A model generated the notes under the pieces. It saw only the letters and a program-made list of their open reading frames with translations, was not told the DNA's origin and made no database searches. A program made the translations under genes and the position numbers. A stretch of 64,000 nt of DNA from the NCBI RefSeq assembly GCF_022482365.1, contig NZ_JAKVPE010000001.1:1364001-1428000 (forward strand). Direction: 5' to 3'. Below, piece after piece: positions 1 to 64,000 of this stretch (within the stretch, counting starts at the first letter, position 1; each line of letters opens with the position of its first letter). Origin of the DNA: Limosilactobacillus sp. (GTDB taxonomy: Bacteria; Bacillota; Bacilli; Lactobacillales; Lactobacillaceae).

Positions 1-2
1 GT

Positions 3-536
3 TCACTGACGCGCAAGCTGCCGATTATTCCGATCAGCGCCGACACAGCCATCGCCTCGTTTGTCCTGCTCGGGGACGACGAACTGTCCCGAACCGCTGC
101 TAAATTAATTCAGCCGAAGCTGCCAGCACAGTTCGACTACATCGTGACGGTGGAAAGCAAGGGGATCCCCTTCGCCCACGACCTCAGCCTCATCACGAAA
201 CATCCCCGCTCCTTCGTCATCCGCAAGTCGGTCAAGGGCTACATGCGCGATCCGCTGGAACAGTCGGTCAATTCAATCACGACCAAGCAGGAGCAGGAAC
301 TGGTCCTCGACGGTCAGGATGCCCAGCAGCTTCGGGGAAAAAAGGTGCTCCTTGTTGATGACGTCATCAGCACCGGCAGCTCCATCCACTCGGCTGCCAC
401 CCTCTTAGAGAAGGCCGGCAGCCAGGTTGTGGGCAAGGTTGCCATCCTGGCCGAGGGTGATGCGGCTAAGCGCAACGACATCATTTTCCTTGCCAAACTG
501 CCGCTCTTCAACCTCGATGGCACCATCAAGGCATAA
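3..536 (+). CDS. Phosphoribosyltransferase family protein, 5' end outside window
   Basis: The frame is open from the window edge to a TAA at 534-536, so the true start lies upstream and about 177 residues are visible. The PRPP-binding loop VLLVDDVISTGSS (345-383) has the paired acidic residues and small-residue loop of type I phosphoribosyltransferases. An upstream VESKGIPFAHDLS stretch resembles adenine/xanthine-type enzymes. The family joins a purine base or similar substrate to PRPP in the cytoplasm. The substrate cannot be fixed from the visible part; the length and motif order suggest a purine PRTase-like protein rather than a pyr operon regulator. It converges on the MGMT-like gene across a shared terminator. 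Confidence 0.8.
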   Translation, partial: SLTRKLPIIPISADTAIASFVLLGDDELSRTAAKLIQPKLPAQFDYIVTVESKGIPFAHDLSLITKHPRSFVIRKSVKGYMRDPLEQSVNSITTKQEQELVLDGQDAQQLRGKKVLLVDDVISTGSSIHSAATLLEKAGSQVVGKVAILAEGDAAKRNDIIFLAKLPLFNLDGTIKA

Positions 537-537
537 T

Positions 538-580
538 AAAAAGCGAGTTCCGTAGCTGGACACTAAGAACTCGCTTTTTA
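538..580. terminator. Bidirectional intrinsic terminator
   Basis: A 13-bp perfect stem, AAAAAGCGAGTTC (538-550) with GAACTCGCTTTTT (568-580), ends in A/T runs on both sides. It sits two bases after the phosphoribosyltransferase stop and can serve both that gene and the converging MGMT-like gene. Confidence 0.9.
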
Positions 581-607
581 CCACGTTATAACTATGTAAT
601 GTCACTG

Positions 608-916
608 TCAGATCCCCTGCCAGTGGCATTTTTTGATATCGACGTGGGTCTCGTCTTTAAAGGGGACATTTTCCGCCAGCAGCATCGGGCGCTGGTCGAC
701 CCAGCCGGGCACTAGTCGGCCGTTCGCCGTTACGACCCGGTGACAGGGATGTTTGCCATAACCACCCGATTTGCCCAGGGCCTTGCCGACCAGGCGGGCG
801 TTCCGGGGCCGACCAATGATGCGGGCAATTTGCCCATAGGTAGCAACCCGTCCTAGCGGGATAATGTCGACGACGTTTAGGACCGCACGCATAAACTGGT
901 CATCGATTTTAGTCAT
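608..916 (-). CDS. MGMT-family DNA alkyltransferase-like protein
   Basis: This 102-residue protein consists only of the C-terminal DNA-binding/active-site domain of O6-alkylguanine-DNA alkyltransferases. It has the helix-turn-helix stretch RVATYGQIARIIGRP, followed by KHPCHRV containing the alkyl-acceptor cysteine. Classic Atl proteins of this size replace that Cys with Trp, so this short form could in principle still accept alkyl groups. No N-terminal Ada-like domain is present. The ATG overlaps the end of the upstream MFS gene by 8 bp, implying translational coupling in a minus-strand operon with the MFS and AP-superfamily genes. Role inferred: recognition or repair of alkylated guanine. 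Confidence 0.85.
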   Translation of the reverse strand: MTKIDDQFMRAVLNVVDIIPLGRVATYGQIARIIGRPRNARLVGKALGKSGGYGKHPCHRVVTANGRLVPGWVDQRPMLLAENVPFKDETHVDIKKCHWQGI

Positions 917-2171
917 CCGCGTTTGCCCCCTTCCGGCTCAGCCGCGGCAGCAACAGGAAGATTACCAATCCCGCCAAGAAAAGGATCCCCAGGGAGGCGG
1001 CACCAATCGTTGACTTGCCGGTCCGCTGGGTGACAACGCCGACGATTACCGGACCAAGGATTGCCGAAAACTTGCCAAGGATGTTATAGAAACCAAAGAA
1101 TTCGCTGCTGGATTCCTTAGGCACAAGCTGACCAAAGTAGGACCGGCTCAGTGCCTGGATGCCACCCTGGCTGGTCCCGATCAGAATTGCCAGAAACCAG
1201 AAGTCAAACATCGTCTTCAATCGCAGGGCGTACAGGCAAATGAAGAGGTAGACCACAATCCCGGTCAAAAGAGCCGTCCGATTCGAGGTTCGCCGGGCAT
1301 ACCAACCGTAGAGGAGTGAAAACGGAAAGGCAATCAACTGAACAACCAGCAGGACCAGCATCAGCATGGTCGTGTTGACCCCCATGTCCTTTCCGATCGA
1401 GGTTGCCATGGTGAAAATGGTGTCGACCCCGTCAATGTAGAAGAAGTAGGCAATCAAGAACCAGGAAATTTGCCGGTATTGGCGGATGTGCCGGAAGGTT
1501 TGGGCTAAGCGGCGAAAGCTGTCCTTCAGCGGATTATCAACCGCCGCCACACTGTACTGCTGCTGGCCGTGACGGAGCAGCGGCCAGCCAAAGATGACCC
1601 ACCAAACCGCGGCAATGACGAAGCTGAACTTGCCGATCCCGTAGCTATCGAGGAGCCCACCAAAGCCGTTGGTCAGCTGGGCCGCCAGAAAGACGATAAA
1701 GGCAATCACCCCGCCCAGGTAGCCCATGCCGTAACCGGTGGACGAGACCAGGTCCATCTGGTGATTGTCCGCCACGTCGGTCAGGAAACTGTCATAGAAG
1801 AGGTTCCCGCCCGAATAGCCGATAATTGACAAGATGAAGAGGATCAGCAGCCACTGCCAGTGCTGGGTCGGCACCAGCGCCAGGCCCAGTGTCAAAATGA
1901 TGGCCGGCCAGGTAAAGGTGTTGAGCCACCGGCGTTTGGCATTCGGGTAATCCGCCAGCGCCCCCAGCAGCGGCGCCAAAAGGGAAACCACCAGGGTGCC
2001 AAAACTATTGGCATAGCCCCAGTAAGCGGTGGAATCGGCGCTGCTGACCCCGGCCTGCTGAGCCACCGCCTTGAAGTAGACCGGCAGGACCGCCGTCACC
2101 ACCAGGATCCCGTAGCCGGAGTTGGCCCAGTCATAGAAGATCCATTGCCATTGTTGCTTAGTAAACTTCAC
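909..2171 (-). CDS. MFS transporter, UMF1/Atg22-like
   Basis: This 420-residue integral membrane protein has about 12 hydrophobic segments. Its N terminus (WIFYDWANSGYGILVV) is the FYDWANS signature of the UMF1/Atg22-like MFS group. The family is widespread in Firmicutes; substrates are largely unknown and amino-acid or drug efflux has been proposed. The gene lies 9 bp downstream of the phosphodiesterase-like gene and overlaps the MGMT-like gene, so the three are probably cotranscribed. No regulator is adjacent. Confidence 0.85.
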   Translation of the reverse strand: MKFTKQQWQWIFYDWANSGYGILVVTAVLPVYFKAVAQQAGVSSADSTAYWGYANSFGTLVVSLLAPLLGALADYPNAKRRWLNTFTWPAIILTLGLALVPTQHWQWLLILFILSIIGYSGGNLFYDSFLTDVADNHQMDLVSSTGYGMGYLGGVIAFIVFLAAQLTNGFGGLLDSYGIGKFSFVIAAVWWVIFGWPLLRHGQQQYSVAAVDNPLKDSFRRLAQTFRHIRQYRQISWFLIAYFFYIDGVDTIFTMATSIGKDMGVNTTMLMLVLLVVQLIAFPFSLLYGWYARRTSNRTALLTGIVVYLFICLYALRLKTMFDFWFLAILIGTSQGGIQALSRSYFGQLVPKESSSEFFGFYNILGKFSAILGPVIVGVVTQRTGKSTIGAASLGILFLAGLVIFLLLPRLSRKGANADD

Positions 2172-2180
2172 GAAAACACC

Positions 2181-3473
2181 TTACTTTCTGAAAATCCCGT
2201 CGATCGGTTGGCCAGCAGTGGGCGCCGGATAGTGTAACCCCAGCAGGCGGGCAAAGGTCGGCCCCTCATCGACCAGGTGTGCCCCCGCCACCGTTGCGCC
2301 AGTCTTGACATCGGGACCGGCAAAAACAGCCGTGGTGAAGTAGTTCGGCTGGCTCGGCCCATAGCCGTGGACGCCGTGGTAACGGTCATGAGTGCCGAGC
2401 GTCGCCGGATCGACGTCCTCTACGATTGCCGGTCGGTTAACCTCATCGGTGAAGTAGTAGCCCGGCTTGGCCTCAATCAGGAAGGTACACCGCGGATCGG
2501 CACCGAGCTTGACGGCTTCCGCCCCGTCATAGATGTGTTCAACTCCTTCGACTCCGGCGATGAGCTGCTTTAACTGGCCAAGATTGACGTTGCCTCGAGT
2601 ATAGACATAGGTTTCACCGTCACAGGTCTTGGCGGTCACCTGCCAGTTGTCGCGGTAGGTCGTCTTCCCCGCCAACGGCGACAGCCAGCCGTGATGGGCA
2701 AAGAGCATGTTGAGGTGGATCATCTTGGAAACGTTGATCTGGTAGTGGTCCCCCAACAGGACAAAGTTGGTTTGGTCAAAGGTTCCCGCCTGCTTTGTTG
2801 CGGCAATGATGCGGGCTACCCGGCCATCGAGGTGCTGCAGGGCCTCCTTAGCTTGGGGTGACCGGACGCCATAGCGGTGGCGCATGCTGTCCATGTCAAC
2901 CAGGTGGATCAGTGTCAGGTCCGGCCGCTTGTTCTCCAGGGTATCAACTGCACAGGCCGTGATAAAGTCGTCCAGCCAGGGCTGCTTGATCCCGTGACGC
3001 AGCTTGCCGTAGCGGTGGTTCATCTGAATCAGGAAGTAGGGCGAGCTGGCCTTCAGCGAAACCAGCACCTGGTTGGTCCAGATTCGGTTGGGAAAGATTT
3101 CCGCCAGGTTGTAATCAATCTGACTACCCGCCGTTACCGGCCAGAGGAAAGCCGCGGTGGTCAGTCCCGCCTGGTGGGCAACGTCATATAGCGGCATTGC
3201 TTTGACGTCCTTGCGGTACCAGTACCAGTCTGGCGAAAGGCGCCGCGGCTGGAGCTTGGTGTTGTTGACGATCCCGTGCACGGCCGGGTATTGACCGGTG
3301 ATGATCGAGGTGTGGGACGGGTAGGTCAACGTTGGGAAAATTCCCCGGACCCGCTTCACCCAGGTTCCCCGATTTATTACCCGGGAAATATTGGGAACCA
3401 GGTCCCACAATTCGTCGAGGTCGCGAAAGCCCAGCGAATCAAGGGAAATAACGACTAATTTCTTTTGGCTCAT
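2181..3473 (-). CDS. Alkaline phosphatase superfamily phosphodiesterase/nucleotide pyrophosphatase-like
   Basis: This 430-residue protein starts with the metal-binding strand VVISLDSLGFRD and carries FPTLTYPSHTSIITGQYP, the Thr/Ser nucleophile region of type I phosphodiesterase/nucleotide pyrophosphatases. Later LIHLVDMDSMRHRYG and LLGDHYQ supply the expected second metal site (Asp/His), and DRYHGVHGYGP the last His ligands. No signal peptide is evident, so it looks cytoplasmic. It is the first gene of the minus-strand operon. The family hydrolyses phosphoesters or phosphonates; the actual substrate is not readable here. Confidence 0.85.
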   Translation of the reverse strand: MSQKKLVVISLDSLGFRDLDELWDLVPNISRVINRGTWVKRVRGIFPTLTYPSHTSIITGQYPAVHGIVNNTKLQPRRLSPDWYWYRKDVKAMPLYDVAHQAGLTTAAFLWPVTAGSQIDYNLAEIFPNRIWTNQVLVSLKASSPYFLIQMNHRYGKLRHGIKQPWLDDFITACAVDTLENKRPDLTLIHLVDMDSMRHRYGVRSPQAKEALQHLDGRVARIIAATKQAGTFDQTNFVLLGDHYQINVSKMIHLNMLFAHHGWLSPLAGKTTYRDNWQVTAKTCDGETYVYTRGNVNLGQLKQLIAGVEGVEHIYDGAEAVKLGADPRCTFLIEAKPGYYFTDEVNRPAIVEDVDPATLGTHDRYHGVHGYGPSQPNYFTTAVFAGPDVKTGATVAGAHLVDEGPTFARLLGLHYPAPTAGQPIDGIFRK

Positions 3474-3679
3474 GGTCTTAACCAGCTTTCTGCTAATTTT
3501 TAATAACTAGATACCCTCTATTTTACGATTATTTTCCGCTCCGTGTTAACCATAATGCACAATTCACTGCTTTTGGCTATTATTTTGCCGGCAGACTAAC
3601 TATAATAGAAGAGTTACTTTGCATTTTCTGCCGATTTTATCGACAAATCTACGAAAACGCGTTTAAAGGAGTGGACATC

Positions 3680-5008
3680 TTGTCACAGCAGCAACCAACT
3701 CGGTCACTGGGATTCTTCGCGGCCCTCTCGACCGTTACCGGAACCGTCATCGGCTCGGGAATCTTTTTCAAGGTTCCCGCCGTTACCAAGGCGACCGGGT
3801 CCGTTAGCCTGGCGACCTTCACCTGGTTTCTTGCCGGAATTATCACCATCTGTGCTGGCTTAACGGCGGCGGAACTGGCGGCGGCCTATCCTCAAACCGG
3901 CGGACTGACCCTCTACATCGGCAAGGCCTACGGGAGCTTCTGGGGCTTTTTAGCCGGCTGGGCCCAGTCACTAATTTACTTTCCCGCCCAGTGGGCCGCG
4001 GCCGCAATCGCCTTTGCCACCCAGTTTGTCGACCTCTTTGGCCTTGACGACAGCTGGCTGCCCCTCGTCGGTATCTGCGTTACCCTCCTTGTCTTACTGA
4101 CCAATTTTATCAGTGCTCAGGCCGGTGGGTTGGTCTCCTCGATCGCCCTGGTGGTCAAACTGATCCCGGTCGTCGCGATCGTCGTCCTCGGCTTCTTCCA
4201 CCCCGGGGATCCGCAGTTTCGCCTCTTCCCAGTCGCTCCCGGCCCCAGCCAGCACCTCCTTACCGCCCTTGGCAGTGGCCTGTTGGCGACGATGTTTGCC
4301 TACGACGGCTGGATCCACGTCGGAACAATGGCGGGTGAAATGAAGAACCCTAAAAAGCACCTGCCGCGCGCCATTTTCTTGGGGCTTGGCCTGGTCACCG
4401 TGGTTTACTTGCTGATTAACCTCGCCTTTCTCTACGTGGCTCCGCTGGGAACCGTGGCGGCCGACCTGAACATCTCTTCCCGGGTGGCCCATATTGTTTT
4501 CGGCCCCCTTGGTGGTAAAATTATTACAATCGGAATCATGATTTCGGTCTACGGAGCACTGAACGGCTTTACGATGACCGGGATTCGAGTTCCCTACGTG
4601 ATGGGCTACCTCGGCTACCTGCCGTTTGCGCGTGCTTTCCGGGCACTCAACCGGGGCGGCGTGCCCTGGGTCGGTGGCTGCCTGCAGTTCATCGTGGCGG
4701 TCCTGATGATTCTGTCCGGGACCTTTGACACCATCACCAACATGCTGGTGGTCGTCATTTGGTTCTTCTACATGCTCTGCTTTGCCGCGGTCTTTATCTT
4801 ACGCCGGCGGGAGCCCGATCTCCCGCGGCCATACAAGGTTCCCGGCTTCCCGTTGGTACCCATCATCGCCATGCTGGGTGGCGTCTTCATCATTTTGACG
4901 ACGCTCTTTACCCAACCGGCGATTACCCTGATCGGGGTCCTGATTACCTTAGCAGGCGTGCCAATTTATCGCTATCAGCAAACTCACCATCGCATTCGCC
5001 AAATTTAA
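3680..5008 (+). CDS. APC-superfamily amino acid permease (LAT/SteT-like)
   Basis: The product is about 442 residues with roughly 12 transmembrane segments. The first is preceded by TVTGTVIGSGIFFKVPA, the Gly-rich helix-1 motif of APC amino-acid exchangers; a LPRPYKVPGFP loop near the C terminus is typical of the LAT/SteT branch. I chose TTG 3680 because AAAGGAG (3665-3671) lies 8 bp before it, whereas the GTG at 3671 overlaps that ribosome site. TATAAT at 3601-3606 is a plausible -10 with no good -35. Likely role: exchange or uptake of neutral amino acids such as serine/threonine. A second, different permease follows beyond the tnpB remnant. Confidence 0.85.
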   Translation: MSQQQPTRSLGFFAALSTVTGTVIGSGIFFKVPAVTKATGSVSLATFTWFLAGIITICAGLTAAELAAAYPQTGGLTLYIGKAYGSFWGFLAGWAQSLIYFPAQWAAAAIAFATQFVDLFGLDDSWLPLVGICVTLLVLLTNFISAQAGGLVSSIALVVKLIPVVAIVVLGFFHPGDPQFRLFPVAPGPSQHLLTALGSGLLATMFAYDGWIHVGTMAGEMKNPKKHLPRAIFLGLGLVTVVYLLINLAFLYVAPLGTVAADLNISSRVAHIVFGPLGGKIITIGIMISVYGALNGFTMTGIRVPYVMGYLGYLPFARAFRALNRGGVPWVGGCLQFIVAVLMILSGTFDTITNMLVVVIWFFYMLCFAAVFILRRREPDLPRPYKVPGFPLVPIIAMLGGVFIILTTLFTQPAITLIGVLITLAGVPIYRYQQTHHRIRQI

Positions 5009-5207
5009 GGGAGCTGATTAATGATTATCAAATAAATCATTAAATATTATCAAAAATAGTATAATATTACTGGAGGCTAAAACGTGAGGTGATATTATGC
5101 TACCGAAAATGAGTGAATCCAAGATGATTGCTGAGCGTATGCCTACCAATTGAAGATGTGTCATAAGATAAAGAATGACGTTTAATCTTTGAAAGGTGGT
5201 GGAAATA

Positions 5208-6363
5208 ATGCTCAGGACGGAAAAAGTGCGTCTGTATCCCAACGCAACCATGAAAAAAGTTCTTGATGCTTTGTGTGATTATCGACGTTACTGCTGGAAC
5301 CATGGACTGACCTTATGGAATGACATGTATGACGAGTCACTGATTATGGGTAACAAGAAGCTTCGCCCAAATGCCTATAAGGTCCGGAACGAGCTGGTTG
5401 CTAATAAAGCGGACTGGCAATACGAATTATCAGCTCGGTGCTTACAATTGGCAATCGCTGATCTGGGAAAAGCTTGGCAGAACTTTTTCGACAAAAGTCA
5501 GCCTGATTGGGGCAAGCCACATTTCAGATCGAAGCGTGCACCCCGCCAAGGCTTCAAAACTGACCGCGCCAAGATTGTCAATGGCAAGTTACGGTTAGAT
5601 AAGCCCCGCGGAATTAAGGGCAATTACGACCTGCCTTTTAAGGGCGCTCAAAGCCTGGCGGGAGAGCTGAAGGTTGTTTCAGTTTACCGGGAAAACGGCA
5701 AATACTGGGCTTCCTTACCGTTTGAGGTTCAGGAAGCGTCAAAACCCATCGACTGGTCAAAGTACGGCCGTTGACGTTAACGTGGGGCACTTTAACTACA
5801 CCGCGGGCGAGGTCAACATCCTACCGAAGCGGCTGCGAAAACTTTACCAGCGCATCAAGCACTATCAGCGGGTGCTGGCGCGTAAACGCAAGGTGAATGG
5901 CAAGTTCGCTAACCACAGTAATAATTACGTGCAGACGAAAGCCAAGCTGCAACGTGATTATCGGCGGGTAGCGAACATTCAAAATGATATTTTGCAAAAG
6001 TTTACGACGAACCTGGTTGACAGCTACGACACGATCGTGATTGAAGATCTGGCGGTTAAGCAGATGCAGATGAGTCATGTCGCTTCTAAAGGCCTGCAGC
6101 GGTCCCTGTTTGGTAAGTTCCGGCAAATTCTAACCTATAAAACCGAATGGTATAGGAAACAGCTAGTTCTGGCTGATCAACATTATCCCAGCACCCAGCG
6201 CTGTGCTAAGTGCGGTCATGTTAAAACGGGTCAAGATAAGATTACTCTACAAGGTAATGTTAAGCACCACACTAAGCATAACGAATATATCTGTTATCAA
6301 TGCGGTTACCATAATGATCGTGATCAAAATGCGGTGCTCAATCTTCTAGCTTTAGTACAGTAA
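5208..6363 (+). pseudogene. tnpB: RNA-guided nuclease TnpB, interrupted by a 1-base frameshift
   Basis: Two overlapping frames together encode a normal-length TnpB (about 384 residues). The first begins at ATG 5208 after AAAGGTGG and runs into TGA 5772-5774. The second continues the homology with TAVDVNVGHFNYT. Removing one A from the AAA at 5759-5761 restores a single frame. RuvC residues are all visible: Asp in VDVNVG, Glu in IVIEDLAV, Asp in NDRDQNAVLNLL. The zinc-finger pairs CAKCG and CYQCG are also present. TnpB proteins are transposon-encoded RNA-guided DNA nucleases. The split is just before the first catalytic Asp, so the copy is probably inactive unless recoding occurs. Confidence 0.85.
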
Positions 6364-6440
6364 ATATTTCTATGGGGTGGGCTACACCCTTCAAGCTATC
6401 AGAGCCGGTCAATGTGATTACTCCCTAGTTGGAATATCGG
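6260..6440 (+). ncRNA. Candidate right-end (omega/reRNA) RNA of the tnpB element
   Basis: In IS200/IS605-type elements the guide RNA scaffold overlaps the tnpB 3' end and runs to the right end. Here a short hairpin, GGGTG-ggcta-CACCC (about 6375-6389), follows the stop codon directly, then an unstructured-looking stretch reaches the second permease region. The call rests on position and this hairpin only; the 3' boundary and guide cannot be defined without relatives. Confidence 0.25.
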
Positions 6441-6558
6441 AATACTGGTGTTGACGGTAGTAAATAAAATTAAGAAAGGAAAACTATATTCCTTCGCAAA
6501 TATGATCAAATCACAAATGATGATATTTGTTCACGTTTTATATAGCAGATTCACTTTT

Positions 6559-7920
6559 ATGAAAAACAGTCCCAATTTGCAAAAAACTGAACACGAGAAA
6601 ACACTCGGGCTCTTTGACCTCACCATCCTTGGTATCGGGGCCATCATCGGGACCGGGATCCTGGTTCTGACCGGGATCGTGGCGGCCGAGGATTCCGGCC
6701 CGGCAATCGTCTTCTCGTTTCTGATCGCCGCCCTCGCCAGCGGGCTGATCGGTCTCTGCTACGCCGAACTGACAACCAGCCTGCCCAACTCCGGGAGTGC
6801 CTTTTTCTACGCCTGGGTCGCAATCGGTAAGTTTGTCGCCTTCCTCGCCGGCTGGACGCTGATCGGGGTCTACGTTACCACGACGGCCACCGTGGCGAAT
6901 GGTTGGACCGGCTACGTCCAATCGTTCCTGGAGGTTCTCGGCATTAAGCTTCCCCACCAGTTTCTCGTCAATCCGGCGGCCGGGGGCTATGTCAACCTGC
7001 CGGCGGTCCTGATGATTATCCTGATGACCATCGTTTTGACCCGCGGAACCAGCGAAAGCAAGTGGGTCAACAACTTCCTGGTCGGCGTCAAGCTCTTCAT
7101 CATCCTGCTCTTCATCGTCGTCAGCGTCTGGCACGTCAATCCAGCCAACTGGCACCCCTTCCTGCCTTATGGTTATAAGGGGATCTTCACCGGTGCCTCG
7201 GCCGTCTTCTTCTCGTTTTTGGGCTTTGATGCCCTGGCGACCTCGGCTGAGGATGCGAAGGACGTCGGCCACACGATCCCCCGGGCCATCGTGCTCTGCC
7301 TGACCATTTCGACCGCTCTCTACATCCTGGTCAGCCTGGTCATGACCGGGGTCCTGCCCTACAAGAAGCTCAACGTTTCCGAGGCGATGTCCTACGTCCT
7401 GCTGAGTCAAGGTCACGAAGTCGTCGCCGAGATCGTCTCGCTGGGGGCCGTGCTCGGCATCATGGCGGTGGTCTTTGCGTTCATCTACGCCGGTTCCAAC
7501 ATTCTCAAGTCAATGAGCCGCAGCCGTTTCCTGCCGAAGGGCCTCGCCGCTGTCAACTCCAAGACCCAGAGCCCCAACCGGGCAATCTGGCTGGTCGGGC
7601 TTGCCGCGGCCGTGTTCGCCGGGGAATTCGACCTCCACTACCTGGCCTTGATCGCTAACATCGGCTCGCTGATGGTTTTCATGCTGATCTCGCTGATTGT
7701 CATCATTCTGCGTTACCGCTATCCAGAACTGAAGCGGCCATTCGTTGTTCCGTACGGGAAAATCCTGCCGGTCCTGTCAATTTTGATTTGCCTGGTCCTG
7801 CTCGTCAGCATCTCGGTCAAGGCCTGGCTGACCTACCTGATCTGGATTGCCCTCGGCCTGATCGTCTACTTTGGCTACTCCCTGCGGCACGCCGATGAAT
7901 TCAACTTTACTGAAGATTAA
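6559..7920 (+). CDS. APC-superfamily amino acid permease (cationic amino acid transporter type)
   Basis: The protein is 453 residues from ATG 6559, with about 12 membrane segments. TILGIGAIIGTGILVLTG is the helix-1 substrate motif of the CAT branch, followed by GPAIVFSFLIAALASGL and LCYAELTTSLPNSGSAF. An in-frame GTG lies at 6448, but the extra 37 residues (KIKKGKLYSFANMIK...) look unlike the family and sit next to the tnpB element. ATG 6559 gives the usual short cytoplasmic tail before KTLGLFDL. Neither start has a strong ribosome site, which may reflect displacement of the original leader. Likely uptake of basic or branched amino acids; specificity uncertain. Confidence 0.8.
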   Translation: MKNSPNLQKTEHEKTLGLFDLTILGIGAIIGTGILVLTGIVAAEDSGPAIVFSFLIAALASGLIGLCYAELTTSLPNSGSAFFYAWVAIGKFVAFLAGWTLIGVYVTTTATVANGWTGYVQSFLEVLGIKLPHQFLVNPAAGGYVNLPAVLMIILMTIVLTRGTSESKWVNNFLVGVKLFIILLFIVVSVWHVNPANWHPFLPYGYKGIFTGASAVFFSFLGFDALATSAEDAKDVGHTIPRAIVLCLTISTALYILVSLVMTGVLPYKKLNVSEAMSYVLLSQGHEVVAEIVSLGAVLGIMAVVFAFIYAGSNILKSMSRSRFLPKGLAAVNSKTQSPNRAIWLVGLAAAVFAGEFDLHYLALIANIGSLMVFMLISLIVIILRYRYPELKRPFVVPYGKILPVLSILICLVLLVSISVKAWLTYLIWIALGLIVYFGYSLRHADEFNFTED

Positions 7921-7926
7921 GATTAA

Positions 7927-7955
7927 TGCACGATCAACCTTGATCGTGCATTTTT
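7927..7955 (+). terminator. Intrinsic terminator after the permease
   Basis: Perfect 11-bp stem TGCACGATCAA / TTGATCGTGCA with a 2-base loop, followed by TTTTT at 7951-7955, six bases after the permease stop. Confidence 0.93.
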
Positions 7956-8019
7956 CAATCCCGAAAAGAGTAGAATAGAGTTAGAACGTTTGGAAACTAC
8001 AGAAAGGAAATGGTTATCT

Positions 8020-9450
8020 ATGACACGTTATCGAAATTCGGCCTGCACCTCCATCATGGTCGGCAAACTCGCCTCAATCGACGGTTCGACCTTCATCTCC
8101 CGGAATGAGGACCGGGTCAAGGCGATTGAACCCAAGCGCTTCCTGGTCCAACCCGCCGTCCACGACCGCCACGCCACCTACGTTTCGGCCTATAACAAGC
8201 TGACGGTCCCGCTGCCGGAGAGCGGAATGCGCTACACCGCTACCCCATCCGTTGATCAATCGGCCGGGCCGAACGAAGAAGACGGCTTCAACTCGGCCAA
8301 CGTTGGTGAAAGTGCGACCGAGAGCGTCTACGCCAACGATCGGGTCCTGGCCTATGACCCCCACATCAAAAACGGGTTGGCTGAGGATTCAATGACCACC
8401 CTGGTCTTGCCTTACATTCATTCCGCCCGGGAAGGGGTCCAGCGCCTGGGTGAACTAGTCGCCGAATACGGTTCCGCCGAGGGCAATGGCGTTCAGTTCA
8501 TCGACCGCGATTCCGTCTGGTACATGGAAATCGCCACCGGTCACCACTGGGTCGCCGTCCGCATTCCGGATGATTGTTACGCGGTGGCCGCCAACCAAAT
8601 CGCCATCGAGCAAATCGACTTCAATGATCCAGACAACTACATGTGGTCCGACGGCATCCGTGAATTTGTCGACGAGCACAATCTGAACCCGGACGACGAT
8701 CAGTGGAACTTCCGCCACATCTTCGGCACCAACACCAAGAAGGATCACCACTACAACACGCCGCGGGTTTGGTTTGCCCAACGCTACCTGAGCCCCCTGG
8801 CAAGCGCCGGGCAGACGCCTGAATCCCCCGACATGCCATTCATCCGCAAGCCGGAACGCAAGATTTCTGTCGAAGACATTCAGTACCTGCTGAAGTCGCA
8901 CTACAACGAAACCAAGTACGATCCACTCGGTGAGGGCAGCGATCATGACAAGAAGGTCTACCGGGCAATTTCGCTCTCCCGAACCGCTCAATCCCACATC
9001 CTGCAGATGCGAAACACCGTCAACCCGAAGCACGCCGCAATCCAGTGGGTCGAATTCGGGGTGCCATCGTTCTGCGCCTACACGCCATTCTTTGCCAATG
9101 CGGATGACACCGACGCCTCCTACCGGAAGGTCCCGAAGACAATGAAGCTAAAGAACGCCTTCTGGCTGAACGAGGCCCTCGCCATGGTGGTCGAAAGTCA
9201 TTACAGCGAGTTCGCCGAGGATGACGAGGACTTCCAGCAAGAGCTCAACGAATGGGCCCGGCGCAAGATCGCCGCGGTTGATGCCAAGGCCAGTCAGCTG
9301 GATGGCGCCAAGCTGACCACTTACCTGACTGGACAAAACCACAAGATCGCCAAACACTACCACAAGAAGACTAAGAAGCTGCTTTTCAAGCTCCTGACGG
9401 ACGGCACGGAGCTTTCCGAATTGACCTTCAAGATGGATCCAAACTTATAA
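8020..9450 (+). CDS. C69-family dipeptidase (PepD type)
   Basis: This 476-residue Ntn-hydrolase has NSACTSIMVGKLASIDGS at its N terminus, with the catalytic cysteine at residue 9 and the SRNED segment that follows in family C69. Later WYMEIATGHHWVAVRIPDD and NQIAIEQID are also family features. The start is ATG 8020 behind AAAGGA (8003-8008); an upstream in-frame TTG (7990) would add ten residues and lacks a site. These enzymes mature by exposing the Cys and cleave dipeptides in the cytoplasm, fitting an amino-acid-auxotrophic lactobacillus and the permease next door. The gene is monocistronic, bounded by terminators. Confidence 0.9.
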   Translation: MTRYRNSACTSIMVGKLASIDGSTFISRNEDRVKAIEPKRFLVQPAVHDRHATYVSAYNKLTVPLPESGMRYTATPSVDQSAGPNEEDGFNSANVGESATESVYANDRVLAYDPHIKNGLAEDSMTTLVLPYIHSAREGVQRLGELVAEYGSAEGNGVQFIDRDSVWYMEIATGHHWVAVRIPDDCYAVAANQIAIEQIDFNDPDNYMWSDGIREFVDEHNLNPDDDQWNFRHIFGTNTKKDHHYNTPRVWFAQRYLSPLASAGQTPESPDMPFIRKPERKISVEDIQYLLKSHYNETKYDPLGEGSDHDKKVYRAISLSRTAQSHILQMRNTVNPKHAAIQWVEFGVPSFCAYTPFFANADDTDASYRKVPKTMKLKNAFWLNEALAMVVESHYSEFAEDDEDFQQELNEWARRKIAAVDAKASQLDGAKLTTYLTGQNHKIAKHYHKKTKKLLFKLLTDGTELSELTFKMDPNL

Positions 9451-9465
9451 AAATAAATTACTGGA

Positions 9466-9520
9466 GAACAGTTAACAAGGCGAGTAAAAAAGTGGACTCG
9501 CGGTTTGTTGGCTGTTCTTT
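9466..9520 (+). terminator. Long imperfect hairpin after the dipeptidase gene
   Basis: Three nested stems can form: GAACAG/CTGTTC, AACAA/TTGTT and GCGAGT/ACTCGC, around the loop AAAAAAGTGG, with TTTT directly after. About 17 pairs with small internal loops make it larger than the other terminators here. It probably ends the dipeptidase transcript, but a structured RNA is possible. Confidence 0.55.
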
Positions 9521-9566
9521 TGGCTTATCGGCGCTTTTTGTCTAGTATCTTTGCCAAATTAAGCAG

Positions 9567-9600
9567 AGTCCGGGAGGAAAACGCCTCCGCGGACTTTTTT
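9567..9600 (+). terminator. Intrinsic terminator upstream of the symporter promoter
   Basis: AGTCCG-GGAGG pairs with CCTCC-g-CGGACT and is followed by a TTTTTT run at 9595-9600. It lies upstream of the symporter promoter, so it insulates that gene from read-through. Confidence 0.85.
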
Positions 9601-9613
9601 ATTTAAGAAATTT

Positions 9614-9652
9614 TGATAAACGTTTGACATCCAGAGAAAAACCGCTTACAAT
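9614..9652 (+). promoter_or_regulatory. Sigma-A promoter with overlapping palindromic operator (cre-like)
   Basis: TTGACA (9624-9629) and TACAAT (9647-9652) are separated by exactly 17 bp. The -35 is embedded in TGATAAACGTTTGACA (9614-9629), a near-palindrome with the AAACGTTT core of LacI/CcpA-family operators. Overlap with the -35 predicts repression, consistent with carbon-source control of the sugar symporter that follows. Which regulator binds is inference. Confidence 0.75.
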
Positions 9653-9720
9653 TCAAACCGTAAAGCAATTATCTTTTTTAGAAAATCTCTCCGCTAATTC
9701 TGACGAAAGGATGCACACTA

Positions 9721-10992
9721 ATGAAAAAGCACAGCTTATTCAAAAACCCTTTTTATCGGTTTGACTCGCTAAACATTCTCTTATTCTTCACTGCCTGGGG
9801 AATCTGGTGGTCCTTCTTCCAGATCTGGCTCACTAACACCCTGCACTTCTCCGGTGCCCAGGTTGGGACGATCTACTCTTTCAACTCCGCCATCACCCTG
9901 GTCCTGATGTTCGTCTACGGTGCCATCCAAGACCGGCTCGGCTTGAAGCGGCACCTCCTGATCTTCTGTGCCGTCATGGAAATGCTGCTCGGCCCATTCT
10001 TCACCTGGGTCTACGCACCACTGCTCCACAGTAACTTCTATCTCGGGACCTTCCTCGGTTCCCTCTACCTGTCATTCGCCTTCCTGGCCGCTTCACCAAC
10101 CTTTGAAGCCGTCACGGAGCGGATCAGTCGGCGCTACGGTTTCGAATATGGTCAGGCACGGTCATGGGGTTCATTCGGTTACGCGGTTTCCGCACTGCTG
10201 GCCGGTTTCCTCTTCACCGTTAGCCCATACCTGGTCTTCTGGCTCTCATCCGGAATTGCCCTGTTGCTCTTCCTCCTGCTCGTCTTCGTCCACCCCGAAA
10301 AGAACGCTAAGGCGATTGACACCTACGAAAACAAGGTTGAAAACGCTAAGGAAAGCAGCACCGCTTCCCTGAAGGAAATTTTCGGCGTCTTCAAGATGAA
10401 GGCCCTTTGGCAAATCATCATCTACATCATCTTCTCCTGGACATTCTACACCGTCTTCGATCAGCAGATGTTCCCGCAATTTTTCACCCAATTCTTCGCA
10501 ACTAAGGCCCTTGGTCAACAGATGTACGGGGTTCTGAACTCCGTCGAAGTCTTCCTGGAAGCCATCATGATGGCCTGTGTTCCATGGCTGATGAAGAAGA
10601 TCGGTGTTCGGCGGACTCTCTTAGTCGGGATCACCATCATGGTTGTCCGGATTGGGGGCTGTGGCCTGGTTACCAACCCAGTCGGCGTTTCCTGCATCAA
10701 GTTGCTCCACGCCCCTGAAACCGCCTGCTTCGCCCTCGGCCTCTTCCGTTACTTCACCCTGCACTTTGATACCAAGGTTTCCGCAACCCTCTACATGGTC
10801 GGTTACCAGATTGCTGCTCAGGTTGGTCAGATCATCTTCTCGACTCCACTTGGTAACCTGCGTGACCACATCGGCTACAGCCACACCTTCTTGGTAATCT
10901 CCGGGATCACCCTGATCGCCGGGATCTACGCCCTCTTCATCCTGAAGAAGGATGACGTCGACGTCGAAGGTCAGCCGCTGGCCAAGGATTAA
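9721..10992 (+). CDS. LacY-type oligosaccharide:H+ symporter (OHS family MFS)
   Basis: The 423-residue protein aligns by eye along its length with E. coli LacY. VTERISRRYGFEYGQARSWG matches the LacY loop with the substrate Glu and Arg; YDVFDQQ-like TVFDQQMFPQFF, the helix-8 Glu in NSVEVFLEA, the Arg in MVVRIGG and the proton relay in IKLLHAPETACF (Lys, His, Glu) are all kept. It should therefore be a proton-coupled importer of a disaccharide or trisaccharide; lactose, sucrose, raffinose and maltose cannot be told apart. GAAAGGATG precedes the ATG. No glycosidase gene adjoins, so the sugar is presumably cleaved by an enzyme encoded elsewhere. Confidence 0.88.
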   Translation: MKKHSLFKNPFYRFDSLNILLFFTAWGIWWSFFQIWLTNTLHFSGAQVGTIYSFNSAITLVLMFVYGAIQDRLGLKRHLLIFCAVMEMLLGPFFTWVYAPLLHSNFYLGTFLGSLYLSFAFLAASPTFEAVTERISRRYGFEYGQARSWGSFGYAVSALLAGFLFTVSPYLVFWLSSGIALLLFLLLVFVHPEKNAKAIDTYENKVENAKESSTASLKEIFGVFKMKALWQIIIYIIFSWTFYTVFDQQMFPQFFTQFFATKALGQQMYGVLNSVEVFLEAIMMACVPWLMKKIGVRRTLLVGITIMVVRIGGCGLVTNPVGVSCIKLLHAPETACFALGLFRYFTLHFDTKVSATLYMVGYQIAAQVGQIIFSTPLGNLRDHIGYSHTFLVISGITLIAGIYALFILKKDDVDVEGQPLAKD

Positions 10993-11011
10993 TTAAAGCC
11001 ATAATAAAATT

Positions 11012-11056
11012 GAGCCCCGTCACCGGATTTTCTCCAGCGACGAGGCTCCTTTTTTA
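11012..11056. terminator. Intrinsic terminator between convergent genes
   Basis: GAGCCCCGTC (11012-11021) pairs with GACGAGGCTC (11039-11048), followed by CTTTTTTATT. It ends the symporter transcript and overlaps the end of the converging small gene. Confidence 0.88.
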
Positions 11057-11296
11057 TTCTTCCGCGAGCTTGCCGACGACCGGCAGGCCCTTCAATACCC
11101 TTTCACCGTGGGGCGATTTCTCAACCAGGACCGCGGTCAGGTCGCGCCCGGCCAGGTTGCCGTGGTGCTTGCCACCCTGCCAAGCGGGTTTGGCGGACAC
11201 GTCATAAACCGTCCCCTTGATCGCCACGTAGGCTGGTTGGCCGTTTTGGCCGTCAAACTTGGCTAACTCTTTCTTGGTAAATACTTGTTCTGTCAT
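11054..11296 (-). CDS. Cytochrome b5-like heme/steroid-binding domain protein
   Basis: This 80-residue single-domain protein has FTKKELAKFDGQNGQPAYVAI, then GTVYDVSAKPAWQGGKHHG and AGRDLTAVL, the layout of stand-alone cytochrome b5-like domains. The HHG within KHHGNLAG is near the first heme-ligand position; the second canonical His may correspond to SPHGERVL. I start at ATG 11296 because AAGGAGG is 8 bp upstream; a longer frame from 11332 overlaps that site. Small proteins of this type are common in lactobacilli, with unproven heme or steroid binding and a possible redox role. Confidence 0.8.
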   Translation of the reverse strand: MTEQVFTKKELAKFDGQNGQPAYVAIKGTVYDVSAKPAWQGGKHHGNLAGRDLTAVLVEKSPHGERVLKGLPVVGKLAEE

Positions 11297-11382
11297 TTTG
11301 GCCCCTCCTTTGGTTTGTGCTGACTTCAGCATACCATCTCACCGGCGGGAAAGGGCCCTTTGCCGACTTTATTAAGCAAAAC

Positions 11383-12087
11383 TTACTGATTGTCCTTGGC
11401 AAATACCAGGTGGACGCCGCCATCACCAAGCGGATCGGCGCGGACGAGCTGGAAGCGCTGGTCGACGAAGACCTGTTTGGTGTCGAAGGTGCCCTTCTTC
11501 GTAACGTCGCCGCTGATGTAGGGGGCCACCACCAGGGAAATTTCATCGACCAGGCCGGCCTTGAGAAAGGCTCCGTTGATCAGGGCGCCACCACCGAGCA
11601 CCATCTTTTCGATGCCAAAGCGTTGCCGCAGCTTGACCAGGGCCTGTTCAAAGTCAATCTGCTCATCCCCGCAGACCAGGTACGGGATCGCCATTGACCG
11701 CAAAAACGCCAGGTAGCGCTTGTCAGCCAGCTTGGTCACCACCTCGATCGCCCGGCTCTTCTTGCCGGCATAATCGAAGTAGTTCTTTTCCCAGCCGGCC
11801 CGGCCGCGCCGATCAAAGCTGACATCCCAGGTCGTGGCCTGCAGGTTTTCCGGTGACCAATCGGTGTAGTCAATCCCGGTCGGGTCGTACTGGCTGAGGT
11901 CGACCTTCCCCGGTGCCGCGTACATAACGATTGTGTTGCTGCCGTTCGCATTGGTGTTGCTCAGCTTAAAGAGAATGTCGTCATAAAAGTCTCCTGAGGC
12001 CTTGTCACCCGGCAGGCCGTCCCAGTCGCCATCAATCTTGCCGTCAATCGACTGATACATGTGAATGATTACCTTTGCCCGTTCCAT
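11383..12087 (-). CDS. RibD C-terminal/dihydrofolate reductase-fold oxidoreductase
   Basis: This 234-residue protein starts VIIHMYQSIDGKIDGDW, the SxDGKI strand of the RibD-C/DHFR fold, and later has FGIEKMVLGGGALINGAFLKAGLVDEIS in two blocks, the NADPH-binding glycine motif and the LVDE signature. The family reduces pyrimidine-like or other small substrates using NADPH. No riboflavin genes are nearby, so it is a stand-alone reductase of unknown substrate. A paralogue with the same architecture is at 51822-52499. Confidence 0.82.
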   Translation of the reverse strand: MERAKVIIHMYQSIDGKIDGDWDGLPGDKASGDFYDDILFKLSNTNANGSNTIVMYAAPGKVDLSQYDPTGIDYTDWSPENLQATTWDVSFDRRGRAGWEKNYFDYAGKKSRAIEVVTKLADKRYLAFLRSMAIPYLVCGDEQIDFEQALVKLRQRFGIEKMVLGGGALINGAFLKAGLVDEISLVVAPYISGDVTKKGTFDTKQVFVDQRFQLVRADPLGDGGVHLVFAKDNQ

Positions 12088-12118
12088 TTTCGGTTCCTCC
12101 TATCTGACTGTATTATAC

Positions 12119-12152
12119 CAAAAAGGCCGCCCTCCATTTGGAAGGCGGCGCG
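12119..12152 (-). terminator. Intrinsic terminator of the HesB-like gene
   Basis: Read on the minus strand, GCCGCC ... GGCGGC forms a GC-rich stem followed by CTTTTTGG. It sits just after the minus-strand stop at 12156 and before the RibD-C gene start. Confidence 0.85.
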
Positions 12153-12155
12153 GCT

Positions 12156-12554
12156 TTAGCAGTCATGAGTTCCGCTATATTCGGTGGTGACCGGCTCGGT
12201 CAGGTCGACAACTTCCAGGTTCTCGGTCAGCGTCCCCTTCGTCGGGCTAACCAGCGGCATGGTGAAGTACTTCGGGTTGAAACGGACCTCCATCTGGTTT
12301 TCAAACTGGATGTTAGCGTAAGGCTCGCTCTTGATCCAGACGTCGCCAATGTTGGAAGTCACCCGCTCGTCAAAGTCATGCAGATCGGCGCCCTGGTTGA
12401 CGAAGATCAGGCGGTAATTGGCGTCCAGGCTGCAGTTGCCGATGGCGGAAAAGGGCCCCACCCCGTCGTCGAAGTCCAGGACAATTTTCTTCCCCGGGCG
12501 CAGGTACTTGGCGATTCGTTGCTTGGCTTCAGCGGTAAAAGTTAATTGCTTCAT
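12156..12554 (-). CDS. HesB/IscA-like iron-sulfur biosynthesis family protein
   Basis: The 132-residue protein opens with LTFTAEAKQRIAKYL and continues KKIVLDFDDGVGPFS, the pattern of the divergent Firmicutes branch of the Fe-S_biosyn (HesB-like) fold. Only one cysteine (GNCSLDANY) is seen, not the three that IscA uses to hold a cluster, so a scaffold role is doubtful; these proteins are annotated by fold. It is monocistronic with its own terminator, divergent from the FRG gene. Confidence 0.75.
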   Translation of the reverse strand: MKQLTFTAEAKQRIAKYLRPGKKIVLDFDDGVGPFSAIGNCSLDANYRLIFVNQGADLHDFDERVTSNIGDVWIKSEPYANIQFENQMEVRFNPKYFTMPLVSPTKGTLTENLEVVDLTEPVTTEYSGTHDC

Positions 12555-12724
12555 CAGCGCTTCCTCCTCATTTCTTACTAATTGTTAGTTTACGCTTTTA
12601 GCGAGAAAATCAAACTAATCTGCTCAGGCGGCAAATGCGTCTTCCCACCTTGTGAATTTCGTTCTATACTTTGGGCAAAGGATTCGAACGCAATGATCAG
12701 CAGACACCAAAGGGGAAGAGTACG

Positions 12725-13816
12725 ATGATTCATGAAATTAAGACCGTCTCAAACTACATTGAAGAGATTGAAAAACTCATTAACAGTAAAAAGCACAACT
12801 ACTATTTCCGTGGGCAAGACGACGCCTTCTCCAACACCCTTCCCGCGGTTTTCCGCAGTCGCAAGCTCCTCGACAACGAGGATAACCTCTTCAACGATTT
12901 CTTGATGACCGACCCACAGCTCTTCGAGAAGTGCCGAACAAACTTTGAGCGGCTCGCGTTGATGGAGCACTATCACTTGCCGACGCGACTGCTCGACGTC
13001 AGCAGCAATCCCCTAATCGCCCTGTTCTTTGCCGTGAAGGGCGGTCAGGGGAACGGTGAGGTCTACGTCTACAAGGACCAGCCCAACCGCGATAAGCTGG
13101 CAAAGATGCTGGATCACCAGGGCTGGCCCCACCTGATTGCGGAGTACGACGCCAAGATCGGCTCGACCTACCACAATTACTTTAAGAAAAACGCCTTTTC
13201 CAACGAAATGCAGCTGGAGTCTTCCCTCGCCCGTCAGTCGATGGCCGACAAGAGCTCCTTTTTCCAAACCATCAAACACTTCTACGAGTTGGATGATCAA
13301 TACATCGCCAAGCAGCATAAGCTTTGGAGTCAGAGCTATTTCAGCTACTTCGAGGATGACGCGGCCAGCCACTTTATCGACTTCAAGCGGGACCTGCAGA
13401 CGATCCCCTTCCTGCGCCTGTTTGAAGAAGCCAAGCGGGACATCCCCAGTTTTGCCAATAAGCTGAACCCGCTGGAGCTGATTGTCCCAAAGATTGTTAA
13501 CAGCACGCGGATGAGTCGCCGGATGGAAAACCAGCAGGGCCTCTTCCTCTTCGTGCCCTTCATCGGCGACGAGTATGACCAGTCGGTGGCGATTGACTAC
13601 GCCGAAGTCGAGCACCGTGCCCAGCTGGCGATCGATGTCTTGAGCCTGTATAACCATGACCATCCCGACGAGAAGGAGAAGTACATCATCCCCGTCCAGT
13701 ACAAGCACGGCATCCTAGACGAGTTGGCCAAACTCGGCATCGACTCCAGCTTCATCTATCCCGAGGACCATACTAAAAAGGCCGAATTGATCAAGAATAA
13801 GTACCTGGAGCTATAG
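12725..13816 (+). CDS. FRG-domain protein
   Basis: The product is 363 residues. Its N-terminal domain (about residues 1-125) carries YYFRGQDDAFSNTLPAVFR, the Phe-Arg-Gly motif that names the domain, and YHLPTRLLDVSSNPLIALFFA, the second conserved block. The rest (130-363) is soluble, charged and not recognised. ATG 12725 follows AAGGGGAAGAG; an upstream in-frame start (12671) has no site. FRG proteins are found in mobile and accessory regions of bacteria and phages; the biochemical activity is unknown. No partner gene adjoins. Confidence 0.82.
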   Translation: MIHEIKTVSNYIEEIEKLINSKKHNYYFRGQDDAFSNTLPAVFRSRKLLDNEDNLFNDFLMTDPQLFEKCRTNFERLALMEHYHLPTRLLDVSSNPLIALFFAVKGGQGNGEVYVYKDQPNRDKLAKMLDHQGWPHLIAEYDAKIGSTYHNYFKKNAFSNEMQLESSLARQSMADKSSFFQTIKHFYELDDQYIAKQHKLWSQSYFSYFEDDAASHFIDFKRDLQTIPFLRLFEEAKRDIPSFANKLNPLELIVPKIVNSTRMSRRMENQQGLFLFVPFIGDEYDQSVAIDYAEVEHRAQLAIDVLSLYNHDHPDEKEKYIIPVQYKHGILDELAKLGIDSSFIYPEDHTKKAELIKNKYLEL

Positions 13817-13928
13817 GCAGGGCGCATGACCGGCGATTCGAGATGGGCATTTAACATTTTGTCCGGCACACCCTAGAATGGGGCTAACTAATCAGATCAA
13901 TCCTGATCTCGGAAAGGGAGCCCTTTTC

Positions 13929-14789
13929 ATGCGTCGTCGTTTTGCTATTCTTACCATCGTTGTCATCGCCGTTGCAATCGGGGGCCTGGCTGCCTGGCAC
14001 CGCGCCCGGGCAGCTAAGCAGTTCGTTCAATCAAGCGTTCCCACCATCTTCGTCCACGGTTGGGGCAGCAGTGCCAATGCCGAAGCCAAGATGACCCACG
14101 CCGCCAAGCGGGCTGGGGTCACCGAGACAATCGTCCGGGCCAACGTTGCCAAAAGCGGCAAGGTGACGTTTAACCGCACCATCCCGGCGCACGCGATCAA
14201 CCCGATCGTTGAGGTCAACCTGGCCGACAACAAGCTGAGCGCCTACAAGCACGACTATGTCACTGGCTACAAGCACGGCGGCACCTACGTCAAAAACGTC
14301 GTCCTGGCGCTGGAAAAACAGCACCACTACGCCGCCATTAACCTCGTCGGCCATTCGATGGGCAACCTGGAGATCATCAACTACATCAACGATAACGTCA
14401 ACAATGACCGGCTGCCGAAGATCAACCACCTCGTCGCGATTGCCGGCCACTACAATGGCTTTGTCGGGCAAAAAACTGCTACCAGCAGGGTCGATCCCCA
14501 AACTGGCAAGCCAACGCGCGAGGATGCCAGCTTCAAGCCGCTCCTGAGTCTTCGCCAGACCTTTCCCACCAACACGCGGGTGCTGAACATCTACGGCGAC
14601 ATGAAGGACGGCTCACATTCCGACGGCGACGTCCCGGTTAATTCGGCCAAGACGCTCAAATACCTGGTCGCCGGTCGCGCTAGGTCCTACCGGGAAGTGG
14701 AGATTAAGGGCAAGGACGCCCAGCACAGCAAGCTCCACAACAACGATCAGGTCAACCGCGAACTGGTCAACTTCCTTTGGCGCAAATAA
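13929..14789 (+). CDS. DUF915-type alpha/beta hydrolase, membrane-anchored or secreted
   Basis: The 286-residue protein begins MRRRFAILTIVVIAVAIGG, a charged then hydrophobic signal or anchor segment. TIFVHGWGSSANAEAK is the oxyanion strand and NLVGHSMGNLEI holds the nucleophile Ser. An Asp in IYGDMKDGSHSDGDV and a His near QHSKLHNN complete a plausible catalytic set. ATG 13929 sits behind AAAGGGAG; the upstream ATG 13878 would add an unrelated tail. DUF915 proteins are common cell-surface hydrolases in lactobacilli, substrates unknown. Confidence 0.85.
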   Translation: MRRRFAILTIVVIAVAIGGLAAWHRARAAKQFVQSSVPTIFVHGWGSSANAEAKMTHAAKRAGVTETIVRANVAKSGKVTFNRTIPAHAINPIVEVNLADNKLSAYKHDYVTGYKHGGTYVKNVVLALEKQHHYAAINLVGHSMGNLEIINYINDNVNNDRLPKINHLVAIAGHYNGFVGQKTATSRVDPQTGKPTREDASFKPLLSLRQTFPTNTRVLNIYGDMKDGSHSDGDVPVNSAKTLKYLVAGRARSYREVEIKGKDAQHSKLHNNDQVNRELVNFLWRK

Positions 14790-14821
14790 TTTTGAAGCGT
14801 TGCAAAAAAATCAGTTAACCA

Positions 14822-14866
14822 AAAAAATCGGATGATGAACCATGTCGGCTCGTCATTCGATTTTTA
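14822..14866. terminator. Bidirectional terminator
   Basis: AAAAATCGGATGA pairs with TCATTCGATTTTT around a 17-base loop, giving A and T tracts on both strands. It separates the DUF915 gene from the convergent dehydrogenase gene. Confidence 0.82.
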
Positions 14867-14931
14867 AGATTTACGAGAATACTAATTTTATACAGATATC
14901 CTTCTATTTGATTTTGGCCAATCATCCTTGA

Positions 14932-15822
14932 TTAGGCCTCCAAAAAATTAGGATCAGCAAATTCTGGGTGTGGATAATGATAGAATCCCTGACCAGATTC
15001 TTGACCGAAGTGCCCAGCAGCGGCCATTTCTTTCAGTTTTGCATCGATTTCCTTATAAACTTCATTATGCGTCATCGCATAGAAGTTCTCGACCATCTGT
15101 AATGAGGTCCGAACGCCTACTTGATCCAAAATCATAAATGGGCCCAATGGTGACTCTGTCGAAATCATCCAATCTTTATCAATCGTTTGTGGATCAGCTA
15201 CATTTTTAACCCAAAGCTGCAACGCTGAGGAGAGAAGCGGAACTAGAAGAGCATTTAAAACATAGCCGTGCTGTTCCTTATGCAGCTCAATCGGCACCAT
15301 CTTGATTGCCTTAGCAAAATCAACAACCTCCTGATAGACTGTAGGATCAGTCTGGACCGTCCCCATAATTTCTGCAACATTATGACGCCAAATCATATTG
15401 GCAAAATGCATGTGGAGATACTTTGCCGGCCGGTCAACATAGTCAACCAGCTGGGAAGGAACAAAAGTTGATGAGTTGCTAGCAAACACAGTCTTTTTAG
15501 GAGCAGCAGCCGATAGTTCCTTATAAAATTCTTCCTTAATTGCCAAAGATTCAGGAAGAGCTTCGATTACATAATCGGCATCCTTTACAGCATCATTAAG
15601 ATCAGTTGTAACATTAACAATATTGTCCATTCCGGCCTGAAGTTCTTTATCGCTTAATTTCAGATCATGCTTGTAGCTTGGCTCTAATGCAGTTAGCCTC
15701 TCTTTCACAGATTCAATATTGTGATCATAAATGGTAACTTTAAACCCGCTCAGTGCAGTCTGATACGCGATTTGACTGCCTAACACACCAGCACCAGCAA
15801 TTGTAATATTAGAAAATGCCAT
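14932..15822 (-). CDS. 3-hydroxyacyl-CoA dehydrogenase family protein
   Basis: This 296-residue NAD-dependent dehydrogenase has the Rossmann motif ITIAGAGVLGSQIAYQT, the SNSST segment and HMHFANMIWRHNVAEIM, the family's His-containing catalytic stretch, then GYVLNALLVPLL as the helical domain entry. GGGAGG lies 8 bp before ATG 15822; an upstream frame to 15876 has no site. No other beta-oxidation genes are present, so it may act on a short hydroxy acid rather than an acyl-CoA. The gene is visibly AT-richer than most of the window and divergent from a PucR regulator that probably controls it. Confidence 0.85.
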   Translation of the reverse strand: MAFSNITIAGAGVLGSQIAYQTALSGFKVTIYDHNIESVKERLTALEPSYKHDLKLSDKELQAGMDNIVNVTTDLNDAVKDADYVIEALPESLAIKEEFYKELSAAAPKKTVFASNSSTFVPSQLVDYVDRPAKYLHMHFANMIWRHNVAEIMGTVQTDPTVYQEVVDFAKAIKMVPIELHKEQHGYVLNALLVPLLSSALQLWVKNVADPQTIDKDWMISTESPLGPFMILDQVGVRTSLQMVENFYAMTHNEVYKEIDAKLKEMAAAGHFGQESGQGFYHYPHPEFADPNFLEA

Positions 15823-16082
15823 AAAATCATCCTCCCAGATTGTAGTAGCCATAGCATACGGAAATTCTACTAACAAAATGCATTGTGCCCTAGTTCCATG
15901 TTAATTATCGATAACCAGGAGCCAGTAATCGAATCCTTTTTACTTTCCATTATGCTTGTTTGCTTCTGGATAAACCGCTTTCGGCTACGGTTTTATTGTA
16001 CTAAAATTAGAAGAATGGAAATAGATTTCTTTGCACAATCATTCACAATATCGTTGTGCACGCTGCACATTCTGGAGGAATT

Positions 16083-17573
16083 ATGAAATTCACTAAACTT
16101 GTTCATCAACTGCGGAGCCAGCTAAAGATTCGTCAAATAAAATACGGTGCTAATGCTAATGTCTATCAACTACACTTAGGAGTCACTGGGCAGCAACACT
16201 TGGGAAGTGTCAATTTGCTTAAAAAACATTCCCATTTCTACCTCGTTAATGGCAACGATTGTGCAGAAATTTTTTGTCCCAGTACCATAGCGGAGAGTGC
16301 AGATTATTCAAAGTTCGATGATTATCAATGCCATATCGTCAACATTATTAACCAACTTTTTCAGCAAGAGCAGCAGGAAAATACTCATATTCTTGAAGCA
16401 CTTACTTCATCATTTCGCGAGTCCAGTATTGAACAGGTTCTTAACCAGCTGGCGCAAAAACTAAATAACTCACTCTTAATTATGAGCTCTAACTATCAGA
16501 TTATTGCCTACTCAACTCAGTTTGGTCTTCCTCCTGCACCTTGGTGTAATGTTATTAAGCAGGGGTATTCGGACGATAAAATTATCATGCAAATCAGCCG
16601 CTCCATTAGCCTTCCATTGCTTGCTGCTCATCAGCCATACAAAACCTCCATTACCAAGGGAGAAGAGCTAGTTATTAATCTTTTTAATCAGGGAAACTTA
16701 ATTGCTTTTCTAGTTCTTTTTAACGATCAACACCCAATCGATGACGACCAACGAGCCTTGCTCACTACGGCCGCTATATTTCTTAAGCAGCGCCTCCTTG
16801 CTGCCGGTTTAATCAACAATTGGAATTCACAATGGGAAGATTCACTAATTGAACTACTGAAGAACGATCGTTTTGACAGCATTCCGGCAATTCTTAATAA
16901 GCACCATCTGACGTTTCCAGCAGAACAAGCACTGTTATTTTGCCAATCGACTGGAGATCGCCCTCTATCGTTTCTCAAAATGGCCCTCCAGCATCTCCTT
17001 GTTAAAGAGTTTGGTTCAGCCTTAACCTCAGTTTATGAAGGACGAGTTGTTAGCAATTTTAAGTTGCCAATCCGGGAACTACACTGTTCTGTCACTGAAA
17101 AAAAGTTAACCAAAATTGCCAAGCAACTGAAAATTACTATGTTAGTTACCAACCCTTTTAACGATCTTAGACAAATTCATGATATGTATCAGCTCGGTTT
17201 AACGGGATGCCACCTGCTGACAATCAATCAACCAGTCGAATTTCTTTATCGACATCAGTTGCTACTGCTCTCCACCATTTCGCAGGACAAATACCATTTG
17301 TTGATCGATCCAGAGATAGAGCAATTAAAACAATATGATATCCAGCATCGAACCGCACTCTTGCCCACATTGGCAACGTTAATTAAATATAATGGTCAAA
17401 TCCAAAAAGCTGCTGCCGCACTCTATGTTCACCGCAATACCCTAACTAATCGTATCAAGCAAATTGAACGGATTAGCGGCTATAATCTAGCAAACTATGC
17501 TGACCTTTTTGCCATTAATTTTTCCTTACAGCTCAGCAATATTATTAAAAATAATCCTATAAATGGATGGTAG
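16083..17573 (+). CDS. PucR/CdaR-family transcriptional regulator
   Basis: The product is 496 residues. The C-terminal helix-turn-helix (AAAALYVHRNTLTNRIKQIE) is the PucR HTH_30 signature; the long N-terminal part would sense a metabolite. GGAGG precedes ATG 16083. The gene is divergent from the 3-hydroxyacyl-CoA dehydrogenase (260-bp shared upstream region), the usual arrangement for local regulation. Its last codon and stop (TGG TAG, 17568-17573) come partly from the inserted IS30 element. The empty site rebuilt from the target duplication reads GGA TAA, so the native protein would end one residue earlier. Confidence 0.85.
   Translation: MKFTKLVHQLRSQLKIRQIKYGANANVYQLHLGVTGQQHLGSVNLLKKHSHFYLVNGNDCAEIFCPSTIAESADYSKFDDYQCHIVNIINQLFQQEQQENTHILEALTSSFRESSIEQVLNQLAQKLNNSLLIMSSNYQIIAYSTQFGLPPAPWCNVIKQGYSDDKIIMQISRSISLPLLAAHQPYKTSITKGEELVINLFNQGNLIAFLVLFNDQHPIDDDQRALLTTAAIFLKQRLLAAGLINNWNSQWEDSLIELLKNDRFDSIPAILNKHHLTFPAEQALLFCQSTGDRPLSFLKMALQHLLVKEFGSALTSVYEGRVVSNFKLPIRELHCSVTEKKLTKIAKQLKITMLVTNPFNDLRQIHDMYQLGLTGCHLLTINQPVEFLYRHQLLLLSTISQDKYHLLIDPEIEQLKQYDIQHRTALLPTLATLIKYNGQIQKAAAALYVHRNTLTNRIKQIERISGYNLANYADLFAINFSLQLSNIIKNNPINGW
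17555..17568 (+). repeat. Left 14-bp target-site duplication of IS30 copy 1
   Basis: TCCTATAAATGGAT immediately before the element is repeated exactly at 18848-18861 after it. Confidence 0.93.
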
Positions 17574-18847
17574 ATTATAGAATGAAGTTAGCCACCCAGT
17601 TGGTGGTAAATAAAAAACGCCATTCGGCGTGACATCAGGTATCATATTAAGTGAACCAAACCTATATGAAAGGATGTCCGTCAAATGACGCACTTAAATG
17701 ATACCATGTCTACTATTTTATTGACTACTCATAAAAAGAATGCTCATCTTACTAAAGAAGAACGTGTGATGATTGCGACTTTAAAGTCGCAAGGACTTTC
17801 CAATCGCGCAATTGGTCGCCAATTAGGAGTTAATCATCAAACAATTAATAACGAGCTCAACCGTGGTACGGTCCGCCAACTTCGTCGTCAAAAATCTAAT
17901 GGTAAGATTTACGAATATTCTTACTACATCTATAGTTATGAAGCTGGTCAGGCCACATATCTTGAACATCACCGCCATTCTGGTCGTCGTCGCTTATATT
18001 ATTCTTCAAAGCAATTTTTACGATTAGCTGATCAGCTAATGCTTGGTGAGTTTGACGACCACCATTACTCCCCACAAGCGGTTATTTATAAGGCTCGAGA
18101 TTTAATGAATGATGGCACCCTGATCCCAAAGTCGGTTGTAACTTTATATCAATGGATTAATGAGGGTGTGCTTCGTACGTCCAATTTAGACCTCTTTGAA
18201 AAACCTAAACGTAAGCATCATCAAACTCATCCGCAAGCTAAAAGGTGCTTAGGGCCTAATATTGCTCAACGACCTCAAACTGCGGACCAACGGTCCGAAA
18301 TTGGCCATTGGGAACTGGATACAGTTCAGGGACAGAAAAACGGTAATGACAGTGTTGTACTAGTAATGACTGATCGCCTTTCACGAGTTAATATCACGAG
18401 TAAAATTGCTGGTAAAACTGCGCATGCAGTAAATCAGTTCTTTATAAATTTGCGCCAGAAAATGGGCACAGATGCTTACTATCGCATTTTTAAGACAATA
18501 ACCTCTGACAACGGTTCAGAATTTAGTGAGTTAACACAAGTTCACGATCATGTTTTCTATGCTGATCCGTATTCCCCTTGGGAACGTGGATCCAATGAGA
18601 TCAATAACCGGTTTCTCCGCAAGGAGATTACCAAAGGTGAAGCTATAAATAACTATAGTAGTGCTCAGATCATAGCGACTAATGATTGGATGAATCACTA
18701 TCCACGAGCTATGTTTAATGGACATTCGTCAATGGATATCTATCGTAAGGCCTTCTACCAAGAGATATCACAGCTCCATCAACCAATAATCAATTGGTCA
18801 GTATTATTTATTTGAGTCCAGTGGCTAACTTATTCTTGAAATTTAGG
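17569..18847 (+). mobile_element. IS30-family insertion sequence, copy 1 (1279 bp)
   Basis: The ends were set by comparing with the copy at 36848-38126 and by the 14-bp duplications. The element runs from GGTAGATTATAG to AAATTTAGG. Terminal regions form imperfect inverted repeats about 25 bp long that share an AAGTTAGCCAC core. It carries one transposase gene. No difference between the two copies was noticed in the transposase or in the terminal regions compared, which points to recent transposition. Confidence 0.93.
17685..18815 (+). CDS. IS30-family transposase
   Basis: 376 residues. An N-terminal helix-turn-helix region (LTKEERVMIATLKSQGLSNR, then GVNHQTINNELNRG) binds the ends. The DDE catalytic residues are in GHWELDTVQG, ITSDNGSEF and WERGSNEINNRFLRKE, the last with the IS30-type Asn/Arg context. 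The gene is intact, preceded by AAAGGATG, and identical in protein to the second copy, so it is probably active. Confidence 0.95.
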   Translation: MTHLNDTMSTILLTTHKKNAHLTKEERVMIATLKSQGLSNRAIGRQLGVNHQTINNELNRGTVRQLRRQKSNGKIYEYSYYIYSYEAGQATYLEHHRHSGRRRLYYSSKQFLRLADQLMLGEFDDHHYSPQAVIYKARDLMNDGTLIPKSVVTLYQWINEGVLRTSNLDLFEKPKRKHHQTHPQAKRCLGPNIAQRPQTADQRSEIGHWELDTVQGQKNGNDSVVLVMTDRLSRVNITSKIAGKTAHAVNQFFINLRQKMGTDAYYRIFKTITSDNGSEFSELTQVHDHVFYADPYSPWERGSNEINNRFLRKEITKGEAINNYSSAQIIATNDWMNHYPRAMFNGHSSMDIYRKAFYQEISQLHQPIINWSVLFI

Positions 18848-18861
18848 TCCTATAAATGGAT
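18848..18861 (+). repeat. Right 14-bp target-site duplication of IS30 copy 1
   Basis: Exact copy of 17555-17568. Joined to the left flank it rebuilds the native PucR 3' end with TAA as stop codon. Confidence 0.93.
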
Positions 18862-18911
18862 AACGACCAGGTCACCGTAACAGTAAAGTAAAATGGAAGG
18901 AGGTCATTTAA

Positions 18912-19427
18912 TTGAGACGATTTAGAAACATACTAATAACAATCACGATAATAATAACGGAGCTGGTAATCGCCGGACACGGCCAGGCCGCAACCCTGAA
19001 GCAGCCGCGAAGCCAAACCTACCAGGTCACCTACATCAACGCCAACGCCTACCAAACCAAGCACCAGTACGCCCTCTTCAACCGAGCCGGCCGGGTCGCC
19101 TACGTCAACGTCGAGGATTTCGACCAGTCCGGCAACCCGTTCGTCGATAGCAAGGCAACTAAGGAGCAGGCCCGGGCACCCCAGCTCCTGCAACGCTACG
19201 TTTCCTCGGCCACGGCTCTCAACCGGGTGGCGACGCAGCGTGGCTTTCAAGTCCGGGCAAACCATCGGGTGCGGATCCACAACCAGCTGATCACCCAATC
19301 GGCTACCGGCAAGGTCAGTCAAGTCACCAGCACCGGCTTCACCATCACCTACCCAACCAAGTCAAAGGTGCCCTACGCCACCGTCCAATTCAAGCTGGCC
19401 CCAGATAAGTACCAAGTTAAACACTGA
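18912..19427 (+). CDS. Secreted protein of unknown function
   Basis: 171 residues from TTG 18912, chosen because AAGGAGG is 8 bp upstream. The N terminus (RRFRNILITITIIITELVIA then GHGQAA) is a signal peptide with a likely cleavage near GQA-A. The mature part is basic, rich in Gln, Thr and Tyr, without cysteine, and shows YQVTYINANAYQTKHQYALFN and FTITYPTK, suggesting beta strands. I do not recognise a family. It lies directly after the IS30 copy and has its own terminator. Confidence 0.7.
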   Translation: MRRFRNILITITIIITELVIAGHGQAATLKQPRSQTYQVTYINANAYQTKHQYALFNRAGRVAYVNVEDFDQSGNPFVDSKATKEQARAPQLLQRYVSSATALNRVATQRGFQVRANHRVRIHNQLITQSATGKVSQVTSTGFTITYPTKSKVPYATVQFKLAPDKYQVKH

Positions 19428-19431
19428 CGAA

Positions 19432-19470
19432 AACAACCCACGACCACAATCTGTCGTGGGTTGTTTTTTT
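19432..19470. terminator. Intrinsic terminator
   Basis: AACAACCCACGA pairs perfectly with TCGTGGGTTGTT and is followed by a run of T, after the secreted-protein gene. The A-rich left side could also serve the convergent MazG-like gene. Confidence 0.92.
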
Positions 19471-19789
19471 ACTCTAAGTGCCAGCGCTTCTTCAGCTTGT
19501 CCTCGCTGAATTGCAGCAGCTCTTCACCACTGACGCCGTACTTATCAGCCAAGATCAACACCTGGTCGATGATGTCGGCCATTTCCTCGCGGAGGTTGTA
19601 TTCCTTCTCGGCCGTCGTCGCTGCCGCCTCCCCGGGATGGGAACGGCCGATCTCAATCGCGCGGACCGCCCGCGCTAATTCGCCTTCCTCTTCGGTGATA
19701 AAGTTCATCCGCCATTCCGGCGACAGTTCGTACCAGTGCTTGCTGCGGTAAAAGTCGCGCAGCCAGCGCTGGTGATCGTTAATCAGCAT
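19469..19789 (-). CDS. MazG-like nucleotide pyrophosphohydrolase family protein
   Basis: 106 residues. The EEEGELARAVRAIE and REEMADIIDQVLILAD blocks are the two metal-binding helices (ExxE...ExxD) of all-alpha NTP pyrophosphatases. ATG 19789 follows AAAGGAG by 8 bp; a GTG three codons earlier overlaps that site. The family clears non-canonical or excess NTPs; the small size implies dimerisation. It is isolated from the AlaX-like gene by about 40 bp and may be cotranscribed with it. Confidence 0.8.
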   Translation of the reverse strand: MLINDHQRWLRDFYRSKHWYELSPEWRMNFITEEEGELARAVRAIEIGRSHPGEAAATTAEKEYNLREEMADIIDQVLILADKYGVSGEELLQFSEDKLKKRWHLE

Positions 19790-19832
19790 TGCAACCACTC
19801 CTTTGGGCCTATTATACCCCGGGAGCGGGCGA

Positions 19833-20933
19833 TTAATAGGCCTGGATCAGATCCTGAATTGGCAGTGCGGTGGTCCCCGTTACGATCTTGGGCGAACCAC
19901 CCCCGTTGACCTGACCGAGCGCCTGAAACTTTGCCAGGACGTCCCGCGCCTTCCCGGCTGGTGAAATAATCGCAAAGCTAGTTTGCTGATTGAGTTTGGC
20001 AACCAGCAGCTTGTCGGTCTTCACCTGCCGCAGCAGTTGCGGTGCCAGCATCGACATGTCACCGGCGCTGTCAATTTGGACCTGGCTGACCGGTTGATCT
20101 TCCTCTAGAATTTGCTTGAGCTTAAAGGCCAGCAGCTCCTTTTTGAGGACCTTCACCTGCTTTTTAAACTGCTTGTTTTTGGCGGCCAGTTCCTGGATTC
20201 CGGCGGTGACCTGATTTTCCTTCACACTGAGCAATTTGGCCGCCTGCTTCAGCTCCTGGTCATCCTGCTTCAGGCGGTCGTTGGTCACCAGGTTAGTCGT
20301 GATGAAGATCTTGGTCCCGGCCGAAACCCTGGCCGTGCCGAGGATGACAAAGCTCTGGAGCTGGCCGGTGTGATTGACGTGGCAGGTGCCACAGGGTTGG
20401 ATGTTGATATCGCCAAAGTGGACCAGCCGGACCTGCGAATACTTCTGGTAGGCAGGATCGGGGTAGTCACTGCCAGCGACGTAGGTAAACGTGGTAGGGA
20501 TGTCCTGGTGGATGACGTCATTCATCCACGCCTCGACGTCCGCCAACTCCTCTTCACGGACCTGCTTGGCGTCGACGATGTACCATTCGTTGTGCGGGTT
20601 GGCGTTCACCTCAACGATCCTGGCGTCCTTGTCGGCATAGTAGCCGTCGAGGAGGTGAAAGGCACTCTGCACGGTCGTGTTGATCCAGCGCGTCCGGGCA
20701 TCGACCTGCATTTTGATCGGATCATGAAGCTCGCCGGCCACCTTATGATAGAGGGTGTCCCCGTCCCACTTCAGGTCGACTACCGGCAGACCATTGATCG
20801 TCCCGCGATCGGCCAACTGCCCGCCCTTCTCGCCGTAGAAGACGGTCTCGTCAAAGGCGTAGTAGTCGTCTTTTTCGTCTTTGATCTTGGTCGTGCAGGT
20901 TAGCTTTTCGAAATTATCATAGTTCTTGTTCAT
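19833..20933 (-). CDS. Alanyl-tRNA editing protein (AlaX-L like) with an altered zinc motif
   Basis: 366 residues: an editing core with FDETVFYGEKGGQLADRG (residues 27-44), the tRNA_SAD region around PCGTCHVNHTG (180-190), a coiled linker rich in Lys/Gln (230-280) and a DHHA1-like C terminus with NGGGSPK. AlaX enzymes hydrolyse mischarged Ser- or Gly-tRNA(Ala). The first zinc motif, normally HxxxH, reads QSAFH (Gln89, His93); C181 and H185 of the second motif are present. So one ligand seems lost. It lies 2 bp after elaA. Confidence 0.82.
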   Translation of the reverse strand: MNKNYDNFEKLTCTTKIKDEKDDYYAFDETVFYGEKGGQLADRGTINGLPVVDLKWDGDTLYHKVAGELHDPIKMQVDARTRWINTTVQSAFHLLDGYYADKDARIVEVNANPHNEWYIVDAKQVREEELADVEAWMNDVIHQDIPTTFTYVAGSDYPDPAYQKYSQVRLVHFGDINIQPCGTCHVNHTGQLQSFVILGTARVSAGTKIFITTNLVTNDRLKQDDQELKQAAKLLSVKENQVTAGIQELAAKNKQFKKQVKVLKKELLAFKLKQILEEDQPVSQVQIDSAGDMSMLAPQLLRQVKTDKLLVAKLNQQTSFAIISPAGKARDVLAKFQALGQVNGGGSPKIVTGTTALPIQDLIQAY

Positions 20934-20935
20934 TA

Positions 20936-21382
20936 TTAGTCTTCTCCTTTCAAAACCATGTCAAGATGTGGAATATTATCTTCCAAATAGACCGCCGAAA
21001 TCGGCCGAAAGCCAAATGATTCATAGAATTTCTGCAGATAGGCCTGGGCTTGAATCTGGATCGGTTCCCCCGGAAAATGCTCCTGGGCGACCGCAATCGT
21101 TTCCTGGATCAGCCGCCGACCATAATGGTGCTTCCGGTATTGCATCGGCACCAAAACCCGACCAAAGCTGATTTGGCCGTCCGCCCGTTGGTAAATTCGC
21201 GTGTAACCCACCAGTTGCCCCTGGTCGGTTTGCAGCTGAAGATGGAGGGCATGGTAGTCGTCAGCATCGACCTCCTGGTAGGGGCAATGTTGCTCGACCA
21301 CGAAGACCTTAATCCGCTCCTGTACCAACCGGCACCATTCCCGTGCACTCATTTCATCAAGCGTCTTCACTTCAATTTTCAT
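20936..21382 (-). CDS. ElaA-type GNAT acetyltransferase
   Basis: 148 residues with the ElaA N-terminal pattern REWCRLVQERIKVFVVEQHC and the acetyl-CoA loop VLVPMQYRKHHYGRRLIQ, followed by AYLQKFYESFGFRP. These cytoplasmic GNAT enzymes transfer acetyl groups to unknown small molecules or proteins. It is the first gene of a two-gene minus-strand operon with the tRNA-editing protein. AGGAGG precedes the ATG, and a terminator-like hairpin lies in its leader. Confidence 0.85.
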   Translation of the reverse strand: MKIEVKTLDEMSAREWCRLVQERIKVFVVEQHCPYQEVDADDYHALHLQLQTDQGQLVGYTRIYQRADGQISFGRVLVPMQYRKHHYGRRLIQETIAVAQEHFPGEPIQIQAQAYLQKFYESFGFRPISAVYLEDNIPHLDMVLKGED

Positions 21383-21403
21383 CCAAAAAACCTCCTAGTA
21401 CGC

Positions 21404-21465
21404 AAAAAGCACCCAACCCTATTTCTCTTTCGTTCGAAAGCCCTAACGAAATAAGGTTGAGTGCT
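21404..21465 (-). terminator. Terminator-like hairpin in the elaA leader
   Basis: On the minus strand AGCACTCAACC...TATTTC pairs with GAAATAGGGTTGGGTGC and TTTTT follows (21404-21408). An inner CTTTCG/CGAAAG hairpin fits the loop. It lies 130 bp after the upstream NAD(P)-binding gene but only 22 bp before elaA and downstream of a good promoter, so it could act as an attenuator. Confidence 0.65.
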
Positions 21466-21514
21466 ATTATTCCCAGTTCCGGGGAACCAGGTAGCGTATT
21501 TATTTGTTGCTAGT

Positions 21515-21551
21515 AATCTAGCACAATTAAGTATGGATGTAAACGTTTGGA
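21515..21551 (-). promoter_or_regulatory. Promoter of elaA operon with cre-like overlap
   Basis: Read on the minus strand: TTTACA (21543-21538), 17-bp spacer, TAGATT (21520-21515). The -35 is part of TCCAAACGTTTACA, which resembles a CcpA/LacI-type operator with one off-consensus base. The predicted transcript would start near 21508 and run into the hairpin at 21465-21404. Confidence 0.55.
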
Positions 21552-21594
21552 ATCAAATTCTGCTCAATAAACTTTCGCCAATCTACTCTCAATC

Positions 21595-22251
21595 CTAGTA
21601 CCAGGCCGGTTTGTCGCCGTCCGTTCCCGGCTTGTCGACCCCGAAGTCCTTGCGTGCATACGGTGCCGGGTCGTTGATGATCTTGGCCACAAAATTACCG
21701 ATCGACTTCCGTGAAACCTCGGTTCCCTTAAAGGCCTCACCACGCTCCGTGGTCTCGTAGTCGACCTCGTTCTTGTTGGTCAGCCAGGCCGGGCGAATAA
21801 TCGTGTAGTCCAGGTCGGAGGCGGAAATCACGTCCGCGGCCTTGCGGTAAGTGCCGAGGTAGCTGTCCTCCTGACCGCCACCGAGCTCGGCGTTATTCCA
21901 TTCGCCGAACTTGCCGGGTACTTCGTCGTAGATTCCGATCGATGAAATCCAGATCAGCGGCTTTACGCCGTGCTTATCCATCGCCGCCACAATGTTCTTG
22001 GCCTGTTGCTCGATCTCCGGACTGCGCAGGTTAGCATAAACGATGTCGGCTTGGGCAATCGCCGCGTCCAGTTCCGCCGTCTTCAGGGTATCGCCCTTAA
22101 TCACCGTTTCCCGGTCCTTGTCAACGTGTTGAAGGTGCTGCGGGTGCCGGGTGTAAAGCAGCAGATGGTCGTTCCCATTTGTCAGCAAGGCATCAATGGC
22201 ATGCCCGGCAATCTGGCCAGTCGCTCCGAGGATCAATACTTGTTTGGTCAT
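21595..22251 (-). CDS. NAD(P)H-binding oxidoreductase (NmrA/atypical SDR)
   Basis: 218 residues. VLILGATGQIAGHAIDALL is the Rossmann fingerprint, and WISSIGIYDEVPGKFGEWN with DLDYTIIRPAWLTN are hallmarks of NAD(P)H-binding SDR-like proteins. It lacks a clear YxxxK. Likely a quinone or flavin-type reductase, or a redox sensor. It is divergent from an HxlR regulator with operator-like dyads between them, so it is probably the regulator's target. Paralogues lie at 34801-35442 and 60278-60874. Confidence 0.85.
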   Translation of the reverse strand: MTKQVLILGATGQIAGHAIDALLTNGNDHLLLYTRHPQHLQHVDKDRETVIKGDTLKTAELDAAIAQADIVYANLRSPEIEQQAKNIVAAMDKHGVKPLIWISSIGIYDEVPGKFGEWNNAELGGGQEDSYLGTYRKAADVISASDLDYTIIRPAWLTNKNEVDYETTERGEAFKGTEVSRKSIGNFVAKIINDPAPYARKDFGVDKPGTDGDKPAWY

Positions 22252-22314
22252 TTTAATTCCCCCTATTCGATTTCTTACGGTTTCTAGTATAGGCAGTTGT
22301 AAAACTTATTAAAA

Positions 22315-22359
22315 GTAAGCACTTTACGGTAAGATAGTTACCCAGCGGTAAGATTTACC
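22315..22359. promoter_or_regulatory. Three GTAA/TTAC dyads, probable HxlR operator
   Basis: Three inverted repeats follow one another: GTAAgcactTTAC (22315-22327), GGTAAgatagTTACC (22328-22342) and GGTAAgatTTACC (22347-22359). They fill the middle of the divergent intergenic region between the NAD(P)-binding gene and the HxlR gene. A similar GTTAC/GTAAC dyad lies beside another HxlR gene at 39341-39356. Confidence 0.6.
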
Positions 22360-22443
22360 TGGCCTGGGGGTAGTTGACGAAATTAAATTTTTTGACCAAA
22401 GCTTGCTATAATGGACTTAGCATTTCACAAGGAAGGTGAACAG

Positions 22444-22872
22444 ATGATGGAGAAAATGTTCAATACCGGTGCCGACTACGCCCTCTCAATCATCGGCGGC
22501 AAGTGGAAGCCGGTGATTCTCTACCTGCTGGCGGGACATCCGCGACGGACCGGCGAACTGGTCAAGCAGCTCGGCACCTCCTACAAGGTTTTGACCGACC
22601 AGCTACGCGAGCTCGTCGACGCCGGCATCGTGACCCGCAAAAGCTTCAACACCATCCCGCCCCACGTTGAGTATCGGCTGACCGACGAGGGGGAGAACCT
22701 CTACGCCGCCCTGCGCTACCTCAACTACTGGGGCGAACGGCGGGCCGCGGACGAGGATGGCGTCAGGATCATGTGCACCAACCAGATGAAGAAGGTTGGC
22801 GACGACGGCCTCTGCGTCGTCACCAAGCGCCACCTCAACCATTGGAAACAAGAAATCGTCAGCCAAGACTAA
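22444..22872 (+). CDS. HxlR-family transcriptional regulator
   Basis: 142 residues from ATG 22444 behind AAGGAAGGTGA. IIGGKWKPVILYLLAGHPRR, then LGTSYKVLTDQLRELVDAGI and PPHVEYRLTDEG, are the three diagnostic HxlR winged-helix blocks. Two C-terminal cysteines (MCTNQM and GLCVV) could support redox sensing, as in some family members; that is inference. The gene is divergent from the NAD(P)-binding gene and 11 bp ahead of the exonuclease gene. Confidence 0.88.
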   Translation: MMEKMFNTGADYALSIIGGKWKPVILYLLAGHPRRTGELVKQLGTSYKVLTDQLRELVDAGIVTRKSFNTIPPHVEYRLTDEGENLYAALRYLNYWGERRAADEDGVRIMCTNQMKKVGDDGLCVVTKRHLNHWKQEIVSQD

Positions 22873-22883
22873 GGAGTACTTTT

Positions 22884-23708
22884 ATGAAATTAATCAGTTG
22901 GAATATCGATTCACTCAATGCCGCCCTCACCGGAACGTCCGAGCGGGCCGGCGAAACCCGGGCGGTCCTCAAGAAGATTGCGGCTGCCACACCGGACGTC
23001 TTTGCCATCCAGGAAACCAAGCTGCGGACGGACCCGACCAAGAAGCACCGCGAGGCCCTCGCCGAAATTTTTCCCGACTACGAATACGTCTGGCGGTCTT
23101 CGGAGGAGCCAGCCCGGAAGAGTTACGCCGGCACCATGTATCTTTACAAAAAGGACTACCAGCCCAAGGTGACCTACCCGACCATCGGCGCCCCATCGAC
23201 CATGGACCAGGAAGGCCGGATCATCACCCTGGAATTTCCGGACTTCTACGTCACCGAGGTCTACACGCCCAACTCCGGCAACGGATTGAAACGGCTGGCC
23301 GAGCGGCAAATCTGGGACGATAAGTACCGCGAATACCTGACGGGGCTGTCGAAGGACAAGCCGGTCATGGCCAGTGGGGATTTCAACGTCGCCCACGAGC
23401 CGATCGATCTCGCCCATCCAAACAGCAACCACCACTCCGCCGGTTTCACCGATGAGGAGCGGGAACACTTCACCAAGCTGCTGGCGGCCGGCTTCACCGA
23501 CAGTTTCCGCAAGCTCTACCCTGACAAAGCCGGCGCCTACTCCTGGTGGGCCCAGCGCGCCGTCACCAGCAAGCAGAACAACTCCGGCTGGAGGATTGAC
23601 TACTGGCTGGTTAGTGACCGGATCGCCGATAAGATTCAGGAATCCACGATGGTCGACACCGGCAAGCGCCGCGACCACGCCCCGATTGAGCTGAAGATTG
23701 ACCTTTAG
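22884..23708 (+). CDS. exoA: Exodeoxyribonuclease III / AP endonuclease family
   Basis: 274 residues. LISWNIDSLNAAL, AIQETKLRTD (catalytic Glu), MASGDFNVAHEPIDLAHP (Asp and Asn), WRIDYWLVSD and RRDHAPIEL (Asp-His) are the exonuclease III landmarks in order. The enzyme cuts DNA at abasic sites and degrades 3' ends during base-excision repair. AAGGAGT overlaps the stop of the upstream HxlR gene, so the two are probably cotranscribed. Confidence 0.92.
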   Translation: MKLISWNIDSLNAALTGTSERAGETRAVLKKIAAATPDVFAIQETKLRTDPTKKHREALAEIFPDYEYVWRSSEEPARKSYAGTMYLYKKDYQPKVTYPTIGAPSTMDQEGRIITLEFPDFYVTEVYTPNSGNGLKRLAERQIWDDKYREYLTGLSKDKPVMASGDFNVAHEPIDLAHPNSNHHSAGFTDEEREHFTKLLAAGFTDSFRKLYPDKAGAYSWWAQRAVTSKQNNSGWRIDYWLVSDRIADKIQESTMVDTGKRRDHAPIELKIDL

Positions 23709-23763
23709 AAATGTCTATCTAGCTCTTGCTCCCGCCTTAGTTAATTATTAAAATAGGATCATT

Positions 23764-24180
23764 ATGAGATACTCTTACAAATTCAGCGACGCCATCCACC
23801 TCTTGGCCTACCTGGTGGTTCACGAAGGTGGGGACTGCTCCAGTAAGGCAATTGCAGCCAGCATCGAGGTCAATCCCAGCGTGGTCCGCAAGTTGATGGC
23901 CGACCTGCATCACGCCAACATTATTGATACCCAGACGGGAAAAGCGCGCCCCAGCCTGGCCCGGCCGGCCAATGAAATTACCCTCTTCGCCGTCTTTTGC
24001 GCCATCCAGATGGACCACGAGCTGCTGCATGTCGACCCGGCCACCAATCCCCAGGAAAAGGTGGGGCAACGAATCCAGCCCGTTTTGAGCCATTACTACG
24101 CCCAGATCCAGGACGCCGCCACCGCGGAAATGCGGCGAATTACTATCGATGACATCGTTCAGCAAATCAACCACAAATAG
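23764..24180 (+). CDS. Rrf2-family transcriptional regulator
   Basis: 138 residues: YKFSDAIHLLAYLVVHEGG and SSKAIAASIEVNPSVVRKLMADL form the winged helix, with PSLARPANEITL in the wing. The cysteines that bind Fe-S clusters in IscR/NsrR types are absent from the usual loop, so it likely senses something else. It is preceded by a short AT-rich gap after exoA and followed by a terminator and parS. Confidence 0.85.
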   Translation: MRYSYKFSDAIHLLAYLVVHEGGDCSSKAIAASIEVNPSVVRKLMADLHHANIIDTQTGKARPSLARPANEITLFAVFCAIQMDHELLHVDPATNPQEKVGQRIQPVLSHYYAQIQDAATAEMRRITIDDIVQQINHK

Positions 24181-24210
24181 CATCGGATTCTCAAAGGATC
24201 CGGTGCTTTT
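24180..24210 (+). terminator. Intrinsic terminator of the Rrf2 gene
   Basis: GCATCGGA pairs with TCCGGTGC (one G-T pair), followed by TTTT, directly after the stop codon. Confidence 0.75.
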
Positions 24211-24225
24211 GTTTCACGTGGAACA
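24210..24225. promoter_or_regulatory. parS: parS centromere-like site (ParB/Spo0J binding)
   Basis: TGTTTCACGTGGAACA is the exact reverse complement of TGTTCCACGTGAAACA, one of the allowed forms of the conserved bacterial parS 16-mer. It lies in the gap between convergent genes. ParB loads at such sites to organise the origin region. Established knowledge: chromosomal parS sites cluster around oriC; hence this window is inferred to be origin-proximal. Confidence 0.88.
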
Positions 24226-24234
24226 GTTCAATTT

Positions 24235-25215
24235 TTAACAGCCCAACGCAGCCCGGACATCGTCGAGAACCTGCGAAAGATCGCCCTTGATCGCAACCCC
24301 CTTGTCCTCAATTTGTTCGGGTAAAAACTGGTAGTCCCGATTAACCATCACGTCGTAGGCCCCGGGCAGATTATTCGTCAGTGCCCAGAACGGCTCTTGG
24401 ATAAACATCGGGGTCAGGCGGCCGACGCCCAGCTCAAGGAAGAGGACGTGTTTGTCAGGCAGATGGGTCTCAATATCAGCAGAAATCTTCTGGTATTGCT
24501 CCTGATAGCGGCTGCCCTCCAAGAAATTGCCGTAGCCGCGGACCCAGGGAAAGGCCTCGGCACCACAGTGTGGGCACCGCGGAATCATGCTCTCCGGCAG
24601 AACCGTGGTGTCATGCTCATCCAAGTAGTCATACATCTCATCAATTTGGGCGGTCGCGTCCCAAACGTCATCGGTGCACTGCTGGCTGCATTGGAAAAAG
24701 CGGTGATCGCCCTGGATCTGGGCCACTTTTTCCTCGGGAAAGGCCTTGATTGCCTGAGTATCCTGGTTGGTCGTCAAAATAAAGTAATCCTTATCGCGCA
24801 AAAGGGCCTGCAAATCCGCATACGGTTTGCGCACCGGGGCGTGGAGCGTGGTGTGCAAAAAGGTGGCTAGATAGCCCCAAAATTCGCCCCGACTGGACCA
24901 CTGCCGCTGCATTCCCGCAAAGGCGCCACTGATCTGATACTTGTCATAGTAACGCTTGAAGGCCGTCTTAAATGATGGTGTGGCGGCGTAGTAGAAATCA
25001 CCGCCACCGGCCGCCGACAGCCCGGAAGCTCCACCGACAATCACGTGGTCGGCCGCCTTAATTTTTTCGGCAAAGATTTTAATCTGCTGATCATAGGGCA
25101 ACGGCTTTTTCGCTGTCAGTTTGATCGGTGTCTCGCCCTGTGCGTAGACGCCGTAATAGCGGGAATAGTTCATCTGCGTTTGCATCACGAGCTGTTCGTA
25201 CAATGATTGGTTCAT
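24235..25215 (-). CDS. Sirtuin-like (Sir2) protein with zinc module, His replaced by Gln
   Basis: 326 residues. HVIVGGASGLSAAGG is the NAD-binding loop, ILTTNQDTQ corresponds to the sirtuin TxNxD motif, and the catalytic HG position reads IQGD. Two cysteine pairs, CSQQC and CPHCG, form the zinc module, and VLFLELGVGRLTP the last NAD loop. Gln at the catalytic position is a feature described for class M sirtuins, which act as ADP-ribosyltransferases; the macrodomain and GcvH-like partners of that class are not adjacent. The start lies 1 bp after the paralogue's stop, so the two are translationally coupled. Confidence 0.8.
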   Translation of the reverse strand: MNQSLYEQLVMQTQMNYSRYYGVYAQGETPIKLTAKKPLPYDQQIKIFAEKIKAADHVIVGGASGLSAAGGGDFYYAATPSFKTAFKRYYDKYQISGAFAGMQRQWSSRGEFWGYLATFLHTTLHAPVRKPYADLQALLRDKDYFILTTNQDTQAIKAFPEEKVAQIQGDHRFFQCSQQCTDDVWDATAQIDEMYDYLDEHDTTVLPESMIPRCPHCGAEAFPWVRGYGNFLEGSRYQEQYQKISADIETHLPDKHVLFLELGVGRLTPMFIQEPFWALTNNLPGAYDVMVNRDYQFLPEQIEDKGVAIKGDLSQVLDDVRAALGC

Positions 25216-25216
25216 C

Positions 25217-25900
25217 TCAATTTGGCTCCTTTACTAATTTGGTTAACGTCTTTTTCAGATCCCCCGGCAGGGCCAGCGATCGGTCGGCGATGCCCGCTGG
25301 AATGTTAATTTCCGTTGGCAAATTTAATGTAAGATAGTGCCAGCGGGGATGGGCTGCGACCATTTCCATCAGCGGCTGTTTGATTAATTGGTTGGCCGCC
25401 CCGATCCCGAGCTCGAGCTGGACCAAATTCTTATCGGCATATCGTTGGAGAAAGTCTTGACAGGCCTGCTGCTGGGCCTGCCATTCGGGGCTCTGCATTC
25501 GCAGGCCAAAGAAGTTACCCTCAATTTCCCACAGTCGGTGCGGCTCAAAGCCGTTCAGTTGAAAATGTTGGTCGGCGTTGGACGTAATCACAAAGTAGTC
25601 CCTCTCTCCCACCAACTGCTTGAGCAGCCGGAACTGGTCAGCACCGTGATAGTCATCGATAAGATATTGATGCAGCTTCGCCATAAATGCGCGACGTGCG
25701 CCCTTGGGCAGGTAGGCCTGGGCCCCCTGAAGAATACTGGTGATTCCATACTCCGCGGAAAATTCACCGAAGTAGCGGTGAAAGGCGGCGTTATTGGCAA
25801 AGATATTGTAACCCTCGCTAATCGAAAGACCGTTGCTGGCGCTGATTAGAATTGCATCGGCGGTCCGCAGAAGCTGCTGGGCATTTTCAATCGCATCCAT
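25217..25900 (-). CDS. Short sirtuin-like paralogue lacking the zinc module
   Basis: 227 residues from ATG 25900 (GAGGAG 9 bp upstream). It repeats the plan of its neighbour: DAILISASNGLSISEGYN, FVITSNADQHF, LWEIEGNFFG and LVQLELGIGAANQLI. The catalytic HG is EG here, and the region that holds the four zinc cysteines is reduced to about 20 residues with a single Cys. So it is either a non-catalytic partner or a divergent NAD-binding enzyme. It is transcribed first in the pair and divergently from a TetR regulator. Confidence 0.75.
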   Translation of the reverse strand: MDAIENAQQLLRTADAILISASNGLSISEGYNIFANNAAFHRYFGEFSAEYGITSILQGAQAYLPKGARRAFMAKLHQYLIDDYHGADQFRLLKQLVGERDYFVITSNADQHFQLNGFEPHRLWEIEGNFFGLRMQSPEWQAQQQACQDFLQRYADKNLVQLELGIGAANQLIKQPLMEMVAAHPRWHYLTLNLPTEINIPAGIADRSLALPGDLKKTLTKLVKEPN

Positions 25901-26049
25901 TCTTCCCATCTCCTCAACAAGTTGTATAATTATGGACAGGTTGTCTTGAAATTCATGTAATCAATTTAGCGCAAGAACCAAAAAGGGAGAAGCACACAGT
26001 CGCACGGGCTGTCCACTCCTCCACAGTTTTAAGAAAGTGTCGTGAAATT

Positions 26050-26649
26050 ATGTCAATGAGTCGCAAGCGGGATCGCCGCACCATCTACACGATCAACCTG
26101 ATCAAAGATAGCTTCGTCGACCTAATTCAGAAAATGCCCTACGCCCAGATCACCGTTACCAAGCTCTGCCGGCAAGCCGAATTAAGCCGCTCCACCTTTT
26201 ACCTGCACTTCAATTCGATCACCGAGGTCTTAAATGCCGTCCTCGATGATGCCCTCGTCTACCTTCCCGATGATCATTCGGCCGACGTTTCGGTAGCCAC
26301 CGCCTCGACCGATTACCTGAAGCAAAATGAATCACTCATTCCCGCCTGCCAGCGCATCGGCAATTCGTCCAAGTATCAACAGCTCTTGATGGATCCGGAC
26401 CTCAGCGAGTACATCATCGGCAGAATCATGGCCCACGAACGTTCCCGGGTGATCCCTTCGATCCAGGAACAGACCGGTCTTCCGGCCAAGGACGCCGAAA
26501 AGATCTTCCTTTACATGCTCCACGGTTCCTTTGCGGTCAACCGCGCCCACCACTTCACCAAGGACGCCGAATGGTACCACGAGGTCAAATTGCTGAACCA
26601 GTTCACCCTCGGCGGCTATCGGGCCTTGAGGAAAAGCCACCACGCATAA
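26050..26649 (+). CDS. TetR-family transcriptional regulator
   Basis: 199 residues. The N-terminal helix-turn-helix runs through IKDSFVDLIQKMPYAQITV and LCRQAELSRSTFYLHFNS, typical of the TetR_C_7-like group in lactobacilli. The C-terminal part (residues 70-199) is the effector domain. It is divergent from the sirtuin pair, separated by about 140 bp, and may regulate it. The ribosome site is weak (AAGAAAGTG). Confidence 0.83.
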   Translation: MSMSRKRDRRTIYTINLIKDSFVDLIQKMPYAQITVTKLCRQAELSRSTFYLHFNSITEVLNAVLDDALVYLPDDHSADVSVATASTDYLKQNESLIPACQRIGNSSKYQQLLMDPDLSEYIIGRIMAHERSRVIPSIQEQTGLPAKDAEKIFLYMLHGSFAVNRAHHFTKDAEWYHEVKLLNQFTLGGYRALRKSHHA

Positions 26650-26654
26650 TAGCA

Positions 26655-26700
26655 AAAGGCCCGCTGCAAATCTGTGCAAACGATTTGCAGCGGGTCTTCA
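26655..26700. terminator. Bidirectional terminator
   Basis: CCCGCTGCAAAT (26660-26671) pairs with ATTTGCAGCGGG (26683-26694). AAAAG on the left gives a T run on the minus strand, serving the convergent oxidase gene as well as the TetR gene. Confidence 0.87.
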
Positions 26701-26704
26701 CTAT

Positions 26705-28243
26705 TTACATTTCCATTCCCATTTTCTTGTATGATTCCATGCCACCGAGCCAGAGTTGATCCATTGGAACGCCCCGCTCCTCTGCGAAGGCCTTCATCAG
26801 GGTCATGTGGTCCATCAGGTGGTAGTGCTTGTTCGGCTCGGCCGGATCGACGACCAGGAGCTGGGCCATCATTCCGCCATCCTCGTGTTCCAGGATGTGA
26901 CAATGGTACATGAAGACGCCGGCAACGTTGAACCAGACCTTGAGCAGCACGTGCTCGCCGGGGTTAATTGCCACGGTGTCCTTTAGCCCCAGTTCGTTCG
27001 GGTACGGGGCGTGGCCGTTACGCGACACCACCTCGAAGGCCCCACCGTGCATGTGGTAAGGATGGATCATGCCGGGGGCCGGGTTGGTGTTGTAGATGTC
27101 CCAGAGCTGGACTCGATGCAGCGGCATCTGGTAGTCGATCCGGTCCATCTTGAATTTCTTGCCGTTCATGGCCACCGCCTCGTCCATGCCGTCGAGGGTA
27201 ACGTGGTGGACGGGCAGGTCGGGATCAACCGCCGGGTCCGGGGTTTCAAATAAGGTCTTTGGCAGTTTCGTCTCATCCTTTTCAAATTCATGAATCCGGA
27301 AATGAACCAACGGAACGTCGTCGGAGTAGAGGATCACCTCATCCCCCGGCCGGTACTTGCCAAAGTCAACAATCACTTCCTGCCGTTCGGCACAGGTGAT
27401 CAGGAGCTTGGTTAATTTGACCGGGTGTGGCAGGAGACTAAGGTCACCGGCGATCTGGGTGAATTCTAGATCGTCGGAAAAGTGGAGGCGGAACTCCCGC
27501 CGGTTGGCCCCGTCGAGAAAGCGCAGGCGGACCCGCTGCGTGGTGACGTCAAAGTAAGGATTAATCGTCCCGTTGATCATCGGCGTTGGCCCGGCGACCC
27601 CATCCGGATCATAGTCGGCCCGGTAATCCCACTGGTTATTTTCGTGGAAGCGCCGGTCCTGGAGGATGAGCGGAATGTCGTCGACCCCGTAATTGCGCGG
27701 CAGGGGCAGGCCCGCCTCGTGCTCATCCTGAACGATGGCACCACCGGCCAGACCATGCCAAACCTGCTCGGCCGTTGCCGGACACGGGTGGGCGTGGAGC
27801 CAAACGAAGGCGGCCGGCTGGTTGATCTTGAAGGTCACGTCACGGCTCTTCCCCGGGTAGACCGGGGCGTGACAGCCGCCATCCTCGATTGGCCCCGGGA
27901 TGGCGAGACCGTGCCAATGAAAGGTCGTCACCTCGGGCAGGTGGTTGACCAGGTGAACGTGAACCGTCTTGCCACGCTTAAAGATTACTGTCTTGCCCAG
28001 CAACGCGCCGTTGTAGCCCCAGGTCTTGGTCTTTTCCCCCGGCAGGAGCTGGGTCTCGCCGGGCTGGGCCACGATTGTGTAGTACATGTCGGTGGCGGTT
28101 TCCTTGTCCGGCTTTAAGATCGCCGGAATTTTTAAGGGCTGCTGTTCGGTCTGGGGCGCTTCTAGGGGCACATAACCCGCGTCGTGATAGTCATAGGCAG
28201 CTTCGTCGTAAAAGTAGTTCGTAATAACCTTTCCTTCTGCCAT
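26705..28243 (-). CDS. Multicopper oxidase (laccase/CotA-like)
   Basis: 512 residues with three cupredoxin domains. The four copper motifs are in order: FHWHGLAIPG, WLHAHPCPAT, HPYHMHGGAFE and YHCHILEHEDGGMM, the last giving the type 1 copper His-Cys-His and an axial Met. There is no signal peptide or Tat motif, so it seems cytoplasmic. Such enzymes oxidise phenols, metals or biogenic amines with O2 reduced to water. ATG 28243 has AAAGGGG 9 bp upstream. The C terminus ends in a Met-rich KKMGMEM. Confidence 0.9.
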   Translation of the reverse strand: MAEGKVITNYFYDEAAYDYHDAGYVPLEAPQTEQQPLKIPAILKPDKETATDMYYTIVAQPGETQLLPGEKTKTWGYNGALLGKTVIFKRGKTVHVHLVNHLPEVTTFHWHGLAIPGPIEDGGCHAPVYPGKSRDVTFKINQPAAFVWLHAHPCPATAEQVWHGLAGGAIVQDEHEAGLPLPRNYGVDDIPLILQDRRFHENNQWDYRADYDPDGVAGPTPMINGTINPYFDVTTQRVRLRFLDGANRREFRLHFSDDLEFTQIAGDLSLLPHPVKLTKLLITCAERQEVIVDFGKYRPGDEVILYSDDVPLVHFRIHEFEKDETKLPKTLFETPDPAVDPDLPVHHVTLDGMDEAVAMNGKKFKMDRIDYQMPLHRVQLWDIYNTNPAPGMIHPYHMHGGAFEVVSRNGHAPYPNELGLKDTVAINPGEHVLLKVWFNVAGVFMYHCHILEHEDGGMMAQLLVVDPAEPNKHYHLMDHMTLMKAFAEERGVPMDQLWLGGMESYKKMGMEM

Positions 28244-28268
28244 CTTCCTCAACCCCTTTGGTTAAATA

Positions 28269-29588
28269 CTATTGCAGCGAATCCCAAGCCGTCAGGGTAA
28301 CCGGCGTGCTATCTGCCAGCTGCTTAAGCTCATCATCCAGGTACTTGCGATTGATCACGGCCTCATAAGTGTATTCTTCAAACCAGTCCTGGGTCATGAC
28401 GAAGTAGCCGTTGTCACCGTTGTCCTTGCCCCAGCTGTTTTCGATCTTCCAGCGGATCGGTTCACCGTTAACCAGGTCAAAGCCGGTTAGGGTCATGGCG
28501 TGGGAAACCATTGCCTGCCGGGATTCGAGCCGGTCCTTCTTGTCCATCGTGAAGTCAACGTCGAGCAGTTCGGCCCGCCGGAAGAGCTTGGCATCCATCA
28601 GGCCCCGCTTGCGGTCCATCTGCTGGAGGACGTCGTTGCCGACCCAGACAGTTTCACCGGCCTTAAGCTGCTTGATGGCCGCTTCCTGCAGGTACTTGAA
28701 CGGCACGTTGACGAACTTGATCGGGATCCCGCCGGCCACGCTGTCCTGGGTTGGCATTGCGTAAACCTTGTTGTAGGCGTGGTCTGGTGCGTTGGTGACA
28801 ACCACGTAATCATTCAGGTTGGTGGCGAAGTATTCCCGGTAGAACTTCAGCGGTGTCAGGTTGAGGATCTGATGGAACTTCTTGTTATCGTCCTGGTATT
28901 CCAGGTCAAACTTTGTCGGCGGTTCACCAAAGGAGTAGGCGGCGACCTTGTAGACGTCGGCCATCATCTTTTCCTTGGCCGCGCTCAGTTCATCCTCGCT
29001 GGCCCCGTCATTGACCAGGCGCCGCAGTTCCAGAGCGTCCTTTTTCATCATATAGTTCATTACCTCAGCCACATCGGTCGTGTCCTTGGTGTTATGGGTG
29101 TCGGGCATCACGTATTCCGGGACGACCCCGTACTTTTCGATGATCGAAGCGGCGTTGGCCCACTGTCCACCATCGTTTTCGGCAAAGCTCAGGTAAAAGT
29201 CGACGAGCCGGTCGTGGAGCGGCTTCTTGGCCGTGGCAATGACCTTCTGGAAGAACATGTTGGCCCGTTCGATCCGGTCCCAGAAGAAGAGGTAGTTTTG
29301 CGACAACTCAAAGTCCTTGACCTTGTACTTAGTTGCAAACTTGTGCCGCAGCGTGTTCAGGGTCGCAAATGACCAGCAACGGCCACTGTGCCGCTGATTG
29401 GATGGTTTCCCGGTCTTAATCTCGTAGGAAAAGGCCCGGTGCAGGCGAGCACTGGCTGCTGGATCCTCACTGGCGTTCTTGATCCCGTTCTTTTGAACCG
29501 CCCGGGCAATTACGTCGGCATCGCGACGGGCGTGAAAGGCTTGTTGATACTTTGTCACCATTTCAGGTGTTAAGTGTTTTTCAGACAT
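28269..29588 (-). CDS. pepC: Aminopeptidase C (bleomycin hydrolase family)
   Basis: 439 residues. The cysteine-protease triad is visible: RHSGRCWSFATLN (Cys), VSHAMTLTGF (His) and IENSWGKDNGDNGY (Asn). AAGGAGG precedes ATG 29588; the longer frame to 29642 has no site. PepC is a cytoplasmic hexameric thiol aminopeptidase of lactic acid bacteria with broad specificity, here complementing PepN and the C69 dipeptidase. It is only 25 bp upstream of the oxidase gene, so read-through is possible. Confidence 0.94.
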   Translation of the reverse strand: MSEKHLTPEMVTKYQQAFHARRDADVIARAVQKNGIKNASEDPAASARLHRAFSYEIKTGKPSNQRHSGRCWSFATLNTLRHKFATKYKVKDFELSQNYLFFWDRIERANMFFQKVIATAKKPLHDRLVDFYLSFAENDGGQWANAASIIEKYGVVPEYVMPDTHNTKDTTDVAEVMNYMMKKDALELRRLVNDGASEDELSAAKEKMMADVYKVAAYSFGEPPTKFDLEYQDDNKKFHQILNLTPLKFYREYFATNLNDYVVVTNAPDHAYNKVYAMPTQDSVAGGIPIKFVNVPFKYLQEAAIKQLKAGETVWVGNDVLQQMDRKRGLMDAKLFRRAELLDVDFTMDKKDRLESRQAMVSHAMTLTGFDLVNGEPIRWKIENSWGKDNGDNGYFVMTQDWFEEYTYEAVINRKYLDDELKQLADSTPVTLTAWDSLQ

Positions 29589-29644
29589 AAAGATCCTCCT
29601 TGTTCTTTTTGCAAAAGTTAATCTACATCTATGATAACGCAAAC

Positions 29645-29673
29645 AAAAAAATGATGGGCGATTCCCATCATTT
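29645..29673 (-). terminator. Terminator of the pst-phoU operon
   Basis: Minus strand ATGATGGG-aatcg-CCCATCAT followed by TTTTTTG, immediately after the phoU stop codon. Confidence 0.9.
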
Positions 29674-29675
29674 CG

Positions 29676-30380
29676 TTAATCCGATTGTTCTTCGAGTTCC
29701 CGTTTCACCATCGTTGGATCGGCCTTGCCAGGGTTTAGTTCCACCAGCTTGCCGGAGCCACTATAAATAATCCACTCGGCGAGGTTGACGATGTGGTCCC
29801 CCGCCCGCTCCAAGTAGCGAATTACCGCCAGGTAGGTGCCATAGCTCTGCACCGCCGTCCCCCGCTGGAGGGCTCGCATGATGGCATCCTGCTGCTGGAC
29901 ATAAATGAGGTCAACCTTCAAATCCTCGTTGGCAACCTCGTAGGCCTGCTGCTCGTCGGTGTAAACGTAGGCGTCCATCACCCGCTCCAGCATCTGGCGG
30001 ATAATCATCATCATCCGTTCAATCCGGTCTTCAATCTGATCATCATCGACAGTCGCGCTCAGGTTAATGGCCGCCCGGGCAATATGGGTTGCATAGTCCC
30101 CCAGCCGCTCGATGTCCGAACTGGCCTTAAGGATCGAGATAATCTTGCGGAAATCCGTCGCCACCGGCTGCTGGAGGGCCATCAGCTTCAAAGCCTGCTT
30201 TTCAAGGTGGATCTCCTCGTCGTTCAGCTTACTATCGGCACTTAAAACCTGGTGGGCCAGGGCCGTGTTCTTATCGGTGAAGGCCTTCGTCGCCTGGTAA
30301 ATCTGTTCGCTGGCGTCGATTCCCATCTCCATGAAATGTCCACGCAGCCGCTTTAGTTCGTCGTCAAAGATTGCACCCAT
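29676..30380 (-). CDS. phoU: Phosphate signalling protein PhoU
   Basis: 234 residues, all-helical with two PhoU repeats. LMALQQPVATDFRKIISILK and SSDIERLGDYATHIARAAI form the first acidic metal-binding repeat, and IRYLERAGDHIVNLAEW the second. PhoU restrains phosphate uptake through PstSCAB and signals phosphate status. AGGGGGA precedes ATG 30380, 10 bp after the pstB stop; it is the last gene of the operon. Confidence 0.93.
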   Translation of the reverse strand: MGAIFDDELKRLRGHFMEMGIDASEQIYQATKAFTDKNTALAHQVLSADSKLNDEEIHLEKQALKLMALQQPVATDFRKIISILKASSDIERLGDYATHIARAAINLSATVDDDQIEDRIERMMMIIRQMLERVMDAYVYTDEQQAYEVANEDLKVDLIYVQQQDAIMRALQRGTAVQSYGTYLAVIRYLERAGDHIVNLAEWIIYSGSGKLVELNPGKADPTMVKRELEEQSD

Positions 30381-30390
30381 TATCGTCCCC

Positions 30391-31143
30391 CTAACCAAAC
30401 TTGCCGCTCAGGTAGTCGGCCGTTTGCTGTTCCTGCGGGTTCATGAAAATCTCCGCAGTCTTGTTGAATTCAACTAGGTGTCCCTGGTGCATGAAGGCCG
30501 TCCAGTCCGCGGAACGAGAAGCCTGTTGCATGTTGTGGGTCACCATGATAATCGTTAATTGTTCTTTTAATTGTACTAAAGTATCCTCGATTTGCGAAGT
30601 CGAAACCGGATCCAGAGCACTGGTCGGTTCGTCCATCAGGATAATCTCGGGCCGCACAGCAAGCGTTCGGGCAATGCACAACCGTTGCTGCTGACCGCCG
30701 GAGAGGGCCAGGGCGCTACTGTTCAGCTGGTCTTTAACCTCGTCCCAAAGTGCGGCTTGGCGCAGGCTCTCCTCGACACGTGCATCGAGCACCTGCCGAT
30801 CCTTTTCGCCAGCCAACCGGAGCCCGTAGATCACGTTTTCGTAAATCGATAGCGGGAACGGCGTCGGCTGCTGGAAGACCATCCCGATCTGTTGCCGCAC
30901 CCGATAAACGTTGGCCTTGGGCTGGTTAATGTCGATCCCGTGGAAGTTAATTTCTCCCGTCACCGTGGCCAGCTCGTCGTTCATCCGGTTCAGGCTTCGC
31001 AAGACCGTTGATTTTCCGGACCCGGATGCGCCGATCAAGGCCGTAATTTGATGGGCTGGAAATTTGAGCGAAACCTGCTCTACCACCTGTTTAGTGCCGT
31101 AAGCAACGGCTAAATTGTTCACTTCTAAGGCTGTCTTTTCCAT
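30391..31143 (-). CDS. pstB: Phosphate ABC transporter ATP-binding protein
   Basis: 250 residues with Walker A IGASGSGKSTVLRSL, signature LSGGQQQRLCIART and Walker B IILMDEPTSALDPVS. It powers phosphate import together with PstC and PstA. Only one pstB is present, unlike the duplicated pstB1/pstB2 in many relatives. It lies 9 bp after pstA and is coupled to phoU. Confidence 0.95.
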   Translation of the reverse strand: MEKTALEVNNLAVAYGTKQVVEQVSLKFPAHQITALIGASGSGKSTVLRSLNRMNDELATVTGEINFHGIDINQPKANVYRVRQQIGMVFQQPTPFPLSIYENVIYGLRLAGEKDRQVLDARVEESLRQAALWDEVKDQLNSSALALSGGQQQRLCIARTLAVRPEIILMDEPTSALDPVSTSQIEDTLVQLKEQLTIIMVTHNMQQASRSADWTAFMHQGHLVEFNKTAEIFMNPQEQQTADYLSGKFG

Positions 31144-31152
31144 TTCTTATCC

Positions 31153-32034
31153 TCACTTTGCAAATCGCCGCTTCACCAGGTAACCGATCAAGCGGGCTAA
31201 CAGATTGAACAGCAGAATCGTAATAATCAGTACCGCGGCCGCTCCGTTTGAAACCGCCCGAGCATCCGGCACCAGGCCCTCACTGTTGACCTTCCAGATG
31301 TGGACCGCCAACGTTTCCGCTGGCCGCAGCGGGTTGAGAAAGCTGGTCGGGCTAAACGGATTCCAGTTGCCATAGTCTACGGCGGGAGCACTCTGCCCGG
31401 CCGTGTAAATCAGGGCCGCCGCTTCACCAAAGACCCGACCCGCGCTAAGGATCATTCCCGTAATAGTTCCCGGTAACGCCCCAGGCAGGACGATCTTAGT
31501 AGTGACCCGCCATTTTGACATCCCCAATCCCAGTCCAGCCTGTCGTTGTAAGGCTGGAACCTGCTGGAGCGCATCTTCAAAGCTCCTGGTCAGGATTGGC
31601 AGATTCAGAATCGTCAGCACCAAGGCCCCAGCCAGTAAGGAGAAGTCCAAGCCAAATTGGAGAACAAAAACCAGGTAGCCGAAGAGCCCAATGACGACAG
31701 ACGGCAGCGATCCCAGGACCTCGACGGCCAGGCGGATGGCTGCCGTCAACCGATTCTGCGCCGCGTATTCGCTCAGGTAAATCGCCGCGCACAGGGCGAG
31801 CGGCACCGAGACAAGCATTGTCAAAACAACTAGGTAGAGTGAATTGAAGAGCTGGTCCCGGATCCCGCCCCCGCTTTGAAAGGCTTTTGCCGGTGACAGC
31901 AGGAAGTGCCAGGAAACATGCGGCAGTCCCGTTACGAGCAGGTAGGCCAAAAAGCCCAGCACCGCCAGGCCGGTGATCCCGGCGAACAAGAGGATCAGGC
32001 CCGTTGCCAGTTTGTCAGTTTTTTCCGGTCGCAT
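31153..32034 (-). CDS. pstA: Phosphate ABC transporter permease PstA
   Basis: 293 residues with about six membrane segments. GGIRDQLFNSLYLVVLTMLV and VVIGLFGYLVFVLQFG are typical, and GAALPGTITG-like LPGALPGTITGMILSAGR is the cytoplasmic EAA loop that docks PstB. The start is 1 bp after the pstC stop, indicating coupling. Confidence 0.93.
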   Translation of the reverse strand: MRPEKTDKLATGLILLFAGITGLAVLGFLAYLLVTGLPHVSWHFLLSPAKAFQSGGGIRDQLFNSLYLVVLTMLVSVPLALCAAIYLSEYAAQNRLTAAIRLAVEVLGSLPSVVIGLFGYLVFVLQFGLDFSLLAGALVLTILNLPILTRSFEDALQQVPALQRQAGLGLGMSKWRVTTKIVLPGALPGTITGMILSAGRVFGEAAALIYTAGQSAPAVDYGNWNPFSPTSFLNPLRPAETLAVHIWKVNSEGLVPDARAVSNGAAAVLIITILLFNLLARLIGYLVKRRFAK

Positions 32035-32035
32035 C

Positions 32036-32998
32036 TTACCGGACCCCCTTTCGGCTAATCAAACGCAACACTAGGTTAAACGCCAGTGACATCAACAGCA
32101 GGAGGAGGGCTAATGACCACAGAGCGTTGTTTGACACCGTCCCCATCACGGTGTTCCCGATGCCGGTCGTCAAAACACTGGTGAGGGTGGCCGAAGACGA
32201 CATCAGACCCGCGGGCATAATCGCTGCATTGCCGATCACCATTTGCACCGCCAATGCCTCACCAAAGGCCCGTGCCATCCCGAACACCATCGCGGTCAAA
32301 ATCCCGCTCTTTGCACTTGGGACCACCACCCGGCTGATCGTCTGCCAACGAGTGGCGCCCAGACCCGCGGACGCTAGGCGGTACTGTTTGGGAACCTGCC
32401 GCAGGTTATCAATGGTCATCGAAGTCATCGTCGGCAGAATCATCAGGAAAAGGACACAGGTCGCCGCCAAAATCCCGAAACCGGTCCCACCAAACATTCG
32501 GCCGAGCTGGGGTACGATCACCGTCAGCCCGACGTAGCCGTAAACTACCGAGGGGATTCCCACCAGCAATTCAATTACTGGCTGCAAGACCCGATAAACC
32601 CAGTTTGGCAACAGCTCAGTGATGGCAATCGCGCTGACCAGCGCCAGCGGCAAGGCCAGGACCCCGGCGAGGACCGTTACTGCAAAGGAGGTGGTGATCA
32701 TCGGCAGGGCACCGTAGTGGTGATGGCTGGGCCGCCAGTCGGTGCTGGTCAAAAATTCACCGAGTGAAAATTTGTTCGTGGTAAACAGGGCCAGCCCCTT
32801 ATTAATCAGAAAGGCAAATAAAGTTAGTACTAACCCACCGATCAGGAGAATCGCCAGACAGCTCACCAGTTTGCCGCCCCACTCCTGCCTGGTTTCGGCC
32901 GACGGAGCCAACAGGCGGTCGAAGGCTTGGGGCACCTTCTTCTTCCGGCGAAAAAGTGCGGTCGGTTTTGACTCGAAGGATTGGTTTAACTCGTCCAT
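32036..32998 (-). CDS. pstC: Phosphate ABC transporter permease PstC
   Basis: 320 residues from ATG 32998, chosen because GAAAGGAG lies 11 bp upstream; the longer frame to 33031 overlaps pstS. Six membrane segments; FLTSTDWRPS, LPLALVSAIAITELLP and GIPSVVYGYVGLTVI are PstC hallmarks, with TISRVVVPSAKSGILTA as the EAA loop. It pairs with PstA to form the channel. Confidence 0.93.
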   Translation of the reverse strand: MDELNQSFESKPTALFRRKKKVPQAFDRLLAPSAETRQEWGGKLVSCLAILLIGGLVLTLFAFLINKGLALFTTNKFSLGEFLTSTDWRPSHHHYGALPMITTSFAVTVLAGVLALPLALVSAIAITELLPNWVYRVLQPVIELLVGIPSVVYGYVGLTVIVPQLGRMFGGTGFGILAATCVLFLMILPTMTSMTIDNLRQVPKQYRLASAGLGATRWQTISRVVVPSAKSGILTAMVFGMARAFGEALAVQMVIGNAAIMPAGLMSSSATLTSVLTTGIGNTVMGTVSNNALWSLALLLLLMSLAFNLVLRLISRKGVR

Positions 32999-33002
32999 CG
33001 GC

Positions 33003-33878
33003 TTATCTGCTCCTTTCACTGATTTGACCATCCGGCGTCCGTGCCACCTTCATGTCGTGGATGCTGATGTAGTTGGCATCCTTGATGAGGGAATCCTGAA
33101 CCCGGCGTGTTTGCATAAAGCGAATAAAGCTTTTGGTTGCTGCATCCGGCCGTCGCTTCATGTACAGGTGCTCGTAGGACCAGAGCGGCCACTGGTTGGT
33201 CGTCACGTTCGCGGCCGTCGGAGTCACGCCGGATAATTTGACCGGTTGCACCCGTGAATTAATGTAGGCAAACGAGATGTAGCTGATCGCCCCCCGCGTA
33301 TTGGCCACAATTTCCTTCACGGTTCCGTTGGAGTCCTGTTCCTGAGCATTCACTGCGTGCTCACCGGACCTAAGCACCGTCTGCTCAAAGGCGACCCGTG
33401 TCCCGCTGCCGCTTGCTCGGTTAATGACCGTGATCGGCAGGTCAGGACCACCGAGCTGCCGCCAGTTCGTGACCTCACCGGTGAAGATCTGCCGCAGCTG
33501 GTCCAGGGTCAAGTCGTCGATGCCGAGACGGGGATTAACGATCGGGGTAATTCCAGCCACCGCAACGATGTGATCTTGCAGCTTGGCATGATCGATCCCG
33601 TCCTGTTGATCAGCGAAGATGTCGGAAGAACCGACATTCACCGCTCCATCCTGGACCTGGCTCAAACCGGTTCCCGAACCGCCACCTTGGACGATGATGC
33701 TGGCCTTAGTGTGACTCTGCTGATACTGCTCAGCAGCCGCCTCCACCAGGGGTTGGAGGGCGGTCGAGCCGACCACCGTCACCTTGGATTGGGCTGGCTG
33801 TTTCTTGGCGGCTGCCCAGCCGAAGCCGAGACCCACCAGCACTCCGGCCAGCAAAATTCCCAATAATACTTTTCGCAT
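33003..33878 (-). CDS. pstS: Phosphate-binding protein PstS
   Basis: 291 residues. The N terminus (RKVLLGILLAGVLVGLGFG) is a signal or anchor segment with no lipobox Cys. VTVVGSTALQPLVEAAA, VQGGGSGTGLSQV and NRASGSGTRVAFEQTVL are the phosphate-binding loops of PstS. It captures phosphate outside the membrane. It is the first gene of the operon, downstream of a Pho box shared with the divergent regulator. Confidence 0.93.
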   Translation of the reverse strand: MRKVLLGILLAGVLVGLGFGWAAAKKQPAQSKVTVVGSTALQPLVEAAAEQYQQSHTKASIIVQGGGSGTGLSQVQDGAVNVGSSDIFADQQDGIDHAKLQDHIVAVAGITPIVNPRLGIDDLTLDQLRQIFTGEVTNWRQLGGPDLPITVINRASGSGTRVAFEQTVLRSGEHAVNAQEQDSNGTVKEIVANTRGAISYISFAYINSRVQPVKLSGVTPTAANVTTNQWPLWSYEHLYMKRRPDAATKSFIRFMQTRRVQDSLIKDANYISIHDMKVARTPDGQISERSR

Positions 33879-33939
33879 GGTCTCCTCCTAGTTGTCTTCA
33901 CGGTTTTCCTATGATACAAATAAAAGCATAGCAAGCCGC

Positions 33940-33978
33940 TGTAAATGTTTAATCTGCACAATGTAAATGTTGTGTAAA
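33940..33978. promoter_or_regulatory. Pho box: TGTAAA/TTTACA repeats with 11-bp period
   Basis: TGTAAA occurs at 33940, 33962 and 33973, with a decayed hexamer at 33951; all are on the 11-bp spacing of PhoP-type direct repeats (TTTACA on the pstS strand). The array sits between pstS and the response-regulator gene and could control both. Confidence 0.75.
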
Positions 33979-33992
33979 TATTGGAGAAACAA

Positions 33993-34703
33993 ATGACTAA
34001 AGAATTCCTCCTCCTAAGCCAATCGCCGGCCCTCGTCCAACAGCTGACGGACATCTGTGCCAAGGCCCACTGGCACCTCCGCCGGGTAACAACCCCGACC
34101 GGACTGGTGGTTGCTTTAGAAAAGCACCCGGCCAGCGGGATCTGGTGGGACCTGACCGCCGCTACGTTGGACACCACCATCGCCACAATGACCCTGATCC
34201 GCAGCCAAATCGCCGGCCCCATTACCGTTCTGACGGCCAAAATGACTGGACGCCTGCAGCGCAAACTCTACGCCGCCCGGGTTGATGACGTTGAGCTTCT
34301 GCCAATTGATGACGCGGCCTTTCGAGCCAAAATTGAGCAGCGTCTCTGGACATACCAGCATACCGACCTCCATGGCAGCACCCCGCTCGCAAAGCCGGCT
34401 CATTCTGAAATTCTCACGATCGGCGACCTGACAATTGACCTGGCCGCTTACACGGTGACTAAGCGCGCTCAGCCGGTCGACTTGACGCCCAAGGAATTCC
34501 AACTGCTTTCTTACCTCGCCCACCATCAACAGCAAGTTCTCAGTCGCGAGCAGCTGGTGACCGGGGTCTGGGGCTACGACCTCCTGACTACCTCCCGAAT
34601 TGTCGACATCCACATCAGCCACCTTCGCGATAAGCTGGAAGACGACCCCCACCAGCCAACCCACCTGCTGACGGTCCGTGGCTTCGGCTATAAATTCGTC
34701 TAA
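33993..34703 (+). CDS. OmpR/PhoP-type response regulator with atypical receiver
   Basis: 236 residues. The C-terminal winged helix (residues about 140-236) has VDLTPKEFQLLSYLAHHQQ and ISHLRDKLEDDP, characteristic of OmpR/PhoB. The receiver keeps a candidate phospho-acceptor Asp53 (IWWDLTAATLD) and Lys83 (VLTAK), but the N-terminal acidic pair that binds Mg2+ is SQ. No histidine kinase gene is adjacent. Position and the Pho box point to control of pst expression. ATG 33993 follows GGAGAAA. Confidence 0.85.
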   Translation: MTKEFLLLSQSPALVQQLTDICAKAHWHLRRVTTPTGLVVALEKHPASGIWWDLTAATLDTTIATMTLIRSQIAGPITVLTAKMTGRLQRKLYAARVDDVELLPIDDAAFRAKIEQRLWTYQHTDLHGSTPLAKPAHSEILTIGDLTIDLAAYTVTKRAQPVDLTPKEFQLLSYLAHHQQQVLSREQLVTGVWGYDLLTTSRIVDIHISHLRDKLEDDPHQPTHLLTVRGFGYKFV

Positions 34704-34800
34704 GCCCGCGCCCGACAAGTGTTTTTGCTTTCACGCTAACAAAAAATAAGTTAGAATAATAATGAAGTTGAACCTATGCAATCAAGGAAGGAGTCTTATC

Positions 34801-35442
34801 ATGACGAAAGTATTTATCGCCGGCGGATCCGGTCGGGTGGCAACTGAACTGATCAAGGACCTGGTAGCGACTGGCAACCAAGTAATTGCCGGTGCCCGGC
34901 ACCCCGAGAAGATCGTTAAGATGGACGGGGTGGCCCCTGTCAAGATGGACCTGCACGGAAGCGTTGATGATCTGGCTTCCCTGATGAAGGGCGCCGCGGC
35001 GGTTTACTTTGTCGCCGGCTCACGGGGCAAGGACCTGCTCCAGACCGATGCCATGGGCGCGGTGAAGACGATGCAGGCGGCCAAGCAGGTTGGCATCAAG
35101 CGCTACGTCATGCTGAGCTCAATGTACGCCCTGCAGCCGGAAAAGTGGGCAAAATACCCGGCACTGGCAAGCATCCCCGACTACAACATTGCTAAGTTCT
35201 TTGCGGACAATTACCTCATCACCAACAGTGGCCTGGACTACACCATTATCCAGCCGGCCGTGCTGACTGAGAAAGCCGCCACCGGCAAGGTCGACCTGGG
35301 ATTGGGCGATGAAACTACTAACCCGATTCCTGACGTCGCCAAGGTGCTGGCGGAGGTCCTCAACCGAAACAACACCATCGGCAAGGTCATCATGATGCGC
35401 AGCGGTGACACGCCGATTGAGACGGCCCTGGACAATATTTAA
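34801..35442 (+). CDS. NAD(P)-binding oxidoreductase (atypical SDR)
   Basis: 213 residues with VFIAGGSGRVATELIKDLV as Rossmann loop, YVMLSSMYALQPEKWAKYP and GLDYTIIQPAVLTE. It is the same type as the proteins at 21595 and 60278. AAGGAAGGAG precedes ATG 34801; an earlier in-frame start at 34762 lacks a site. Monocistronic. Substrate unknown; likely a reductase for reactive carbonyl or quinone compounds. Confidence 0.83.
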   Translation: MTKVFIAGGSGRVATELIKDLVATGNQVIAGARHPEKIVKMDGVAPVKMDLHGSVDDLASLMKGAAAVYFVAGSRGKDLLQTDAMGAVKTMQAAKQVGIKRYVMLSSMYALQPEKWAKYPALASIPDYNIAKFFADNYLITNSGLDYTIIQPAVLTEKAATGKVDLGLGDETTNPIPDVAKVLAEVLNRNNTIGKVIMMRSGDTPIETALDNI

Positions 35443-35446
35443 AATC

Positions 35447-35488
35447 AAAAATGAGGTTGGAAATTAGCCCAACCTCATTTTTAGTTTT
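35447..35488 (+). terminator. Intrinsic terminator
   Basis: AAAAATGAGGTTGG pairs perfectly with CCAACCTCATTTTT five bases after the stop codon. Confidence 0.93.
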
Positions 35489-35491
35489 AAA

Positions 35492-35576
35492 TGCTACAGC
35501 GCGGTAGCTAGCTGGATTCCAGCCTCGTCGACGGGGGGAACGAACTCGCAAGCGAGTTCTGTCCCGCCGCCTTTTT
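35492..35576. repeat. GC-rich inverted-repeat element
   Basis: Contains the perfect 18-bp palindrome GAACTCGCAAGCGAGTTC flanked by GGGGGGAAC and GTCCCGCC, ending in TTTTT, plus GCTAGCTGGATTCCAGC upstream. It is more elaborate than a simple terminator and could be an interspersed intergenic repeat. It also lies at the 3' end of the ltrA-like gene. Confidence 0.45.
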
Positions 35577-36669
35577 ACTTTCTCGCAAACCGCCACATCA
35601 TTAGTAATTCGCCGACATTGGTAATCGTCAGGCCGGTCATCAATCCAACATTGCTGCTTTGCCAAACAAGGGCCAGCAGACTGCCGATCAGCCAAATGGC
35701 AAGCACCCAGCCGATGTGGCTCCCCCTGATCCGGTGCTCAGACTGGTTGTAGATGGCGTTGCACATCAGGCAGAGGTAGAAGACCAGCAGGCTGCCGGTC
35801 AACATGCCGACCAGGAAAGGACGCGAAACGGAGTCGTGTGCTAGGTAGACCAGGCCAACCGTGATGGTCAACAGACTCATGATCATCACCACGTGCGAAT
35901 ACATGGCAACAAAGCCCCGCGTGTACTGGTAGTGATCCTGCAGCTGCTCGATCTGGATAATGTAGCAACCAAAGAGCGCCGCCAAAAAAACGAAGATTAA
36001 AAGTGGCAGCGGTGCCCAGAGCGCGCCGTGGAAGTACTGGGTGACGTTCACCAGCGCCTCACCGAAACTGATGATGATGATCAGGCTCAGCCGTTCCACC
36101 AAGTGGGGAAAGTTGACCTTAGCGGATTCAAAGAGCCGGAAGAAGGCCAGCGGCATCAGGAAGCCAACCAGGCCCCCGAAAACGCAGAGGTAGATTCCGT
36201 ACCGGTAGCCCAACAGCAGGCCGCCCAGGATGGCAACGAATTCCACGAGCAGGGTGATGATGAAGGCGCGTTCGTCCCGCCCCCGCCACGGATGCTTGCC
36301 GGTTCCGCAGAGGTATTGCCACAGCAGGTTGCCGACCGTTAGCAGCATCGCCGAATTGAAGGCCTGAAAGGTGGTCTCCCAAGTGGTGTTGATGTTGTTG
36401 GCCAGGTAGATCGCCGCGTACATGCTGATCATCAGCCCCACGGTATCGACCAGCCGGCTACGGCCAAAGCGGTTGATGTACAGTGTCTGGTAGAGCCAGA
36501 GCTGCATGACCAGGATGATGGCAGTGATGAACTCGCCGTAAGTTCCTAGCGCTAGTCCGCCGCCCACGGGATGGTGGATCATTGCCGTAATCCGCGAAAT
36601 CGCGTAGACAAAGATCAGGTCATAGAAGAGCTCCAGCATTGAGACCGGCTTGGCTTTAATCTTTTTCAT
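35575..36669 (-). CDS. LtrA (low temperature requirement) family membrane protein
   Basis: 364 residues with about ten to eleven membrane segments. SMLELFYDLIFVYAISRI is the LtrA N-terminal signature (ELFYDLxFV), and LVERLSLIIIISFGEALV is its second conserved block. The family is of unknown biochemical function. ATG 36669 follows GGGGGAG; the frame extends to 36729 without a site. It is monocistronic, divergent from the IS-split permease gene. Confidence 0.88.
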   Translation of the reverse strand: MKKIKAKPVSMLELFYDLIFVYAISRITAMIHHPVGGGLALGTYGEFITAIILVMQLWLYQTLYINRFGRSRLVDTVGLMISMYAAIYLANNINTTWETTFQAFNSAMLLTVGNLLWQYLCGTGKHPWRGRDERAFIITLLVEFVAILGGLLLGYRYGIYLCVFGGLVGFLMPLAFFRLFESAKVNFPHLVERLSLIIIISFGEALVNVTQYFHGALWAPLPLLIFVFLAALFGCYIIQIEQLQDHYQYTRGFVAMYSHVVMIMSLLTITVGLVYLAHDSVSRPFLVGMLTGSLLVFYLCLMCNAIYNQSEHRIRGSHIGWVLAIWLIGSLLALVWQSSNVGLMTGLTITNVGELLMMWRFARK

Positions 36670-36820
36670 TCTCAACTCCCCCTCGTTGTTTTTCCCTAAT
36701 GATAGCATGGTTAGGACCGGGGTTTGCAAACATCCCCCGTCCGCACTAAAATGAATTGGTAAATAATCGGTAAGTGCAGGCGTACCCGAAACAAAATTGT
36801 GCCGTTGAGAAAGGATTACT

Positions 36821-36847
36821 ATGCTCTCAACGGCTTATTTATTAGTG
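36821..36847 (+). pseudogene. First nine codons of the TauE/SafE permease, cut off by IS30
   Basis: ATG 36821 follows GAAAGGA by 6 bp and reads MLSTAYLLV up to the IS boundary. Deleting the element plus one target duplication joins it in frame to MSLIAGILTGIIG at 38141. So this is the native start, now separated from the rest of the gene. Confidence 0.85.
36834..36847 (+). repeat. Left 14-bp target-site duplication of IS30 copy 2
   Basis: CTTATTTATTAGTG, repeated exactly at 38127-38140 on the other side of the element. Confidence 0.93.
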
Positions 36848-38126
36848 CCTAAATTTCAAGAATAAGTTAGCCACTGGACTCAAATAAATAATACTGACCA
36901 ATTGATTATTGGTTGATGGAGCTGTGATATCTCTTGGTAGAAGGCCTTACGATAGATATCCATTGACGAATGTCCATTAAACATAGCTCGTGGATAGTGA
37001 TTCATCCAATCATTAGTCGCTATGATCTGAGCACTACTATAGTTATTTATAGCTTCACCTTTGGTAATCTCCTTGCGGAGAAACCGGTTATTGATCTCAT
37101 TGGATCCACGTTCCCAAGGGGAATACGGATCAGCATAGAAAACATGATCGTGAACTTGTGTTAACTCACTAAATTCTGAACCGTTGTCAGAGGTTATTGT
37201 CTTAAAAATGCGATAGTAAGCATCTGTGCCCATTTTCTGGCGCAAATTTATAAAGAACTGATTTACTGCATGCGCAGTTTTACCAGCAATTTTACTCGTG
37301 ATATTAACTCGTGAAAGGCGATCAGTCATTACTAGTACAACACTGTCATTACCGTTTTTCTGTCCCTGAACTGTATCCAGTTCCCAATGGCCAATTTCGG
37401 ACCGTTGGTCCGCAGTTTGAGGTCGTTGAGCAATATTAGGCCCTAAGCACCTTTTAGCTTGCGGATGAGTTTGATGATGCTTACGTTTAGGTTTTTCAAA
37501 GAGGTCTAAATTGGACGTACGAAGCACACCCTCATTAATCCATTGATATAAAGTTACAACCGACTTTGGGATCAGGGTGCCATCATTCATTAAATCTCGA
37601 GCCTTATAAATAACCGCTTGTGGGGAGTAATGGTGGTCGTCAAACTCACCAAGCATTAGCTGATCAGCTAATCGTAAAAATTGCTTTGAAGAATAATATA
37701 AGCGACGACGACCAGAATGGCGGTGATGTTCAAGATATGTGGCCTGACCAGCTTCATAACTATAGATGTAGTAAGAATATTCGTAAATCTTACCATTAGA
37801 TTTTTGACGACGAAGTTGGCGGACCGTACCACGGTTGAGCTCGTTATTAATTGTTTGATGATTAACTCCTAATTGGCGACCAATTGCGCGATTGGAAAGT
37901 CCTTGCGACTTTAAAGTCGCAATCATCACACGTTCTTCTTTAGTAAGATGAGCATTCTTTTTATGAGTAGTCAATAAAATAGTAGACATGGTATCATTTA
38001 AGTGCGTCATTTGACGGACATCCTTTCATATAGGTTTGGTTCACTTAATATGATACCTGATGTCACGCCGAATGGCGTTTTTTATTTACCACCAACTGGG
38101 TGGCTAACTTCATTCTATAATCTACC
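36848..38126 (-). mobile_element. IS30-family insertion sequence, copy 2 (1279 bp)
   Basis: Same length as the copy at 17569-18847, in opposite orientation, with the same ends (CCTAAATTTCAAG ... CTATAATCTACC as read on the plus strand). It interrupts the permease gene after its ninth codon and is flanked by a 14-bp duplication. Confidence 0.93.
36880..38010 (-). CDS. IS30-family transposase
   Basis: 376 residues, identical in sequence to the product of 17685-18815, with the same helix-turn-helix and DDE residues (ELDTVQG, TSDNGSEF, RFLRKE). Intact, so both copies could supply transposase. Confidence 0.95.
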   Translation of the reverse strand: MTHLNDTMSTILLTTHKKNAHLTKEERVMIATLKSQGLSNRAIGRQLGVNHQTINNELNRGTVRQLRRQKSNGKIYEYSYYIYSYEAGQATYLEHHRHSGRRRLYYSSKQFLRLADQLMLGEFDDHHYSPQAVIYKARDLMNDGTLIPKSVVTLYQWINEGVLRTSNLDLFEKPKRKHHQTHPQAKRCLGPNIAQRPQTADQRSEIGHWELDTVQGQKNGNDSVVLVMTDRLSRVNITSKIAGKTAHAVNQFFINLRQKMGTDAYYRIFKTITSDNGSEFSELTQVHDHVFYADPYSPWERGSNEINNRFLRKEITKGEAINNYSSAQIIATNDWMNHYPRAMFNGHSSMDIYRKAFYQEISQLHQPIINWSVLFI

Positions 38127-38140
38127 CTTATTTATTAGTG
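38127..38140 (+). repeat. Right 14-bp target-site duplication of IS30 copy 2
   Basis: Exact copy of 36834-36847; its codons TAT TTA TTA GTG continue in frame into the permease body. Confidence 0.93.
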
Positions 38141-38857
38141 ATGTCTTTAATTGCCGGGATTTTGACCGGGATCATCGGGATGGCTTCATTAACCCTGTAC
38201 CCGGTCCTGCTGTCGGTCGGCGTGCCGCCCGTTTCCGCCAACGCCACCATCACCGTCGCAACGGTCGGCGCCGGGGTCGGCACCACCATCTCCTCGCTGA
38301 AGGAGCTAAGGCACCACTGGGGCAGCGCTATCCTGGTGGCAATTCTTAGCACCTGCGGCAGCATCTGCGGTGCCCTGATTCTCACCCGCAGCTCCAACGC
38401 GGGCTTTCAAAAGATTGTTCCCGTCTTTATTCTACTGGCCGGTATTCTTTTACTTTGGCCCACTTCAGGTCAAGTGCGACAGCGGTCCCGCCACTTTGCT
38501 TGGCTCCTGGACTGGGCCGGCGTGATCCTTATCGGCCTCTATAACGGCTACTTTGGTGCGGCGTCGGGGCTGTTGATGATCGCGGTCCTGTCCAAGGCAA
38601 TCGGCGGCGAATACGCGACCTACAATGCCGTCCGAAATTTTGCCTCCCTGGTCAACAACATCTGTTCCGCCGTCATTTTCATCTGCACTATCAGGATTCA
38701 GTGGGCCATCATCGGCTTTCTGCTTTTGGGGCTGCTTGTCGGCGGCTACCTGGGCCCCATCATCGTCCGCTACATTCCCTCGGCCGTGATCAAAAAGGTG
38801 GTCGGCGTAATTGCCATTTTGCTGGCCCTAGTTCTGGGGTGGCAGGCAATCCATTAG
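38138..38857 (+). CDS. TauE/SafE-family permease, separated from its native start
   Basis: 239 residues from GTG 38138 (ATG 38141 next). GIIGMASLTLYPVLLSVGVPP with ANATITVATVGAG, and later NAVRNFASLVNNICSA, are the two duplicated TauE/SafE repeats. About seven to eight membrane segments. The family exports sulfite/sulfonate-type or other small organic anions. The native first nine codons and ribosome site were cut off by the IS30 copy. The remaining frame has no ribosome site of its own, so expression is doubtful although nearly the whole protein is encoded. Confidence 0.8.
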   Translation: MMSLIAGILTGIIGMASLTLYPVLLSVGVPPVSANATITVATVGAGVGTTISSLKELRHHWGSAILVAILSTCGSICGALILTRSSNAGFQKIVPVFILLAGILLLWPTSGQVRQRSRHFAWLLDWAGVILIGLYNGYFGAASGLLMIAVLSKAIGGEYATYNAVRNFASLVNNICSAVIFICTIRIQWAIIGFLLLGLLVGGYLGPIIVRYIPSAVIKKVVGVIAILLALVLGWQAIH

Positions 38858-38863
38858 CTAAAC

Positions 38864-38912
38864 GAAAAGCCTGGACCGGTTGCTAATTTTGCGCAGCCGG
38901 TCCAGGCTTCTG
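38864..38912. terminator. Bidirectional terminator
   Basis: AAGCCTGGACCGG (38867-38879) pairs perfectly with CCGGTCCAGGCTT (38897-38909) between the convergent permease and HxlR genes. Confidence 0.88.
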
Positions 38913-38916
38913 TTGG

Positions 38917-39321
38917 CTATTCATGGTTCTCGCCGGTGTGCAGCTCGTCGTCATGAATACAGCCGTAGGAATATTCAATTTTAATCTGCGGATCGTTCTC
39001 CTTCACTAGTTCCTCGCCGACCAGGGAAAGCTTTACCATCAGTTCCCGCGTTCGCTGACCATTGGGCGTCAGGGAGTAAAGGCTTTGCGGCGGCATGGTA
39101 TCGAGGCTCTCCCGGTGCACAATCCCGCTGGCCATCAGGCTTTTCAATTGCTGGGAGAGCACCTTGCGCGTCACCTGGTGATGGTTTTCAACGTTGACGT
39201 TGCGAAGCAGTTCACCAAAGTGCTGCGACTTCTTCCCTAGCTGACAGATGATCGAGGTCTTATACTTGCCCTTCATCACGTCAATCAGATAGTCAATTCC
39301 TAATAAGTAGCGGTCCTTCAT
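38917..39321 (-). CDS. HxlR-family transcriptional regulator
   Basis: 134 residues. VMKGKYKTSIICQLGKKSQ, VTRKVLSQQLKSLMASGI and PPQSLYSLTPNG form the HxlR winged helix. Start ATG 39321 (GGGGAA upstream) is likely; a GTG three codons earlier is possible. It is divergent from the alcohol dehydrogenase gene, with a GTTAC/GTAAC dyad between them, and is presumably its regulator. Confidence 0.86.
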   Translation of the reverse strand: MKDRYLLGIDYLIDVMKGKYKTSIICQLGKKSQHFGELLRNVNVENHHQVTRKVLSQQLKSLMASGIVHRESLDTMPPQSLYSLTPNGQRTRELMVKLSLVGEELVKENDPQIKIEYSYGCIHDDELHTGENHE

Positions 39322-39340
39322 CCCAATCACTTCCCCACTA

Positions 39341-39356
39341 GTTACTTAATGGTAAC
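39341..39356. promoter_or_regulatory. GTTAC-N6-GTAAC dyad, candidate HxlR operator
   Basis: GTTACTTAATGGTAAC is an inverted repeat 20 bp upstream of the HxlR start and within the divergent region to adh. Its half-site matches those in the array at 22315-22359. Confidence 0.5.
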
Positions 39357-39488
39357 GCTGTAACTTAAAAGTGCCTTCTTTTCGCATTTTGTGAATCCCC
39401 TTACAATGAAATTGTTGAGGAAATAACACCTATTATTTTAGCGTGTTTTTCCATAATCTCAAAAGGTTTCACACGGAGGTTGATTCTT

Positions 39489-40610
39489 ATGAAGATCAAA
39501 GCTGCGGTTGTTAAGAACGCGGGCGACCCATTTACCATCGAAGACAACATTGACTTGCACGAAGTCGGCCCGACCGACCTGCAGGTGCACATCGTTGCTA
39601 GTGGGATTTGCCACTCCGACGAGGCGATTCGTTCTGGCGAAGCATCAGTCGGGTATCCCGCTATTCTGGGTCACGAAGGTTCCGGAATTGTTGAAAAAGT
39701 CGGTGCTAACGTGACCGACTTCAAGCCGGGCGATCACGTCATCCTTTCATACTGGACTGACGGTACCTGCGACAAGTGCCTTGCCGGACACGCCGGGCAA
39801 TGCCGGAACTACACTAAGGGTGACCTGATGGGGGTCCGGCCAGACGGTGACTACAACTTCAGCAAGGACGGCCAGCATATTTCCAACATGCTCAACCAGT
39901 CATCCTTTGCCACTACCACCGTTGTCGAACAACGGAACGCAGTTAAGATCGACAAGGACCTCGACCTGCGGAAATTCGGTCCCCTCGGCTGCGGCTACGT
40001 TACTGGATCCGGCACCGTTTTGAACGCCCTCCAGCCACGGCCGGGTCAAACAATTGCCGTCTTTGGGACCGGTGCAGTTGGCCTTGCTGCCATGATGGCC
40101 GCTAAGATCTCTGGCTGCATTAAGATCATCGCCGTTGACCGGCACGAAGCCCGGCTCGAACTGGCGAAGGAATTAGGTGCGACCCACACGATCAACACAA
40201 ACGATGACGACCCCGTTGCTAAAATTAAGGAGTTGACGGGCGGCTATGGTGTTGACTTCTCAATCGACACAACCGGGGCCCCAGTGATTACCAAGGCAGC
40301 CATTGACGCCCTGACGACCGGTGGAACCTGTGCCGGCATCGCCGTAACGTCTAACAGTGTCAACGTCAGCGAATGGGGTGACCTGAGTGCCTTTGACAAG
40401 AACTTCATCGGGGTTCTGATGGGTGACTCAGTTCCGCAGCTTGACATCCCACGGCTCATGGAATTCTACAAGCTTGGTTGGTTCCCATTTGATAAGACTG
40501 AAAAGTTCTACGACTTCGACCAAATTAACGAAGCCAACGAAGATTCACGAACTGGAAAGGTCATCAAGCCTGTCCTGATTATCGACAAAGATTACCAGCC
40601 CGGTGATTAA
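39489..40610 (+). CDS. Zinc-type NAD(P)-dependent alcohol dehydrogenase (MDR family)
   Basis: 373 residues. GICHSDEAIRSG supplies the catalytic zinc Cys, GHEGSGIVEKVG the His/Glu block, and AVFGTGAVGLAAMMAA the NAD(P) loop. The structural-zinc lobe reads DGTCDKCLAGHAGQC, so the first of the four usual cysteines is Asp. Relationship is closest to benzyl/aryl-alcohol and class III-like enzymes. It probably reduces aldehydes. GGAGG precedes ATG 39489. Divergent from an HxlR regulator, ended by a terminator. Confidence 0.88.
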   Translation: MKIKAAVVKNAGDPFTIEDNIDLHEVGPTDLQVHIVASGICHSDEAIRSGEASVGYPAILGHEGSGIVEKVGANVTDFKPGDHVILSYWTDGTCDKCLAGHAGQCRNYTKGDLMGVRPDGDYNFSKDGQHISNMLNQSSFATTTVVEQRNAVKIDKDLDLRKFGPLGCGYVTGSGTVLNALQPRPGQTIAVFGTGAVGLAAMMAAKISGCIKIIAVDRHEARLELAKELGATHTINTNDDDPVAKIKELTGGYGVDFSIDTTGAPVITKAAIDALTTGGTCAGIAVTSNSVNVSEWGDLSAFDKNFIGVLMGDSVPQLDIPRLMEFYKLGWFPFDKTEKFYDFDQINEANEDSRTGKVIKPVLIIDKDYQPGD

Positions 40611-40616
40611 TTAAAC

Positions 40617-40663
40617 GAAAAAGCCCCTGCCTGCTGAAAACTCAGTAAGCAAGGGCTTTTCGG
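40617..40663. terminator. Bidirectional terminator
   Basis: AAAAAGCCC-ctgcctgctga pairs with tcagtaagca-agGGCTTTT; A and T tracts on both sides end adh and the convergent monooxygenase-like gene. Confidence 0.85.
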
Positions 40664-40957
40664 TTAGGCCACCGTGTAGACGCGGACGTCAGGATCCGTC
40701 GTCCAGGTTGGCTGCAGACCTGGGAAGACGTGCTTGGTGAACATCTCACTCTTCAGGTAGGCCTGGGCGTGCTCGACGCTGTTAAAACCGTGCAGAACCT
40801 GAACGTCCTCATCCCGAACCAGCAGCTGCTTGGTCAGCGCTCCCGGAATCGTGTCCAAAAACGGCTGCCGGTAATCATTGTAAACCTTCGCCGCTGCGGC
40901 CCGCTTTTCTTCCGGAACCACCATCGTAATCTGTAAGTATGCTTTGACTGTCATCAT
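40664..40957 (-). CDS. Antibiotic biosynthesis monooxygenase (ABM) domain protein
   Basis: 97 residues. AYLQITMVVPEEKRAAAA and DVQVLHGFNSVEHAQAYLKS show the dimeric alpha/beta-barrel ABM fold. The family includes heme- and quinol-oxidising enzymes without cofactor. AGGAGG precedes ATG 40957. Divergent from an HxlR regulator, the likely controller. Confidence 0.82.
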   Translation of the reverse strand: MMTVKAYLQITMVVPEEKRAAAAKVYNDYRQPFLDTIPGALTKQLLVRDEDVQVLHGFNSVEHAQAYLKSEMFTKHVFPGLQPTWTTDPDVRVYTVA

Positions 40958-41067
40958 GAATTCCTCCTGTTTCAATCATTTTCAATTTTCATGATAGCCA
41001 TCTATAATCGACAAAGATACGATTTCAAAAGCGATTGAGCTACTAAAAATTTTTTGAGGAGGTTGCC

Positions 41068-41457
41068 ATGTACCAGCGAAAGACACCCAAAAAATACTAC
41101 TGCACCGTTGATTTTGCCCTCGACATCTTCGGTGGCAAGTGGAAGCCCCGCCTGCTCTGCATCCTCGGCCACAACAAGGCCCTGCGCTACGGCGAATTGA
41201 AGGCCGCCATGGAGGATATCTCGGACGCGGCCCTGGCGGATAGTCTGAAGGAATTACAGCAAGCGGGGATCATCAGCCGCCAGCAGTACAACGAGATGCC
41301 GATCCGGGTTGAATATTCGCTGACCGCGACCGGGCAGTCCCTGCTCCCCGTCCTCGACACCATTTCAGACTGGGCGGTTCAGCACAGCAGCGCGGACATC
41401 TACAGCGGCCAGCACTTTCAGCAGGTCCACTTTGGAGCGTTTGAACAACACGACTAA
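41068..41457 (+). CDS. HxlR-family transcriptional regulator
   Basis: 129 residues: DIFGGKWKPRLLCILGHNK, DAALADSLKELQQAGI and MPIRVEYSLTATG. GAGGAGG is 5 bp before the ATG. Divergent from the ABM gene. Its last eight codons (FGAFEQHD) and stop are nearly repeated at 43244-43269 after the LysR gene, marking the left boundary of a probable insertion. Confidence 0.86.
   Translation: MYQRKTPKKYYCTVDFALDIFGGKWKPRLLCILGHNKALRYGELKAAMEDISDAALADSLKELQQAGIISRQQYNEMPIRVEYSLTATGQSLLPVLDTISDWAVQHSSADIYSGQHFQQVHFGAFEQHD
41432..41457 (+). repeat. 26-bp direct repeat, left copy (HxlR 3' end)
   Basis: TTGGAGCGTTTGAACAACAC followed by GACTAA matches 43244-43269 at 24 of 26 positions. Confidence 0.8.
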
Positions 41458-41466
41458 ACTAATTTT

Positions 41467-42231
41467 TTACTTTCCGCTATTGATGGCCCTCATCAGTCCT
41501 TCAAAGACACCCAAATTATCCATACCGTTGTCCACGGAAATATCTTGGCCGTTAATGTAGCTTGCCTTGTCGCTCGCCAAGAAAAGGGAAACCTGGGCGA
41601 TCTCCAGTGGCTTAGCACCACGTTTCCCGGGAAGAGCTGGTTCAACACTCTTCATAAAGGAATCAGGTACTAGTGGAGTTTTAACCATCCCTGGCAAAAT
41701 AGCATTGACGTGAATATTGTCATCTCCGTACAGGTAAGCTGCAGAACGTGTTAACCCACGCAGGCCCCACTTAGCCGTCGAATAAACTGTATATGGACAA
41801 CCGGTATTACCAGCCGCGGAAGAAATGTTAATGATGGAGCCATGCCCCTGCTTTTCCATTAGTGGAACAACCTCTTTAATTCCCAGCATCGGGCCAGTCA
41901 GATTAACCCTGAGGACTTTATCCCAATCCTCCAGCATTTCCGTTTTTAAGGTCGAGTGGATATCAATTCCGGCGTTATTAACTAGGACATCCAATTGACT
42001 CAGCTTAGCGACCAAATCATGCCAAGAGCTCTCCGACGTAACATCCAGGTGTTGATAGTCCGCCTGGCCACCCGTTTTTTGAATCTCTTCGACAATTTGT
42101 TGACCTTCTTCATCGTTCAAACCCGAAACAATGACCTTTGCCCCTTCTTTGGCGAAGAGCTTCGCCGTGGTTTCTCCCATTCCACTCGTAGAACCAGTTA
42201 TTAAAGCGACTTTGTTATCTAGAATACCCAT
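41467..42231 (-). CDS. SDR-family NAD(P)-dependent oxidoreductase
   Basis: 254 residues with the classical SDR set: ITGSTSGMGETTAKLFA, LVNNAGI, the catalytic Ser in INISSAAGNTG and YSTAKWGLRG (Tyr and Lys). It resembles glucose/3-hydroxy-type dehydrogenases; substrate uncertain. AAAGGAGAG precedes the ATG. Divergent from a LysR regulator; both look AT-richer than the surrounding genes. Confidence 0.9.
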   Translation of the reverse strand: MGILDNKVALITGSTSGMGETTAKLFAKEGAKVIVSGLNDEEGQQIVEEIQKTGGQADYQHLDVTSESSWHDLVAKLSQLDVLVNNAGIDIHSTLKTEMLEDWDKVLRVNLTGPMLGIKEVVPLMEKQGHGSIINISSAAGNTGCPYTVYSTAKWGLRGLTRSAAYLYGDDNIHVNAILPGMVKTPLVPDSFMKSVEPALPGKRGAKPLEIAQVSLFLASDKASYINGQDISVDNGMDNLGVFEGLMRAINSGK

Positions 42232-42369
42232 GGTAATCTCTCCTTTAGCAAATGTGAAATTGTGAACATCTTTTACATTTTCACTATAAAGCGCGCCGGT
42301 CCGTGCGTAAAATAGCTAATTCGAGGGGTATACTATAAGCAAAAGCCATGCTATGGAGGCTTGATTTGA

Positions 42370-43236
42370 ATGAATATTCGCGAGTTACAAGTTTTTCTTC
42401 AGGTTGCACGTGATCTTAATTTTACAAAAGCAGCTCAAAAGCTGTTTATGACCCAGCCAGCAGTTAGTGGGCAGGTCGCGCACTTGGAGCGAGAATTGGG
42501 ACAAAAATTACTCAATCGGCAGTATCATCGCCTAACACTCACGGCTGCTGGTCAAGAAACTGTTCGGTATGCCCAAACAGTCGTTAACGCAACGGAGGGG
42601 CTCCTCAAAGACTTGCATCAACAGCCTGCTAAACCAGCAGCTTTGATGATTGGACTGTATCTGAACGAAGAATTAGCGCCCATTGCGCAGATGTTTCAGC
42701 ATTTCAGCCAGCTTTTCGATATTCCCATCACCATCGACCGCAGCACTGGGTGGTCATCCTTAGACAGGCTCACTAATCATCAGTTCGACGTTGTCTTAGC
42801 AATTCAAAGAGACTATCCAGGGATTGAATGGCTAACTCTTTGTGATGACCAACTGGTCGCTTGGCTGCCAGCCGACGATCCCTTAGTCAACGAGAAATTC
42901 CTAACGGTGGACCAGCTTAAGGGCAAACTAATGATCAAAACTTCAATTGTCGGCACGGCTGATTATGACAGCATTCAACAGGATTTTATTCATAATCACG
43001 ATTTTGAAACCATCACCGTTCACTCACTATCGGCAACTTTTTATAGCCTTCAAACTAATAACTCTTTTGCAATTCTTCCTAAAACATCCTTTACCGCTAA
43101 CGACAAAATCAAACCGGTGCCCCTAAAAATTGATCCAGAGCGATCGAATCATTTCCAAATTGGCCTAGCCTACTTGGCTAAAAACCACTCAGCCAGCGTA
43201 GATGCCTTTATTCATTACTATCAACTAATGAACTAG
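42370..43236 (+). CDS. LysR-family transcriptional regulator
   Basis: 288 residues. MNIRELQVFLQVARDLNFTK and MTQPAVSGQVAHLERELGQK form the LysR helix-turn-helix; the rest is the substrate-binding domain. GGAGG precedes the ATG. It is divergent from the SDR gene over a 138-bp gap and is presumably its activator. It is followed directly by the right copy of a 26-bp repeat. Confidence 0.9.
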   Translation: MNIRELQVFLQVARDLNFTKAAQKLFMTQPAVSGQVAHLERELGQKLLNRQYHRLTLTAAGQETVRYAQTVVNATEGLLKDLHQQPAKPAALMIGLYLNEELAPIAQMFQHFSQLFDIPITIDRSTGWSSLDRLTNHQFDVVLAIQRDYPGIEWLTLCDDQLVAWLPADDPLVNEKFLTVDQLKGKLMIKTSIVGTADYDSIQQDFIHNHDFETITVHSLSATFYSLQTNNSFAILPKTSFTANDKIKPVPLKIDPERSNHFQIGLAYLAKNHSASVDAFIHYYQLMN

Positions 43237-43243
43237 TGGTGCG

Positions 43244-43269
43244 TTGGAGCATTTGAACAACACGGCTAA
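43244..43269 (+). repeat. 26-bp direct repeat, right copy (HxlR 3' end remnant)
   Basis: TTGGAGCATTTGAACAACAC plus GGCTAA, 24 of 26 identical to 41432-41457. In one frame it still reads GAFEQHG-stop, like the HxlR C terminus. Confidence 0.8.
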
Positions 43270-43329
43270 TGCCAATTCTGCTATAATCAAGCTCCAATCA
43301 CAATCAGACTAGAGAGGTGCGCACGTCTA

Positions 43330-43800
43330 ATGAAGGTTATTTTTGTTTGTCTCGGCAACATCTGCCGTTCACCAATGGCCGAAGCAATGTTTAAGAAGAT
43401 GGTCCGGGAGGCCAACCTGCAGGACCAGATCACGGTCGACTCCGCGGGGACCAGTGACATCGCGGCCGGCTCCCCGGCAGACCACCGCACTAAGAAGATC
43501 CTGGACAAGTACGATATTCCCGATGATGGCATGATCGCCCGGCAACTGACCGACCGTGACTTTGAAGAAGCGGACTACATCATCGTTATGGACCAGATGA
43601 ACATGGTCGATGCCAAGGATATGGCGCCGGCGGGAACCGCGCATAAGGTCCACGGAATCTACGAAGCAACGCCCCACAAGAGTAACCGCTGGATTGTCGA
43701 CCCCTGGATCACCCACCGTTTCCAGGATACCTACGACAGCCTGAGCGAGGCCCTGCCAAACTGGCTGACCAAGCTCGAAGGCGAACTAAAAAGTCGCTAA
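43330..43800 (+). CDS. Low-molecular-weight protein tyrosine phosphatase
   Basis: 156 residues. The phosphate loop VCLGNICRSPMAEAM (CxxxxCRS with the nucleophile Cys) begins at residue 6, and the general-acid Asp is in VDPWITHRF. It dephosphorylates tyrosine (or arginine) residues of proteins in the cytoplasm. GAGAGGTG precedes the ATG by about 10 bp. Monocistronic with a terminator. Confidence 0.92.
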   Translation: MKVIFVCLGNICRSPMAEAMFKKMVREANLQDQITVDSAGTSDIAAGSPADHRTKKILDKYDIPDDGMIARQLTDRDFEEADYIIVMDQMNMVDAKDMAPAGTAHKVHGIYEATPHKSNRWIVDPWITHRFQDTYDSLSEALPNWLTKLEGELKSR

Positions 43801-43805
43801 ATTGA

Positions 43806-43840
43806 CGCCTGCCCCAACTTTCGGGTGGGCTTTTATTTTC
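43806..43840 (+). terminator. Intrinsic terminator
   Basis: GCCTGCCCC pairs with GGGTGGGC around AACTTTC and is followed by TTTTATTTT. Confidence 0.82.
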
Positions 43841-43919
43841 ATTCGGGAGCAATCCCTTTCTTCCCGCGGTCGATCCGCCGTATAATGAGTTTATCCTAAT
43901 AAAAGAGAAGTGAATTTTA

Positions 43920-46445
43920 ATGGCAAAACGATTATTAGATGCCTTCCAACCCGCGCATTACGACCTGTACCTCGATATTGACCGGGCTCAGAAGGCAATC
44001 AGTGGAAAGACAACGATTCGTGGTCACGCCAGCCAGGCGGCGATCGCGGTCAACCAAAAGTATCTTTCCGTGGCTAGCGTCCAAGCTGACGGCCAGGACG
44101 TTCCATACACCACCGACGACCAGGCGGAAACGATCAACATCACTCTGCCGGCAGCCGGCGACGTCACCCTGACGATCGACTACTCCGCCCCGCTGACCGA
44201 CACGATGATGGGAATTTACCCATCCTACTACGAGGTCAACGGCGAAAAGAAGGAACTGATCGGGACCCAGTTCGAAACGACCGCAGCCCGGCAGGCGTTC
44301 CCGAGCGTCGACGAACCAGCGGCCAAGGCAACCTTTAGCCTGGCGATTAAGTACGATGAGCATCCCGGCGAAACGATCATCGCTAACATGCCCGAGGATC
44401 ACGTAGCAGACGGGGTCCACTACTTCCAAGAAACTGTCCGGATGTCAACCTACCTGGTGGCCTTTGCCTTCGGGGAAATGCAGTCCAAACTGACGGAAAC
44501 CAAGTCCGGGGTCAAGGTTGGCGTCTTCGCTACCAAGGCCCACCCCGCTAAGAACCTCGACTTTGCTTTGGAAATTGCCAAGCGGGCGATCGAATTCTAC
44601 GAGGACTTCTACCAGACGCCATACCCACTGCCGCACTCCTGGCAGCTGGCACTGCCGGACTTCTCCGCTGGGGCAATGGAAAACTGGGGGCTGGTCACCT
44701 ACCGGGAGGCCTACCTCCTGCTCGATCCTGACAACACCTCGCTGGACATGAAGCAGCTGGTCGCCACGGTCATCACCCACGAACTAGCGCACCAGTGGTT
44801 CGGTGACCTGGTCACGATGAACTGGTGGGACGACCTCTGGCTCAACGAAAGCTTCGCCAACATGATGGAATACGTTTCCGTTGACGCCATCCATCCCGAA
44901 TGGAAGATCTGGGAGCTCTTCCAAACCTCGGAAGCACCGATGGCCCTGCAGCGGGACGCCACGGACGGTGTTCAACCGGTCCACGTTGATGTCAACGACC
45001 CGGCCGAAATCGACTCGATCTTCGACGGCGCCATCGTCTACGCCAAGGGTTCCCGGATGTTGGTTATGGTGCGGGCACTGCTCGGCGACGACGCACTGCG
45101 GAAGGGCCTCAAGAACTACTTTGCCGCCCACAAGTACCACAATGCCAAGGGTGGCGACCTCTGGCAAGCCCTCGGCGATGCATCCGGCCTTGATATCGGC
45201 AAGATCATGAACTCCTGGCTGGAGCAACCGGGCTACCCGGTTGTTACGGCTAAGGTCGATTCGGACGGCCAACTGGTCCTGTCGCAAAAGCAATTCTTCA
45301 TTGGTGACGGGGTCGACCGCGGTCGGACCTGGCAGATCCCGTTGAACAGCAACTACGACGCGGCCCCGCAGATCATGGCCGCTTCCGAAATTAAGCTGGG
45401 CAACTACCAGCAGCTGCGGGAAGCAAATGGGAAGCCGTTCCGCCTCAACGTCGGCAACAATTCTCACTTCATCGTCAAGTACGATGACACCCTGCTGGCC
45501 GACATCTTAAAGTCTGCCGACGAGCTGGACCCAATCAGTCAGCGGCAGCTGCTCCAGGACCTGCGCCTACTCGCCGAGGGGCAGCAGATCTCCTATGCTG
45601 ACCTGATTCCGCTGCTGAAGCGCTTTGCAGGCAGTCACTCCGCCATCGTCAACGCCGAGCTCTACCGGATCGCCAACAGCCTGAAGATGTTCGTCAAGCC
45701 GGGTTCAACCGAAGAGAGCCAGCTGCGGACCTTCTTTGATCAGCTCAGCCAAGCTCAGGTAGCCCGGCTCGGCTGGCTGCCGAAGGACACGGATTCAAAC
45801 GACGACCAGCTAACCCGGCCGTACGTCCTGAACGCGGCCCTCTACGCTCGGAACAAGGTAGCCATGACAGATGCTCACCAGATTTTCCTGGATCACCGGG
45901 ACGACCTGGCGAACCTGTCTGCCGACGTCCGGGGGCTGGTCATCAAAAACGAGGTCCAAAACTACGGCAACAGTGAGCTCTTTGACCAGCTGATCAAAGC
46001 CTACCAGGACACTACCGACGCCTCATACAAGGCCGACATCCGGGGTGCTTTGCCGCAGACCACTGACCCAGCCCTGATCAAGCAGATCGTCGGGCTCTAC
46101 GAGGATGCCAGCGTCATCAAGCCGCAGGACCTGCGTGCTTGGTACCGGGGCGTTCTCGCCAACGACGCCGGTCAGCAGGCGGCCTGGGATTGGCTGCGGA
46201 CCGACTGGCAGTGGCTGAACGATACGGTCGGCGGTGACATGGAGTTTGCCACCTTCATCACCGTGACGGCCGGCGTCTTCCATACGCCGGAGCGGCTTGC
46301 CGAGTTCAAGGCCTTCTTTGAACCGAAGATCAACACCCCTGGGCTGACCCGGGAGATCAAGATGGACATCAAGGTCATCGAAAGCAAGGTCGCACTGGTT
46401 GAAAAGGAACAGGCAGCAGTCAACAAGGCCGTTGCGGATAATTAA
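43920..46445 (+). CDS. pepN: Aminopeptidase N (M1 family)
   Basis: 841 residues. SAGAMENWGLVTYRE is the exopeptidase motif and THELAHQWFGD with NESFANMMEY gives the zinc ligands His, His and Glu and the catalytic Glu. The C-terminal half is the helical ERAP1-like domain. PepN removes N-terminal residues of peptides and is the main general aminopeptidase of lactic acid bacteria. TATAAT at 43881-43886 is a likely -10; the site before ATG is AGAGAAG. Terminated by a strong hairpin. Confidence 0.95.
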   Translation: MAKRLLDAFQPAHYDLYLDIDRAQKAISGKTTIRGHASQAAIAVNQKYLSVASVQADGQDVPYTTDDQAETINITLPAAGDVTLTIDYSAPLTDTMMGIYPSYYEVNGEKKELIGTQFETTAARQAFPSVDEPAAKATFSLAIKYDEHPGETIIANMPEDHVADGVHYFQETVRMSTYLVAFAFGEMQSKLTETKSGVKVGVFATKAHPAKNLDFALEIAKRAIEFYEDFYQTPYPLPHSWQLALPDFSAGAMENWGLVTYREAYLLLDPDNTSLDMKQLVATVITHELAHQWFGDLVTMNWWDDLWLNESFANMMEYVSVDAIHPEWKIWELFQTSEAPMALQRDATDGVQPVHVDVNDPAEIDSIFDGAIVYAKGSRMLVMVRALLGDDALRKGLKNYFAAHKYHNAKGGDLWQALGDASGLDIGKIMNSWLEQPGYPVVTAKVDSDGQLVLSQKQFFIGDGVDRGRTWQIPLNSNYDAAPQIMAASEIKLGNYQQLREANGKPFRLNVGNNSHFIVKYDDTLLADILKSADELDPISQRQLLQDLRLLAEGQQISYADLIPLLKRFAGSHSAIVNAELYRIANSLKMFVKPGSTEESQLRTFFDQLSQAQVARLGWLPKDTDSNDDQLTRPYVLNAALYARNKVAMTDAHQIFLDHRDDLANLSADVRGLVIKNEVQNYGNSELFDQLIKAYQDTTDASYKADIRGALPQTTDPALIKQIVGLYEDASVIKPQDLRAWYRGVLANDAGQQAAWDWLRTDWQWLNDTVGGDMEFATFITVTAGVFHTPERLAEFKAFFEPKINTPGLTREIKMDIKVIESKVALVEKEQAAVNKAVADN

Positions 46446-46449
46446 TAAT

Positions 46450-46498
46450 TAAGGGACTAAGCAAAAAATCTTCGTGATTTTTGCTTAGTCCCTTTTAA
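46450..46498 (+). terminator. Strong intrinsic terminator of pepN
   Basis: A stem of about 20 pairs built from AAGGGACTAAGCAAAAA and TTTTTGCTTAGTCCCTT, around the short loop TCTTCG. Confidence 0.95.
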
Positions 46499-46714
46499 AA
46501 TTCTTCGAGCATCATTTGTTCCTGCACGAACCAACATTCTCTTTATTTTATATCTCATTATAACTTTTCGCCTGATTTTATAACTCTTTATAACTTTTAG
46601 CAAAAATTGTTAATTGGTGAACTATTTGTATTCATATTTCCATTTTGTTCTTCTTTCACCTATTCTTAGAGCTACTCATTTGCATAATATCCGCAAATCG
46701 CTTATTATTCTTTC
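46499..46714. other. AT-rich gap before the folT leader
   Basis: No gene seen. The stretch is strongly AT-rich and contains TATAACTTTT twice (near 46559 and 46590). It presumably holds the promoter of folT, but no -35/-10 pair stands out. Confidence 0.5.
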
Positions 46715-46860
46715 TGTTGGGGTAGGAATCTCCGAGTGATTGTTCGGCGGAACGGAATGTGAACGTCGAAAGGAGGCCGCCTGGCTGCTTGGTTATTCCG
46801 CATTCACCACATTGACAAGTCAATGTCGTCCCTAACATTCAAATAATTTTAGGGAGGCAA
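46715..46860 (+). promoter_or_regulatory. Candidate tetrahydrofolate riboswitch with RBS sequestering hairpin
   Basis: A compact fold is possible: an outer TGTTGG/CCACA stem, GGAAT/ATTCC, and GGCGG/CCGCC, with a GTAG near the 5' end and CGCATTCACC near the 3' end, reminiscent of the folate (THF) riboswitch. Downstream lie a perfect ACATTGAC/GTCAATGT hairpin and CCCTAA/TTAGGG, the latter covering the AGGGAGG ribosome site of folT. The class call is by eye and by the gene it precedes. Confidence 0.45.
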
Positions 46861-46864
46861 TATG

Positions 46865-47416
46865 ATGTCAATTCTATCTTTTTCTAGTCCCCGCTTCACG
46901 ACCCGCCAGATGACCCTGGCGGCGATGCTAATCGCACTGCAAGTGGTTCTTGGCAAGCTATCGGTCGGCGATCCGGCCGTCCTCAAGGTGGGCCTCGGCT
47001 TTATCGCCACCGCCCTGATCGGCTACTTCTTAGGGCCCTGGACCGGGGGAATGGCGATGGTAATCAACGATTTGATCTCCAACACCATTCTGAGCTCCGG
47101 TACCCTCTTTTTCCCGGGCTTCACCTTCTCAGCCTTCGTTTCCGGAGTGCTCGCGGGGATGTTCCTCTACAACCAAAAAATCAGCTGGCAGCGGGTCCTG
47201 ATCTACGAATTCTTCCAAATTCTGATCACCAACGTCCTCTTCACGACGCTCTGGCTTTACCTGATGAGTCTGAGTTCATCCAGCACCGCCCAGGGATTCT
47301 GGGCCCTGCTGACGATCCGGCTGCCTAAGGAGATCATCACCTGGCCGATCGAGGCATTGGTGGTTCTGGTTATTTTGCGCCAGGTTGCCAAGCTCAACCT
47401 CGCTATCCGCAAATAA
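46865..47416 (+). CDS. folT: ECF transporter S component, folate type
   Basis: 183 residues and about six membrane segments. TTRQMTLAAMLIALQVVLGK, FIATALIGYFLGPWTG with DLISNTILSSG, and LLTIRLPKEIITWPIE match FolT-like substrate-binding subunits, which work with a shared EcfAAT energy module encoded elsewhere. ATG 46865 is preferred over the adjacent 46862 because it leaves 7 bp after GGAGG. The leader is a candidate folate-sensing RNA. Confidence 0.83.
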   Translation: MSILSFSSPRFTTRQMTLAAMLIALQVVLGKLSVGDPAVLKVGLGFIATALIGYFLGPWTGGMAMVINDLISNTILSSGTLFFPGFTFSAFVSGVLAGMFLYNQKISWQRVLIYEFFQILITNVLFTTLWLYLMSLSSSSTAQGFWALLTIRLPKEIITWPIEALVVLVILRQVAKLNLAIRK

Positions 47417-47430
47417 ATTTCAAAAAAGTC

Positions 47431-47458
47431 TTGCATTCTGAAAAAATTAAGTTAGAAT
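47431..47458 (+). promoter_or_regulatory. Promoter of the asnA-asnS T-box transcript
   Basis: TTGCAT (47431-47436) and TAGAAT (47453-47458) with a 16-bp spacer, about 20 bp before the T-box leader begins. Confidence 0.6.
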
Positions 47459-47474
47459 ACCATTAAAGAATAAA

Positions 47475-47752
47475 AAAGCGATGAGAAAGAAGAGTAAATA
47501 GTCGCGTTCGCGCAGTGAATCGGTGATAGTGGGAGACCGATCGACCCCGGGCTATTGAAAAACACTTTGTCGATGCTGCTGACCCAAATGCTTTTGCAAA
47601 GTAGGCTCAGCCGTCGCCGGTACGTTACCACACCGGGAGAACATGTTCGTGTTCTAAAAGAGGCCTAGGCACTTGCCTAGGCAACTTGGGTGGTACCGCG
47701 GAAAAAAGCCTTTCGTCCCTTTGTATAAGGGAACGAAGGGCTTTTTCTTTAT
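47475..47752 (+). promoter_or_regulatory. T-box leader, asparagine type
   Basis: The T-box sequence TTGGGTGGTACCGCGG (47686-47701) is followed by a terminator stem (AAGCCTTTCGTCCCTT with AAGGGAACGAAGGGCTT) and a T run. Stem I begins near 47478 (GCGATGAGAAAGAAGAGTA). An AAC at 47561-47563, in GAAAAACACTTTG, is the probable Asn specifier codon, matching the genes downstream. Uncharged tRNA(Asn) would stabilise the antiterminator and raise asnA-asnS expression. Confidence 0.92.
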
Positions 47753-47785
47753 TCTCAAATCTAAATTCTTCAAGGAGTGTTATCA

Positions 47786-48796
47786 ATGAGTTTAATTATT
47801 CCAAAGGACTACGATCCAAAGCTGTCAATCAGAGACACTGAAGCCGCTATTCGCTTCATCCGTGAAAACTTCCAGGACGAACTGGGCCACGAGCTGCACC
47901 TGCAGCGGATGTCCGCCCCAATGTTCGTCGAAAAGGGAACCGGGCTCAACGATAACCTGAACGGGGTTGAAACGCCAGTCTCCTTCTCCATGCAATCCAT
48001 CCCGGGTCAGACGATTGAAGTCGTTCACTCCCTGGCCAAGTGGAAGCGAATGGCCCTCAAAAAGTACGGCTTTGGCATGCACGAAGGCCTCTACACCAAC
48101 ATGAACGCCATTCGTAAGGACGAAGACGTCGACAACTTCCACTCGATCTACGTTGACCAGTGGGACTGGGAAAAGATCATCGCCAAGGAAGAACGGACGG
48201 AAACGACCCTGAAGGCCACCGTTCGCCAAATCTTCAAGGTCATCAAGAAGATCGAACGCGAACTCTGGGAACTCTACCCGGACGCCGTTTACCAATTGCC
48301 GGAGGACATTCACTTCATCACGACCCAAGAGCTGGAAGACCGCTGGCCAGACCTGACGCCAATGGAACGGGAAGACAAGATCGCCAAGGAAATGGGCGCT
48401 GTCTTCGTAATGAAGATTGGGGACAAGCTCCAGCGTTCCGGCAAGCCGCACGACGGCCGGGCACCCGACTACGATGACTGGCAACTGAACGGGGACATCA
48501 TTTTCTGGTACGAACCGCTCCAGTGCAAGCTCGAAATCTCCAGCATGGGGATCCGGGTCAGTCCAGAATCAATGCGTGACCAACTGAAGAAGGCCGGCGC
48601 CGAAGATCGGGCCAAGCTGCCATTCCACAAAATGTTGCTCAACGGCGAATTACCATATACAATTGGTGGAGGAATTGGTCAGTCCCGGCTCTGCATGCTC
48701 CTGCTTGGCAAGGCCCACGTGGGTGAAGTGCAAGCCAGCGTTTGGCCAGAAGACATGCTTGAAAAGTGCAAGCAGGCTCACATTCAAATTCTGTAA
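47786..48796 (+). CDS. asnA: Aspartate-ammonia ligase (asparagine synthetase A)
   Basis: 336 residues, the usual AsnA length. [37 protein letters not shown] and [16 protein letters not shown] are class II synthetase-like blocks of AsnA. It makes asparagine from aspartate and ammonia with ATP. AAGGAGTG precedes ATG 47786. It is the first gene after the T-box and is cotranscribed with asnS. Confidence 0.95.
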
Positions 48797-48825
48797 AATA
48801 TATTTAGATTGGGAGAGTTAAAACA

Positions 48826-50124
48826 GTGGAAACAATTAAGATTAGTGAATCACCAAAACACGTTGGCGAAACCGTTAAGATCGGCGTTTGGCTGACGGAC
48901 AAGCGGTCCAGTGGTAAGATCGCCTTCCTGCAGCTGCGGGACGGCACCGGTTTCTTCCAGGGAATTATCCGCAAGAACGACGTCGACGAAAAGATTTTCG
49001 ACCTGGCTAAGCACGACCTGCACCAGGAAACCAGCTTCTACGTTACTGGTGAAATCGCCGAAGACAAGCGGTCCAAGTTTGGCTACGAAATCCACATCCA
49101 GGACATCGAGGTTGTGGGTGAAAGCGACGAATACCCGATTGGTAACAAGGACCACGGGATCGACTTCCTGCTCGACCACCGTCACCTCTGGTTGCGGAGC
49201 CGCAAGCCGTGGGCACTGATGCGGATCCGCAGTCGGGTTAAGCTGGCCACAATGGAATTCTTCGACAAGCACGGCTTTACCCAGTTCGACGCGCCAATTC
49301 TGACCTCATCCGCTCCTGAAGGGACGACGGAGCTGTTCAACGTCAAGTACTTCGACACCAACGCCTACCTGTCACAATCCGGCCAGCTGTACGGTGAAGC
49401 CGGTGCGATGGCCCTGGGACGGATCTACACGATGGGCCCAACCTTCCGGGCAGAAAAGTCCAAGACCCGTCGGCATATGACGGAATTCTGGATGATCGAA
49501 CCAGAAATGGCTTGGTGCCACGAAGAAGAGAGCGAAGAGATTCAGGAACAATACATCGCCTACCTGATTCAGGATCTGATTGACCACTGCGCAACCGAGC
49601 TGGAAATGGTTGGCCGGTCCGTGGAAAGCCTGAAGCCATTCACTGAGCTGCCATACCCACGGGTAACCTACAAGGAAGCCATCGAAATGCTGCAAAAGGC
49701 TGGCATGGACGTCAAGTACGGCGACGACTTTGGTTCACCGGAAGAAACCTTCCTGGCCGACCAATTCAATAAGCCAGTCTTCATCAAGAACTACCCACGG
49801 GCCATCAAGGCCTTCTACATGCCAACCGACCCAACGGATGATCGCCAGGTAATCTGTGCCGACCTGCTGGCACCGGAAGGCTACGGTGAAATCATCGGTG
49901 GTTCCGAGCGTTCCTACGACTACGAATACATCACCAGCAAGCTGGAAGAAAACGGCCTGTCCAAGGAGGACTATGGCTGGTACGACGACCTGCGCAAGTA
50001 CGGTTCCGTGCCGCACTCCGGCTTCGGGATGGGGCTGGAACGGTTCCTCGCCTGGGTCACCCTGCAGGATCACATCCGGGAAAACATTCCGTTCCCACGG
50101 ATGATCAACCGCCTGCGCCCATAA
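48826..50124 (+). CDS. asnS: Asparaginyl-tRNA synthetase
   Basis: 432 residues from GTG 48826. The OB-fold anticodon domain occupies residues about 1-110 ([19 protein letters not shown]). Class II motif 2 is [20 protein letters not shown] and motif 3 is [13 protein letters not shown]. It charges tRNA(Asn), so asparagine synthesis and use are regulated by one T-box. Followed by a terminator. Confidence 0.95.
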
Positions 50125-50140
50125 AATTATCCAATATCTT

Positions 50141-50183
50141 AATCCGCAAAATGCCTAAAACGCGTTTTGCGGATTTTTATTTT
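50141..50183 (+). terminator. Intrinsic terminator of asnA-asnS
   Basis: AATCCGCAAAA pairs perfectly with TTTTGCGGATT and is followed by TTTATTTT. Confidence 0.92.
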
Positions 50184-50187
50184 GACT

Positions 50188-50390
50188 CTATTTTGCCAAA
50201 AAGCCGTTTTTGACGATTTTAGTTGCGTAAGAGCTGGTTCTATTTTGCGAAAAATGCGTTTTTGTCGATTTTGAATCCATGAGAGCTCACTCTATTTTGT
50301 GAAAAACGCATTTTTAACGATTTTGATAGTGTACTTTGGGGTTCTATTTGCTCAAAAGTAAGGTTTTCGCGATTTTGATGGTATAATATT
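50188..50390 (+). repeat. 52-bp tandem repeat array, about four units
   Basis: Units start with CTATTTT at 50188, 50240, 50292 and 50344, exactly 52 bp apart. Each contains an AAAAA-N4-TTTTT dyad followed by CGATTTTG. Unit ends are more variable. The last unit runs into TATAAT (50382-50387), a likely -10 of the Fic gene, so the array forms the upstream regulatory region of that gene. Confidence 0.88.
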
Positions 50391-50418
50391 TATCAAAACA
50401 CCGTTTGGAGGGACAATA

Positions 50419-51720
50419 ATGAGATATTTGCCGCTTTCAAAATACAAATATGCTGTGCAAAATGGCGACGACCCGTGGGTAAATGTAGAAAATGAGTATC
50501 AATCCCGGCTCAACAGCTATGCAGTTCAGAAAACCGCCCTTTTCCCTCTTCTCACCTACCGCAATGAAAGTCAAACCAGTAAGTATCCCATTTTCTTTCT
50601 TCCACTCCCAGAGATACTGGAACTGGCTGATCAATTCCGCCTCAATTCCAAACGAATCGAGGATCTTGCAATGCAGCTTCCTGGCCTTGCGATTAACCAG
50701 TTTCTCAATTCACTCCTTGTTTCGGAAATTTTTTACACCAACGATATTGAAGGAGTAAAAACGAGCAAAATTGAAATTGGAACAGTAATTCAAGAAAACA
50801 GCTTAAAAGTCAACGGTAAAGAAACGACGTCCAAACGACGGCTCGGTTCAACAATTAAACTTTATCAACAAACTCAACTGGGCAAGCCAATTCAGATTCA
50901 AACGCTGGCAGATTTTCGTAAAATTTACGATCGACTGTTAAAGGGGGAGCTGACTAAAAATCGTCTCCCAAACGGTGAACTTTTCCGCGATCGTCTTCCA
51001 AATGGCGAGTCTTTGACGATCAGTTCTTCAACCGGGGTTGTTGTCCACCGGCCACCAGCAGATGAGGAAAAAATTCAGCAGGCGTTGAGCACATTAATTG
51101 AATTCATGAATGATGACACAACTCCGGCGCTGTATAAGGCCTTAATTACCCACTTTTTCTTTGAAAACACCCACCCATTTCTGGACGGCAATGGTCGAAT
51201 GGGGCGCTACTTACTCTCTTCCTATATCTCAACCAAATATGATCGCTTCACCGGCTTCTCAGTGGCCACGGCCATTCACGCTCACGTTCAGAAGTATTAC
51301 AAGGATTTCGTCGAGGCAGATCACGCCGAAAACCGCGCCGATTTAACGCTCTTCATTCAATCATTACTGGCGATTTTAATTAGTCAGCAGCAAGAAAACA
51401 TTACAAATTTAAGTCGAGCCAAAGCTGAACTAGACGCAGCCAAGGACACGATTAACAGGTGGACCGAAGAAAACAAGGAGTCTTTCCCTAATAAAACAGA
51501 TCTCAAGTTAGTTAAACAAACTCTTTTCTACCTTGCCCAGTCAAAGCTATTTTCTTATCAACCAGCCTTGGGAATTAAGGACAACGAAATTATTGAAAGC
51601 AATAAGAGAAATGGCTTCCCCATGGCTAAAACCCGCCGGACATTGGACCTGCTTACGGACTGCGGAGCAATTCAGCTAATCTCGAAGAAACCCAAACAAC
51701 ACGAAATCACAATCATTTAA
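50419..51720 (+). CDS. Fic-family protein (class II, internal inhibitory helix)
   Basis: 433 residues. The Fic motif HPFLDGNGRMGRYL is complete, with the catalytic His. An inhibitory motif [S/T]xxxE[G/N] occurs upstream as TNDIEG, so it is an autoinhibited class II enzyme, which AMPylates target proteins. The C-terminal region (about 330-433) is a winged-helix-like tail. TTTGGAGGG precedes the ATG. The gene is AT-richer than its neighbours and sits behind 52-bp repeats. There is no separate antitoxin gene. Confidence 0.9.
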   Translation: MRYLPLSKYKYAVQNGDDPWVNVENEYQSRLNSYAVQKTALFPLLTYRNESQTSKYPIFFLPLPEILELADQFRLNSKRIEDLAMQLPGLAINQFLNSLLVSEIFYTNDIEGVKTSKIEIGTVIQENSLKVNGKETTSKRRLGSTIKLYQQTQLGKPIQIQTLADFRKIYDRLLKGELTKNRLPNGELFRDRLPNGESLTISSSTGVVVHRPPADEEKIQQALSTLIEFMNDDTTPALYKALITHFFFENTHPFLDGNGRMGRYLLSSYISTKYDRFTGFSVATAIHAHVQKYYKDFVEADHAENRADLTLFIQSLLAILISQQQENITNLSRAKAELDAAKDTINRWTEENKESFPNKTDLKLVKQTLFYLAQSKLFSYQPALGIKDNEIIESNKRNGFPMAKTRRTLDLLTDCGAIQLISKKPKQHEITII

Positions 51721-51821
51721 TCATTCAATATTTGCATAATTCATCACGATAAATAAGCATTTCCAATCATTCATTTTTTCGGTTATCCTGGGGACAAGAT
51801 CACACAGGAGGTATTGAAGAA

Positions 51822-52499
51822 ATGAATAAACCATACATTATTTGTCACATGATGATGTCAATCGACGGCCGGATCGATTGCGGCATGACCGCCCAGCTGA
51901 AAGGCAACAGCACCTACTACTCAACCCTGAGCGCTATCGACGCCCCAACCCGGATCAGCGGCCGGGTTACCGCCCAGACCGAACTGTCCGGCGGCCAGCA
52001 CTTCGCCAGCGCTTCTGCAACCCCGCTGGGCAAGGAAGCCTTCGGGAAAAATGCCAGCGCGGCCAGCTACAATATTGTGATGGACACCAAAGGCACCCTG
52101 CTATGGGGCAATGACGGCGGGGCTTCACAACCGCACCTGATCATTACCAGCGAACAGGCTACCAAGGAATACCTGCACGACCTCGACAGCAAGGGAATTT
52201 CCTGGATTGCAACCGGCAAAGAGCACATCGACCTGGCACGGGCCATGGAAATTCTAGCCGAGCAATTCGGTGTTGACCGCCTGGCAATCGTCGGCGGTGG
52301 CAAGATCAACGGCGGCTTCCTTGACGCCGGCCTGATTGACGAAATTAGCATTGTCATCGGTCCCGGTGCTGATGGCCGGGTCAACCAGCCAAGCCTCTTT
52401 GACGGGCGGCCAGCTGGACGGCGGCCAATCGATCTCAAACTCAAAGATGTTCAGTCGTTTGACGACGGCGCGGTTTGGCTCCGCTACCTGACAAAGTAA
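51822..52499 (+). CDS. RibD C-terminal/dihydrofolate reductase-fold oxidoreductase
   Basis: 225 residues with MMMSIDGRIDCGM, FGVDRLAIVGGGKINGGFLDAGLIDEIS (in two blocks) and a C-terminal VWLRYL strand. It belongs to the same family as the gene at 11383-12087. NADPH-dependent reduction of an unknown compound is likely. AGGAGG precedes the ATG. Monocistronic, ending in a hairpin. Confidence 0.83.
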   Translation: MNKPYIICHMMMSIDGRIDCGMTAQLKGNSTYYSTLSAIDAPTRISGRVTAQTELSGGQHFASASATPLGKEAFGKNASAASYNIVMDTKGTLLWGNDGGASQPHLIITSEQATKEYLHDLDSKGISWIATGKEHIDLARAMEILAEQFGVDRLAIVGGGKINGGFLDAGLIDEISIVIGPGADGRVNQPSLFDGRPAGRRPIDLKLKDVQSFDDGAVWLRYLTK

Positions 52500-52511
52500 A
52501 GTAAATTCAAA

Positions 52512-52546
52512 CAACCCCCAGGGCGATTGGCTCTGGGGGTTGCTGT
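52512..52546. terminator. Terminator between convergent genes
   Basis: CAACCCCCA (52512-52520) pairs with TGGGGGTTG (52534-52542). It separates the reductase from the Rpn-family gene. Confidence 0.8.
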
Positions 52547-53338
52547 TTACTTGAATAGTTTTTGCATTTGTTGGTTGGTTAGGTCAAAGTGCTGTTGAAC
52601 CTTAGACTTTAACTGATCTTCCGGCAGGCCTGCTTCACGCAGTAGAGAAATCGTGCCACGAATTGCCTCCATTTTCCCTTCTTCACGGACATCTTCGTCG
52701 TGGAACATCATGTGAGTCTTGTTATCCATGTAATCATTCCTCCATTCCGTGTTTTTGCTTAGATTCTGGATGTAATCCTTCAATTCATCGACGTACTCGT
52801 CATTTACTACATCCTTATTATCCACGTAATCAAGGAAGTTGCGCAAGTCTTTACTGACATCATCTTTGGTGCCCTTAGTATTCAGAAAAATTGCTGTGCG
52901 ACCGTCGCCCAATTCCAGTGACTTCTCCTGCTTACAGTAACTTAAAAAGTCATACCGATGCAGTCCCAGGCCAAAGGGATCGAAGGGCCAGATAAAGATC
53001 ACAAAGGACCTGTTCAGCGTTGCGTACTTTTGCCCGTGCTTTAACATCTCACTATCGATCCGGCCCTGATAATAGCGCACCCGCTGCGGCAGGCCGCGCG
53101 TGTGGCGGATCTGCATGTCGATCTCGTAGACGACGCCGTCCTGGTCCTTGGTGTAAACGTCGAAGCGGACACCGTGGCTGAATTGAGTTTCCTGAATCGT
53201 CTTCTGAACCGTCGGGAACTCAATCCGCTCGATTTTTAGTTCCGGCAGGATCAGCTGGATCAACTGCTGACAGAGCTTCTTATTGCTCATCACGCTGCCG
53301 AAGACAAAATCATCCTGAATGCTAATTTCGTTGTTCAT
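52547..53338 (-). CDS. Rpn-family recombination-promoting nuclease / PD-(D/E)XK transposase-like
   Basis: 263 residues. DDFVFGSVMSNKKLCQQLI, GVRFDVYTKDQDGVVYEIDMQ with the Asp/Glu-x-Asp nuclease site, and YYQGRIDSEML are the PDDEXK_2 signature. Members such as RpnA of E. coli cut DNA and raise RecA-independent recombination. ATG 53338 follows GAGGTG; a GTG nine bases earlier overlaps it. C-terminal helices (200-263) are typical. No accompanying transposon ends were seen. Confidence 0.85.
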   Translation of the reverse strand: MNNEISIQDDFVFGSVMSNKKLCQQLIQLILPELKIERIEFPTVQKTIQETQFSHGVRFDVYTKDQDGVVYEIDMQIRHTRGLPQRVRYYQGRIDSEMLKHGQKYATLNRSFVIFIWPFDPFGLGLHRYDFLSYCKQEKSLELGDGRTAIFLNTKGTKDDVSKDLRNFLDYVDNKDVVNDEYVDELKDYIQNLSKNTEWRNDYMDNKTHMMFHDEDVREEGKMEAIRGTISLLREAGLPEDQLKSKVQQHFDLTNQQMQKLFK

Positions 53339-53459
53339 TTTGTTCACCTCGTATTTACTGCTCTAATTAATAAATACGGGAAAAAGCCAAAATTTGATTT
53401 TTAAAGTTCCTCCTGACACAAAAAATCGTGAACCCAGCCGCCCGAGTCTACGATCTTCT

Positions 53460-54668
53460 TTATTTTTGCATCAGTTTAGTTTTCTTCATCAGCCAGTCGG
53501 TCGCGTAAGCCGCCACCAGCAGCACCGGCAGCAGTTCAATCGGTACCAAGAGGGCCAGGAGGATCACCGTCAGCAGCGGGCGACCCAGGATGCAGGTCAG
53601 GCTGGCCGTCAGCACGACCGCCGCATTGACCGCCACCGTCCCCGGCAGCACAAGCGCACAGGCCACTCCGATCGCCAGGCTGGCAAAAATTGCCGGGAAG
53701 ATTGTCCCCCCGCGCCAGCAGAGCGCAAAACCGAGGTTGGTGACGACCGCCTTCAGCACGGCCACCAGTAGGAGGTAACCGGCCGTCATCCCCAGCGCCT
53801 CCCGGCTAAAGGGCACGATCCGAAACTCACCGGAGAAGAGCGCGTCCTGACTGATCAAAGTGCTGGCCGCCAGCAACAACCCAAAGAGGCCCCCCTGCCA
53901 AACCTTGTCCAGACGGGCATGCTCGATGTGGCTGGTCCACTTGCCAAGCTGGACAAAGAGCCAGCCAAAGGCGATCCCGACCGCCAGTGCCGGAAGCGCC
54001 GTCAGCAGGTCCAGCCACTGCCAATTGATGGTGCGGTGATGGATGCCGAAGACCCCTTCCTCGGGAAAAAGCTTGAAAATGATTGCCGACCCGACAACGC
54101 CGACCAAGATCAGCAAAGTGATTACCAGTCGTTTCTGACGCCGATCCTTAAACAGCGTGCCAAAGCGCGGCGCCTGGGCCAGCTCTTCTCGCCTCATTTT
54201 GTCGCGCCAGATACTAGGTCGGTGCTCATCATCCCTTGTTTGGTCCAGATAGTAGGCCCAGCGCATCCGGTCGCCGAGCCAGTTCACCATCCCGCCGATG
54301 ATCACCGTCGTCGAGGCCTCGGGACCAATGCTGCCCCCGGCGCTCAAGACCAGGAGCCCCAGCAGCATCGACTTCCACCACTGGTGATAGTCGACCGCGC
54401 CCTTCATCCTTACCTGGGTCAGAACCCCCGCGATTGTCAGCGGGTAGTCGCCCAGGCGCTTGTTCAGGTAGCCAATCAAAAGACCCGCGGGGATGCAGAT
54501 CAAAAACGGGTACCAGTGGCTGGGCAGGTCAAACAGGTGCCGCCCGTCGAGCCAGACCCGGTCGATCAGCCAGTTCACCAGGTTCAGGTAGCCCGCCGTC
54601 AGCATCCCGATCACTAGGCTCCAAGCCAGCGCGTAGCCGCCTAAGTTTAGTCGCAAATGTTTATCCAT
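53460..54668 (-). CDS. ClC-type chloride channel/transporter family protein
   Basis: 402 residues with about ten to eleven membrane helices. LVLSAGGSIGPEASTTVII is the selectivity-filter GxxGPEAS region with the gating Glu. The C-terminal pore elements are in GFALCWRGGTIFPAIFASLA. It is shorter than eukaryotic channels and has no CBS domains. Function may be Cl-/H+ exchange in acid resistance. Its 3' end lies 110 bp from the Rpn gene. Confidence 0.86.
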   Translation of the reverse strand: MDKHLRLNLGGYALAWSLVIGMLTAGYLNLVNWLIDRVWLDGRHLFDLPSHWYPFLICIPAGLLIGYLNKRLGDYPLTIAGVLTQVRMKGAVDYHQWWKSMLLGLLVLSAGGSIGPEASTTVIIGGMVNWLGDRMRWAYYLDQTRDDEHRPSIWRDKMRREELAQAPRFGTLFKDRRQKRLVITLLILVGVVGSAIIFKLFPEEGVFGIHHRTINWQWLDLLTALPALAVGIAFGWLFVQLGKWTSHIEHARLDKVWQGGLFGLLLAASTLISQDALFSGEFRIVPFSREALGMTAGYLLLVAVLKAVVTNLGFALCWRGGTIFPAIFASLAIGVACALVLPGTVAVNAAVVLTASLTCILGRPLLTVILLALLVPIELLPVLLVAAYATDWLMKKTKLMQK

Positions 54669-54693
54669 CAGTCTCTACCTCTCAAATGCAATT

Positions 54694-55107
54694 TTAGCAA
54701 AAACGCTTCGGATCCCAGTCCTGGGGGTTGGAATCGTCGGCCGTTTTCCCCGCCAGGATCTTCTGGTAGTGATTGATCCGGTCGGTGACAATTTCCTGGC
54801 GCTGCTTCAATGCGGCCAGCTCCTGAGCATTGTGCTTTTGCGCCTCCTGAAGGATCTGGTAGCGCTCCTTTACCGTGGCCGGGCCCTCCAGGCAAAGGTC
54901 GAAGTAGTGGCGAACCTCCCTGACCGTCAGCCCGCAGCCCCGTAGGAATTGGGCCGCCTTGAGCCAGTTGAGGACCTCGTCGTCAAAAATTCGGTTGCCG
55001 TTTTTGTCCCGTTTGACGTCCGGCACCAGGCCGCTGTCGGTGTAGTGACGGACCGTGTAAACCGTCATCCCCAGCTTTTCGGTTATCTCATGCATCGAAT
55101 ACATCAT
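54694..55107 (-). CDS. MerR-family transcriptional regulator
   Basis: 137 residues. MHEITEKLGMTVYTVRHYTD and GLVPDVKRDKNGNRIFDDE form the MerR helix-turn-helix and wing; residues 75-125 are a coiled coil for dimerisation. The single Cys pair (RGCGLTV, KRFC) could bind an effector. Divergent from the oxidoreductase gene; the intervening promoter has a MerR-type 19-bp spacer, so this protein is the likely activator. Confidence 0.87.
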   Translation of the reverse strand: MMYSMHEITEKLGMTVYTVRHYTDSGLVPDVKRDKNGNRIFDDEVLNWLKAAQFLRGCGLTVREVRHYFDLCLEGPATVKERYQILQEAQKHNAQELAALKQRQEIVTDRINHYQKILAGKTADDSNPQDWDPKRFC

Positions 55108-55145
55108 CAATCACTTCACTTTACCAAATTTTAAGTTCTTTCGCC

Positions 55146-55176
55146 TTGCCTCGGGTAACCCGAGCAAGAATATACT
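55146..55176 (+). promoter_or_regulatory. MerR-type promoter with 19-bp spacer and palindrome
   Basis: TTGCCT (55146-55151), a 19-bp spacer and TATACT (55171-55176). CTCGGGTAACCCGAG (55150-55164) is a palindrome inside the spacer, the arrangement that MerR-family activators untwist. Confidence 0.82.
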
Positions 55177-55223
55177 AATGACATCATAACGAATCTAGAA
55201 CAAAAACGAAAGGATCTGATTGA

Positions 55224-56228
55224 ATGTCAAAGATGTTACGTGTTCACCAATTCGGTAGTGTTGCTGGGGTCCAGCTGGACGATATCGAAGTGCGCCAGCC
55301 GGGTGCCGACGAAGCCCGCATCAAGGTTGCAGCCGCCGGAATCAGCGGCGACCAGCTCAACTTCATCAAGGGCCGCTTCCTGCCCGGCCAACCCGTGCCA
55401 GAAACGCCAGCCAGTCTCGGTTACGAGGCCGCGGGTGTCGTGACCGCCGTCGGCCCAAACGTTGATTCCAACTGGGTCGGCAAACGAGTTGCCCCGATCG
55501 GTCCTTACGACTTCCTGAAGTACGGCAGTTTTGGCGAAGAAATCATCGTGCCAGCGGATCGCCTGGCCGAAATTCCCGACCAGCTTCCGTTCGACCAGGC
55601 CGCGGCGCTCTGGGTGCCATACCTGACCGCCTACCCAATTGCCGTCACCAATCCTCAATTAACCCACGGCTACGTCCTGATCACCGCGGCCACCTCCACC
55701 GTTGGCCACGCCGCCATCCAGATCGCCCAGGCACGGGGCCTGGAGGTGATTGGCACGACCCGGTCCGCGGCCAAGGCCAAGTTGCTGAAGGAAGAAACCG
55801 GAATTGAAAATGTCATCGTCAGCGGCCAGGATGACTTTGTCAAGTCGATCCAGCAGATGACGAATGGTCACGGTATCGACATCGCCTTTGACCCAATCTT
55901 CGGCCAAACCATCACCGAACTCGCCGACGCCATGGCAATGGGCGGACACATCATCGAATACGGCGTGATCGCCGGGATGGAGGCCCCAATGCCCGTTCCG
56001 CAATTGCTCGGCAAGGGCCTGACGATCAAGGGCTACTCCGTCAGTGAGGTGGTTGACCATTCAGAGATTCGCCAAACTGCCAGCCAATACGTCCTCGACC
56101 ACATCACGGCCGGTGACTTTACCCCATTGATCGCTAAGGAGTTCCCACTGGCCGACTTCAAGGCCGCCTTTGATCAACTGGCAAAGAATGACCTGCTGGG
56201 CCGGGTCATTCTGACGATGGACAAGTAA
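55224..56228 (+). CDS. MDR-family quinone oxidoreductase-like protein
   Basis: 334 residues with GYEAAGVVTAVGPN, an NADPH loop ITAATSTVGHAAIQIAQ and DIAFDPIFGQTITEL. It lacks the zinc ligands of alcohol dehydrogenases, so it belongs to the zinc-independent quinone oxidoreductase branch. AAAGGATC precedes the ATG. Driven by the MerR-type promoter and cotranscribed with the Fe-ADH-like gene 10 bp downstream. Confidence 0.87.
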   Translation: MSKMLRVHQFGSVAGVQLDDIEVRQPGADEARIKVAAAGISGDQLNFIKGRFLPGQPVPETPASLGYEAAGVVTAVGPNVDSNWVGKRVAPIGPYDFLKYGSFGEEIIVPADRLAEIPDQLPFDQAAALWVPYLTAYPIAVTNPQLTHGYVLITAATSTVGHAAIQIAQARGLEVIGTTRSAAKAKLLKEETGIENVIVSGQDDFVKSIQQMTNGHGIDIAFDPIFGQTITELADAMAMGGHIIEYGVIAGMEAPMPVPQLLGKGLTIKGYSVSEVVDHSEIRQTASQYVLDHITAGDFTPLIAKEFPLADFKAAFDQLAKNDLLGRVILTMDK

Positions 56229-56238
56229 GGAGAAAAAG

Positions 56239-57357
56239 ATGAAGTTCACGATTCAACCAGCACCCCAATTAATGTACGATGCCCCCCTCGACCAGTGGCT
56301 GGGCGCACTGACCAATTTTGGAACCAAGCGGCCGCTGATTATCTTGGGCAACCAGTTCTTCAAGAGCGCTGGCTTCCTCGACAAATTGACCACCACCCTG
56401 CAGGCTAGCCAAATCATCCCGACCGTTTTCGACGACTTCCGGCGGGCCGATGTTGAAACAGCCAAGCGGGCCCGGGACCTGGCGATTGACCAGGGCGCTG
56501 ATGCGATCATCACGATCGGTGGTGGGACGGCCCACGACCTCGGCAAGACCGTCGCCCTCCTGACCGCCAATCCCAACGCCAAGCTGATGCCCATTCTCCA
56601 GGGCCAGCAGTCGGTCGCCGGCTGGTCCTACCTCCCCGTTTTCACCATCCCGACCATGCCTGGCTCCGGCTCCGAAGCCAACGGTTCCGCCCAATTGAAC
56701 GGGACCGATGGGCTGCCATACGGACTCGAAGGAATTTACCCAGCGCTGACCTATCTCCAGCCGGAGTACCTGGGCACGCTGCCGAACGTCTCCCTTATCC
56801 AAGGATCGCTCACCATCCTATCCCAGCTGACCTTAATGGACCTCACCGCCGACAGCAACCGCCTGATCGAAGGCACCCTCGATCAGTATCTGACCACCCT
56901 GGTGGAAACGCTGCAGTCCGTCGTTGACCACCAGCGAGCCAGCCATGACGAACTGGGGACCATCCTCCAGCTCAGCAGTCTCGCCATTGGTTCCCACATC
57001 CAGTACGGCAAGACGATGGACTGGGGAATTTTACTGTTGACGATGCAGGTCATGAACCGCTGGCAGGTTTCCTATTCCCAAGCCATCAGCCTTCTTTTGC
57101 CGGGCTGGGTTGCCGTCGTCGGAACTGCGACGCCCGCCTTTGATCACTACTGTCAGACGATGGGAATTGACCCCACGAACGTCGTCACGGGACTCCAGGA
57201 CGTTTACCGCCGTCTGAAGATGCCAACCCGGCTCAGCGAAGTCGGCCAGACGCCCGCCCAGCCACTCACTGCCTGGGCTGAAGAAATGGCGACTTCCGCT
57301 CTTCAGGGGGTGATGAGTGCCGAACAAATCCAAAAGATCCTCAACCTAACTGAATAA
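56239..57357 (+). CDS. Iron-containing alcohol dehydrogenase homologue without metal ligands
   Basis: 372 residues. The N-terminal Rossmann half is normal: ITIGGGTAHDLGKTVALL (residues 91-108) and FTIPTMPGSGSEANGS. The metal half is not. The GxDxxxH site reads GSLTILS (189-195), so Asp and His are Leu and Ser; the next two His positions fall at Met269 and Tyr279. It thus looks like a dinucleotide-binding protein that cannot hold iron in the usual way. AAGGAG precedes the ATG, 10 bp after the quinone oxidoreductase, and both are probably MerR-controlled. Confidence 0.75.
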   Translation: MKFTIQPAPQLMYDAPLDQWLGALTNFGTKRPLIILGNQFFKSAGFLDKLTTTLQASQIIPTVFDDFRRADVETAKRARDLAIDQGADAIITIGGGTAHDLGKTVALLTANPNAKLMPILQGQQSVAGWSYLPVFTIPTMPGSGSEANGSAQLNGTDGLPYGLEGIYPALTYLQPEYLGTLPNVSLIQGSLTILSQLTLMDLTADSNRLIEGTLDQYLTTLVETLQSVVDHQRASHDELGTILQLSSLAIGSHIQYGKTMDWGILLLTMQVMNRWQVSYSQAISLLLPGWVAVVGTATPAFDHYCQTMGIDPTNVVTGLQDVYRRLKMPTRLSEVGQTPAQPLTAWAEEMATSALQGVMSAEQIQKILNLTE

Positions 57358-57361
57358 CACG

Positions 57362-57413
57362 CCAAAGCGGGCGGCCGTGAGTAAAATCGTCATAGTCGCC
57401 CGCTTTTTTTACT
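57362..57413 (+). terminator. Intrinsic terminator
   Basis: AAAGCGGGC pairs with GCCCGCTTT around a long loop, followed by TTTTT. Confidence 0.75.
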
Positions 57414-57425
57414 TTTCGCACGCAA

Positions 57426-57462
57426 AAAAAACGGTCGATTTCGTTTTCGACCGTTTTTACGC
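57426..57462 (-). terminator. Terminator of the AlbA_2-type gene
   Basis: AAAAACGGTCGA pairs with TCGACCGTTTTT and is followed by T on the minus strand. Part of it overlaps the left 40-bp direct repeat. Confidence 0.8.
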
Positions 57463-57488
57463 CCGTTTTGCGCGCGATTTATTTGCTT
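57449..57488 (+). repeat. 40-bp direct repeat, left copy
   Basis: GACCGTTTTTACGCCCGTTT...TTTGCTT, one mismatch (A for G) against 58670-58709. It contains the last codons and stop of the AlbA_2 gene. Confidence 0.9.
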
Positions 57489-58678
57489 AAAATGTATCTT
57501 GTCGCTCTGCCCTCACCTATTTTTTCAACATAGCCTCGCTGGCTGAGCTGCTTCAAAAGCCTCAAAGCCTTAGTTCTCCCAAAGCCAGTTGCCTGACTAA
57601 TTTTCGTCGTGGTACTTGCCCCTTCGTGAATTGACTGGTAAATCCGATTTTCGTCAGCAGTCAGGTCGTCAGCAACGAATTTCAAAACCGGCAAAACGAT
57701 TTTGATTGAATTTTCAAAAATTGCAAATTGCGGCTGAACTAAGCTCTTTTGATATGAGTCTTTGATTCTTCTTATTCCGGTGCCGAATTGTTCAATTAGC
57801 CCTAGCCTAAAGAAGACGTTGGCAATAATTGGATTTCGCAAAATGGAAATCTGTCCCGCCAAGTATTCATTCTTGCTTAGCCCTTGTGGCAGTCCACCTG
57901 GTGAGGTTACTTCGATTCGGTCATCAAACATGGACACTTTAATTTGCGAATTAACACTCCAAATCCGATGAACTAATGCGTTCGCGATAGCTTCACGAAA
58001 AGCTTCTTCAGGAATCAGACTGACAACATTACGAGTCGCACCCTGAATTTCTTCGTGTTGATAGTATTGGCGATATTTTTGGAGAGCTTGGTCATATTCT
58101 TTAAGGATCGATTCATTTTCATAACTCGCCCGATCGAGCATAATGCTAATGTTCTCGCCAAAACGAATAATGTCGATTCCGCGGTAGTGGTTTTTATCGG
58201 CGAGAAGCTCACCGGCATTAGTGTAGCCATCTTTTTGCTTCAAATTAAGAGTAATCAATACGTCGGATGTTAATCTTCTAATCCCCAATTTTTCTTTCAG
58301 GGCATCTTCTAGAACATTAAATGAGAGATCTTGATTTGTCGCCGTTAAGCCGTCGTATGTTTTATTTTCACCAATCAGAATTAACTGGGATAATTCTGCT
58401 CTGTCAACTTCGATCGATGCACTATCATTTCTCTTATAGGCCTTTGATTTATACAAGTACGGGGGATGATCTCCTTGATTGACCGTTAAGGTAACCACGT
58501 TTGTCTGCTCATCAATTTTCAAATTATAGTCTGGATTCGGTTTGATCGAATCATTGATCTTATTTTCGACGTCTAGACAAAAGTCAACCGGATTCTTCAC
58601 GCCAACAATTGTTCCATCATCCTTTACTCCGAATTTGACCTCACCAGTTCCATAATTTGCAAAAGCACTGACCGTTTT
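57479..58678 (-). pseudogene. AlbA_2/Schlafen-type ATP-binding protein, 5' end truncated
   Basis: Homology runs from KTVSAFANYGTGEVKFGV (58678 down to about 58625) to the stop at 57479, some 400 residues: the AlbA_2 domain, a middle HATPase-like block with EAFREAIANALVHRIW and SPGGLPQGLSKNEYL, then a winged helix. The usual first 20 or so residues before KTVSAF are replaced by the right 40-bp repeat, and a stop (TAA) lies just upstream. No ATG, GTG or TTG precedes GTG 58600, which would give 373 residues and lose most of AlbA_2. Confidence 0.8.
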
Positions 58679-58709
58679 TGCGCCCGTTTTGCGCGCGATT
58701 TATTTGCTT
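58670..58709 (+). repeat. 40-bp direct repeat, right copy
   Basis: GACCGTTTTTGCGCCCGTTT...TTTGCTT, 39 of 40 identical to 57449-57488 and exactly 1221 bp away. It occupies the place where the start of the AlbA_2 gene should be. Confidence 0.9.
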
Positions 58710-58745
58710 TTCGCGCGCGTTTGAATCGGCTGATCTTCTTTAATT

Positions 58746-59363
58746 TTACTTTGGCCGCGCCATCGAGAAGCGCTCGCCAAGCCGGCTGTAGTTTGGTCCG
58801 GCGATCCGGGAAATTGGATCGAGCGCGGTGGCGTCGACGTGATAGCGATCGTCGACAATCTGGTCCGCCAAGTCATAGTTGACGACCTCCAAGATCAGGA
58901 GATCTGCGTCGGTTTCTCCATCCCGATTCTTAATTGGCACCACTTGGTCCAGCTTAACCTCCAGGCGCGCCTTGCTTCCCGCAATTCCGGGCGTCGTTAC
59001 CCGCTGGCTATCCGCGGTGGTCAGTCCTGCAAGATCAGCCTCACTCTCGCCACTTGGCAGGCTGGCCGCGGTCATGTTCATCTGCGCCGCCAGCTGCCGG
59101 TCCACCAAGTTAACAACCCCCTCGTGCTCACGAAGCAGATTGGCCGTGGTGTCCTTCGGTTGGCCATCAATTCGCCCAATCGCCACGGTCACCAGCGGCC
59201 GCGACCCCGGCACTACCGAGAAAAAACTGAAGGGCGCCAGGTTCAAGTTGTGGTGGCCCGCATTCCAGGTGGAAATCCAGGCAATCGGCCGTGGAGCCAC
59301 CAGCCCGGACAGCAGCTTGTAGTTATCGAGCGGCGAAACCCGCTGGCTATCAATTTGTTTCAT
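58746..59363 (-). CDS. Flavin reductase family protein
   Basis: 205 residues. YKLLSGLVAPRPIAWISTWN and LAPFSFFSVVPGSRPLVTVAI are the FMN-binding split-barrel motifs of flavin reductase/NADH:FMN oxidoreductases. No signal. It reduces free flavin with NAD(P)H for a partner enzyme. It is followed 12 bp upstream by a nitroreductase gene on the same strand, so the two form an operon. Confidence 0.87.
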   Translation of the reverse strand: MKQIDSQRVSPLDNYKLLSGLVAPRPIAWISTWNAGHHNLNLAPFSFFSVVPGSRPLVTVAIGRIDGQPKDTTANLLREHEGVVNLVDRQLAAQMNMTAASLPSGESEADLAGLTTADSQRVTTPGIAGSKARLEVKLDQVVPIKNRDGETDADLLILEVVNYDLADQIVDDRYHVDATALDPISRIAGPNYSRLGERFSMARPK

Positions 59364-59375
59364 TATAAAATCCCC

Positions 59376-60137
59376 CTAACGCTTTAATAGTCCCTGCTGC
59401 TGAGCGTACTGAATAAAGGCATCCCGCGGGCTGGCAGGCCGGTCGTTCAGGGCACTGGCCCGGCCGGCAATTAGATCGGTGAAGCTGGTGTCGCGGGCAT
59501 TGGTTGTTCGACTAGCGTAATAATCGTGCAGGGTTTGATCGTAGTCGGCGAGGGTAGACTCCGCCACCCCACCGGCCGGATACTCATTTTCAAAGACCAG
59601 GGCGTCAAGGGGCAGACGCGGCTTTTCTTCCGACTCATCAGCGGGAACGCCAATCTTCAATCCCAAGACCGGCGCTGTCAGCTTGGGCAGGTGGAGCAGG
59701 TCGCTGATCGCCTGGTTGTCATTGTGGATACTGCCGAGGACGACTCCGCCCAGGCCCGCGCTTTCGGCTGCCACCAGCATGTTCTGCACCGCCAGGGTCG
59801 CATCGAAAAAGGCCTCCATTAGAATGTCGGTCGTGTCCAGCCGGCCGAGGGGCTGGTGCGCCTTTTCACGAATCTTCGCGTTCCGGTTCAGGTCGGCAAT
59901 GAAGATGAAGAGGTCCCCATTTCCGGCAATGTAGGGCTGGTGGGCAATCGCCGCGATCTGCTGTTTCTTGGTCGGATCGGTGACGTGGATAATCGAAAAC
60001 TGCTGGAGGAACTGGCCGGAAGAGGTGTGCCGGGCCACTTCGTAAAGAGTGTTCAGCTGGTCGGTCGTCAGCGGCTGATCCTTAAATTTGCGAATCGAGC
60101 GGTGATTCAATTGTGCTTCAATCGTGGAATTGTTCAT
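59376..60137 (-). CDS. Nitroreductase family protein (NfsA-like)
   Basis: 253 residues. AQLNHRSIRKFKDQPLTTDQ is the FMN-binding N terminus (RSIRKF) and SAGLGGVVLGSIHNDNQAI the second FMN loop, as in oxygen-insensitive NADPH nitroreductases. It reduces nitroaromatics or quinones. AAGGGGGA precedes the ATG. It is the first gene of a two-gene operon with the flavin reductase. Confidence 0.87.
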   Translation of the reverse strand: MNNSTIEAQLNHRSIRKFKDQPLTTDQLNTLYEVARHTSSGQFLQQFSIIHVTDPTKKQQIAAIAHQPYIAGNGDLFIFIADLNRNAKIREKAHQPLGRLDTTDILMEAFFDATLAVQNMLVAAESAGLGGVVLGSIHNDNQAISDLLHLPKLTAPVLGLKIGVPADESEEKPRLPLDALVFENEYPAGGVAESTLADYDQTLHDYYASRTTNARDTSFTDLIAGRASALNDRPASPRDAFIQYAQQQGLLKR

Positions 60138-60233
60138 GGTAAAATCCCCCTTCTTGTCACTTACTAATTATAAGTTACTGCTGAACGATCACCAAGTCAA
60201 TTGTGCCTTAGTTAAAGGACCTTAACTGCTGGT

Positions 60234-60278
60234 TAACGAAAAACGGCGGGCCACAAATGCTGGCTCGCCGTTAATTTT
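60234..60278 (-). terminator. Terminator of the redox operon
   Basis: Minus strand AACGGCGAGCCA ... TGGCCCGCCGTT followed by TTTCG, after the NAD(P)-binding gene. Confidence 0.82.
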
Positions 60279-60874
60279 TACTTGCTTGGCGTGTTGATCC
60301 CCACGCTATTCTTGGAATAAAGGCTTGGATCCGCACTCAGGCGCTTCACCAAATCGGCAATCGAGCTGACGGAGACGTTGTGCCCACCGAATGGCTGACC
60401 CTTCTCCGTGACCTCGTAGTCGACCGGGCCGGACGTGAACCAGCCGGGCCGAATGACCGTGTAGTTCAGGTCCGAGGCTTCGATCACGTCGGCCGCCTCC
60501 CGATAAGGCTGCAGGACGGGGCTATCCTTGAGATTGTCACCCATCCCCGCGGGTACCTCGTTGTAGATCCCCATCGAGGAGATGAAGAGCAAACGGGAAA
60601 CGCCATTCCGGTCCATCGCCGCCACGATCTGCTTGGCAAAGCGGCCCAGGCTGCCGAACAGGGCGGCAAAGACCACGTCCTGTCCTTGCATGGCCCGGTC
60701 GAGGTCGGCGTCGTTCATGACGTCACCGCTGATCACCGTCTCGCGGTCGCCGGCTTGGATGCGGTTCGCGGACCGGGCAAAGAGGGTCAGCGTGTCATTC
60801 GTTTCGTTCAAAAGCGTTTGCCGGACCGCACTGCCGACGGTCCCGGTTGCACCAATAATTAATACCTTAGTCAT
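60278..60874 (-). CDS. NAD(P)H-binding oxidoreductase (NmrA/atypical SDR)
   Basis: 198 residues: VLIIGATGTVGSAVRQTLL as Rossmann loop, LLFISSMGIYNEVPAGMGD and DLNYTVIRPGWFTSG, close in plan to the protein at 21595. It is the last gene of a four-gene minus-strand operon, 3 bp after the flavodoxin gene. Role probably in quinone or electrophile reduction. Confidence 0.85.
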   Translation of the reverse strand: MTKVLIIGATGTVGSAVRQTLLNETNDTLTLFARSANRIQAGDRETVISGDVMNDADLDRAMQGQDVVFAALFGSLGRFAKQIVAAMDRNGVSRLLFISSMGIYNEVPAGMGDNLKDSPVLQPYREAADVIEASDLNYTVIRPGWFTSGPVDYEVTEKGQPFGGHNVSVSSIADLVKRLSADPSLYSKNSVGINTPSK

Positions 60875-60877
60875 CGT

Positions 60878-61336
60878 TTATTCCTCCTCGAGCTCTTCCA
60901 GCCAATTCTTCAAATTCTTACCGTTGTCATTGCCGGTGAGGACCCGCAGCTGCGGATTTTCATCGGCAAACTGTCTCTCATAATCGCCGTTGTTGCCGAC
61001 GCTGGTGTAGAACGGCGCCACTTTCCCGGCGTAGTCGCCAAGGGCGTGCAGGAAAGACAATACCGGTGTCGATGGCGAGTAGGTCCAGACTGGGCCGCCG
61101 ACCAGCACCAGGTCGTAGTCGGTCAGGTCCGGCAGCTGGTTGGTCAGCTGCGGCAATTCGCCGGCGCGCATCTGCTGCTTGGCAATGTCGGCCGTCTTGT
61201 ACATGTCCCGGGAGAAGATCCCCGGGGCCACCGTCAGTTCCAGCAATGTCGAATCCGGCAGCAATTTGTGAATCCGTTCCGCCAGCCGCTTGGTCGTGCC
61301 CGACCAGGAGTAGTAGGCAATCAATGTTTTACTCAA
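60878..61336 (-). CDS. Flavodoxin-like protein
   Basis: 152 residues. IAYYSWSGTTKRLAERIHK is the FMN phosphate loop, and LVLVGGPVWTYSPSTPVLSF and APFYTSVGNNGDYE the isoalloxazine loops. It is an FMN protein for low-potential electron transfer or NAD(P)H:quinone reduction. Part of the operon of redox genes at 60278-62507; spacing to the next gene is small. Confidence 0.88.
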   Translation of the reverse strand: MSKTLIAYYSWSGTTKRLAERIHKLLPDSTLLELTVAPGIFSRDMYKTADIAKQQMRAGELPQLTNQLPDLTDYDLVLVGGPVWTYSPSTPVLSFLHALGDYAGKVAPFYTSVGNNGDYERQFADENPQLRVLTGNDNGKNLKNWLEELEEE

Positions 61337-61351
61337 TTTTAGTCCCCTCTC

Positions 61352-61738
61352 TCAATAAGTAGAAGCCTCTTGTCTGACAATCAGCCATTTCCCGTTGTCC
61401 TTTTCGTATTCGACCCTCATCTGGAGCGGCCAGGTGGCAACCGCACTGCCCCAAACGCTGGCCCGAACCCGGTTCTGGCCAACCAGGCTGGCGCGATTGC
61501 CGTCAATCTGGACGTCCTTGATCCGGTCCTCGGTCGAGGAAAGATAGTACATGTCGCCGTTTTGAATCTGGTCAATCCATTCCAGCTTGGGCTGCACGTA
61601 GCCGGTCATGTGCACCAGCTGCATTCCCGGCGCCAGAATCCGATTGAGGGTGGCGACGTCGCGGGCGACCATCGCCTCGTTCTCCATCCGGTAAAGGTTG
61701 ACCAGCTCCTGTTGGTCGTTGGCAATCATCGTTTCCAT
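61352..61738 (-). CDS. NTF2-like (SnoaL/DUF4440) protein
   Basis: 128 residues with an NTF2 cone fold: YRMENEAMVARDVATLNRIL, QLVHMTGYVQPKLEWI and GKWLIVRQEASTY. Such proteins bind small hydrophobic molecules or act as isomerases/hydratases; no catalytic set is clear. AAGGAG precedes the ATG, 1 bp after the CMD gene stop, so it is translationally coupled. Confidence 0.78.
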   Translation of the reverse strand: METMIANDQQELVNLYRMENEAMVARDVATLNRILAPGMQLVHMTGYVQPKLEWIDQIQNGDMYYLSSTEDRIKDVQIDGNRASLVGQNRVRASVWGSAVATWPLQMRVEYEKDNGKWLIVRQEASTY

Positions 61739-61739
61739 T

Positions 61740-62507
61740 TTAATTCTGCTCCTTCAGCTGGTCCGCCGCTTCGTTGACGCAACGCAGGGCGTTCAGGCTC
61801 CGCGGATAACCGATGTAGGGAATGTTTTGGGAAATCACCTTAATCAGGAACTCCCGGTCATTGCCGACGCGCATGTTGCCCTTAGCGTGGCCGATCAGCT
61901 GCGGTTCCGCACCACCCTGGGCAGAGATAAAACAGAAGGTGATCATCTCCCGCTGCCGCTTGTCCAAGCCGGACCGGGTGTAGTAGTCACCAAAACAGTT
62001 ATCGGTCAGCCAATAGTTGATGTGGCGCGTTTCGGCCGGACCGGACTTCCAGAAGCCCTTCATCCCGTCGCCGAAGATGTCAACCTGGGCTTGTTCACCA
62101 GCGGTCAGACGATCCGCCGTCGTGGTATTGGCCTGTCCTTCCAGTGGCAGCTTGATGCCGCGCTGTTCAAAAATCTCATTGGTAGCCTTGAGGAAGGGGA
62201 AGACCCGGCCAATCCCAAGGTAGGCGACCGCCTGGTAGACGATTTCCTTGATCTCGACCGGGGTCAGGCCAAAGTTCATTGCTGCCGGAACCATGGCCTT
62301 AAATTCGTCAATCCCCTGACAGCCGAGCAGCGTTGCCAAAATCGTCATGAAGCGGGTCTTGCCATCTAGGTCGTCGTGGTTGACCACCTCATCGAAGGCA
62401 AAGTTGTCGAAGCGTTCGATAAACTCAGGGTCGGTCCGCTTGAAGTCGGACTGGTAGCCCGGAAACATCTTTTCGTGGTATGCCTGTGCGTTTTTACTAA
62501 TTGCCAT
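61740..62507 (-). CDS. Carboxymuconolactone decarboxylase (CMD/AhpD-like) family protein
   Basis: 255 residues with two CMD repeats (KTRFMTILATLLGCQGIDEF and MITFCFISAQGGAEPQLIGH). The AhpD CxxC is absent, so it is not a peroxidase partner of that type. The family includes gamma-carboxymuconolactone decarboxylases; the substrate here is unknown. It is the first gene of the redox operon. Confidence 0.85.
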   Translation of the reverse strand: MAISKNAQAYHEKMFPGYQSDFKRTDPEFIERFDNFAFDEVVNHDDLDGKTRFMTILATLLGCQGIDEFKAMVPAAMNFGLTPVEIKEIVYQAVAYLGIGRVFPFLKATNEIFEQRGIKLPLEGQANTTTADRLTAGEQAQVDIFGDGMKGFWKSGPAETRHINYWLTDNCFGDYYTRSGLDKRQREMITFCFISAQGGAEPQLIGHAKGNMRVGNDREFLIKVISQNIPYIGYPRSLNALRCVNEAADQLKEQN

Positions 62508-62644
62508 TGTTGATCTCTCCCTTGTTAGTCAATGTTTCGTTCTGATTGATTGTCTATATGATAGCGGGAACGCGCGGCCAGACCAATTCCGCTTTTTGAT
62601 GGTTTGGATAAGAAAAACTTATTGAAGATTTTCAGCCGGAACAG

Positions 62645-62675
62645 TTGACTTAGAGTTTACTCTAAGTAGTACGAT
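62645..62675 (+). promoter_or_regulatory. MerR-type promoter of the truncated MFS gene
   Basis: TTGACT (62645-62650), 19-bp spacer and TACGAT (62670-62675), with the palindrome ACTTAGAGTTTACTCTAAGT (62648-62667) in the spacer. The architecture matches that at 55146-55176, but the palindrome differs, so another MerR protein is expected. Confidence 0.75.
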
Positions 62676-62699
62676 CATTCGTGAATCAAAGGAGGTACC

Positions 62700-62987
62700 A
62701 TGATGATCCTATTGGGAATTGGCCAGGGTCTAGCGTTCAGCCTACAGACTAGCTCCGGGGTGGCAAATGCGGGCCCGGCGATTGCCGGCTCCGCGTCCGG
62801 GGTCGTCAACGTCGTCCACCAACTCGGCAGCTCCGTGGGGATGTCGATCACGGTGGCCCTGACCAGTGGAATTGCTTCCCGATCGGCTGCTTACAACACG
62901 GCTGTGTTAATCATGCTGGTGATCGCGCTGATCTCGCTGGCCGCTTGCTTTAACGTCGCCCGGGTAACACGGAAGGCTGCTAAATGA
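62700..62987 (+). pseudogene. MFS transporter, only the C-terminal third present
   Basis: 95 residues: LLGIGQGLAFSLQTSSGVAN, SASGVVNVVHQLGSSVGMSI and a final Arg/Lys tail, equivalent to membrane segments about 10-12 of a DHA-type drug exporter. A perfect AAAGGAGG and a MerR-type promoter precede the ATG, so a deletion appears to have removed most of the gene while keeping its start signals. Product probably non-functional. Confidence 0.78.
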
Positions 62988-62989
62988 AA

Positions 62990-63034
62990 ACAACCCTCAA
63001 GCGCAACTATTCATTGCGCCTGAGGGCTTTCTTA
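62990..63034. terminator. Bidirectional terminator
   Basis: CCCTCAAGCGCAA (62994-63006) pairs with TTGCGCCTGAGGG (63014-63026), followed by CTTTCTT. It separates the MFS fragment from the convergent LysR gene. Confidence 0.88.
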
Positions 63035-63916
63035 TTTCTGAAATTGTTCCGCCAGCTTGTCGGCGAAGGCCTCGATGTAATAGCCCGAGTTGTCTTTCTT
63101 CCAATAGGCGTAGTACTTCTGGTGCAGCGGGCGCTTGCCGTTGTAGAGCGGGAGGATCCGCGAGAGCTGCGGGTCGATCAGGTCCTTCGTCCGGCCGTTA
63201 ACCAAGATGTATCCCTGGTTGGCCACGACCAGCGCCTGGGCCTCGCCAAAGGTGCTGACCACCCGGAAGGCGCTGTGGATCCCCAGGATATCCCGGTAGT
63301 AGTCCTCCTCTTCCCCCGCCTGCTGGGGATTGACCACCAGAATGCACGGCAGGTCAGCCAGCTCCGCCGTGGTGATCTTTTCCCGGTCGGCAAACTTGCT
63401 CGAACTGACCACCGCCATGAAGTCGGTCTCCGTCAGCAGGCGGTTGTTGTACTCGTCCGACAGTGCCCGCCGTTGGTCGGAGAAGTTCAGATCGACCCGA
63501 TCGGACCGCAGCAGCTTGAACAGCTCCTCGTGCATCCCGCTGGTGATCTTGACCTCCACGTTCGGGTACTGCTTGGAAAATTCGGCCAGGGCCTGGAGAA
63601 ACTCCTGGGTGCCAAAGTTGCGCAGGTAGCCCAGGTGCAGGACGTACTGCTCACTGCCCCTGGCGATCCGCTGGGTTTCGGCCCTGAGCTGATCAAGCTG
63701 CTTGACGATCTGCTGAGCCTGGCGGTAGAAATATTCGCCGGCCGGGGTCACGGTGAAGCTGCGGCCCTTGCGCTCCAGCAGTTTCACACCCAAGTTGTTC
63801 TCCAGCTCCTTGACCTGCTGGGAAATCGCCGATTGGGAAATGTTGTTGTCCAGAGCGGCCGCGGTGAAGCTGTGGCGGTCCACCACCGCGATAAAGTAGC
63901 GCATCTGTTGGTCCAT
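63032..63916 (-). CDS. LysR-family transcriptional regulator
   Basis: 294 residues from ATG 63916, behind GGAAGGAAAG. MRYFIAVVDRHSFTAAALDN and ISQSAISQQVKELENNLG are the helix-turn-helix; residues 90-294 are the effector domain. Its orientation is away from the window end. It may regulate the neighbouring CMD/flavodoxin operon, but that is inference from proximity; no shared promoter is seen. Confidence 0.87.
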   Translation of the reverse strand: MDQQMRYFIAVVDRHSFTAAALDNNISQSAISQQVKELENNLGVKLLERKGRSFTVTPAGEYFYRQAQQIVKQLDQLRAETQRIARGSEQYVLHLGYLRNFGTQEFLQALAEFSKQYPNVEVKITSGMHEELFKLLRSDRVDLNFSDQRRALSDEYNNRLLTETDFMAVVSSSKFADREKITTAELADLPCILVVNPQQAGEEEDYYRDILGIHSAFRVVSTFGEAQALVVANQGYILVNGRTKDLIDPQLSRILPLYNGKRPLHQKYYAYWKKDNSGYYIEAFADKLAEQFQK

Positions 63917-64000
63917 TGATCTCACTTTCCTTCCGTGCTCGTTCATGGTTCCATTGTACCCCATCGAACAGCCACCAAGACAAGTAACAAGTCACAATGT

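Follow-up and report, generated by a model that had tools for sequence, protein, structure and literature searches.

What can a protein with the fold of an iron-containing alcohol dehydrogenase (Fe-ADH) do when every metal ligand of its active site has been replaced? The question is raised by a gene in the window, by which we mean the whole stretch of 64,000 nucleotides of Limosilactobacillus DNA that was analyzed. A preliminary description had reported, at 56239-57357, an Fe-ADH homologue lacking all four ligands and coupled to a quinone oxidoreductase gene under a MerR-type promoter, and had offered three readings of it: a non-canonical reductase, a different metal site or an NAD(P)H-sensing pseudoenzyme. 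The coordinates are exact: on the plus strand the gene starts with ATG at 56239 and extends over 372 codons to a stop codon at 57355-57357. Its product is called P0001 here. The gene and five codons of the pocket are as follows:

56239..57357, plus strand: metal-less Fe-ADH homologue P0001, 372 amino acids (PF00465 match, predicted fold)
56812..56814, plus strand: codon of Thr192, at the position of the metal Asp (profile and MAFFT alignments)
56824..56826, plus strand: codon of Gln196, at the position of the first metal His (profile and MAFFT alignments)
57031..57033, plus strand: codon of Leu265, at the position of the second metal His (profile and MAFFT alignments)
57043..57045, plus strand: codon of Met269, at the position of the substrate-contacting His, not a ligand (alignments; role as given in PMC5125639 and PMC8836905)
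57073..57075, plus strand: codon of Tyr279, at the position of the third metal His (profile and MAFFT alignments)

Family, fold and metal site of P0001

P0001 genuinely belongs to the Fe-ADH (type III) superfamily, in its YugJ/butanol-dehydrogenase branch. Pfam recognizes its N-terminal dinucleotide domain (PF00465, residues 23-161, 87.7 bits against a cut-off of 31.3), and the C-terminal helical Fe-ADH domain (PF25137) scores 18.2 bits, below the cut-off of 27. The 15 NCBIfam models listed for the protein all stay below their cut-offs, the top one being 4-hydroxybutyrate dehydrogenase with 63.8 bits against 500. An AlphaFold model, which the preliminary description had proposed as a check, was predicted from a nine-row alignment with a pLDDT of 83.2 and a pTM of 0.83 and takes the two-domain Fe-ADH fold. 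Its best match in the PDB is TM0820 (1vlj; Z 39.4, 365 residues, rmsd 3.5, spanning model residues 1-372), followed by YugJ of Bacillus subtilis (7w9x/7w9y/7w9z; Z 39.1), and the maleylacetate reductase 3w5s is a weaker match than TM0820 (Z 30.2). Over the whole two-domain fold, the likeness of the models to YugJ and TM0820 is thus about Z 39 for P0001 and about 45 for its relative from Megasphaera (see below). Both predicted folds are expected to follow Fe-ADHs, because the alignments given to the predictor contain ligand-bearing Fe-ADHs. In the sequence alignment P0001 has a nine-residue gap in the N-terminal helix region.

How is the metal site composed? In YugJ, the Ni ligands are named as Asp194, His198, His267 and His281, and His271 contacts the substrate (PMC8836905); His267 of FucO is likewise described as a substrate contact, not a metal ligand (PMC5125639, section 3.7). 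Two alignments were made, one of a two-row profile (P0001 and its Megasphaera cousin) with YugJ, TM0820 and a Fusobacterium BDH, and the other, by MAFFT, of the same two proteins with 79 relatives. In both, the four YugJ ligands correspond, in the order given, to Thr192, Gln196, Leu265 and Tyr279, that is, the metal Asp and all three His are substituted in P0001. They confirm the claimed absence of all four ligands, as does, for the cousin, a pairwise alignment with YugJ. The residues assigned by eye in the preliminary description need partial correction: Tyr279 holds, Leu191 and Ser195 fall one residue short of Thr192 and Gln196, and Met269 corresponds not to a ligand, whose place is taken by Leu265, but to YugJ His271 and FucO His267. 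The substrate His is therefore lost too; in the Megasphaera cousin it is Gly.

In the 79 comparison homologues, a set selected for their similarity in which near-duplicates occur (33 are left under 70% mutual identity), column 192 is Asp without exception, and columns 265 and 279 are each His in 79/79, a conservation that marks the changes in P0001 as more than chance. At column 196, 61 of them have His and 18 have Gln. At column 269, the substrate His is found in 67 of these 79 ligand-bearing homologues and Gln in 12, and hence it is not strictly required. Rows excluded before counting were the gene itself or its raw context (L004, L006, L070, L071), those with no tblastn match at 1e-3 (L003, L005, L026, L028), AdhE-like proteins of more than 520 amino acids (L001, L037, L039) and duplicates (L036, L038, L051, L072, L093); L096 is the same place as L073 and was not added. 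The 18 rows with Gln for the first metal His keep the Asp and the other two His and represent a natural one-ligand variant, which includes L002 from the window's own genome (C1:1555187) and genus relatives.

Could the ligands of P0001 lie elsewhere in its sequence, misplaced by the alignment? Over long alignments it is no more than about 14-27% identical to members that have the ligands, which would leave room for such an artefact. However, three alignments agree, and the pairwise alignment of the cousin with YugJ (3e-58) is ungapped at the metal sites; an artefact is thus extremely improbable. Alternatively, other residues of the cleft might hold a metal, as the related glycerol dehydrogenases use another ligand set (PMC5125639, section 3.7). 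The pocket argues against such a different site: its five positions are Thr, Gln, Leu and Tyr plus Met in P0001 and Thr, Gln, Tyr and Tyr plus Gly in the cousin, with no Asp, Glu, His or Cys at any of them in the alignment, and the His described as common to glycerol dehydrogenases and Fe-ADHs is Tyr279 in P0001. This one of the three original readings, otherwise a fair list, is accordingly to be given very little weight.

Metal-dependent alcohol dehydrogenase chemistry by P0001 is very unlikely. Because of the pocket residues present, metal-polarised hydride transfer as in YugJ is not expected; demetallated YugJ is described as giving no reduction of HMF (PMC8836905). Three of the five pocket residues, Thr192, Gln196 and Tyr279, are common to P0001 and the cousin, and all three are polar. 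Three identical residues of five are not improbable at 29% overall identity, and the notion of a conserved pocket rests on one pair, since only two members are known.

The coenzyme cleft

Is the coenzyme site better preserved? The dinucleotide loop had been thought intact, and this is true of its GGG and of Asp100. The Ser found in 79/79 other homologues has become Thr97, so that the GGGS coenzyme motif is GGGT in P0001, and it is GGGC in the Megasphaera cousin. Elsewhere in the cleft more has gone. The equivalents of YugJ Asn71 and Lys160, each present in 79/79 others, are lost: the former is Arg69 in P0001 and Val in the cousin, the latter is Gln in the cousin, and neither protein has any Lys within residues 145-175. 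These two nicotinamide-ribose contacts are thus missing from P0001 and the cousin alike. The GGGS loop for the 2'-phosphate is lost in P0001, which has Gly37-Asn38-Gln39-Phe40 instead, whereas the cousin has a GGES loop with Ser at YugJ position 41. Because of this loss, the sequence disfavours a preference of P0001 for NADPH, and Asn38 would occupy the position governing the choice between NAD and NADP (PMC5125639, section 3.6).

The contacts of YugJ to NADP named in PMC8836905 are Ser41, Asn71, Gly96-98, Ser99, Asp102, Thr138 and Asn147, and further Gly149, Lys160, Asn179 and Thr182, a 13-residue set that omits Val183 and the main-chain contacts of the GGGS loop. By our own mapping from the alignments, P0001 retains seven of these 13 (GGG, Asp100, Thr139, Asn148 and Thr180), and so does the cousin (GGG, Asp, Thr, Asn and the Ser at 41). 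The columns are not all strict: that of Asn148 is Asn in 53 of the 79 others, and that of Thr180 is Thr in 43. P0001 therefore has GGG-x(3)-D and the equivalents of Thr138 and Asn147 in common with YugJ and TM0820, and differs from YugJ in all four Ni ligands, His271, Asn71 and Lys160. Taken together, the alignments show that the cleft of P0001 and the cousin is only in part intact, and that a GGG/Asp/Thr/Asn core has been kept in both.

A distant relative in Megasphaera

One clear relative of P0001 was found, a protein of 395 amino acids with 29% identity encoded by Megasphaera sp. MJR8396C (genome G816; NZ_KQ958174.1, 4431 bp; L093:814-2001), a genus placed in Negativicutes. With Thr, Gln, Tyr, Gly (for His271) and Tyr along its sequence, it has lost the ligands as totally as P0001. 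It alone of the two keeps the N-terminal helix region and the GGES loop, and its C-terminal Pfam domain is over the cut-off with 51.9 bits. Its predicted model (pLDDT 86.0, pTM 0.85) matches YugJ with a Z of 45.6, TM0820 with 44.6 and 3w5s with 31.2. The gene is flanked by a MarR regulator and an alpha/beta hydrolase (Abhydrolase_6 33.1 bits, DLH 30.7), neighbours that differ from those of P0001.

Are the two proteins truly akin? They group with support of 99/98 in a tree of 62 of the 81 rows, from which 19 near-identical or partial rows were omitted, and with 100/99 when the five pocket columns were masked (35 of the 81 rows, below 70% identity). The branch of P0001 is very long, with 4 changes per column versus 1.45 for the cousin, and its composition is unusual, so that long-branch attraction between them is possible. 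Outside the pocket columns, P0001 and the cousin have 21 rare residues in common, while the highest number that either has in common with any other row is 16. The masked-column grouping and these rare residues are supportive, not decisive, of kinship as judged from sequence.

Because a distant cousin shares the ligand loss, P0001 seems to have taken on a different function that has been conserved, and not simply to have decayed. Decay would mean an Fe-ADH that has lost its function and drifts, its frame open by chance, and the long branch, the C-terminal domain below its Pfam cut-off and the presence of P0001 at E <= 1e-20 in 1 of 397 sampled family genomes, the window's own, are what it would predict. 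However, about 11 stops are expected over 372 codons in random DNA of the same composition, and a frame that stays open over this length on so long a branch argues for selection. The gene also lies 10 bp after another gene with AAGGAG before its start, its GC3 is ordinary, its fold is well predicted, and the relative with equal ligand loss is as distant as 29% identity. Decay is thus unlikely. A recent horizontal gain was considered and rejected on base composition, as the GC of 0.591 and GC3 of 0.748 match most neighbours (GC3 is 0.71-0.79 in eight of nine other genes measured); an older transfer is possible, given the sporadic presence of the gene.

Further members were sought at several levels. 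At 1e-12, P0001 has matches in 2 of 50 genomes of the genus, and the match in the other genome has all ligands; at 1e-16 it has matches in 12 of 395 genomes of the order, where the 11 others likewise carry all ligands. The phylum sample gave matches at 1e-16 in 19 of 398 genomes, and among the 18 others a single one, G816 (117 bits), is without all four ligands. Within the family of G816, 12 of 17 genomes, itself included, match the cousin at 1e-35, and at all 20 other places, of which G816 has four, the Asp and three His are present. G816 and four more genomes, out of 61 in its order, contain a match to the two-row profile at 1e-50, and in those four no ligand is missing. The 22 genomes searched in the class of G1005 yielded no additional metal-less member. 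Non-exhaustive scans of genome contigs gave no closer relative among 80 short-peptide pattern matches with P0001 alone, and with the two-row alignment only the Megasphaera contig (1 of 59); viral contigs gave none among 88 pattern matches with that alignment. Searches of plasmids and phages gave four records each with P0001, and 42 plasmid records with the cousin, at 20-31% identity among the matches listed. In the open-access literature on Fe-ADH pseudoenzymes and metal-free relatives, a body that leaves subscription papers mostly uncovered, no member lacking all four ligands appeared among the matches listed.

The probable operon and the possible role of P0001

In what context does the gene stand? 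The elements around it are as follows:

54694..55110, minus strand: divergent MerR-family regulator, start uncertain (TTG 55110 or ATG 55107/55104; Pfam MerR_1)
55146..55176, plus strand: MerR-type promoter candidate (TTGCCT, 19-bp spacer, TATACT, inverted repeat)
55224..56228, plus strand: quinone oxidoreductase-like MDR protein (PIG3-like), 334 amino acids (Pfam ADH_zinc_N 82.6 bits, ADH_N 51)
57364..57410, plus strand: likely terminator after the two genes (hairpin 57364-57406, then a short T run)

The regulator matches MerR_1 with 51.8 bits over 54694-55101, and its best NCBIfam model is NmlR (NF041849; 67.6 bits, below the cut-off of 175). MerR promoters typically have 19-20 bp spacers that hold a palindrome (PMC9909328). 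The candidate carries an inverted repeat with 7-bp arms, CTCGGGT-A-ACCCGAG, at 55150-55164. Hexamers combined with arms of at least 6 occurred in 0.06% of 20,000 simulated 113-bp stretches, and the whole window has two such sites versus a simulated mean of 0.35, which supports the MerR-type promoter of the preliminary description. By itself, the spacing of the hexamers does not exceed chance (8 seen versus 4.9 expected). When the repeat was counted inside the 19-bp spacer only, the site at 55146-55176 was absent at arms of at least 6; the second promoter test counted inverted repeats across the hexamers. A sigma-70 scan with 16-18 bp spacers found nothing in this promoter region. A second MerR-like pattern was seen at 62645-62675 (+), with TTGACT, a 19-bp spacer, TACGAT and a 9-bp inverted repeat, ACTTAGAGT-TT-ACTCTAAGT. 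It lies upstream of an ORF of 95 amino acids (62700-62987), possibly the remnant of a truncated gene, whose match to the MFS transporter profile is confined to the end (300-346/347; 21.6 bits, below cut-off).

The quinone oxidoreductase-like neighbour had been recognized earlier, and its Pfam matches confirm it; TIGR02824 scores 178 bits, below its cut-off of 296.8. The P0001 gene follows it after a gap of 10 bp that overlaps the AAGGAG ribosome-binding site. Downstream, the predicted fold of 57358-57420 has -25.6 kcal/mol, and a terminator pattern scan with a loop limit of 8 bases found no terminator. The short gap, the promoter candidate and the hairpin with its T run suggest that the two genes are co-transcribed. 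No Rfam element near the operon reached its gathering score. The idea that the genus generally has the quinone oxidoreductase locus, and that the Fe-ADH-like gene is an addition to it, was rejected: among 47 genomes only one other has a match at E <= 1e-60 (48% identical), and by eye no Fe-ADH-like protein was seen among the seven ORFs listed around that match.

Several features of the surrounding DNA may be recorded here. Just downstream of the operon, the gene at 57479-58600 (-), with HATPase_c_4 and helix-turn-helix matches, is AT-rich (GC 0.407 and GC3 0.406, versus 0.56-0.61 and 0.71-0.79 in nine other genes), and a 40-base stretch with one difference occurs near both of its ends (57449-57488 and 58670-58709); it is perhaps a recent arrival. 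A minus-strand run of mostly redox-type genes at 58746-62507 holds flavin reductase-like, nitroreductase, NAD(P)H-binding and flavodoxin genes as well as DUF4440 and carboxymuconolactone decarboxylase-like ones, and is followed by a LysR-family regulator (63032-63964). An IS30-family transposase stretch at 17567-18848 has 97.5-99.5% identity to nine Limosilactobacillus reuteri plasmid records out of the ten listed, and 93.3% to the tenth.

Which known proteins offer a guide to the role of P0001? The maleylacetate reductases (GraC 3w5s, MacA 3hl0 and PcpE) belong to the same superfamily. The DLH/alpha-beta hydrolase family is a pathway partner of these enzymes, and the gene beside the cousin is DLH/alpha-beta hydrolase-like. 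Maleylacetate reductases are described as active without metal, the loss being ascribed to the Asp (PMC5125639, section 3.7). PcpE is reported to keep a cluster of basic residues (five His, two Lys) that has the motif LHHKLCHTLGG, and to rely on His172 and Lys238 (PMC5741723). P0001 itself was rejected as a maleylacetate reductase, since the motifs LHHKLCHTLGG and LSTPEQ given in that source are both absent. FeADH2 (cd08183) and some HEPD members are predicted to be metal-free because the Asp is Gln (PMC5125639, section 3.7); compared by that description only, the Asp is the one change mentioned for them, whereas in P0001 the Asp and three His are all changed.

The reading that we prefer, at just under an even chance, is that the pocket has been remodelled around Thr192, Gln196 and Tyr279 and carries out metal-independent chemistry. 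An active site without metal would have been rebuilt on the Fe-ADH fold, and P0001 would be produced together with the quinone oxidoreductase from an operon that the divergent MerR regulator may induce under electrophile or carbonyl stress, as the MerR-type promoter and the quinone oxidoreductase suggest. P0001 would still bind NAD(H) in its cleft, and Tyr279, Gln196 and Thr192 would polarise the substrate in the metal's place, these being the least certain steps. The polar residues shared with the cousin, the kept nicotinamide contacts Asp100 and Asn148, the enzyme neighbours and the metal-free maleylacetate reductases all speak for such chemistry. What weakens the case for hydride transfer is that both proteins lack the substrate His and the equivalents of Asn71 and Lys160.

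A non-catalytic binding role is about equally open, and we regard it as a strong competitor that falls somewhat short of even probability. The protein would then be a pseudoenzyme with a preserved fold that takes up NAD(H), ADP-ribose or some other ligand but converts nothing; it would serve the neighbouring quinone oxidoreductase, or the regulation of that enzyme, as a partner, allosteric subunit or sensor. The absence of the metal, the substrate His and both nicotinamide-ribose contacts from the two homologues, with the GGG/Asp/Thr/Asn core retained, would be explained in this way. There is also the Fe-ADH homologue ErcA (NF041833), named a regulatory protein in NCBIfam, which scores 37.5 bits with P0001, below the cut-off of 550. 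It was reportedly presented by Hempel et al. in 2013, to go by their title, as an alcohol dehydrogenase-like regulatory protein, and is thus a precedent by name and title only. However, the Megasphaera gene has no quinone oxidoreductase neighbour, so that no common partner is conserved, and Thr192, Gln196 and Tyr279 are polar and identical in the pair.

Fe-ADH family members without metal are already in print, namely the maleylacetate reductases (PMC5125639). More tentatively than the chemistry itself, P0001 and its cousin may stand for an unnamed metal-free class of Fe-ADHs found in two classes of Bacillota (Negativicutes and Bacilli), in which all four ligands are replaced, a Thr/Gln/Tyr pocket performs NAD(H)-dependent or other chemistry, and redox-stress regulators are in control. 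Pfam would label both proteins as iron-containing alcohol dehydrogenases, which would be misleading. If it is true that the four ligands and the substrate His have been replaced while the fold and the loop core were kept, the pair would represent either a new way of catalysis without metal on this scaffold or the conversion of a dehydrogenase into a binding protein.
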